Shown here: one piece after another, positions 1 through 29,382 of the stretch
How positions within the stretch are numbered: position 1 is the first letter of the stretch
Layout: each line of letters starts with the position of its first letter
DNA from: a virus
IMG/VR virus record: IMGVR_UViG_3300022187_000156
Coordinates: 1 to 29,382 of that record
Length of the DNA stretch: 29,382 nt
Reading direction: 5' to 3' (one strand)
Position numbers and translations under genes: made by a program
The notes under the pieces: generated by a model
What the model was told of the DNA's origin: nothing
Databases searched by the model: none
The model's input: the letters and a program-made list of their open reading frames with translations, nothing else

Positions 1-1
1 G

Positions 2-88
2 GTAATATGGGTGCTTGGCAATATGTTTTGGATCTCATTGATTGGTGCGGGATTACTTTGGATTATTGGAAGGTATTGGTTTAAGTGA
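2..88 (+). CDS. C-terminal end of a small membrane protein (partial)
   Basis: The 5' part lies outside the window. The visible 28 residues are strongly hydrophobic and aromatic and end in a short basic tail (GRYWFK), which fits a single transmembrane helix near the C-terminus. The stop codon TGA overlaps the GTG start of the next gene in a GTGA arrangement, which supports this frame over the other open frame (ending at 84). Holins and other small phage membrane proteins look like this, but 28 residues are too few to name it. Position in a late virion operon is consistent with either a lysis or an assembly role. Confidence 0.55.
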   Translation, partial: VIWVLGNMFWISLIGAGLLWIIGRYWFK

Positions 89-2010
89 GTGAGTTCCGAA
101 CATACGGACAGATGGATGACCCTATCGTAAGAGATGGGGACAGAAGCTTCGTGGGTATCAATAGCTACCTTGAGCCAGAGACTTTGAGTGAGGGTTATGT
201 TCAGGACGCACAGGACATGCGTATGGACGGAGAGCGAGCTAGAGTCAGAAAAGGTTGGGATTTTCAAGCAGGACTCACAGGTATTTCACCATCATATAGC
301 TACAATGCAGGCACAGACCAAGTATGGGGGACGGGAGTTTATAGTGACCCAGATGACGGGAATAAGGAGTGGATCGTTAATGCCACAAGACGCAAAGCCA
401 TTCTCTGGAATGAAAGCGAGCAATTGTACGTTAATTACTACACAGTAGGCATTGACCACCCTGACGTAAGCACAGCCAACGACACATTTACTAAGAGCGG
501 TGGACATAGCTTACAGACAGGAAGTGCTGTGCAGGTTACAACAGACCTTACTTTACCATCTCCTCTTGCAATCAACACCACCTATTATGTCATAAAAGAT
601 TCTGACACTGTGTTTAAGTTGGCGGCAAGCTATGCGGATGCGATAGCAGGCACACAGATTGATATTACTACAAAAGGAAATGGTGAGCATACATTTCGTG
701 AGACAGTAGATAGCACGGCAAATCCTACGATTGTGCAGGGATTTAATCAGGTGTTCATCCTCAGATATAAGGCAAGACCTTTGGTGTGGGACGGAACGAT
801 TACTGCGACAGGCGATGTGGTAAATAGTCAGTTTGTCAGTCTCAGTAATACAGCAACTTTACAAGCAGGAGGTGCAGGAACAGGTGATGCGTTCCCTTCA
901 ACAGATTATGGCATTTACTTTCGTGATCGGCTATGGGGCATACAACCTCCTGATGTGGTCACTCCGACACAAGCAGTCAAGGGAGCACAAACAGTTATAG
1001 GGTCAGATTTACTGGAACCAAACAACGTCACGCCTACTGAATCTGAGTTCTACATGAATCAGGGGTCAGCAGACTGGACAGTTGGATTCAGTACATACCA
1101 AGAGAATAGCCTGATTGTATTTAATCGCAGGAGCATACGAATGCTCACCAATGTTCACGCCACTTCGATTAGTGAGAACTACCCAATCACCACAAGGTAT
1201 GGTTGTGCAGCAAGACGCTCAATAGCCCAAGGAGGTGGTTATATCTTCTTTTTGAGTGACGAGGGTGTGATGACCTTATCGGCTGCACAGGATAGCGTTA
1301 CAGGAATGGGTCTAACTGTCAGTAAGTTACAAGGCGGAACAGAGCCACTGAGTAAATCTATTCAGGAGCAGGTCAATAATATCGACTACACTGAATCGGT
1401 AGTGAAGTCAGCATGTGGAGTGATCCATGACAATAAGTATTATTTAGCAGTGCGTCTGACAACTGACAGCAGCAATACCACAGTCTTTGTTTACGACATC
1501 ATCAATCAGGCATGGGTCAGTAAAGACACGTATCCTAGTGGGATTGAAAACTTCCAGAAGATTATCTACAACCAGAAGATTCGACTCTTTGCCACACTAC
1601 CGACAGGGTGGTATTTGATGGAAGAAAACGCTGGGCTGGATGATACCAATCGGACTGTTGGCAGTGATTCGGAGACAGATACAGTAGCTATTACTGCAAA
1701 GTTAAAGACAAGGAATTACACATTTGGAACCAATGCAATTAAGCACTTTCAGCGAGTTAAGCTTGGAGTCAATGTTGTGTCTGGTGATGCTTTTACCATC
1801 AAGTGCAACAGCACAGACCCAGACATTACAAAGACTGTTGGATCATATACAGCAACAGGAACAGAAGACCTTGCGTTGAATTACGGATCAAGACAACGTG
1901 GATACAGTTGCAATATTGAGGTGGACGTAACGGCAGGGAGTCCAGAGTTTAGGTACGTAAGTCTATCGGGAACACAGCAGGAACAATTAGGACGCAGAGA
2001 GGTCAGTTAA
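85..2010 (+). CDS. Putative virion protein (neck/tail hub type, beta-rich)
   Basis: This 641-aa protein starts with GTG that overlaps the previous stop (GTGA); GGAAGG about 11 nt upstream can serve as ribosome binding site. The N-terminus carries the pattern DGDRSFVGINS followed by a GYVQDAQDMRMDGERARVRKG-like stretch, which I associate with a conserved family of structural proteins of podoviruses that lies next to the tail-fibre gene. The rest is rich in Thr, Ser, Gly and aromatic residues with many short predicted strands, as in beta-propeller or fibre-like virion proteins. It is followed after one base by the tail-fibre repeat gene, so both are probably made together late in infection. The exact role (head completion, tail hub or fibre base) cannot be decided from sequence alone. 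Confidence 0.6.
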   Translation: MSEFRTYGQMDDPIVRDGDRSFVGINSYLEPETLSEGYVQDAQDMRMDGERARVRKGWDFQAGLTGISPSYSYNAGTDQVWGTGVYSDPDDGNKEWIVNATRRKAILWNESEQLYVNYYTVGIDHPDVSTANDTFTKSGGHSLQTGSAVQVTTDLTLPSPLAINTTYYVIKDSDTVFKLAASYADAIAGTQIDITTKGNGEHTFRETVDSTANPTIVQGFNQVFILRYKARPLVWDGTITATGDVVNSQFVSLSNTATLQAGGAGTGDAFPSTDYGIYFRDRLWGIQPPDVVTPTQAVKGAQTVIGSDLLEPNNVTPTESEFYMNQGSADWTVGFSTYQENSLIVFNRRSIRMLTNVHATSISENYPITTRYGCAARRSIAQGGGYIFFLSDEGVMTLSAAQDSVTGMGLTVSKLQGGTEPLSKSIQEQVNNIDYTESVVKSACGVIHDNKYYLAVRLTTDSSNTTVFVYDIINQAWVSKDTYPSGIENFQKIIYNQKIRLFATLPTGWYLMEENAGLDDTNRTVGSDSETDTVAITAKLKTRNYTFGTNAIKHFQRVKLGVNVVSGDAFTIKCNSTDPDITKTVGSYTATGTEDLALNYGSRQRGYSCNIEVDVTAGSPEFRYVSLSGTQQEQLGRREVS

Positions 2011-2011
2011 G

Positions 2012-2638
2012 ATGCCATTACCAGTAGGTGCTCCATTAGACCCAAGCACATTTGGGGGTCTTTCAACCAAGGATACTGTAGATAATACTGACTGGTCAGG
2101 GGTAGATCTGTCTATCGTCAACGGGGGAACAGGAGCAAGCACCGCAGCAGGAGCCAGGACAAACTTAGGTCTAGGGGATTTAGCCATACAGAACACTGTA
2201 AGTAACGAAGATTGGGATGGTGCAGATTTAGCAGTTTCTAACGGAGGCACAGGATCAAGTACAGCAAGTGGAGCGAGGACAAACTTAGGTTTAGGAGATT
2301 TAGCTACCCAAAACACTGTGAATAACGGGGATTGGAATGGCTCGGATTTAGCCATCTCTAATGGAGGCACAGGATCAAGTACAGCAGGGGGAGCAAGAAC
2401 CAATTTGGGCTTAGGTAGCGTAGCTACGCAGGACTCTAATAACATTGCTATTACTGGAGGTTCTATCACAGGAACAGAGGTTACCTTAGAGACTTTTACT
2501 GTAGCAGGAGCACCATCGGGCAGTGTAGGGAGAATAGGGTACTGCACAGATGGAGACGCAGGGTCTGCGTGTTTTGTGGTGCATGATGGGACAGATTGGA
2601 AAGTCTTATCACTGGGGGCAACAATATCATCTACTTAA
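2012..2638 (+). CDS. Tail-fibre repeat protein
   Basis: This 208-aa protein is built mainly of 40-residue repeats beginning NGGTGxSTAxGARTNLGLG, a motif widely found in phage tail fibres where it forms trimeric shaft segments. Two full copies and one partial copy are present, preceded by a partial half-repeat (GLSTKDTVDNTDWSGVDLS). The C-terminal 60 residues contain an ITGGSITG element and a compact VVHDGTDWKVLS end, as at the tips of short fibres or connector proteins. It starts one base after the previous stop. The protein is short for a receptor-binding fibre, so it may be an adaptor or one segment of a fibre with the tip encoded elsewhere. Confidence 0.75.
   Translation: MPLPVGAPLDPSTFGGLSTKDTVDNTDWSGVDLSIVNGGTGASTAAGARTNLGLGDLAIQNTVSNEDWDGADLAVSNGGTGSSTASGARTNLGLGDLATQNTVNNGDWNGSDLAISNGGTGSSTAGGARTNLGLGSVATQDSNNIAITGGSITGTEVTLETFTVAGAPSGSVGRIGYCTDGDAGSACFVVHDGTDWKVLSLGATISST
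2060..2440 (+). repeat. 120-bp in-frame tandem repeats in the fibre gene
   Basis: Units begin at 2120, 2240 and 2360, each with an AACGG-type start encoding NGGTG; the last is partial and a half unit precedes 2120. Nucleotide identity is high between units 2 and 3 (for example GGAGGCACAGGATCAAGTAC in both), so copy number could change by recombination. Confidence 0.85.
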
Positions 2639-2642
2639 ACAA

Positions 2643-2984
2643 GTGACCATATTTGAACAGGCGAAACAATACTACGAGCAAGTTGGTATTGACATACACC
2701 TAGACATCGCCAATTATGCAATGCACGAAGGATATGTATTCCTCACTCCCGACTTCATGTTGTGGGGCAAACCCGTAAGACGGGATGGAGGACTTCCTGA
2801 CGCACAGTGGAAAGTAGCGGAACCAGACGCTTTTTATGTGCGGTTCGCAGTAGGGAAGGGATGCCTTGATAAATTCTTAAGCCTCACTCCTTTATGTAGG
2901 TTGCCATATATTGGTTGGAGTCGCTACTTAAAGAACAAACCTTTACGTTATTACAAGACAGAACAACTATTAAGAGGAATTTAA
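2643..2984 (+). CDS. Small conserved-looking phage protein, function unknown
   Basis: The frame is open from further upstream, but the GTG at 2643, four bases after the fibre stop, gives a 113-aa protein and avoids a 90-nt overlap. The sequence begins VTIFEQAKQYYEQVGID and contains GYVFLTPDFMLWGKPVRRDG and DAFYVRFAVGKG, a mix of helix and strands like a small single-domain protein. It lies between the fibre gene and the first internal virion protein gene. I do not recognise a named domain; it may be a minor virion or assembly factor. No transmembrane segment is evident. Confidence 0.6.
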   Translation: MTIFEQAKQYYEQVGIDIHLDIANYAMHEGYVFLTPDFMLWGKPVRRDGGLPDAQWKVAEPDAFYVRFAVGKGCLDKFLSLTPLCRLPYIGWSRYLKNKPLRYYKTEQLLRGI

Positions 2985-2985
2985 T

Positions 2986-4662
2986 ATGGGAGGCGGAGAC
3001 ATAAATTACCCTGCACAACCTAGCTACGGCGAGGGGTTGGCAGATGCAATGCGAGCACAAGCAAGCATGGCAACAGGAGCAAAGATTGGTGAAGAGACTG
3101 CTGGTGCAGACCTGCTGGCAGCATTGAAAGAGTCGGGATTGATTCAAGAGGGTCAGTTACTTGGCGAAGCGATTGCTGATATTGATAAGAGGATTCGCTC
3201 CAAATATGGACAGAGTGAAGTTGATCTTATTGGTCAGAGATTACTTGGGGATATTGAGCGGTTTGATGAGAAGGGCGAGATCCGTGAGACAGTCTATGAT
3301 CCGTATGATGATGCCGAACTAGGTGGCTACTACTACGCAAAGGGTGAAGATGAAGGTACGTTTGGCGGTAAGCAATACGAAAACTACCTTATGAAGGACG
3401 GCAAGATTGTTGCTGGTACTGACCAAGATATATCCACTGGAAGTTTATTACAGTACATTGATGAGGGCGATGACCCAGAAGCAATTAAAGCTGCATTTCA
3501 GAAACGCATTGATGAACCAAGGGGCGTTGCAAGAGAGGAAGTAAGGACTGGCGAGGCAGGCACCATTGCCTCAAGGTCTGGTGGACTCCTTGATTTATAT
3601 GGTGGCAGCACAAAGGTACGGCAGTACGATCCTGCTGCTTATGAGCAAGCCATTAGTGAAGGCAAGTCAGAGGAGGAAGCACAAGCCGCCGCAACAAAAT
3701 ACGGCACAGCAGGATTCGACCCAGAAACACAAGAGTTCCAAGGGTTGGTTCCCATGCAGCAACAGGCACAGGCATACCTTGCATCTCAGCAACGGGAGTC
3801 TGACATTGCCGATGTTGAGAAGTTTGGCACACGGGCAACAGAAGCAATCCGTGAGCAGGGAGACATTCGTGGTGCATTGTCTGATTTATCTACATACCAG
3901 AATAGGAACTTAGCTCAAACTGGAACTGCTCGCCAAATGCTAATGGGTGAAGCAATACGCAATATAGGACAAGGTCTATCAGCAAGAGAGCAACGAGATG
4001 TTGAGCAGGCAAGCCGACAAGCTGGAGCCGCAACAGGACGTATGCGTGATTTCGGGAGAGTGGTTGGAGAAGCTACAGCAGTAACAGAAGGTAATCGCTT
4101 ACGCCGACAACAGAACCTTGCACAAGCACAATCCATTCTTGGCTCTGAGATGGGCATGAAGGGGCAGGAGATGGCAATGGGACTCCAGAGGTTAGGTGCA
4201 GAGCAATCGACCGCAGCAGACCCAATGATGGCGATTCTAGGTAGACCTAGTTCAGCAGCACCCGCAGCAGGTGGACTCGCACAAATGGGAATGCAGACAC
4301 AACAGCAGTCAGGCCCACAATTCTTTAACCCAGAAGCAGGTCTGGGATACATACAGAACGCAGCAACCAACCAAGCCAACATTGCAGCGGCACAAGCTGG
4401 AGCACAAGGTAGTGCAATGAGTGGACTCTTCCAAGGATTAGGAACAGTAGGAGGAGCAGCACTTATGTGTTGGGTGGCACGGGAAGTATATGGTTCAGAT
4501 AATCCACGCTGGTTGCAGTTCCGTGCATGGATGCTGACCGACTCTCCAAAGTGGTTGCTCAATCTATATATCAAATATGGTGAGAGGTTTGCCAACTGGA
4601 TTAGCAACAAGCCAACAATCAAGAGTATGATCCGTTACTGGATGGATACCCGTATCGCATAA
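2986..4662 (+). CDS. Putative internal virion (ejection) protein 1
   Basis: This 558-aa protein starts at ATG with AGAGGA 7 nt upstream. Most of the chain is polar, Gln/Ala-rich and helical, typical of proteins ejected with podovirus DNA. The last 70 residues form a distinct aromatic tail starting CWVAREVYGSDNPRWLQFR and ending with KPTIKSMIRYWMD; I recall this tail at the C-termini of marine podovirus virion proteins, where its role is unknown. A Gly/Ala stretch (SAMSGLFQGLGTVGGAAL) just before it could be membrane active. It is the first of three consecutive long helical genes (558, 518 and 1292 codons), which fits an ejection-protein cluster. A long antisense open frame here is a codon-bias shadow. 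Confidence 0.6.
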   Translation: MGGGDINYPAQPSYGEGLADAMRAQASMATGAKIGEETAGADLLAALKESGLIQEGQLLGEAIADIDKRIRSKYGQSEVDLIGQRLLGDIERFDEKGEIRETVYDPYDDAELGGYYYAKGEDEGTFGGKQYENYLMKDGKIVAGTDQDISTGSLLQYIDEGDDPEAIKAAFQKRIDEPRGVAREEVRTGEAGTIASRSGGLLDLYGGSTKVRQYDPAAYEQAISEGKSEEEAQAAATKYGTAGFDPETQEFQGLVPMQQQAQAYLASQQRESDIADVEKFGTRATEAIREQGDIRGALSDLSTYQNRNLAQTGTARQMLMGEAIRNIGQGLSAREQRDVEQASRQAGAATGRMRDFGRVVGEATAVTEGNRLRRQQNLAQAQSILGSEMGMKGQEMAMGLQRLGAEQSTAADPMMAILGRPSSAAPAAGGLAQMGMQTQQQSGPQFFNPEAGLGYIQNAATNQANIAAAQAGAQGSAMSGLFQGLGTVGGAALMCWVAREVYGSDNPRWLQFRAWMLTDSPKWLLNLYIKYGERFANWISNKPTIKSMIRYWMDTRIA

Positions 4663-4672
4663 GGAGGACACA

Positions 4673-6229
4673 ATGGCTAGACAAATGTTCACAGGGAATT
4701 ACGGAGCACCACTTGCACAGGTGGACACCCGACCTATCCTGGCAGCAGGGCAGGCATGGGGTCAGGCGTTTCAGAACTTAGGCCAAACGGCAAGCGATGT
4801 ACTGGAGAAGCACAGGCAGAAGAAGGAACGTGCAAAGCTGGAACCGATTGCCGAGAAGTTTGCCCGACAAGCATTAGGAGACCAAGCACCAGTAGATGAT
4901 GTGGATGTGTATAAGAAAGCACTACTCACTCCTGATGGTATGAAATTACTTAGCGGTATGCAGCAGTTCAAGGCACAGGAGCAGCAGATGCAACGCAACC
5001 AGCAGATTATTGAATTAGCAGATGCGGTTAAAGACTCCAGGATTAAGCTGGAGAAGAACCAAGCTGACCGCATAGGGTTACTTAATAAGTTATCTCAACA
5101 AACATTTAAGTCCGCTGAAACACAAGATAAATGGAATGAAGCAATACAGGCCGCCTTCCCTGCTAACGAGGTTGCCGCATTACAGAAGCGACAAGCGGAG
5201 GCACAAGCAGTTGGTTTGGAGCAAGCAAACAAGCTTAATGCCAGAAAGATCGAGATTCAGAACAAGATCGATGAAGCAGTTGACCCTGTAGAGCAAGCTA
5301 AACTACAAGCCGAACTTGCACAGGTCGAACTGAATATTGCACGGGCCAATGTAAGTGGCATACAGGCAAGAACGAAAGCTGTAGAACATGAAACAGAAAC
5401 CAAGAAGAAGACGCAAGAACTCTACCCACTTGCCGAGCAGATTAAAGACGAGAAGGAGGAAAAGAAAGTAAGACGGGATTACACCAAGGCTATGACCGAG
5501 GGTGCGACTGCAACCACCGCCGAAAAGAAACGCATAGCAGAAGTCAGGAAGGCACGTAATTTCGTGCAGGTTGACTCCAATGGTAACGTGAGCGTAAAGC
5601 AAGGCGGCAAGAATATTGCACCCGATATACTGGAAGATGCTATCTTCGAGAAGGAGAAGCGTTGGCATGAGATGCGACTAAAGAAACTTCAGCAAGAGGG
5701 TATTCAGGCAACCACTAAGGGTAAGCAGGTATACGCCAATTACCAAAACTGGTTAATGACAGAAGGGAATGCTCGGAAGGTTCCAACCACTGAAGCAGAG
5801 AGACACATCGCCAAGCTACCACTAGAGCAACAAGCGGAGGCAAGCCGCAAGCGTTTATCTGTTCTTATGGGAGAGAGCGGAGATCTCAAGGGACAGGTTA
5901 AACATCTTGGTGATTCACTCATCACACCAAAACTCAACACAAGGATTGTAGCTGAAATGTATCGTCTTGGAAAAGAGGGCGGTAGTGATGCGGTAAAATT
6001 TGATGAGAAAAAAAATACAATGAAGTTGGAGTTCCTATTGGATGGCAAGAAGGAGAAATCCACCATTAAGTTAACACCAATGGTAACAAAGCAAATCCAG
6101 CAGTACCTCAATCTAAATGACCAACTCATGGGAATGCCGACCAATGAGACAGTCACACCAGAACCCACACCAACGCAGTTCAATAAAGAAGAGGCTACTT
6201 CCAATATGCGTAACTATCTTAATCAGTAA
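4673..6229 (+). CDS. Putative internal virion (ejection) protein 2, coiled coil
   Basis: This 518-aa protein has a strong ribosome binding site (AAGGAGG, 8 nt before ATG), the best of the late genes. Residues from about 40 to 330 are almost entirely charged and Gln/Ala-rich helix (for example QAEAQAVGLEQANKLNARK), predicting long coiled coils. There is no signal peptide or transmembrane segment. It lies 10 nt after ejection protein 1 and 5 nt before the 1292-aa gene. Length, composition and position match middle internal virion proteins of podoviruses, but there is no catalytic motif to prove it. A scaffold or tape-like function is a less likely alternative because the genomic position is distal to portal. 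Confidence 0.55.
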   Translation: MARQMFTGNYGAPLAQVDTRPILAAGQAWGQAFQNLGQTASDVLEKHRQKKERAKLEPIAEKFARQALGDQAPVDDVDVYKKALLTPDGMKLLSGMQQFKAQEQQMQRNQQIIELADAVKDSRIKLEKNQADRIGLLNKLSQQTFKSAETQDKWNEAIQAAFPANEVAALQKRQAEAQAVGLEQANKLNARKIEIQNKIDEAVDPVEQAKLQAELAQVELNIARANVSGIQARTKAVEHETETKKKTQELYPLAEQIKDEKEEKKVRRDYTKAMTEGATATTAEKKRIAEVRKARNFVQVDSNGNVSVKQGGKNIAPDILEDAIFEKEKRWHEMRLKKLQQEGIQATTKGKQVYANYQNWLMTEGNARKVPTTEAERHIAKLPLEQQAEASRKRLSVLMGESGDLKGQVKHLGDSLITPKLNTRIVAEMYRLGKEGGSDAVKFDEKKNTMKLEFLLDGKKEKSTIKLTPMVTKQIQQYLNLNDQLMGMPTNETVTPEPTPTQFNKEEATSNMRNYLNQ

Positions 6230-6234
6230 GAATC

Positions 6235-9200
6235 ATGGCATTACTCTTTAATTCATTTGTAAAAAAAAAAGAACCTGCTGCCAATAGGGAGGAAGCACTC
6301 TCAAAACGTCAGGATGCTCTGATTAATTACCTAGAGAGCAATGAGGATCAACTTAGATTATTTGATTCTCTTGATAAGACGGGCAAGGATGAATACATTA
6401 ATACGTTCTATGAGGTGTACGCTGATGAAGGTATGGCTACATTCATGGCTCTACCGAACCATTTGGTTTTCAAGCAGGATGGCACGGATGATCCCATTGG
6501 TAGTTCACCTATGGATTGGGTTGATAAAACAGAAGACAGACGGAAGTATGGCTTTGGGTTAAAGAAACGAAAAATCAAAGAACTTCCACTATACGACACG
6601 GGCATCGAGCGTTTGTATGATGCAGTTGATAAAGGTGATGTAAAACTCAGTCAGTTGGATGAGGGTAGTCTTGCTGTAATCGGTGGGATACTACACCAGC
6701 GGGGATCAGATAAAGCGGACGAGGCAAAGGTACAAGCCCGCAAAGCACTGGATAATATGATCCAGTCACATGAGGAACTTGGCCCAGAATACTTTGCTGA
6801 CCCTGAAACATGGCAGATGCAGTTCTATGAAGGAGTGACCCGACCATTCTCTGACTTTGGTGTGTGGTTGGCAGGCAAGATAAAAGGAGATGACGAGATT
6901 GCCGAGACTCGTAATAAAGCAACAGCACTGGAGCATGTAGCCTACCCTCAGAACCGCACATGGGAAACCATAGGTGAGGTTGCAGGCTTATTCGGCGGAA
7001 GCGTAGGTTTGTACCAAGGACTTGCCAAGAAGGGATTATCACAGGTTATTAAAGCTGGAGCACAAGGAGGCTGGAAGGTATCTCCTGCGGCTTTAGGAGC
7101 AACCAGTGCTGGTGAGTTCGCATTAGGTGCTGCATACGGCATACCGACCTTTGTGCTATCTCCAGAGAATCCCAATAGGGTCATGTCAGGACTGGAAGCA
7201 ATGTTACTTGGTAATGTGTTTAATCTGGCAACTGATAGTTACCGCACATTCAAGGGAATGAAGAAGGCAGATGTGGTACAACAACTGGACGAGTTGAAAC
7301 CTGATGGATGGACTGAAGTTCGTGAGGGGATCATGAGCAAGTACAAGGATGTATCACCAGAGAACGCAGCACTCGCAAAGCAGTTTCAAGACAGGCCACC
7401 AACTTCTGAGGCCAAGAGTGCAATGTCGGGTAGAAACCTAGCGGACGACTATCGGCAAGCAGAAGCAGCACAACAACGCTTATTGCAGGAGCAGCAACCA
7501 AAACCAGCAGACATTACGCCATCAAAGGTTGAAGGATTGCAAGAAGCTATGCAAGCACGGCAAATCCAAGAGCCTACATCCACGCCAGTCTCACAAGGGG
7601 ATAGTGCTGCGGTCACACCTGAGTATGCAAGAAACGTAGAGATAGAGGATAGACTTACTGAGTTACGTGATCGCACTGCTGTAATTCAGCAACGTAGGGG
7701 TGCATCAAAGAAGGAGAGGAACCGCATTCGTGATGAGGTAACACAACTCAAGCAAGAGCAGTTACTCAATAACACAGGTGACAAGCTGACTAAGTATGAG
7801 CGTATGGCAGAAGAGGCATACCCTGGCTCAGTGTTGGGTATCAATGCGTACACTGGTGACTTCCAAGAACTGCGTAAACTGGCAACAAGGGAACTTGGAC
7901 TTCGTACAGGTATGGGTTATCTCGGAGCACAGACCGCAGAAGAGAACGATGGCAATCCATTTACAGGTTTTCTGCTCGGATTTATGATGCCAGTCCCCCG
8001 TGGTGCTTTGGTTGATAAGATGGGTAAAGCTAAAGGGTTGTTGCCATCGCTCAAGCCATTTGATTATTTAATCAAGCCACACGATCAACGCATCAAAGAC
8101 ATTAGCCCACTGGCATGGAATAGTGTGCAGGGTGTAGCTCGAAGGAATTTAGAGGACGCATCAAACTATATCCATAGAGCAAATCCATTCTTTGAAACAC
8201 TGGACGCATTATGGAAATCAAAGGCAATAAGTCAGGATGACCTTAATGAGATAGTGGTAGCACTGCATCGTGGTGACAGACAAAGACTGTATGCCGCCTT
8301 TAACAGAGCAACACCATCACAAGGAGGGCAAGCAGGTGCGTTACAACAGGCACATAAGGAAGTGGAGGATGTGTTGGATGACTTGTTACTCAATGCACAG
8401 TACGCAGGTGTGGATATAAAGCACCGCCCTAATTACTTCCCGACCAAAGTAAAGGATCTGGAGTTGCTGCGTAAGATTCGTGGCTACACAGAGGATGATG
8501 TATTTAAGGCAGCAGTTGATGAGTTCGAGCAGCAGATCGGTGCAAGGGCGACTCAGGCAGAGAAGATGGAAATCTACTCGGAGGTGGTGCGTCAACAGGA
8601 ACGTAGCAGTCCTAGCTATATGAACCGCAGGAAGATTGACGACTTTGATGTGGATGACATGCCAGCATATGAGAATATTAGAGACGCATTTTCACAGTAT
8701 GTAGGCAGTGTGGTGGAGCGTACCAATATGAATACTTTCTTAGGTAAGTCCGCTGACAATGTACCTCCTCAAGTATATGGGAGGATCATAGAGAAATCTA
8801 TTGGTAGTTCGATTGATGAGATGCTAGAGAAGATGAGTGCACAGGGGTTAGTCCCAGATCCTGCTGATATGCGTAAGCTAAAGAACCTGCTAAATGACTT
8901 TGCTGTTAATAGTGGACGCACAGCATCGGATGCACGTAATGCTTACAAGAATCTATTTTATGCGGCAACCATTGGTAATCCAATTAGTACGTTAAGCCAG
9001 GTGCCTGACCTCGCAATCATGGCATGTAAAGATCCTGCTGCTTTTGGTACGGCACTCAAGGATGCTATCAGGAATCGCAAGCTGGAGTTTGGTTTTGATC
9101 GTTATGGTAAAGACCGCATCGCCGCCGACATACTGACTACTGGTGATGGATTGCGTGAGGGGATTAAAGACCTTAAAGGCAATATCAAGTCAGCAAAGAG

Positions 9201-10113
9201 GTGGAATAGATTTTCCCAAGTCTTGCTTAATAAATCACTCAAGTGGGCTGCGTTCAAGAAACTAGATATAGCAATGAAGTCACTTGGAACCAACACGCAC
9301 TATACGAGACTAAGGAAGTGGGCCAATGCACCCGATGGTAGTAAGTTGCGTAACAAGTTGGAGCGTAAACAGAAGGAGATTTTTGGTGAGAAGTATGATG
9401 ATTTAGTTGCAGCATTGCAGCGTGGTGATGTAGACGATCCGCTGGTATCACAGGCAGTGTTCAATGAGATCACACAGATACACCCGCTCAATTCCGTACA
9501 TATGCCGACAGCGTATCTGAAGAACCCAAATTTAAGGTTTACGTATGCGTTGAAGTCATTCATGTTGCGACACATTAACTTCATGCGTAGTGAGTTGATA
9601 GCTGATATACGCAAGGCTAAATCTCCAAGTGAGTTTGCGGAAGCGGTTGGCACGTATGGCACGTACGTGGCACTATTCTCAGGGACTACAATGGGAACCA
9701 CGGTACTCAAGGATTTCATTCTAGGTAGAGATGTGACGCTATCAGATCGTGCGGTTGAGAGCATGACGCAAACACTCACAGGTATCAATAGGTTCCAGAT
9801 ATACCAAAGCAAGAACATGTTTGATACTGATAACCCATATCAACAAAAAATGAGGGTTGGTTCATTTGCACTAGATCTTCTTGTTCCTCATCAGCTTATC
9901 ACTTATCCAGCAGCTGATATCGTGGGTTTACACATGGGTGAACGTAATAGGATTGAAGATTGGCATAGCACTCAACTGACACCTGTTGCGGGTAAGAATA
10001 TATACTGGCAACTCGGCATGGGGAAGGAGAAGGAAGCACAGAAGAAAGCTGACCGACTCCACAAGCTAAAGAAGTTGCGGTCAGGTAAGTTTAATATTCA
10101 GGTGGTTGAATAA
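6235..10113 (+). CDS. Very large internal virion (ejection) protein
   Basis: At 1292 aa this is the largest gene of the window. It starts at ATG five nt after the previous stop, with only a weak ribosome binding site, suggesting translational coupling. The N-terminal third has a Gly/Ala-rich moderately hydrophobic stretch at about residues 245-330 (EVAGLFGGSVGLYQGLAKKG and following). The middle is charged and helical. The C-terminal third contains AATIGNPISTLSQVPDLA, NPNLRFTYALKSFMLRHIN and VLKDFILGRDVTLSDRAVE, motifs I associate with giant virion proteins of marine podoviruses. I see no lytic transglycosylase signature, unlike T7 gp16. It probably enters the host with the DNA. The role is inferred from size, order and composition. 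Confidence 0.6.
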   Translation: MALLFNSFVKKKEPAANREEALSKRQDALINYLESNEDQLRLFDSLDKTGKDEYINTFYEVYADEGMATFMALPNHLVFKQDGTDDPIGSSPMDWVDKTEDRRKYGFGLKKRKIKELPLYDTGIERLYDAVDKGDVKLSQLDEGSLAVIGGILHQRGSDKADEAKVQARKALDNMIQSHEELGPEYFADPETWQMQFYEGVTRPFSDFGVWLAGKIKGDDEIAETRNKATALEHVAYPQNRTWETIGEVAGLFGGSVGLYQGLAKKGLSQVIKAGAQGGWKVSPAALGATSAGEFALGAAYGIPTFVLSPENPNRVMSGLEAMLLGNVFNLATDSYRTFKGMKKADVVQQLDELKPDGWTEVREGIMSKYKDVSPENAALAKQFQDRPPTSEAKSAMSGRNLADDYRQAEAAQQRLLQEQQPKPADITPSKVEGLQEAMQARQIQEPTSTPVSQGDSAAVTPEYARNVEIEDRLTELRDRTAVIQQRRGASKKERNRIRDEVTQLKQEQLLNNTGDKLTKYERMAEEAYPGSVLGINAYTGDFQELRKLATRELGLRTGMGYLGAQTAEENDGNPFTGFLLGFMMPVPRGALVDKMGKAKGLLPSLKPFDYLIKPHDQRIKDISPLAWNSVQGVARRNLEDASNYIHRANPFFETLDALWKSKAISQDDLNEIVVALHRGDRQRLYAAFNRATPSQGGQAGALQQAHKEVEDVLDDLLLNAQYAGVDIKHRPNYFPTKVKDLELLRKIRGYTEDDVFKAAVDEFEQQIGARATQAEKMEIYSEVVRQQERSSPSYMNRRKIDDFDVDDMPAYENIRDAFSQYVGSVVERTNMNTFLGKSADNVPPQVYGRIIEKSIGSSIDEMLEKMSAQGLVPDPADMRKLKNLLNDFAVNSGRTASDARNAYKNLFYAATIGNPISTLSQVPDLAIMACKDPAAFGTALKDAIRNRKLEFGFDRYGKDRIAADILTTGDGLREGIKDLKGNIKSAKRWNRFSQVLLNKSLKWAAFKKLDIAMKSLGTNTHYTRLRKWANAPDGSKLRNKLERKQKEIFGEKYDDLVAALQRGDVDDPLVSQAVFNEITQIHPLNSVHMPTAYLKNPNLRFTYALKSFMLRHINFMRSELIADIRKAKSPSEFAEAVGTYGTYVALFSGTTMGTTVLKDFILGRDVTLSDRAVESMTQTLTGINRFQIYQSKNMFDTDNPYQQKMRVGSFALDLLVPHQLITYPAADIVGLHMGERNRIEDWHSTQLTPVAGKNIYWQLGMGKEKEAQKKADRLHKLKKLRSGKFNIQVVE

Positions 10114-10117
10114 ATAA

Positions 10118-10146
10118 TTGACATCTTCTGATACCTCCACATTTGT
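10118..10146 (+). promoter_or_regulatory. Promoter-like site, TTGACA box
   Basis: TTGACA at 10118-10123 lies just after the stop of the giant virion gene. At 17 bp spacing the -10 position reads ATTTGT, a weak match. Transcription from it would begin at or next to the ATG at 10153, giving a nearly leaderless message. It is one of several TTGACA boxes in the gaps of this window. Confidence 0.35.
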
Positions 10147-10152
10147 CGGGGC

Positions 10153-10329
10153 ATGAACATACTGGACGATACCGACGAACCACAAGAACTCACCCTCGAA
10201 GAGTTATGTTCCACACTGGATGCCATTTGCCGCAATAGTGGATTACCTCCTACTCTGGGCATTACCGCACTGGAGATAGTTAAGAGTGAGATCATTAGCG
10301 AGATAACCTGCACAATAACCAATGAGTGA
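10153..10329 (+). CDS. Small acidic protein, function unknown
   Basis: This 58-aa frame starts with ATG at 10153 and reads MNILDDTDEPQELTLEELC, then a Cys-containing helix and a region ending in ITCTITNE. It is acidic (many Asp/Glu) and has two Cys in the first half. The stop overlaps the next gene by 8 nt, which supports its being a real member of a small-gene operon. It lies directly behind a TTGACA promoter-like site. No family is recognised. Confidence 0.5.
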   Translation: MNILDDTDEPQELTLEELCSTLDAICRNSGLPPTLGITALEIVKSEIISEITCTITNE

Positions 10330-10606
10330 TATGAAGACACTTGACGACGTAATCACAATGCTAAAAAAAACAGACAATGCCGAGGAGCAGTTTCGTGCGG
10401 ATTTGAACGAGTTGCTCCTGAAATGGAGTGGCACATACAGTAATGGAGCATTTTGTTCCGCTTCCATTATTGCGGATGGGGATGACGCTGGTGATTACTG
10501 GTTTGAGGTGTATATCCCTGCTATTCATTCTGAAGATGGGTCGGTAGAGCGTTGTGCTTTTAGTATAGAGTTTGACGAAATAATTGCAGCAAAGGAACCA
10601 CAATGA
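10322..10606 (+). CDS. Small acidic protein, function unknown
   Basis: This 94-aa protein starts MSDMKTLDDVITMLKK and overlaps the preceding small gene by 8 nt and the following one by 4 nt (ATGA). It has a helical N-terminal half and a likely strand-rich C-terminal half (DYWFEVYIPAIHSEDG ... CAFSIEFDEI). An alternative ATG at 10331 would shorten it by three residues. No known domain is visible; tight overlaps on both sides argue that it is translated as part of an operon. Confidence 0.6.
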   Translation: MSDMKTLDDVITMLKKTDNAEEQFRADLNELLLKWSGTYSNGAFCSASIIADGDDAGDYWFEVYIPAIHSEDGSVERCAFSIEFDEIIAAKEPQ

Positions 10607-10848
10607 CAACTTGGTTACGTACAATACACGTCTTCTGGTGCGGCATTGAGTTCGGTGTTCGCAAATCAGAAATGGACGCACTGGCAAACGGCACGATGTT
10701 TGATACTTGGTATCTTGAGGTACGTGCAGTGTGTGAGCATAGACCTAGGCTGCATTATTGGACAAAGATGGTGGCAGGTTGTGAGAAGCACTACCTTAAT
10801 CTAGGATTCCTTGCAGTGTGTTGGGGTTCTGACCTAGTGGAGGTGTGA
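10603..10848 (+). CDS. Small aromatic protein, function unknown
   Basis: This 81-aa protein overlaps the previous stop by ATGA. It is rich in Trp, His and Cys (MTTWLRTIHVFWCGIEFGV ... LHYWTKMVAGCEKHYLN). It has a few separated Cys and His residues but no clear zinc-finger spacing and no convincing transmembrane helix. A tiny frame of 13 codons follows at 10851 before the next promoter-like site. I do not recognise a family. Confidence 0.55.
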   Translation: MTTWLRTIHVFWCGIEFGVRKSEMDALANGTMFDTWYLEVRAVCEHRPRLHYWTKMVAGCEKHYLNLGFLAVCWGSDLVEV

Positions 10849-10878
10849 AGATGGATAATCTACGGCTCAGGCAAAGGC

Positions 10879-10907
10879 TTGACACGATATGAATTAAAAA
10901 AGAAAAT
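10879..10907 (+). promoter_or_regulatory. Promoter, TTGACA with GAAAAT at 17 bp
   Basis: TTGACA (10879-10884) and GAAAAT (10902-10907) are separated by exactly 17 bp, with an A/T-rich spacer. This is the best sigma-70-like promoter among the TTGACA sites. The predicted start site is within a few bases of the ATG at 10918, so the message would be almost leaderless. Confidence 0.5.
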
Positions 10908-10917
10908 AGTGCATTAA

Positions 10918-11205
10918 ATGAGCAAGAAAGACCCAAGACTAGCAAGAGCAGGAGTGTCAGGTTTCAATAAACCTAAAAGAACTCCTAGCCACCCTAAAAA
11001 GTCACACGTTGTTGTAGCTAAACAAGGTGATAAGATAAAGACTATTCGTTTTGGTGAGCAAGGTGCTAAGACTGCTGGTAAACCTAAAGCAGGTGAATCA
11101 GCACAAATGAAAGCAAAAAGAAAATCATTCAAAGCCAGACACGCTAAGAACATATCAAAAGGTAAAATGTCTGCTGCATATTGGGCGGACAAGGTCAAAT
11201 GGTAG
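10918..11205 (+). CDS. Basic conserved phage protein (DUF6321-like)
   Basis: This 95-aa, very Lys-rich protein contains RAGVSGFNKPKRTPSHPKKS, SHVVVAKQGDKIKTIRFGEQG and a C-terminal KSFKARHAKNISKGKMSAAY segment. I recognise this as a widespread phage family of unknown function, probably DUF6321. High basic charge suggests nucleic-acid or virion association. Its DNA looks more A/T-rich than neighbouring genes, with many AAA and GGT codons, and it has its own promoter-like sequence, so it may have been acquired separately. The start ATG at 10918 is preceded by an A-rich stretch without a clear Shine-Dalgarno sequence. Confidence 0.8.
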   Translation: MSKKDPRLARAGVSGFNKPKRTPSHPKKSHVVVAKQGDKIKTIRFGEQGAKTAGKPKAGESAQMKAKRKSFKARHAKNISKGKMSAAYWADKVKW

Positions 11206-11211
11206 AATAAC

Positions 11212-11421
11212 ATGCCACACCTACTTATGGCAACTTTCAACGCTTACGACCCAGATGAGGTGCGTAGGTATGCTCAGGCATTGGATGTACAGGTAGCGTT
11301 GAGTAACTTTACAGAAGAGATGCGTAGTGTGCGTAAGTATGACGGTGAACAGTGGGAAGGTATGACGGCAGAGGATATACATGAGATGTTTTATCATCAT
11401 GTCGGTGAGTACTTGGAGTGA
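11212..11421 (+). CDS. Small conserved phage protein of unknown function
   Basis: This 69-aa protein has the pattern ATFNAYDPDEVRRYAQALD, then an ALSNF helix, MRSVRKYD, and a C-terminal IHEMFYHHVGEYLE. I have seen this arrangement (a FN..DPEE start, central R..KY and a final acidic helix) in many small phage proteins of about 70 aa with no known function. It lies 6 nt after the basic protein, and its stop overlaps the next start (GTGA). An internal ATG (residue 6) is a possible alternative start. It is probably cytosolic and helical. Confidence 0.65.
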   Translation: MPHLLMATFNAYDPDEVRRYAQALDVQVALSNFTEEMRSVRKYDGEQWEGMTAEDIHEMFYHHVGEYLE

Positions 11422-11543
11422 GAGAGACTCTAATAAAGCTACTCGGACGTGAACCAACACTGCGTGAGTGTCAAGCGTATCTCAAGTGGGTGCGATTGCG
11501 TAAAGAGTACCCTGAGTTAGATATGTTTTTGTCACGAGACTGA
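11418..11543 (+). CDS. 41-aa helical protein, function unknown
   Basis: This short frame starts with GTG overlapping the previous stop by four bases (GTGA) and encodes MRETLIKLLGREPTLRECQA followed by YLKWVRLRKEYPEL and a short tail. The overlap, sensible helical sequence and charge distribution support a real gene. No family is recognised. Confidence 0.5.
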   Translation: MRETLIKLLGREPTLRECQAYLKWVRLRKEYPELDMFLSRD

Positions 11544-11556
11544 AACCACACCACTA

Positions 11557-11585
11557 TTGACATAGCGTAGTGTATATGCAACATT
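11557..11585 (+). promoter_or_regulatory. Promoter-like TTGACA site before the phosphoesterase gene
   Basis: TTGACA lies at 11557-11562 in the gap before the gene at 11596; at 17 bp the -10 position reads AACATT, a weak match. The distance from TTGACA to ATG is 39 nt, the same as at 10879-10918, so the transcript would again be nearly leaderless. Confidence 0.35.
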
Positions 11586-11595
11586 AGGCAGCATT

Positions 11596-12732
11596 ATGGA
11601 GGAACTCACGCTAAGGCAGAAGCAAGTAACGCAACTGATTGAGGCAGGTCTTTCGCAATATAGGGCAGCAAAAATACTAGGAGTTAGTCGCCCTTCAGTC
11701 CAAGCATCGTTATATCAAGCGAAAGCAAAAGGCTGGAAGAAGTCTACAGGAGATGCCATCACTCCTGACAAGATGCACATGCACGGGCAGTCTGTGCTGT
11801 ATGGTGCTGATGGTGAGGCAAAGCTTGCATGGCACAAGTATTCGGCAGAACGTGCATTCAGTGCTGACTTTGTAGAAGGGTTGGTGAAACGGGTGAAGGA
11901 TCAGGGATACTTGCCTAAGAAGCGACCACCACGCAAGTATGCACACGATAGCATTTGTGCGGAAATCTGCACATACGATTTGCATTTCGGAATGTATGCT
12001 TGTGCTGACGAAACTGGTGATGCGGATTACGATACTGACATTGCAGCTCGCAGATTGATGGAGTCTATTGAGGATCTGGCAACCAGGTTGAACAAACCAC
12101 ACACGATACGCTTGGTTCTTGGTGGTGATACGTTGCACATGGATGACTCCAGTAACCAGACCAAGGCGAGTAAACATCAATTGGATGTGGATACGAGGTA
12201 CAATTTGGTGATCAAGAAACTGATCGCAGCCGTGTATGATGCGGTGTGTTTGCTTTCACTGTACGCTCCACAACTTGAAATCTACGTGATTGAAGGCAAC
12301 CACGATCAAGAGTCCAGTCGTTGGCTTGCACAAGTATTAGAAGCTTTCTGGTGGCAAGAGGAACGCATTACAGTATGCAACCAGTCTACACCACGCAAGT
12401 ATGCGACATGGGGTGAGTGTTTATCCTGCTACGGGCATGGAGATAAACTCAAGGCCGATCATTGGGCTAAGGTAGTGGCAGCAGAGCAAGCTCAACTCTG
12501 GGGTCAGACCAAGCACAGGTACGCAAGGCTAGGCCATGTGCATACACGCAAGGTCATTCCCCCGTATGTTGTTGATGAGTCGAGCGGGTTAGAGGTTACA
12601 TTCTTGAGTAGTCTTGCCAGTAGTGATGCATGGCATGCGTCGATGGGCTACCTTGGAAATAAAAGGGGTACACAAGCCTTTGAACTACACAAGACTAAAG
12701 GTCAGGTGAGCCAACTATATTACAATGTTTGA
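11596..12732 (+). CDS. Calcineurin-like metallophosphoesterase with N-terminal HTH
   Basis: This 378-aa protein begins with a helix-turn-helix (residues about 5-45: LRQKQVTQLIEAGLSQYRAA and KILGVSRPSV), followed by a calcineurin-type metallophosphoesterase domain. The metal-binding motifs are in order: D128-L-H130, GGD at 176-178, GNHD at 234-237, GHGD at 280-283 and GHVH at 313-316. All five are intact, so an active two-metal phosphodiesterase or nuclease is expected. HTH plus phosphoesterase fusions occur in other phages and are thought to act on nucleic acid, but the substrate is unknown. The C-terminus (HASMGYLGNKRGTQAFELHK) fits that subgroup. Its last 13 nt overlap the convergent HNH gene at 12720. 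Confidence 0.85.
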   Translation: MEELTLRQKQVTQLIEAGLSQYRAAKILGVSRPSVQASLYQAKAKGWKKSTGDAITPDKMHMHGQSVLYGADGEAKLAWHKYSAERAFSADFVEGLVKRVKDQGYLPKKRPPRKYAHDSICAEICTYDLHFGMYACADETGDADYDTDIAARRLMESIEDLATRLNKPHTIRLVLGGDTLHMDDSSNQTKASKHQLDVDTRYNLVIKKLIAAVYDAVCLLSLYAPQLEIYVIEGNHDQESSRWLAQVLEAFWWQEERITVCNQSTPRKYATWGECLSCYGHGDKLKADHWAKVVAAEQAQLWGQTKHRYARLGHVHTRKVIPPYVVDESSGLEVTFLSSLASSDAWHASMGYLGNKRGTQAFELHKTKGQVSQLYYNV

Positions 12733-13334
12733 ATCTTGTGCGGAAGATCATTTGCTTTGATAAAAAGATTCCTTGCATTTAACGCAGATTGTTTTGAGGA
12801 ATATCCTCGCTTTGAGTGTTGTTTCCCTTGATGCGTAAGATACCAACGCCAGCCTTGCGGATATTCAATAACCCCTATTATACCTGATTGGTTATTGTAT
12901 TGCATACGTCTATTGTGATTCTGCTGCTGTGGAGTAGCCCACCTACAATTCTCAGGACTATAACCTCTATCATTGTTTATGCGGTCGATAGATAGTTCAC
13001 TCTGATAGCCGTTTTTTATAGCCCAATCATAAAACGCTTGAAATGACTCAAGCCACTCCTCGCAAATAGAGATCCCTCGGCCACCATAATTAACATAACT
13101 CATAGCTTTCGGGTTGGTGCAGCGTTGCTTCATTCCATCCCATACAATATACAGAGGGTGCTTCGTTAATCCGTGTTTTTTTAAGCGGTCATCTCTCGCA
13201 CAAGATTGGCACATAGATGTTTTCTTGCGACGAAACTTATGTATATTGGTTTGAAAAACACCGCCGCAACTTGAGCAGGTGTACTCTACTATCCAGTGAC
13301 CTCTCTTTGTCCGTTCTACTAATTTGTAGCTCAT
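12720..13334 (-). CDS. Free-standing HNH homing-type endonuclease with AP2-like domain
   Basis: The 204-aa protein is read from ATG at 13334; an upstream TTG at 13394 would place the start inside a stem-loop. Domains in order: a zinc ribbon with two CxxC pairs (C20/C23 and C42/C45), the phage HNH segment HPLYIVWDGMKQRCTNP ... NYGGRGISICEEW ... SIDRINNDRGYSPENCRWAT, and a C-terminal AP2/ERF-like DNA-binding domain (IIGVIEYPQGWRWYLTHQGK). Such genes are mobile nickases or endonucleases that spread between phage genomes. It occupies the convergent junction between the phosphoesterase gene and the leftward block and overlaps the phosphoesterase stop, as expected of an invading element. Its start lies 11 nt after a long stem-loop. 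Confidence 0.85.
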   Translation of the reverse strand: MSYKLVERTKRGHWIVEYTCSSCGGVFQTNIHKFRRKKTSMCQSCARDDRLKKHGLTKHPLYIVWDGMKQRCTNPKAMSYVNYGGRGISICEEWLESFQAFYDWAIKNGYQSELSIDRINNDRGYSPENCRWATPQQQNHNRRMQYNNQSGIIGVIEYPQGWRWYLTHQGKQHSKRGYSSKQSALNARNLFIKANDLPHKIQTL

Positions 13335-13345
13335 ATCAAATAAAA

Positions 13346-13406
13346 AACCCCTTCGGAGAGCGTGTGAAGTAAGGCCGTAGCAGCCATCGCTCAATCCGAA
13401 AGGGTT
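13346..13406 (-). promoter_or_regulatory. Structured leader or terminator before the HNH gene
   Basis: Arms 13346-13357 and 13395-13406 form a 12-bp stem on the leftward transcript (AACCCTTTCGGA with TCCGAAGGGGTT, one G-U pair). After a two-base bulge a second stem GAGCG/CGCTC (13388-13392 and 13358-13362) follows. Next come a run of six T and then ATG at 13334. It could be an intrinsic terminator ending the leftward block, or a leader that hides the SD-like AAGGGG in its 3' arm. The palindrome TTACATGTAA at 13405-13414 lies at its outer edge. Confidence 0.5.
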
Positions 13407-13455
13407 ACATGTAAAGATTATCTACGTTAAAGGACTTCACTCCTAAGATGATTAA

Positions 13456-13484
13456 AACGCTAGACAAGTAGTTGCCCATGTCAA
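13456..13484 (-). promoter_or_regulatory. Promoter-like TTGACA site, leftward
   Basis: On the minus strand TTGACA occupies 13484-13479, in the sequence GCTTGACATGG, directly after the end of the zinc-ribbon gene. The -10 position at 17 bp (AGCGTT) is poor. If used, it would drive the HNH gene through a leader of about 115 nt containing the stem-loop at 13346-13406. Confidence 0.3.
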
Positions 13485-13488
13485 GCAC

Positions 13489-13719
13489 TCATAATTTGAA
13501 CCTCGTGGGATTACGCTCTTTTATGTGTATTACAACTTCCCTTGTGTACACAGTTTCATTGCAGTTTGGGCAACGTCTTTCCCTAACAATGCCACGCTTT
13601 TCACCAGCAGCAAGACCATACTTGACGCACCCGAAAGCATGACAGTTGTCTAAGTTTTCTGATAGTTCTCGTGTGTCTGCTACCTGCATTCGATGACCAC
13701 AGAGATGACAGTACTTCAT
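13489..13719 (-). CDS. Small zinc-ribbon protein, NrdR-like N-terminal pattern
   Basis: This 76-aa protein starts MKYCHLCGHRMQVADTRELS and later reads RERRCPNCNETVYTREV. Two CxxC pairs flank a DTR and an R-x-RR-C element, the order seen in the zinc ribbon of the transcriptional regulator NrdR (CPxC ... DTR ... RRRxC ... C ... FTTYE). The spacer is longer and holds two extra Cys (NCHAFGC). The ATP-cone domain of NrdR is absent, so it is not a full NrdR; it may bind DNA or act as an anti-regulator. It overlaps the next upstream gene by 4 nt and is the last gene of the leftward block before the HNH gene. Confidence 0.6.
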   Translation of the reverse strand: MKYCHLCGHRMQVADTRELSENLDNCHAFGCVKYGLAAGEKRGIVRERRCPNCNETVYTREVVIHIKERNPTRFKL

Positions 13720-13934
13720 ATTCTGTGTATTCTACGCTTGAGTCCCTGAATATAGAACCACAAATCAATAATCTCGTCTTCAAGGTCGGCAAACGTAGCA
13801 CGATCTTCCAAGTCATTACCGCCATTGGGATTATGTTCTTGAATACCAGCGTTGAACTTACTGGTAGCTTTCTCGGTAAAACGTGCGATAGCTTCATCAC
13901 GCAGGATTTCATCCTTACTTGGTTTGTGGTTCAT
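13716..13934 (-). CDS. Small acidic helical phage protein
   Basis: This 72-aa protein contains FTEKATSKFNAGIQEHN followed by LEDEIIDLWFYIQGLKRRI. A KF.AG..EH motif followed by an acidic helix (L..E..DL..Y) recurs in small phage proteins that I would compare with MazG-like helical folds; the link is tentative. Its stop overlaps the zinc-ribbon start. The start ATG at 13934 is preceded by AGGAATAAT. Function is unknown. Confidence 0.55.
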   Translation of the reverse strand: MNHKPSKDEILRDEAIARFTEKATSKFNAGIQEHNPNGGNDLEDRATFADLEDEIIDLWFYIQGLKRRIHRI

Positions 13935-13965
13935 ATTATTCCTGTGTTAGTAGTTGGCATGACAA

Positions 13966-14136
13966 TCATTCTACTTCTCCTCTCAGTCTCATAAGTTTCG
14001 GGTGGTCATCGTCAATGTCATCTTCAGGATCGTACTCAGGCTCCTCGCCGTTGTGGTGATCCATCAGTGCATCCATATATCTTTCATGTTCACGTAGCTT
14101 CTGATTGAAGTCGTCGCTGTGCCAGTTGTAACTCAT
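13966..14136 (-). CDS. 56-aa acidic protein, function unknown
   Basis: The frame from ATG at 14136 to TGA at 13966 encodes MSYNWHSDDFNQKLREHERY, MDALMDHHNG, then a run rich in Asp and Glu (EEPEYDPEDDIDDDHP), and a basic end (KLMRLRGEVE). The leader TAACGAAAGAAACACT before the ATG matches the leader of other leftward small genes, and the gene fills the gap between dnaB and 13934. Such short acidic proteins can be inhibitors or DNA mimics, but nothing here proves it. Confidence 0.55.
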   Translation of the reverse strand: MSYNWHSDDFNQKLREHERYMDALMDHHNGEEPEYDPEDDIDDDHPKLMRLRGEVE

Positions 14137-14155
14137 AGTGTTTCTTTCGTTAGTG

Positions 14156-15409
14156 TTATTGTTGGGTGAATTTAGAAATTGGTTTGTTGAAGTTCATTGT
14201 AAGCTTACCTTCCGCACCATGTCGGTTCTTGCCTAGCTTGACCTGCCCTTCGCCATAAATGAACATGACAGTATCGGCATCCTGTTCTATCGCACCCGAC
14301 TCCCTTAAATCAGAAAGCTTAGGTTCTGAGGCTTGGTCACTGTTGCGGTTAAGCTGCGATAGCACGATGCCTTGCGTTTGTGTGTCTTTGAATAGACATT
14401 TCAAGTCTCTACTCATGCTACTGATTTGTTGCTCCCTGCTTAGTTTGCGGTCAGTGCTACGAATTAGTTGCAGGTAGTCAATCACAACCATGCACTGACC
14501 ATGCTTTACTAGGTCACGCCTGTGTTGTGCAGCAATTCGATCCACTGTGACATGGCTTGCGTCCGAGATAAAAAGCGGTAAGTGGCTCAGTCGGTAACGT
14601 GCTTGTTCCATTAACTCAAACTCAGCTTCAGTAATGAGTCCATCCTTAGAGCGGTTCGGGTCAACTTCACTGAGGTTTGCAACCAACTTTGCGAGCAGTT
14701 GTTGTGCTGACATTTCCAGTGACCAAATGCGTACTGGTATCTGCTGATGCAGGATGTTGAGTGCGATTTGTAGGGCTAGACTCGTCTTTCCAGCACCTGG
14801 TCTCCCTGCCAGAATGTTCAACGATTCAGGTCTGTAGCCTGAAAGGTAGTAATCCAGTAGTGGAAATCCAGTGGAGATGCCGACAAACTTGGTCTGCTTG
14901 CTATTGCGTTCCCGTATGTCGTCAATGACCTTGCTGGTTTCAGTGGGAATATCGGCATCAGAAAGAATATCCTGCCCACTTTCCTGTAGTGTTTGTGTAA
15001 GTTTCTCCTGTATCTCATCAGGATCAGATTCCTTACGTACCGAATCAACGCATTCTATTGCCGCTCTAAGGAGTTTTCGTCTTCGTTCGGTATCAATACA
15101 TACCTTCACGTAGATCGACGTGCTGGTAGTAGTCTCAGCGGCTTTAGAGATTTGATTCACCACTGCCATTGGCTCGGCATAATCGTAGCGATCATTCAAC
15201 TCCTGAGCCACACCGACCTCATCGAAAACTGTGCCTTCAGCATAGTATTGCTTTACAATACGCCAGACATCTTGGTGTATGGATTCGTGGAATGTGTCTT
15301 CCGATACGCCAGAAGAGATCAGGTCGCCAACCACTCGATCATCGAGAAAGGTAGAGGCAAGGATGAACTCCTCTGCGTATTGGTTGTAGGGTGTTGGTAT
15401 GTCGATCAT
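14156..15409 (-). CDS. dnaB: Replicative DNA helicase, DnaB family
   Basis: This 417-aa protein has the two-part DnaB architecture: an N-terminal helical domain (YNQYAEEFILASTFLDDRVV ...) and a C-terminal RecA-fold motor. Walker A is GRPGAGKTS at residues 202-210, Walker B is VVIDYLQL at about 308-315, followed by REQQISSMSRDLK, VLSQLNRNS and LRESGAIEQDADTVMF, all standard helicase motifs. Length is slightly below the usual 440-470 aa. It would form the hexameric helicase that unwinds phage DNA. It overlaps the upstream gene by ATGA and sits in one unit with the putative loader at 15711-16502. No intein is present here. Confidence 0.93.
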   Translation of the reverse strand: MIDIPTPYNQYAEEFILASTFLDDRVVGDLISSGVSEDTFHESIHQDVWRIVKQYYAEGTVFDEVGVAQELNDRYDYAEPMAVVNQISKAAETTTSTSIYVKVCIDTERRRKLLRAAIECVDSVRKESDPDEIQEKLTQTLQESGQDILSDADIPTETSKVIDDIRERNSKQTKFVGISTGFPLLDYYLSGYRPESLNILAGRPGAGKTSLALQIALNILHQQIPVRIWSLEMSAQQLLAKLVANLSEVDPNRSKDGLITEAEFELMEQARYRLSHLPLFISDASHVTVDRIAAQHRRDLVKHGQCMVVIDYLQLIRSTDRKLSREQQISSMSRDLKCLFKDTQTQGIVLSQLNRNSDQASEPKLSDLRESGAIEQDADTVMFIYGEGQVKLGKNRHGAEGKLTMNFNKPISKFTQQ

Positions 15410-15714
15410 AGTGTTTGCTTCATTTGTGTGATCTCATCTGCATCACGAATTATTGCCTTCATTAGGTCACGAGAACATGTTTCGTGTAAGCTAATACCTT
15501 TAGCTTCCCCAATGACACTCCCATCAACACCATGCCAGTAGATATATGGAGTCTCTAATATCTCTCCACACGCAAAGCACCGACTATCCAGTTCCATGAA
15601 ATCTACTTTAGCAAGTAAGTTTTCACTCCTTAACCCAAGCTGATGTTTTTCTTCCTGACTTAGGTCGGCATTTAAGTCTTTATACTCAAACCATTTATCT
15701 GTAACTACGCTCAT
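15406..15714 (-). CDS. Small Cys-rich protein between loader and helicase genes
   Basis: This 102-aa protein overlaps its neighbours by ATGA on both sides, so it is translationally coupled to the putative helicase loader and to dnaB. The first 45 residues are helical and charged (KDLNADLSQEEKHQLGLRSE). The second half has a possible zinc-binding site: CFACGEILETPYIYWHG, then LHETC. Coupling suggests a replication role, perhaps as an adaptor, but no family is recognised. Confidence 0.6.
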   Translation of the reverse strand: MSVVTDKWFEYKDLNADLSQEEKHQLGLRSENLLAKVDFMELDSRCFACGEILETPYIYWHGVDGSVIGEAKGISLHETCSRDLMKAIIRDADEITQMKQTL

Positions 15715-16502
15715 AGTTCTTTACATTTCTCGGTTATCACTTGCTGCACATCAGAAGTCAACTCGCTCCAAGGTGTGTCCACTAAATCTGTGCGATCTGG
15801 AAACACCTTTAGGATTTCGCTTCTATTGGCAGGTTCAAAGTATTGTGGTTCAGGTTCGTTTGGTGTAGTTGGTGCTGGTACATCATCAGGAAACAAACCC
15901 TGCCATCCCTTAGTGATGCTGTGGTTTAACACTGCGGCTGCGTGGTCGGCCCCCATTGGTAATAACATTTGCAGTTGTTTAGTAGCTGTACTTGGTGTCA
16001 GTTTCTTTCGTAACTCACTGCGATGTTGTATCCACTCTTGCCATGCTGTTGTGAATATTGGCTGGTTTAGTTCTGATGGAATTGTTGGCAAGGCAGTTTT
16101 CTTAGGACTCCTTTTCCCCTTGAGGGGATTAAGGGGTGTAGTATCTACTTCCATTTTCCTTTCTCCTTTCTCCTTCTTCCTTTCTCCTTCTTCCTTACCC
16201 CCGTTTTTTTCAATTTGATCCTGTTTGATCTGCTTTTGATCTTGATTTGATTTTGATTTGATTTCGGTTTGTTCTTGTTTTGTTTTTCCTGCTTTAGCAA
16301 GGTAACGAGTCCAGCTAATATCAAGGATTGGCTTGTTTGAAACTAGTAACGCATTTGCTACTGCACATATATTTTCAGGCAAAGTTTGTGTAAATCCGTA
16401 CTGCAATAACGCATCGTAATACTTCAGACGCATCTCATCTGGAAGAGTTTTTCCTGCATCCCAGAAAGATTTCATTAAGTTGAATTGAGGTCGTTCAATC
16501 AT
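15711..16502 (-). CDS. Putative replication initiator / helicase loader
   Basis: The start is ATG at 16502, preceded by AGGAG at 5 nt; the GTG at 16508 would touch the binding site. The 263-aa protein begins MIERPQFNLMKSFWDAGKTL with LPDEMRLKYYDALLQYGFT, like the N-terminal domain DUF6291 of phage replication proteins. A highly charged Lys/Gln/Glu linker follows (about residues 72-120). The C-terminal part (WQEWIQHRSELRKKLTPSTA ... WQGLFPDD) resembles the C-terminal domain of replisome organisers and DnaD-type loaders. Position two genes upstream of dnaB supports a role in helicase loading or origin recognition. Confidence 0.65.
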   Translation of the reverse strand: MIERPQFNLMKSFWDAGKTLPDEMRLKYYDALLQYGFTQTLPENICAVANALLVSNKPILDISWTRYLAKAGKTKQEQTEIKSKSNQDQKQIKQDQIEKNGGKEEGERKKEKGERKMEVDTTPLNPLKGKRSPKKTALPTIPSELNQPIFTTAWQEWIQHRSELRKKLTPSTATKQLQMLLPMGADHAAAVLNHSITKGWQGLFPDDVPAPTTPNEPEPQYFEPANRSEILKVFPDRTDLVDTPWSELTSDVQQVITEKCKEL

Positions 16503-16520
16503 CGCCACTCCTAAAAAATT

Positions 16521-16587
16521 CAGCCCCTCAAGGAGTCAGTGACAGAGGGAGAACCATGTATCCCATTTGACTCAACCTGAGAGGCTG
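16521..16587 (-). promoter_or_regulatory. Structured leader before the replication initiator gene
   Basis: On the leftward transcript CAGCCTCTCAGG (16587-16576) pairs with CCTTGAGGGGCTG (16533-16521). An inner stem GAGTCA/TGACTC follows, and a TTTTTT run, AGGAG and ATG come after. Upstream lies TATAAT in a TTATATAATAACTTTACA context, similar to GATAATCTTTACA before the HNH leader at 13346-13406. An attenuator or translational control is plausible. TTGACA at 16684-16679 is a further upstream promoter candidate. Confidence 0.5.
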
Positions 16588-16680
16588 TAAAGTTATTATA
16601 TAAAGGTTCATTTGCGTTACTCGCATTCGGTCTGTCACAACCGATTACAGCACCCACACTGGATACTCTGTGCTAGGTTG

Positions 16681-16833
16681 TCAAGCTACCCGTGGTATTT
16701 TCCTGCAAATTGCCTTGAGTTGGACAGCAGACGCAGTCCGTTGCACCGACTCCTTAGTTAGACCGAGCGAACGCAAGATTTCCTCTGGTGAACGGCGTGG
16801 CGGCATGTCACGTTTGAGTTTATACTTATTCAC
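16681..16833 (-). CDS. 50-aa basic protein, function unknown
   Basis: The GTG start at 16833 overlaps the previous stop (GTGA) and follows AAGGAG at 7 nt, a good ribosome binding site. The protein reads MNKYKLKRDMPPRRSPEEIL, then RSLGLTKESVQRTASAVQLK and a short basic tail. It is basic and helical, with a hint of a helix-turn-helix around residues 16-40, so DNA or RNA binding is possible but unproven. Confidence 0.55.
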   Translation of the reverse strand: MNKYKLKRDMPPRRSPEEILRSLGLTKESVQRTASAVQLKAICRKIPRVA

Positions 16834-16997
16834 AACTCCACTCCTTTCTCTTTTAGTATTTGTGTCACATCCACTCCAGTGACTCTTTCTATGTAGCGAG
16901 CATTCTTCCTTACGTGGATCATATTCATTTTATGCATAGACCTCTTTACTTTGGCCTTGGTTGCGTTTTCTTTTGCGATAGTGCTTAGTGTTTTCAT
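16830..16997 (-). CDS. 55-aa basic protein, function unknown
   Basis: The frame from ATG at 16997 encodes MKTLSTIAKENATKAKVKRS, MHKMNMIHVRKNARYIERVT and GVDVTQILKEKGVEL. It is strongly basic in the first two thirds. Four-base overlaps link it to the following gene and to a possible 27-codon leader frame upstream. No family is recognised; its charge suggests nucleic-acid contact. Confidence 0.5.
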   Translation of the reverse strand: MKTLSTIAKENATKAKVKRSMHKMNMIHVRKNARYIERVTGVDVTQILKEKGVEL

Positions 16998-17077
16998 AGG
17001 TACTTCATTGCCACCTGGACTAGGTGTTCGTGGTTCGTGTGTATTGTTAGGATTAGTTGTATGTTATAGTTTTTCAT
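16994..17077 (-). CDS. Possible 27-codon leader peptide
   Basis: A short frame starts at ATG 17077 (MKNYNIQLILTIHTNHEHLV ...) and stops in an ATGA overlap with the next gene. No Shine-Dalgarno sequence is visible, but the ATG lies 12 nt after a long stem-loop, the same spacing as at two other genes. It may be a coupling or leader peptide, or chance. Confidence 0.3.
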   Translation of the reverse strand: MKNYNIQLILTIHTNHEHLVQVAMKYL

Positions 17078-17089
17078 AGGAAAGTGAGT

Positions 17090-17165
17090 GGCAGCAGGTA
17101 CTTAGGACTCTTCGGCTATTATGGGCCGTGTCTCGTTTCCGCACAACATCCATATACCTGCTGCC
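17090..17165 (-). promoter_or_regulatory. Long stem-loop leader in the exonuclease/small-gene gap
   Basis: A perfect 11-bp inverted repeat, GGCAGCAGGTA at 17165-17155 on the minus strand and TACCTGCTGCC at 17100-17090, encloses 54 nt. Inside, TATGG can pair with CCATA next to the outer stem. The gap 16998-17171 holds otherwise only the possible 27-codon frame. It is not a tRNA: the continuous 11-bp closing stem and absence of a T-loop sequence exclude that. Confidence 0.5.
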
Positions 17166-17171
17166 AAATTG

Positions 17172-17819
17172 TTAGAGATTCAGCATCTTACGTGCAAGAC
17201 TATCGAGGATCTTTACATCGTTCAATGCGTAGTCGATTGCTTTCTCCCGCTCTTCAGGAGATCCGTTAAAGAGCCGAGCGAAGTCAGCTCCAGTGACACC
17301 ACTGGGTTTGCCAAAGCCACACAGAAACCGATTCACTGTGTCCATTTTGGTCATTTCCTTCCAGTCTCCCATATTCCAGTACCGCATTAAATCGATAATC
17401 TGACTGTGTGCGTATCCCTTCTTGAGATCCCAGATATGTTGCGGCCAGGGTACACCAAGCATCATTGCCCGTTTGAAGAGGAATGGGAAATCAAACTTGA
17501 TGATATTCCAGCCGACAACAGGCTTTTGTTTCATTAACTGATCACTTACCCGCTCCAGTGTCTCACTAATCAGACGTTTCTCACTCTCGTAGGTCAGCAC
17601 TTCATGCACTGCACCATCAGTAAATCCGACTGCCAGCACCTTCCCTGTGATAGGGGAAAGTGCAGCTTTGTCTAGGAATTCATCCTCCGCTTCAGCAAGC
17701 TTGGCTTCGATCTTGTTGGGATCACGTAAGTTACCAAGCTTCACTTCACTGCGTGAGAAGTAGGATAGGGCATTCTTGGTCGGCCCTGTCTCAATATCAA
17801 ATGCAAGATAGTTACTCAT
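17172..17819 (-). CDS. DEDDy 3'-5' exonuclease (DnaQ/PolB-exo like)
   Basis: This 215-aa protein carries the three exonuclease motifs: ExoI D8-I-E10 (LAFDIETG), ExoII at residues 104-110 (WNIIKFD with D110), and ExoIII Y197-A-L-N-D201, which places it in the DEDDy class. It has no polymerase domain, so it is a stand-alone single-strand-degrading exonuclease. It is translationally coupled (ATGA) to the ERF annealing protein upstream, suggesting the pair act in recombination, with the exonuclease exposing or trimming single strands. A proofreading subunit for a polymerase encoded elsewhere is an alternative. Confidence 0.85.
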   Translation of the reverse strand: MSNYLAFDIETGPTKNALSYFSRSEVKLGNLRDPNKIEAKLAEAEDEFLDKAALSPITGKVLAVGFTDGAVHEVLTYESEKRLISETLERVSDQLMKQKPVVGWNIIKFDFPFLFKRAMMLGVPWPQHIWDLKKGYAHSQIIDLMRYWNMGDWKEMTKMDTVNRFLCGFGKPSGVTGADFARLFNGSPEEREKAIDYALNDVKILDSLARKMLNL

Positions 17820-18406
17820 TTCGCTACCTCCTTAGTCACTGTATTCTTGGCAGCATACTCATTGGCTTTATCAATAAGTTTGTGTGGGTCTTTAAGCCAC
17901 GAGGAGGGTAGTTCATGCACTCCCTCTATGATTGTACCCAATGAATCTGCAAAGACGATTATGGCAGCCTCGTGCGGCTTTAGTAATGCAAGCGGGTCTT
18001 GATCAGGTTGAGCCTTGCTTGTCCCTTGCGAGGCAGCATTGCCATCGTCGTCCTCAGGTGCTAATCCAGCAGCAGCAGTCCAGAGCATACGACGAGCGTA
18101 GGTCTGTGCGGATTTAAGTTGCTGCGGATTCGACGGGTCTTTGCAAATTAGCGGCAAGGTGGATTGATGACTGTCTCCAGATTCAACTTCCTGCAACACC
18201 AGCTTTTGCACAGTGGTATTGCTTTCACTGATAACTGCTGTTGACTCCAGTACGCAAATCCCAGCATTGGCAAGAGGTTCCTGTGCCACACGGATGACTT
18301 CATCCAATGTAGCATAGTTGCTTCTATAGTGCGGATTCTTTGCGTTATTGATAAGCTTGCCCATTTCTTTACGGGCAGCAAGTAGTGCTTTAGCTAACTC
18401 TTTCAT
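17816..18406 (-). CDS. erf: ERF-family single-strand annealing protein
   Basis: This 196-aa protein has the ERF core in its N-terminal half: a helix (MKELAKALLAARKEMGKLIN), NPHYRSNYATLDEVIRVAQE, LANAGICVLES, and a later QQLKSAQTYARRMLWTAAAG segment followed by acidic residues (LAPEDDDGN). This order is characteristic of ERF recombinases such as P22 Erf. The C-terminal half is a variable linker and helix. It would anneal complementary single strands during phage recombination and genome circularisation. It follows the SSB-like gene with a one-base overlap and precedes the exonuclease with ATGA, a classic recombination cassette. The coding sequence contains one exact copy of a dispersed 15-mer (18013-18027). 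Confidence 0.88.
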   Translation of the reverse strand: MKELAKALLAARKEMGKLINNAKNPHYRSNYATLDEVIRVAQEPLANAGICVLESTAVISESNTTVQKLVLQEVESGDSHQSTLPLICKDPSNPQQLKSAQTYARRMLWTAAAGLAPEDDDGNAASQGTSKAQPDQDPLALLKPHEAAIIVFADSLGTIIEGVHELPSSWLKDPHKLIDKANEYAAKNTVTKEVAK

Positions 18407-18750
18407 CAGTACGGAACCTCCTCAGAATCCAACTCATTGTCAGAATATGGAGCAGGTTGTGCTTGTTGCACTGATCCAGCTTGCCCCTGCACTTCGATTT
18501 TCCACGCAATGGCATCAGCAAACCATTTGCCTTGCCATTCACGTCCATTGTAGTCCCAAGAGACTACGACATGATCCCCAACCTGTGCCTTGCACATTTC
18601 GGCACGTTCCTTTAGTAGTGTAAAGGGTTGGGTTTTATCAAACTTATCATCCTTGGTCTTGATGACAAGTTGGCGTTTTGGCATGCCGTTTTGACCGACG
18701 TGCTCGACTGGTGTAAGGGCAATCACCTCGCCCGTTGATTGATAACTCAT
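18406..18750 (-). CDS. Single-stranded DNA-binding protein, DUF3127-like
   Basis: The start is ATG at 18750 (MSYQSTGEVIALTPVEHVGQ); an open frame upstream belongs to other sequence. The 114-aa protein has an OB-fold pattern with KRQLVIKT, VGDHVVVSWDYNGREWQGK and WFADAIAWKIEV, matching DUF3127 proteins that act as phage SSBs. It ends in a Gln/Ala/Pro linker and an acidic tail (DNELDSEEVPY), the usual SSB protein-interaction tip. It is directly upstream of ERF, which fits a role in coating single strands during replication and annealing. The leader AACCAGAATAAATAACATT has no clear Shine-Dalgarno sequence. Confidence 0.85.
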   Translation of the reverse strand: MSYQSTGEVIALTPVEHVGQNGMPKRQLVIKTKDDKFDKTQPFTLLKERAEMCKAQVGDHVVVSWDYNGREWQGKWFADAIAWKIEVQGQAGSVQQAQPAPYSDNELDSEEVPY

Positions 18751-18754
18751 AATG

Positions 18755-18847
18755 TTATTTATTCTGGTTACTGCGTAGTAAACACCACGCAAGAAGAGTC
18801 GTTGTAGCGATCCAAGCCGCTACTACTGTTAGTATTGTTTCGATCAT
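18755..18847 (-). CDS. 30-aa single-pass membrane peptide
   Basis: This short frame encodes MIETILTVVAAWIATTTLLA followed by WCLLRSNQNK. A 20-residue hydrophobic helix with a basic C-terminal end predicts a membrane peptide with the C-terminus in the cytoplasm. It starts 4 nt after the RuvC-like stop and ends 4 nt before the SSB start, filling the gap exactly. Function is unknown. Confidence 0.55.
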   Translation of the reverse strand: MIETILTVVAAWIATTTLLAWCLLRSNQNK

Positions 18848-18851
18848 AGTT

Positions 18852-19340
18852 CTATTGGTTCTGGTTAATGTATCCGAGACGCATTGCCGCCCAACCTATG
18901 CAGATAGAATCAGCTTCATCCTCAGATACGTCGATTTCATAAAGTTTTTTAACTATTTGCTGGGCAAGCCGCTTTTGATCTTCCGACTTTTTAGGCCAGC
19001 TTACCCCAAGATGCTCTTTTATGGGCCTTCTCCACTCACTTGGCAGGATTTCCTTAGTCTGCACCTTATTGAAGTCACAAAGCCCCTCTATGTAGCCTCG
19101 CAGCTTTGCCTGAGCATTGACCACATTAGCCCTAGCACCCATGCCACGTTCCATCACTATGAACTCAGACCGAGCAATGATGTGGAGAATTGCACTGCAC
19201 TTGGAACGCACCACTTTGTCGCCATAGTAGTATGCCCCTTTTGCACCCCTAGGCTTTACCAGCAGGGTCTCCACCCTTGCTTGCCCCTTCCAGTGGGTAA
19301 CGCCCATGAGGTTGCCGATATCTATCGAAGTCCAGTTCAT
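18852..19340 (-). CDS. RuvC-like Holliday junction resolvase
   Basis: This 162-aa protein shows the RNase H-fold resolvase layout: an N-terminal acidic motif (SIDIGN, D7), a central strand IVMERGMGARANVVNAQAKL with Glu, and a C-terminal ISEDEADS-type motif (VSEDEADSICIGWAA). Length and the TKEILPSEWRRPIKEHLG and WPKKSEDQKRLAQ segments match RuvC-like phage resolvases that cut branched DNA before packaging. It lies in the same leftward unit as SSB, ERF and exonuclease. The start ATG at 19340 follows an A/T-rich leader with no Shine-Dalgarno sequence. Confidence 0.85.
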   Translation of the reverse strand: MNWTSIDIGNLMGVTHWKGQARVETLLVKPRGAKGAYYYGDKVVRSKCSAILHIIARSEFIVMERGMGARANVVNAQAKLRGYIEGLCDFNKVQTKEILPSEWRRPIKEHLGVSWPKKSEDQKRLAQQIVKKLYEIDVSEDEADSICIGWAAMRLGYINQNQ

Positions 19341-19392
19341 AATATTTAAAAGAGAAGACGAGAAAAAGGGAATCCCCCCGCTTCGTCAAGGA

Positions 19393-19671
19393 TTATTTTG
19401 CTTGTCCGTGAGACAACCTCTCCTTTGTAAATGATACGCTGATGCGTGGTTTTTTATGCGTAAACCATTTCTTTGCTAACGGCAAAGGTATGCGAAGGGT
19501 TGCATGGCGAAAGTAACCCCTTGAATCTACACAGGAAATCGTTCTGAGTTCAAAAAGGTTAACCTCGTTGCTGGTTTTTTCTTTAAACCATTTTTCGCCC
19601 TTCCATCGTGTCCTAGCGGCGTTAAATCTTTGCTCCGCTTTGGATATAGTGTCTATAATATCTCTAGTCAT
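19393..19671 (-). CDS. Small protein of unknown function behind a repeated linker
   Basis: The start is ATG at 19671 (MTRDIIDTISKAEQRFNAAR); the longer frame to 19710 would run through the repeated linker. The 92-aa protein is basic and mixed helix/strand (RWKGEKWFKEKTSNEVNLFE, then SRGYFRHATLRIPLPLA). It ends in HGQAK, where the DNA again matches the dispersed GGACAAGCAA element. No family is recognised. Confidence 0.5.
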   Translation of the reverse strand: MTRDIIDTISKAEQRFNAARTRWKGEKWFKEKTSNEVNLFELRTISCVDSRGYFRHATLRIPLPLAKKWFTHKKPRISVSFTKERLSHGQAK

Positions 19672-19678
19672 ATCATTG

Positions 19679-19729
19679 CTTTCGTTAGGGTTTAAAGTTT
19701 CCCATCCCACCCACCTTGCTTGTCCCTTA
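19679..19729 (-). repeat. Stop-to-start intergenic linker, copy A
   Basis: On the minus strand the element starts with the TAA stop of the 60-aa gene (19729-19727), continues GGGACAAGCAAGG, a four-G-tract core GGTGGGTGGGATGGG (19715-19701), then ACTTTAAACCCTAACGAAAG and reaches the start of the next gene. Copies B (19919-19971) and C (20568-20612) have the same order. The G-tracts could form a two-layer G-quadruplex in DNA or RNA. Confidence 0.7.
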
Positions 19730-19909
19730 CACGCCTTCCTCTATTAGCCAGTCGGTTATGGGCTTTAATATTTTCAACATTTGACTGCATTCGTTAGGGA
19801 ACGCATCCGCTATTTCTCCACAGTTCAACAAAGTATCTAACGTGGATTCGTCATCCCGTATTAATTGGACTTGTATATCAGTTAGTTCATTCTTATTTAG
19901 TTTCTGCAT
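19727..19909 (-). CDS. 60-aa acidic protein, function unknown
   Basis: This small protein reads MQKLNKNELTDIQVQLIRDD and continues with ESTLDTLLNCGEIADAFPNE and CSQMLKILKPITDWLIEEGV. It is helical and acidic. Copies of the repeated linker lie before and after it, so gene plus linker behave as one cassette. No family is recognised. Confidence 0.5.
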   Translation of the reverse strand: MQKLNKNELTDIQVQLIRDDESTLDTLLNCGEIADAFPNECSQMLKILKPITDWLIEEGV

Positions 19910-19918
19910 AGTATCATT

Positions 19919-19971
19919 CTTTCAGTTCAGGTTAAAAAGTGTACCATCCCGCCCACCTTGCTTGTCCCTTA
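19919..19971 (-). repeat. Stop-to-start intergenic linker, copy B
   Basis: It begins with the TAA stop of the membrane-peptide gene (19971-19969) followed by GGGACAAGCAAGG, the G-tract core GGTGGGCGGGATGG (19957-19944), and a degenerate AACCTGAACTGAAAG. The first 20 nt are identical to copy A except one base in the G-tract core (T to C). Confidence 0.7.
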
Positions 19972-20052
19972 TTTTAAGGCTATTGCAATGAGCCATGCTC
20001 CAATTGCTACATTATAGGCTATAAACAACCCGTTCAAGATTAAGTCAATCAT
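19969..20052 (-). CDS. 27-aa single-pass membrane peptide
   Basis: The frame from ATG at 20052 encodes MIDLILNGLFIAYNVAIGAW followed by LIAIALK. AAGGGA lies 7 nt before this ATG; an upstream ATG at 20058 is too close to it. It resembles the other membrane peptide of this block (18755-18847) in length, an MI start and a lone hydrophobic helix, but not in sequence. Confidence 0.5.
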   Translation of the reverse strand: MIDLILNGLFIAYNVAIGAWLIAIALK

Positions 20053-20067
20053 TGTCATTTCCCTTCA

Positions 20068-20370
20068 TTAATAAGTACAGCAACCACAGCATGGAGCGTC
20101 TTCACATCGTCCCGCTGGATTACGGAAACCGACAAACCCAGTACTGGGTATGTATAGAGTACCAGGAACAGTACGGACTGCATGCATTGCAGCATCATGG
20201 GCATCATTAATCCCCGCTTCGTCATTGCTTGTCCCTTCATACTGACAAGTGGAGCAAACAACGAAAAATCGTTTCCGTCTGCCCGACTGGTAGGAGTGAA
20301 GATATCCACTACCAGATTGAACTATTGCACCGCAATTGGTGCATGCACCTTTGTATTTGTTGCGCTTCAT
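20068..20370 (-). CDS. Zinc-ribbon-like small protein
   Basis: This 100-aa protein starts MKRNKYKGACTNCGAIVQSG and has a second CxxC in FFVVCSTCQYEG about 25 residues later, a four-Cys zinc-ribbon pattern. A second Cys cluster lies at the C-terminus (CEDAPCCGCCTY). The central segment (NDEAGINDAHDAAMHAVRTV) is helical. It may bind nucleic acid or protein. Part of its coding DNA (about 20208-20237) repeats a sequence also found in the gap at 19370-19408, which is unusual. No family name can be assigned. Confidence 0.55.
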   Translation of the reverse strand: MKRNKYKGACTNCGAIVQSGSGYLHSYQSGRRKRFFVVCSTCQYEGTSNDEAGINDAHDAAMHAVRTVPGTLYIPSTGFVGFRNPAGRCEDAPCCGCCTY

Positions 20371-20371
20371 T

Positions 20372-20559
20372 CTACAGCTTTCCCTTCAGTATTTTGATAA
20401 ACGTATCATCATTCCCTTCAAATTCAATCACTCCATTTCTACAATCAATTAATGCCAGATCCTGATCAATATCAATTCCCGCATCCACAGTGACAAACTA
20501 TTAATGCTGCAATCCACATTGAAAACCAGTCCCGTTTTTCTATTCACTACTTTTGTCAT
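20372..20559 (-). pseudogene. Small gene with a one-base frameshift
   Basis: ATG at 20559 with the typical TAACGAAAG leader opens a frame MTKVVNRKTGLVFNVDCSIN, which soon continues into unlikely sequence and stops. The adjacent frame from about 20497 reads FVTVDAGIDIDQDLALIDC, then RNGVIEFEGNDDTFIKILKG and a stop at 20372, one base before the next ATG. Adding one T to the TTT run at 20497-20495 joins both into one 62-aa protein. It is therefore a disrupted gene, a sequencing error in a short homopolymer, or much less likely a programmed frameshift. Confidence 0.6.
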
Positions 20560-20567
20560 AATTCTAC

Positions 20568-20612
20568 TTTCGTTATGGTTAAAGACTCCCATACCACCCA
20601 CCCGCTTCATTA
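20568..20612 (-). repeat. Stop-to-start intergenic linker, copy C
   Basis: It starts with the TAA stop of the GP88-like gene (20612-20610), then TGAAGC, four G-tracts GGGTGGGTGGTATGGG (20603-20588), CTTTAACCATAACGAAAG and the start of the frameshifted gene. It lacks the GGGACAAGCAAGG part of copies A and B but keeps the core and the 3' end. Confidence 0.65.
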
Positions 20613-21494
20613 ACCTTCTATCCAGCTTACAGCTTTTTTGAATCCATCGAAGTCCAACATAAAGCCGTCACGAATCCCCTGAGCGGTGTTACCCGTTTCT
20701 TTTATGGCAAGTATGCCATACTGGCCGTCACCATCTAAGAATCGCAAATCCGAGGAGTCCATTTCCAAAGTGTTTGGCAAGGCTAGGATACGCTCTAAGT
20801 CAGCTTTAACTACAGGGAACGCTACCTTTTGTCCCCTTGCAATAGCTTGCTTGTAAAAGGGAAGCCTTCCTTTTGAGAAGCTATCCCAAGAATAAGTCAG
20901 ATGGTAGTTATCCATGCTTTGGCGATTTGGATTCTTCGTGTAGTCGTAAAACTGTACACTAGGAAAGCTTGCAATGATATCCGAAAAATCAAGATCACTA
21001 GTACAATTCAGACGAACACAGAAGCTTTGTCCCTTCTTTTTTGCCAACTTTTCAGCTTTCCGTATCTCGTGACAAATGGCCATTGTGAACAAATCTTCAC
21101 GAAATTCATGCAACCAAGTCTTAAGAAGCCTTGCAACCTGTATAGTGGATTTACCACCTCTTTTCTCCATTAACACCCTACCCGACTCATCTAAGCATGG
21201 TGCTTTGCATGCACCGGCGAATCCGCAAACGTTTCGACCGCTTTTGCTAGCTGGTGACAAGTACAAACCAAGGGTTGAAAATTCGTATTGCTTACCCTTT
21301 ACAAGTTTGCTGCTCGAATCGCAACTTGCAATATAGGAAAGACCTAGCTCGCTCAAAAGCTTGCCATATGACAAGTCAGAATCGATTTGCTTGAGTTTGT
21401 CTTGGACTTGCAAGCGGATCTTAAGCTTTTCAACAGGAAGCAAAGCATTAATGAAGTCCATTGCCAAGGATTTGTATGCATTCAATTTTTTCAT
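20610..21494 (-). CDS. Phage GP88-like / DUF7227-like protein
   Basis: The start is ATG at 21494 (MKKLNAYKSL); an in-frame TTG is three codons upstream. The 294-aa protein has the signature order of this family: LGLYLSPASKSGRNVCGFAG, CKAPCLDESGR, FCVRLNCTSDLDFSD, SVQFYDYTKNPNR, NYHLTYSWDS and a C-terminal DLRFLDGDGQYGILAIK. The conserved Cys cluster (NVCGFAGACKAPC) suggests metal or cofactor binding. The family is common in phages, but its biochemical function is unknown to me. It is the first gene downstream of the repeat-rich region and ends in linker copy C. Confidence 0.75.
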   Translation of the reverse strand: MKKLNAYKSLAMDFINALLPVEKLKIRLQVQDKLKQIDSDLSYGKLLSELGLSYIASCDSSSKLVKGKQYEFSTLGLYLSPASKSGRNVCGFAGACKAPCLDESGRVLMEKRGGKSTIQVARLLKTWLHEFREDLFTMAICHEIRKAEKLAKKKGQSFCVRLNCTSDLDFSDIIASFPSVQFYDYTKNPNRQSMDNYHLTYSWDSFSKGRLPFYKQAIARGQKVAFPVVKADLERILALPNTLEMDSSDLRFLDGDGQYGILAIKETGNTAQGIRDGFMLDFDGFKKAVSWIEG

Positions 21495-21528
21495 AATATT
21501 CAAGATACTGGGATTAATGGATTGTACT

Positions 21529-21552
21529 CAGTGCAACCAGCAGTGCAACCAA
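21529..21552 (+). repeat. 12-bp tandem repeat CAGTGCAACCAR
   Basis: Two adjacent 12-bp copies (21529-21540 and 21541-21552) precede the GP88-like gene on its upstream side. A third CAGTGCAAC occurs at 21794-21802, next to the GTACAGGAT repeats. Confidence 0.65.
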
Positions 21553-21750
21553 GCAATAATATTTAAGAACCTCAAAATTGAACGAACCACCAAAATTTTT
21601 CAAGAATTATTTTTTTACCCACAACACTACCCTTAAGGGTACTTTTTTCAAAAAACACTTCCGACAATCTACGTTTCGTCATTTTTTGACCATTTCCAGC
21701 AACACCAGCCTCGTGTGCGTGTAACAGGATAAATCCGAGAGTTGGATTGA

Positions 21751-21791
21751 GTACAGGATTAAGTACAGGATGGAGTAGGGTTGTACAGGAT
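21751..21791 (+). repeat. GTACAGGAT direct repeats
   Basis: Exact GTACAGGAT copies begin at 21751, 21763 and 21783, the first two exactly 12 bp apart; a variant GTAACAGGAT lies at 21721-21730. They look like iterons or binding sites of a replication or regulatory protein. Confidence 0.65.
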
Positions 21792-21872
21792 AGCAGTGCA
21801 ACTAAGCCTATTAACCAGCACACAAGCCAACCCTTGCAACCTATCCATAATCGGATAGGCTTCTCGCAGCAT

Positions 21873-22010
21873 TAAGTTACGTCATGCCTAACACCATACC
21901 ACCTGGGCATGCGGTCTATAAGTTACGTCATGCCTAACTTACCGAGCTGCGTGCGTGCGGTTAGTAAGTTACGTCATGCATGGCTTAATGACGGGGGCGG
22001 GGGGGGTCGG
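21873..22010 (+). repeat. Three 46-bp units starting TAAGTTACGTCATGC
   Basis: The 15-mer TAAGTTACGTCATGC begins at 21873, 21919 and 21965, exactly 46 bp apart. The first 20 bp are identical in units 1 and 2; the remainder diverges except for a GTGCGGTTAG/CATGCGGTCTA end. TTACGTCA is close to palindromic, as in protein-binding sites. Confidence 0.75.
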
Positions 22011-22226
22011 AACGATCGCCGCTGCCTGTTACTATGAGCCTAATACCCGTACCTTAAATAGGGTACTAAAACTCACCACACTGCAATCACACTGTACTAC
22101 AATCACTCTATTGGAATTATCATGCTATGCAGCCGTGAAGGAGCGTGTTACCTAGCGACTGAGCAAGTGCTAACGTATAGTTGATGGCGTAGCGGAAGTA
22201 TGACGTGTAGACCATCCTATACCTTG

Positions 22227-22272
22227 CCAAGAACGGCAGTGGTTCTTGGAGTGTAACTAGGAATATTATTCC
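22227..22272. promoter_or_regulatory. Hairpin and palindrome downstream of the leftward gene at 22285
   Basis: CCAAGAAC (22227-22234) pairs with GTTCTTGG (22242-22249) over a 7-nt loop, and GGAATATTATTCC (22260-22272) is a perfect palindrome. No T run follows, so this is not a standard intrinsic terminator; it may end or stabilise the leftward message from 23403, or be a binding site. Confidence 0.35.
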
Positions 22273-22284
22273 GTCAAGCAGATA

Positions 22285-22533
22285 TTACTCCCAGTCCCAC
22301 TGAGACCTGTACTGTTCTACAGTTTTGGTGATTGCGTCCCATTCATTCCAATCGAGAGTAATTTCACCTGGCTGTAGTCCTTCTCCTGTTTCATTGGTGA
22401 GTTTAATGCGTAGGAAAGATCCTGCTGCTTCGTCATCGGGGCCGACTTCGATGCAATTGAAGATGGGGTTATTGAGGTATTCGGCTTTGGGGTCTTCGTT
22501 AATTAGGGAGATTTTGGTAACTACTTGTTTCAT
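22285..22533 (-). CDS. Small acidic protein, function unknown
   Basis: The start is ATG at 22533, overlapping the preceding stop by ATGA; further upstream sequence belongs to that gene. The 82-aa protein begins MKQVVTKISLINEDPKAEYL and contains SFLRIKLTNETGEGLQPGEI and LDWNEWDAITKTVEQY. It looks like a small beta-rich domain with a helical end. Coupling suggests it acts with the 167-aa protein upstream. No family is recognised. Confidence 0.6.
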   Translation of the reverse strand: MKQVVTKISLINEDPKAEYLNNPIFNCIEVGPDDEAAGSFLRIKLTNETGEGLQPGEITLDWNEWDAITKTVEQYRSQWDWE

Positions 22534-23033
22534 GGTTGTATGTCTATGGCTTCCGCTTTCTTTTCCTGTACTTGGTCGAGCGCCCATTTCTTTATGTCTT
22601 CGATACTCTTTTCACCGATTTTGTCGGATTTGGATGCGGAGATGTTTGTGGGTCTTCCGTCGAGTGTGAGGGATTGGTTGGTGAGTGCGACCATAGCTTT
22701 GACCAGGTCTTTGGTGGGGATGTCGTCCACTTCCTTATGGAGACGTTCTGCGATCTTGCGATTGATATCACGAGTGATGCGACCTAGGAAGTCATAGTAT
22801 TCTTGTTCAGTCCAGCCGTAAGTTTTCTTTAGGAAGTCACGGCAAACGGCTTGGGACTCTCCACATTCACGGGCTAGGAATCGTGCCTCATCTGTAATGG
22901 ATGCTCCACCTGCGATGCGTATGACGAGTCGGCGTAGGAAGTCGGGATCGGTGTTGGCAATAATGTTGTAACCGAAGGGTTGTCGAAGTTCAATGGCTTG
23001 TTCTTCAGAGAGATCCTGTTTTTTCTTTGGCAT
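22530..23033 (-). CDS. Helical, possibly DNA-binding protein (TerS-like?)
   Basis: This 167-aa protein is mostly helical. Residues about 30-70 (FLRRLVIRIAGGASITDEAR ... ECGESQAVCRDFLKK) could form a helix-turn-helix. The later stretch LVKAMVALTNQSLTLDGRPT resembles the helix found before the C-terminal part of some terminase small subunits. A small terminase next to terL is expected in such phages, but this gene points the other way, about 1.2 kb upstream, so the call is weak. It overlaps the upstream gene by 29 nt and the downstream one by 4 nt. A regulator is the main alternative. Confidence 0.4.
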   Translation of the reverse strand: MPKKKQDLSEEQAIELRQPFGYNIIANTDPDFLRRLVIRIAGGASITDEARFLARECGESQAVCRDFLKKTYGWTEQEYYDFLGRITRDINRKIAERLHKEVDDIPTKDLVKAMVALTNQSLTLDGRPTNISASKSDKIGEKSIEDIKKWALDQVQEKKAEAIDIQP

Positions 23034-23403
23034 CGTTGAGTGTGTCTGCTGGTTCTAGGTGTGATTTAGGCATCTCCATCCCCAGAAGCATATTGGCTGG
23101 GCCATGTGGTATTTCAGGTAATCGAATAACTACCTGCCCTTGTTTTGCATTGGATGTGGTGTTAAAAACGAAATTATACCCAAATAGGCAAAGTTTATTT
23201 TCTGTGATAGCTAATTCTGACTTAATCCAATCTTGGACATGAAGAGTAACATAACAAGGTTTCATGCACCTATATAGGTGCTCAAATAACCCATCTTGGA
23301 TTGCTTTTGATATTTTATGCCTGAATATCCATCGACCTTTTTCGTTGTATTGTATTGCAAGGCATTTTTTAACCTTTGGTAATTTAACAGATTCTTCGCT
23401 CAT
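23005..23403 (-). CDS. Protein of unknown function heading the short leftward unit
   Basis: This 132-aa protein starts at ATG 23403 with AAAGGA close upstream, a good ribosome binding site. It contains RWIFRHKISKAIQDGLFEHL and YVTLHVQDWIKSELA, a strand-rich middle, and a charged C-terminus. Its last 29 nt overlap the 167-aa gene. It is divergent from the HTH regulator gene across a 76-bp gap and is probably an early gene under its control. No family is recognised. Confidence 0.55.
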   Translation of the reverse strand: MSEESVKLPKVKKCLAIQYNEKGRWIFRHKISKAIQDGLFEHLYRCMKPCYVTLHVQDWIKSELAITENKLCLFGYNFVFNTTSNAKQGQVVIRLPEIPHGPANMLLGMEMPKSHLEPADTLNDAKEKTGSL

Positions 23404-23427
23404 ATTTCCTTTTCTTGATTAAAGGGC

Positions 23428-23456
23428 TTGACATGTATTGGTAATTCCAGATGAAT
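23428..23456 (+). promoter_or_regulatory. Promoter-like TTGACA site in the divergent gap
   Basis: TTGACA (23428-23433) and ATGAAT (23451-23456) are 17 bp apart. GCTTG at 23426-23430 and CAAGC at 23458-23462 flank the site as an imperfect inverted repeat, which could be an operator. The gap lies between the leftward unit starting at 23403 and the HTH gene starting at 23480. Confidence 0.45.
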
Positions 23457-23479
23457 GCAAGCCGAAAGGAAGAAACAGC

Positions 23480-23929
23480 ATGATACAAGGATTTAAGGAA
23501 CGCTTTCAAAGCAGCCGTGTCACTCGCAAGGAGTTGGCAGAAGCGGCAGGAATCAAGGAGTCCACGCTCAAGCAGTACATATTCGGGGATCGTGTATCTC
23601 AGCATGTACTGGATACCTTTGAGAAGTTGGACAACCCGCAAGAGGCTTTACCCACACCTCCTATTAGTCCTCAAGAGGAGGAGGTCGTAACCAAATCGGA
23701 ATGTTCTGGGGAGAAGAAAGAAGATAAGTCAGTTATGATCTCCTCCACTGAGGTGATGGACGCACAGGTGTGCCAAGTGATGCCCAATAAGAACTTCAGG
23801 AAAGTAAGGATACTGAAGACAGGGGAGGTGGTTATGGCACGTTTAACGCCCCGCAGAAGGAACGAGTACACAAATCGTGGCAAGCGGCTACGTGTCAAGT
23901 TGACAGACAGCACATGGTGGGTGCAGTAG
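23480..23929 (+). CDS. HTH transcriptional regulator
   Basis: The start is ATG at 23480, with AAAGGAAG about 8 nt upstream; the frame is open further up but without a better start. The 149-aa protein has an N-terminal helix-turn-helix (TRKELAEAAGIKESTLKQYI, residues about 15-34) of the Cro/CI or XRE kind. A charged linker rich in Glu, Lys, Pro and Ser follows, and then a C-terminal basic domain (FRKVRILKTGEVVMARLTPR). No peptidase motif of a LexA/CI repressor is seen. The divergent position opposite the leftward unit and a repeat at the promoter suggest it controls the switch between blocks. Confidence 0.7.
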   Translation: MIQGFKERFQSSRVTRKELAEAAGIKESTLKQYIFGDRVSQHVLDTFEKLDNPQEALPTPPISPQEEEVVTKSECSGEKKEDKSVMISSTEVMDAQVCQVMPNKNFRKVRILKTGEVVMARLTPRRRNEYTNRGKRLRVKLTDSTWWVQ

Positions 23930-23942
23930 GATTTGTTTGGGT

Positions 23943-23951
23943 TGTTATACT
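23943..23951 (+). promoter_or_regulatory. Extended -10 promoter TGTTATACT before the terL unit
   Basis: TG at 23943-23944 followed by one base and TATACT (23946-23951) fits an extended -10 element; no good -35 is seen. The transcript would start a few bases before the stem-loop at 23967-24054. Confidence 0.4.
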
Positions 23952-23966
23952 ACTGACATGACTATG

Positions 23967-24054
23967 CTGGCACTAGGTTCATAGAGGTTTTTTATCACAT
24001 TTCTAACTCTAAAGGGATAACGGGATTGAGTTCCCCAAACCTGCCTAGTGCCAG
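23967..24054 (+). promoter_or_regulatory. Structured leader of the terL unit
   Basis: A perfect 11-bp repeat CTGGCACTAGG (23967-23977) / CCTAGTGCCAG (24044-24054) encloses nested stems AGGTTT (23985-23990) / AAACCT (24037-24042) and AACTC (24005-24009) / GAGTT (24028-24032). The next gene starts 12 nt later without a Shine-Dalgarno sequence. A structured regulatory RNA is likely; its ligand or role is unknown. Confidence 0.5.
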
Positions 24055-24066
24055 CGAATATTTATT

Positions 24067-24285
24067 ATGAAAGTAACAAGATACAGTACCGACTACGGAG
24101 AAGTAGACTTTATTGGTAACCCGCCTCTATTTGATGAGATATTGCATGCGGATCAGAAGTCAGTGCGGGAGGCACACAGGCTGAAGAAACAGGAGAGTGA
24201 GATTGGTAACGCACTAGAGAACCTACAAAACGTACTATTCCAGCAAATGGGTGTGATGCCTAAGATCACGATATGCCTAAAGTAA
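24067..24285 (+). CDS. Small protein directly before terL, function unknown
   Basis: This 72-aa protein starts MKVTRYSTDYGEVDFIGNPP and continues LFDEILHADQKSVREAHRLK, then a helical stretch SEIGNALENLQNVLFQQMG. Its last 13 nt overlap the terL start, so the two are coupled. Position just before terL is that of a small terminase, but it is short, lacks an evident helix-turn-helix and I do not recognise it. The ATG lies behind a stem-loop and has no Shine-Dalgarno sequence. Confidence 0.55.
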   Translation: MKVTRYSTDYGEVDFIGNPPLFDEILHADQKSVREAHRLKKQESEIGNALENLQNVLFQQMGVMPKITICLK

Positions 24286-26885
24286 CCTATGCCGACGAAG
24301 TAATCCCTGACTTTGGGATACCTTTTCCCACTGGTAAGCTGCGAGTGGAGAAGGGAGAACTCAAACTGGCACTATCGCCAGAAGAAATACAAGCCACCCC
24401 AGACGAGGAGTTGCAGACACTCTTTGATTTGATGGAGAAGCAGCCGATACTGGAGAAGCAAGATCCAGTAAAGTACGGGTGGACACTAGAGAGTTGGCGT
24501 AGGGTGATGGAGAATTGGAGGGACACCAAGATACACATCATACTTGGTGGAAATCGGTGTATTACAGGTGATACGCCCATCTTATGTGCAAAAACGGGGG
24601 TAGAACGCCCTGTGAGTTCCATAAAAGGGGAGAATGAGGTGCTTTCTATGTATCAGGGACGAGTGGTTAATACAAGAGCTGGAGAACCTTTTCGCAAGGG
24701 AGTGTTGCCAATTTTGCGTGTAACCTTGGAAGATGGGTCAAGTTTTCGATCTTCTCCTTGGCATATGGTTTTGGATTCAAATGGGATTTGGCGGCCCGTA
24801 GGTTCCCTGTCGCCGAAAGAAAGGCTTTACCAGCCGCAGTCCATTCGGGACACTTACCAGCGAGGGTTGCTGATAGATGAGCCGCATTCGTTTCAAACAC
24901 TTGAAGATTGTCAGGATCATTATTCTTGGTATTCCCATCAATGTGGTGAACTACTTCATCTGGTTTTAGAAATCGTCCGAGAGTTTTTTCAGCAACAAGA
25001 CGATGCTCCCAAACATAAGTTTGCTTTCGATAATATTTCCCGTCTGCTTTCTTTTCTCGTCTTTTATTTACAGCAACGCAGTAGGGATGTTCGGGACAGT
25101 ACACCTTTATGTACCCAGATTTGGAAATTACTTTACCACCTTTCCATTCAGGATGCTTCTCACCAGAGCGTGGCCCAGTTCGTTGACATTGTATCTGATG
25201 CTTTTTACACACCTTGTAAATCGACTTCGCATTTATTCTTGGGTCCAGCGAGTTTTGCAACTGCTGTGCGATCCACGCTTGAGTCTTGCCTTCATTTATC
25301 CAGTTACGAATCTGCTGAACTGGGTACTCTATCCGATTATGTAGTGCCATACGATCAATCCTTGGGGGGAATGTTCCGTGAGTCAAGAACTATTACCTCC
25401 ATCACTAAAGAGGCAGATGAAGAAGTTTGGGATATGCACGTACCAGAGGCACACAATTACTACGCCCAAGGTTGCTTCCACCACAACAGCACCAAGAGTA
25501 CGTTCGCCAATAGGTTGCTGGTGGATATGGCACAGAAGATTGATGAGGCCCGTATTTATCATTGGCACGATAACGAGGAACGCTCTGTAGTGGACGCACA
25601 AGCCACGATCTTTAATAGTCTGCCATTTGATCTACGTGAGAAGGGACAGAAGCGTGGAGGACAGAATTACAGTGTTACCTATAACCAGAAGACAGGATTT
25701 GTTGGAAGGTTGCCCACATGTATCTTGCCACCCCGTGATGGCATCGACAAGGGCAGTAGCATCTTCTTTAAGTATTACACGCAGTATTTGCAGAACCAGC
25801 AGGTAGCGGAGGGATTTAATGCACACATCGTAGAGATGGACGAAGAATGTCCGTTGAAGTTATTTCAGACAATGATTCCCCGTACAGTGGACTTTCATGG
25901 TAGGATCATCCTGACTTTTACCACGTTGCAGGGCTGGACTCCACTGATTGCAGAACTACTCAAGGGGGCAGAGACAGTGGCGACTCGGTATGCTCCGACA
26001 GAAGGCAGGGAGTTACCAGTGGAGCAGATATGTCATGCTTGGCCATCAGCTCGCATTTACTACTGGTGGACGGAAGACAATCCATTCATCGACTCACACC
26101 ACTTGGTTGAGCAGTACGTCAATCAACCAGCAGAGGAGAGACTGGCAAGACTCTACGGAATTCCCACTAAGACACAGCAGGGCAAGTTCCCGAAGTTTAA
26201 CAAGGATGTAAATGTCGTACCACATGGCGAAATACCATTTATCAAACACCCAGACAAATACCCAGTTACTCGTTATTTCATCACTGATCCAGCTGGCACT
26301 AAGCCTTGGGTTGCAGTATGGATTGGAGTTATAGGAGATGGTCGGGTGTATGTGTATCGTGAATCACCAACAGAAGAATGGTGTCAACCACACGTCAACA
26401 ATGCTGGCACACCAGTAGGTAAACCGAGTGTAGGACAGAAACCCAACGGATGGGGCTATTTACAGTGGAAGGAACACTTTATCGGCTTGGAGCAGGATGA
26501 AGAAATTATTCAGCGTATCTGCGACCCTGGTTTTGGAACCCAGAAGGTAACAAAGACCGATGGACAGACAGACATCTTTGCAGAAATGGCATCGCTAGAC
26601 TTTCACATGATCCCTGTATATCGTGGAGATGTGGAGTCAGGTGTGTCTAAGATCAACGACCTACTATCGTGGGATGATCGCAAGCCGTTGTCTGAGATCA
26701 ATAGACCACAACTGTATGTGAGTGACCAGTGTCAGAATACAATCAACTCAATGCTGGAATACACAGGGTGCAGCAAAGAAGAACATTGGAAAGATTTTGT
26801 GGATGCAGTTCGGTATGGAGTAGTTAATGGACTGCACTACTGTGAAGAAGGTGGGCTTGAAGCAACGGGTGGTGGAGGATATTGA
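24273..26885 (+). CDS. terL: Terminase large subunit precursor, interrupted by an intein
   Basis: The 870-aa precursor gives a 560-aa terminase after removal of intein residues 96-405. The ATPase has Walker A GGNR/STKS (residues 92-95 and 406-409) split exactly by the intein, and Walker B IVEMDEE (519-525). The C-terminal nuclease has RNase H-fold acidic residues at D672 (FITDPAG), D751 (ICDPGFG) and D841/D844 (FVDAVRYG). The joined P-loop GGNRSTKS has Thr in place of the usual Gly before Lys. The protein cuts concatemers and pumps DNA into the prohead with the portal encoded next. Without splicing the ATP site could not form, so packaging should depend on intein excision. An HNH gene lies opposite the intein. 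Confidence 0.92.
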   Translation: MPKVTYADEVIPDFGIPFPTGKLRVEKGELKLALSPEEIQATPDEELQTLFDLMEKQPILEKQDPVKYGWTLESWRRVMENWRDTKIHIILGGNRCITGDTPILCAKTGVERPVSSIKGENEVLSMYQGRVVNTRAGEPFRKGVLPILRVTLEDGSSFRSSPWHMVLDSNGIWRPVGSLSPKERLYQPQSIRDTYQRGLLIDEPHSFQTLEDCQDHYSWYSHQCGELLHLVLEIVREFFQQQDDAPKHKFAFDNISRLLSFLVFYLQQRSRDVRDSTPLCTQIWKLLYHLSIQDASHQSVAQFVDIVSDAFYTPCKSTSHLFLGPASFATAVRSTLESCLHLSSYESAELGTLSDYVVPYDQSLGGMFRESRTITSITKEADEEVWDMHVPEAHNYYAQGCFHHNSTKSTFANRLLVDMAQKIDEARIYHWHDNEERSVVDAQATIFNSLPFDLREKGQKRGGQNYSVTYNQKTGFVGRLPTCILPPRDGIDKGSSIFFKYYTQYLQNQQVAEGFNAHIVEMDEECPLKLFQTMIPRTVDFHGRIILTFTTLQGWTPLIAELLKGAETVATRYAPTEGRELPVEQICHAWPSARIYYWWTEDNPFIDSHHLVEQYVNQPAEERLARLYGIPTKTQQGKFPKFNKDVNVVPHGEIPFIKHPDKYPVTRYFITDPAGTKPWVAVWIGVIGDGRVYVYRESPTEEWCQPHVNNAGTPVGKPSVGQKPNGWGYLQWKEHFIGLEQDEEIIQRICDPGFGTQKVTKTDGQTDIFAEMASLDFHMIPVYRGDVESGVSKINDLLSWDDRKPLSEINRPQLYVSDQCQNTINSMLEYTGCSKEEHWKDFVDAVRYGVVNGLHYCEEGGLEATGGGGY
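24558..25487 (+). mobile_element. Intein in TerL Walker A, 310 residues
   Basis: The intein runs from Cys96 to Asn405 of the precursor. Block A is CITGDTPIL; block B is DGSSFRSSPWHMVL with His164 and Ser in place of the usual Thr; block F is VWDMHVPEAHNYYAQG with Asp387 and His394; block G is GCFHHN followed by Ser406. These are the residues of a class 1 intein, so it should splice. No LAGLIDADG or HNH motif exists in the sense frame between about residues 186 and 372; that span is low-complexity Ser/Leu/Gln/His sequence. It is the complement of an HNH gene on the other strand (24667-25350). Confidence 0.92.
24667..25350 (-). CDS. HNH homing endonuclease encoded antisense inside the TerL intein
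   Basis: This 227-aa protein is read opposite to terL and lies wholly within the intein. The start chosen is ATG at 25350 because AAGGA lies 8 nt upstream; a start 12 codons earlier has no such site. Residues about 9-50 form a helix-turn-helix-like region (IRNWINEGKTQAWIAQQL). Residues 79-150 match the HNH_3 family: GYIKVYCPEHP, VWEHRLVAEKTLGR with H116, EVVHHIDGN with H135/H136 and N140, and NNDPDNLQVF. The catalytic residues are intact, so activity is expected. The last 60 residues are encoded opposite the N-terminal splicing domain, including block B. It would make the intein mobile by cutting intein-free terL. Its promoter is not evident. Confidence 0.88.
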   Translation of the reverse strand: MALHNRIEYPVQQIRNWINEGKTQAWIAQQLQNSLDPRINAKSIYKVCKKHQIQCQRTGPRSGEKHPEWKGGKVISKSGYIKVYCPEHPYCVAVNKRREKKADGKYYRKQTYVWEHRLVAEKTLGRFLKPDEVVHHIDGNTKNNDPDNLQVFETNAAHLSATLAGKCPEWTAAGKAFLSATGNLRAAKSHLNPKPYAKEKIENLTHLPRLHAKLATLPCEKVLQLLY

Positions 26886-26922
26886 GTTTGACTAGATATT
26901 ACTTAGAGTATATGGGTGGGCT

Positions 26923-29004
26923 ATGGATTTGATTACAGACGAAAATATGACAGATGTTCCCAAAAGCGGGGAGCCAGATATTCCTTTTCTACAAGAGGCG
27001 TACAGTCGCACAGTGCATGACCTCCAAGAATGGGTTGATCAGCGGGAGCGGGATTACTACACACGAAACTGCAAGTGGGACGGCAAGAGTGAAGACTTTA
27101 AGAAGCACAACCGCAATGCAGAGACTGGAGAGGTATTCCCGTGGGATGGAGCAAGTGACCATGAGTCCCGTGAGGTGGATGACCTCATCAATACCAAGAA
27201 GGCTCAGTGTATCAATGCCATCAAGAAGGCGTACATCAATGCCATTCCTGTAGAGTCGAATGATATTCAACGTGCTGCGGTAATCTCCAACTTCATGCGT
27301 TGGCTCATCAATGCAAAGATGGAGGAGTTCTATGAGCAGATAGACTTAGGCATAGATCATTTGTTAGAGAAATCCATCATGGTACACTCAGTAGAGTGGG
27401 ACTATTGCAAGCAGCAGATACAGCAGGAACTAACACTGGAAGATGCGATAGCAATGGTGGTGAACTCTGGTGGGGATCAGGAACAATTTATGACAGGTGA
27501 GTTGGATGACCAGTACATTCCAATGCTCACTGAGGGTGCAGGAGTTAGTGATAAGAAAGCTAAGGCGATGCTCACGGAACTACGAACCACTGGCAAGACG
27601 ACAGTGCCTCTGGATAAGGCGATACGCAACCAACCAGTCATTAAGGCACTGCCACCCGACGAAGACTTCTTTATGCCATCATGGACGATTGAGCCACAAA
27701 AGGTTCCGTATTGTTTCCATGTGATTCACATGACCCCACAGGAGTTACGTGCCAAGATTAACGAGGACGATTGGGACGAAGAGTTTGTAGAGGAGGCTAT
27801 TCAAACAGCAGGACAGCAACATGACCCTGCACTAATAGAAGAATGGCATCGCAATAACTTTACCGATGGTCGCTATGACGAGACTGTGCGGATTGTCTAC
27901 ACCTACCAGCGATTACTGGATGAGGACAATGTGCAGGGAATCTACAGGACAATCATGTGCTATGGTGTGGATGCCTATGCCAAACATGAGTTGTTGGATT
28001 ACCAGCACGGGCAATACCCATTTATCGTAACGCCACTGGAGCGTACCAGCAAAAGGCTCTACTCTGCCAGGAGTCTGCCAGAGTTGGCAGAGTCATACCA
28101 GCAAGTTATCAAAGCCGAGACGGACGCAAGTATTGATAGACAAAGCTTGGCGACTATGCCACCACTGAAGCATACAGTGGGACGCAAACCAACCAAGTAC
28201 GGGCCAGCAGTACGGGTTCCAGTACTTAGGATGGACGAGATCCAATGGGATCAACCACCACGATACGACCCAGGTAGCTATGTGCTGCGTGAATACATTG
28301 AGACGAACCTGAATAGATACTGGGGACGTAACGCCAATGGTGTTGATCCTATTGAGGCACAGGTAAAGCAGCAATACCTCGTGGATATTGTGCTGAACCA
28401 CGTCAGGAAGATATTTAACCAAGTGTATTCACTATACCAGCAGTTCGGCCCAGATGAGGAATATTTCCGAGTTGTTGGTGTGGATGACCAGCAGAAGTAC
28501 ACCAAAGGTAAAGCGGGTGAACGCTACGACTTTTGGATAGACTTTGATATTGGTACGCAAGATCCTGCACAAGTCTTGGAACGTGCAAAGGCTACAGCCG
28601 AGCTAGGACAAATGCTTGATAGATCAGGCACACTGGACACTCAGCAGTTATTGCAGATTGTTGTAGGGCAACTCTGGCCAGGGGCAGCAGACAGAATGAT
28701 TCAACCCGTTGAGCAAGCACAGGAGAAAGCAGTGGCAGAGGAACGCCAAACCATTGCTGAGTTGGTTGCAGGTGTACCACCGAATGTAAGACAGGACGAT
28801 GCACACCAAATCAAGATGCAAGTCTTTGAGCAGTGGGCAGCACAACCTGACATCCAGCAGAAAATGCAACAAGATCCAGCATTGGCTGAACGTGTAATGC
28901 AGTACCAGAAGCAACGACAATTCCAGATTCAACAAAAACAGAATGCCCAGATCGGTCGGACAGGTACAGCACCTACGGCATACGGGCAGACAGCACAACA
29001 GTAA
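26923..29004 (+). CDS. Portal protein
   Basis: This 693-aa protein follows terL after 37 nt, the expected place for portal. The N-terminus is acidic and charged (LQEWVDQRERDYYTRNCKWD). A mixed alpha/beta core follows (PDEDFFMPSWTIEPQKVPYC; YPFIVTPLERTSKRLYSARS; PLKHTVGRKPTKYGPAVRVP). The C-terminal 130 residues are Gln/Ala-rich helix (EQWAAQPDIQQKMQQDPALA), as in the barrel or crown of portals from P22-like and large podovirus portals. Length fits that group (about 600-725 aa). It forms the dodecameric DNA entry ring at one vertex and docks the terminase. An alternative ATG at 26947 is possible. Confidence 0.8.
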   Translation: MDLITDENMTDVPKSGEPDIPFLQEAYSRTVHDLQEWVDQRERDYYTRNCKWDGKSEDFKKHNRNAETGEVFPWDGASDHESREVDDLINTKKAQCINAIKKAYINAIPVESNDIQRAAVISNFMRWLINAKMEEFYEQIDLGIDHLLEKSIMVHSVEWDYCKQQIQQELTLEDAIAMVVNSGGDQEQFMTGELDDQYIPMLTEGAGVSDKKAKAMLTELRTTGKTTVPLDKAIRNQPVIKALPPDEDFFMPSWTIEPQKVPYCFHVIHMTPQELRAKINEDDWDEEFVEEAIQTAGQQHDPALIEEWHRNNFTDGRYDETVRIVYTYQRLLDEDNVQGIYRTIMCYGVDAYAKHELLDYQHGQYPFIVTPLERTSKRLYSARSLPELAESYQQVIKAETDASIDRQSLATMPPLKHTVGRKPTKYGPAVRVPVLRMDEIQWDQPPRYDPGSYVLREYIETNLNRYWGRNANGVDPIEAQVKQQYLVDIVLNHVRKIFNQVYSLYQQFGPDEEYFRVVGVDDQQKYTKGKAGERYDFWIDFDIGTQDPAQVLERAKATAELGQMLDRSGTLDTQQLLQIVVGQLWPGAADRMIQPVEQAQEKAVAEERQTIAELVAGVPPNVRQDDAHQIKMQVFEQWAAQPDIQQKMQQDPALAERVMQYQKQRQFQIQQKQNAQIGRTGTAPTAYGQTAQQ

Positions 29005-29222
29005 TGGCACAACGAACCGCAGAGAACCGCAACCAAGGCCCACTGTGTAAGAGTCTACTCACACGGAAAAGGCAACCACCTAAAAAAACTAATGGAGAGT
29101 TAATAAACTACAGGCAGTTAAAGAAGGAAGTAGATGCTGGTGCAGAGTATTTCTGGAGTCAACCACACAGGGAAGGCATTAAGCCAATCAAGATAGACTC
29201 GAATGACTTTTTATTTAAATGA
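29004..29222 (+). CDS. Small basic protein after portal, function unknown
   Basis: This 72-aa protein begins one base into the portal stop (TAATG). The N-terminal half is basic (AQRTAENRNQGPLCKSLLTR, KRQPPKK); the second half contains YRQLKKEVDAGAEYFWSQPH and ends in an acidic, aromatic tail. It overlaps the next gene by ATGA. No domain is recognised; a minor assembly factor is possible. Confidence 0.55.
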   Translation: MAQRTAENRNQGPLCKSLLTRKRQPPKKTNGELINYRQLKKEVDAGAEYFWSQPHREGIKPIKIDSNDFLFK

Positions 29223-29382
29223 ACGAGCAAGATAAAAGGAAGAACCTCCTTCTGGCAATAAATGCATTACGGGATAACCCACACTTTGTATTATTGCGTG
29301 AGGAAATTGAACAGCACTACGAGGTGGCAAAGGCAGCAACGCTGGAACCTTCTCGCAAAACAGATGGCGATGTAGCTACTGG
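29219..29382 (+). CDS. N-terminal part of a helical protein (partial)
   Basis: The gene starts with ATG overlapping the preceding stop (ATGA) and runs off the window after 54 complete codons. The visible sequence is MNEQDKRKNLLLAINALRDN, then PHFVLLREEIEQHYEVAKAA and TLEPSRKTDGDVAT. It is charged and helical. A small protein of this kind between portal and capsid genes may be a scaffold or accessory factor, but the rest is not visible. Confidence 0.5.
   Translation, partial: MNEQDKRKNLLLAINALRDNPHFVLLREEIEQHYEVAKAATLEPSRKTDGDVAT

Follow-up and report, generated by a model that had tools for sequence, protein, structure and literature searches.

The large terminase gene (terL) in the 29,382-nucleotide stretch of viral DNA analyzed here (the window) very probably contains a mobile mini-intein with its homing endonuclease encoded by a nested gene on the antisense strand, making two overlapping genes in one insert. 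The arrangement itself, its conservation, and the selection acting on both strands are well supported. The locus comprises the following features.

24273..26885, plus strand: terL, large terminase precursor, 870 aa unspliced and 560 aa spliced
24558..25487, plus strand: intein, 310 aa (930 bp), between GGNR and STKS of Walker A, with Cys1 at its start and His-Asn at its end, followed by Ser+1
24558..24839, plus strand: N-terminal half of the Hint splicing domain, residues 1-94, AlphaFold2 pLDDT 92-97, with the fold of the NpuDnaB mini-intein
24840..25379, plus strand: sense linker, residues 95-274, open, not conserved as protein, mostly disordered by prediction, and missing from mini-inteins
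25380..25487, plus strand: C-terminal half of Hint, residues 275-310, with blocks F and G, pLDDT 94-98, matched to 4o1r by phmmer
25350-24667, minus strand: HNH_3 homing-endonuclease-like gene, 227 aa from ATG, Pfam HNH_3 E 4e-10, pLDDT 83.2
24871..25320, minus strand: conserved core of the HNH protein, with an HTH-like region (~residues 11-50) and an HNH domain (~73-160), invariant residues, and predicted helices and strands

The intein reads in frame with terL, beginning with CITGDT and ending with FHHN before the Ser. Intein_splicing was the sole Pfam family matched by the sense intein (7.8e-8, 32.7 bits vs. a curated cut-off of 35.8). The spliced extein matched the PHROGs terminase large subunit family (phrog_2, E 1.2e-10), and the unspliced product gave no terminase large subunit match in the PHROGs search. 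This homology, along with the Walker A motif at the insertion site, identifies the host gene as terL. For the AlphaFold2 model of the intein, the best PDB match was the mini-intein of NpuDnaB, with a target-length TM-score of 0.85, and nearly all of the model's 34 PDB matches at E ≤ 0.001 were inteins; residues 98-273, within the linker, mostly fell below pLDDT 50. In an alignment of 43 inteins, C1, block-B His69, W291-D292, His309, and Asn310 were invariant, and the +1 residue was Ser or Thr across relatives. Thirty-nine of the 43 matched Intein_splicing in the sense frame. The insert therefore shows the features of a class 1 intein: a predicted Hint fold, the splicing residues, and an in-frame insertion with an exact intein-free allele. 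The in-frame endonuclease domain of a canonical bifunctional intein was found in none of the 43 members. An endonuclease hidden in the sense frame was ruled out by the Pfam searches (0 of 43 matched an endonuclease family) and the predicted disorder of the middle region. Two claims of the earlier note are thus confirmed, namely, a TerL intein with splice blocks at exactly 24558-25487 and no endonuclease in its own frame.

The insert was also found outside the window. Two IMG/VR contigs from other samples matched the window at 100% identity across 6.5-8.1 kb that include the locus, and because these identical contigs come from different samples, the locus is not an assembly error. The concern that misassembly had created the open antisense frame is further laid to rest by a diverged second allele with both frames intact. 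This allele, present in four contigs (L011-L014), is 930 bp long and 25.5% diverged with no indels, and both its intein and its 227-codon HNH gene are open. Two intein-free alleles, L010 (98% identical downstream) and L015 (92%), join GGNR and STKS exactly at the predicted splice points, with a single difference (CGC vs. CGG) from the window among the 12 bases that precede the junction. A search of the window with a degenerate pattern turned up no additional empty Walker A sites. Compared with L012 (5071-5970), the window (24558-25457) was 93-100% identical over most of its N-terminal Hint DNA, apart from one short divergent stretch near 24655, whereas the divergence was ~20-45% in the HNH block and in the C-terminal part up to the final 30 bp. 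This patchy divergence suggests recombination within the intein.

On the opposite strand, the complete 227-aa HNH_3-type gene that had been proposed from the letters alone was recovered as a minus-strand ATG frame; if the TTG at 25386 serves as the start, the protein would be 239 aa. The protein matched phage HNH endonucleases in PHROGs (8e-24), and its AlphaFold2 model was well ordered (mean pLDDT 83), showing helices in the N-terminal region as well as an HNH domain. Its top PDB fold match was I-HmuI, with a Foldseek probability of 0.99 but an E of 0.049. Many homologues were found, removing a further doubt that had been raised about the gene. HNH_3 was present in 26 of 26 relatives, and H116, H136, N144, N148, and H158 were invariant (24-26 HNH sequences), giving an HNH domain with its conserved H-N-H residues. 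N-terminal HTH families received weak scores in a few HNH members.

Searches with the HNH protein yielded 189 IMG/VR contigs and two GenBank phages (Koroua and PHS3) for analysis, forming two deeply diverged clades. The earlier note had called for a search of phage TerL inteins for antisense HNH genes at the same place, and in 191 of 191 loci, a TerL intein at Walker A enclosed the HNH gene in antisense orientation, with the relative phase of the two frames always the same. The intein splits Walker A as GGNR/SGKT in clade A and as GPVG/SGKS and similar sequences in clade B, compared to GGNR/STKS in the window. The two HNH clades are ~34% identical and their host terminases as little as 15% identical, with orientation and phase kept throughout. 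From the intein side, the best 80 matches were all antisense (80/80), and a search with the N-terminal Hint (95 residues) gave 75 antisense, 0 sense, 4 without HNH, and 1 at a contig end among its best 80; both searches were seeded from the antisense-HNH family, so these counts do not measure the frequency of other arrangements. The N-terminal Hint search used a narrower alignment set, as the diverse alignment offered no conserved stretch.

Carriers included named phages: the Pectobacterium phages Koroua, Amona, Ymer, Abuela, Sabo, Taid, and Pappous, Dickeya phage Setonix, and Pseudoalteromonas phage PHS3. For Koroua and PHS3, this rests on a direct reading of the opposite-strand frame, and for Setonix, on a reading of the HNH gene; in the remaining named phages, the TerL query matched in two pieces with HNH on the other strand. 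In the Koroua annotation, the terL reading is a hypothetical protein and HNH is unmarked; in that of PHS3, HNH is marked and terL appears shortened. Seven clade-B records look like isolate genomes rather than metagenomes from their IMG identifier numbering. Scans of bacterial genomes with the HNH alignments produced pattern matches, none of which encoded a relative, and the whole sense intein had no tblastn matches among GenBank phages. In the HNH tree, clade B formed one group and clade A was not separated from free-standing HNHs, and the two clades may represent one capture or two. In one locus, L054 (3300008107_007531), HNH was intact but the intein frame was reduced to 211 aa and lacked the block-B part; this is either a decaying copy or a misassembly. 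Elsewhere, HNH relatives at L127 (1956-3806) and L128 (1314-3638) were sense-oriented within genes annotated as DNA methylase/methyltransferase (Cr-LKS3, Mantra), and are possibly conventional in-frame insertions.

Inteins at the same Walker A site also occur in a shorter form. Four loci (L306, L308, L310, and L322) contained mini-inteins of 130-132 aa with complete Hint domains and without the ~183-codon HNH block, and the extein of the L308 mini-intein was 90% identical to that of the HNH-bearing L302. These mini-inteins are consistent with gain or loss of HNH as a unit, in either direction. The suggestion that a free-standing HNH gene had invaded a mini-intein is supported by these HNH-less forms at the site, although loss would look alike. 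Intein and host gene also differed in their relatedness. Loci L003 and L019 had terL exteins 96% identical and inteins 68-75% identical; for L003 and L022, the values were 48% and 65-71%. The Koroua terL matched 845 phage records, and eight intein-bearing Pectobacterium/Dickeya records matched in two pieces; among the matches listed, all other records matched in one. One of the intein-free phages, Escherichia phage KW1E_UTAR, reads HPAFVAGFGTGKSQT where Koroua has HPAFVAGFG/C...HN/TGKSQT. This discordance between terL and intein, and the exact empty sites, speak for mobility of the intein, but could also be explained by ordinary recombination or intein loss.

Some terL genes carried another insert. 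In L059 (record 452-3976, minus strand), a second intein-like insert lies near the C-terminal end of terL, at ~residues 800-1140, and its sense frame matches LAGLIDADG_3 (4e-5); L037 is similar. Judging from these matches, sense and antisense endonuclease arrangements coexist in one gene, the L059 terL. In L095 and L096, the C-terminal part of terL contained another second intein-like insert (CFVAGT... ending in NC) with no recognized endonuclease.

In an alternative reading, HNH is a free-standing homing gene with the intein as its safe harbor, and it cuts some other site or a neighboring gene (intronless homing) with the intein as a passenger. Free-standing HNH relatives do occur in many phages, HNH-less mini-inteins persist at the same site, and conservation is higher for HNH than for Hint (e.g., 62% vs. 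41% between L092 and L095). However, among the 191 loci, which were recovered through close similarity to HNH, the gene was located outside the Walker-A intein in 0, and the identities of HNH, Hint, and extein were positively correlated (0.55-0.72). We therefore consider this passenger relationship unlikely compared to a mobile intein that includes its antisense endonuclease.

Substitution patterns indicated which of the two overlapping proteins is conserved. Between the window and L012, substitutions within HNH residues 1-185 numbered 52, 30, and 90 at HNH codon positions 1, 2, and 3. Counted on intein codons, the same changes became 52, 90, and 30, making the second intein position the fastest, which fits HNH rather than the linker as the conserved protein. 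HNH retained 72% amino acid identity in this pair, compared to 40% for the sense linker (residues 95-264). Over 29 disjoint pairs of relatives, the HNH codon positions accumulated 480, 326, and 1236 substitutions.

The intein frame, in turn, was kept free of stops. Conditioned on the HNH protein and phage codon usage, the probability that this frame is stop-free by chance was 2.5e-4 for the window and 5e-5 for the second allele. A chance open frame was ruled out by these probabilities and by the lack of stops across the family, as 134 distinct HNH genes contained 0 stops in the intein frame and an average of 5-10 in each of the other two sense-strand frames. A stop arises in the intein frame when an HNH codon NTT, NTC, or NCT precedes A. 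Among residues with a choice of codon, 76 distinct genes (clade A plus Koroua and PHS3) used such codons 0 of 1305 times before A vs. 2032 of 3658 times in other contexts, and 58 clade-B genes used them 0 of 927 vs. 1684 of 3559 times. Pooled across both clades, they occurred 0 of 2,232 times where a stop would result vs. about half the time elsewhere; related sequences are not statistically independent and these stop and codon counts are descriptive, yet they are without exception. Ten free-standing HNH relatives had 3-17 stops in the frame corresponding to the intein. Selection on both frames, with purifying selection on the HNH codon structure, is thus well supported by these sequence comparisons.

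The ATG and AAGGA site that the earlier note had assigned to the antisense gene are both real in the window, where a stronger site, GGAGGT, precedes the TTG 36 nt upstream of the HNH ATG. However, no Shine-Dalgarno sequence is conserved in the family: matches of at least 5 nt preceded 4% of HNH starts vs. 3% in the background, and a conserved site as proof of HNH translation is accordingly unsupported. No sigma-70-like promoter was found on either strand within 24000-26000. Further upstream, window positions 23403-24067 form a divergent region between leftward genes (a DnaB-like helicase and a resolvase) and the rightward terL genes, and this is likely a regulatory region.

The lack of a promoter or a consistent Shine-Dalgarno could suggest that the antisense gene is a fossil, with a once functional HNH that is no longer expressed and a frame kept open solely by the avoidance of stops in terL. 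Yet avoiding stops on the sense strand gives the antisense frame no protection, and a fossil would not retain 72% protein identity at 25% DNA divergence, invariant residues in its catalytic region, and changes concentrated at the third HNH codon position in all pairs, whether close or distant, making this very improbable. Because selection acts on the HNH protein, our comparisons instead imply that it is made and used. Separate control of splicing and homing is plausible. Least credible is a tolerated plus-strand insertion that no longer splices, with HNH as the sole functional part, for although the window intein falls just under the Pfam curated cut-off (32.7 vs. 35.8 bits), it interrupts a motif required by terminase, none of the splicing residues varies among the 43 inteins, AlphaFold2 models the Hint fold at pLDDT >90, and complete 130-132-aa mini-inteins exist at the site.

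Returning to a mobile mini-intein with a nested antisense endonuclease, we infer splicing, the cleavage site, homing, and antisense expression as follows. On the plus strand, terL would be translated through a Hint domain of the mini-intein type, with the 180-residue linker looped out. Hint would then splice as in class 1 inteins, using Cys1, the block-B His, the His-Asn at the end, and Ser+1, and so rejoin Walker A to give an active terminase. The linker would have no protein role of its own and would stay stop-free because a stop would truncate the terminase. The minus strand of the same linker DNA would produce an HTH-HNH endonuclease with an I-HmuI-like layout. This enzyme would cut terL copies lacking the intein at their Walker A codons, after which repair would copy the intein in.

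To our knowledge, the endonuclease of known mobile inteins is a domain of the spliced-out protein, and splicing and homing therefore share one transcript. I-HmuI is encoded in a group I intron. In split inteins of fractured genes, a free-standing endonuclease gene lies between the intein halves; our locus similarly embeds a separate endonuclease gene, but its intein is contiguous and the endonuclease antisense. I-HmuI (PDB 1u3e), the top fold match, is likewise a small phage HNH protein; by contrast, the window HNH protein has an N-terminal HTH-like region and is known here from sequence and predicted fold. The mini-inteins in L306, L308, L310, and L322 share the site and Hint family of the window intein without the HNH block. 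A class 1 intein with an in-frame homing endonuclease is TliVMA (PMC8966425), and ours resembles such inteins in its Hint fold, Cys1, block-B His, and His-Asn/Ser+1, as well as in the position of the endonuclease between the Hint halves and in having inserted where the host protein has a conserved catalytic motif. Unlike in TliVMA and the L059 LAGLIDADG insert, the endonuclease here is a separate opposite-strand gene outside the translated intein. Antisense homing genes inside self-splicing elements are known from nuclear group I introns of Didymium (Dsq.L2066/I-DsqI and Dir.S956-2; PMC9548176). Those elements, however, encode His-Cys enzymes and are RNA introns in rRNA genes, so their sense strand need not stay open, whereas here the DNA is read as protein on both strands. 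The claim that no intein with an antisense homing endonuclease had been described held in our searches of open-access PMC papers, which turned up none. Known for group I introns, the arrangement is apparently undescribed in an intein, but priority is not certain.

More tentatively, these loci may represent a widespread, old class in which an antisense nested endonuclease has a homing transcript separate from that of the terminase, and in which the antisense transcript may also regulate terL; this broader reading is possible, but we would lean somewhat against it. What the locus does place on opposite strands is two functions for which ~180 codons must make sense, or avoid stops, both ways. These are natural antisense overlapping genes, with a signature measurable in nearly 200 loci, and they show how an intein can house an independent HNH gene with no fusion between the two. 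They also expose a gap in annotation, affecting terL and HNH in Koroua and terL in PHS3. Because isolated Pectobacterium and Pseudoalteromonas phages carry the arrangement, splicing, cleavage, and strand-specific expression are directly testable.
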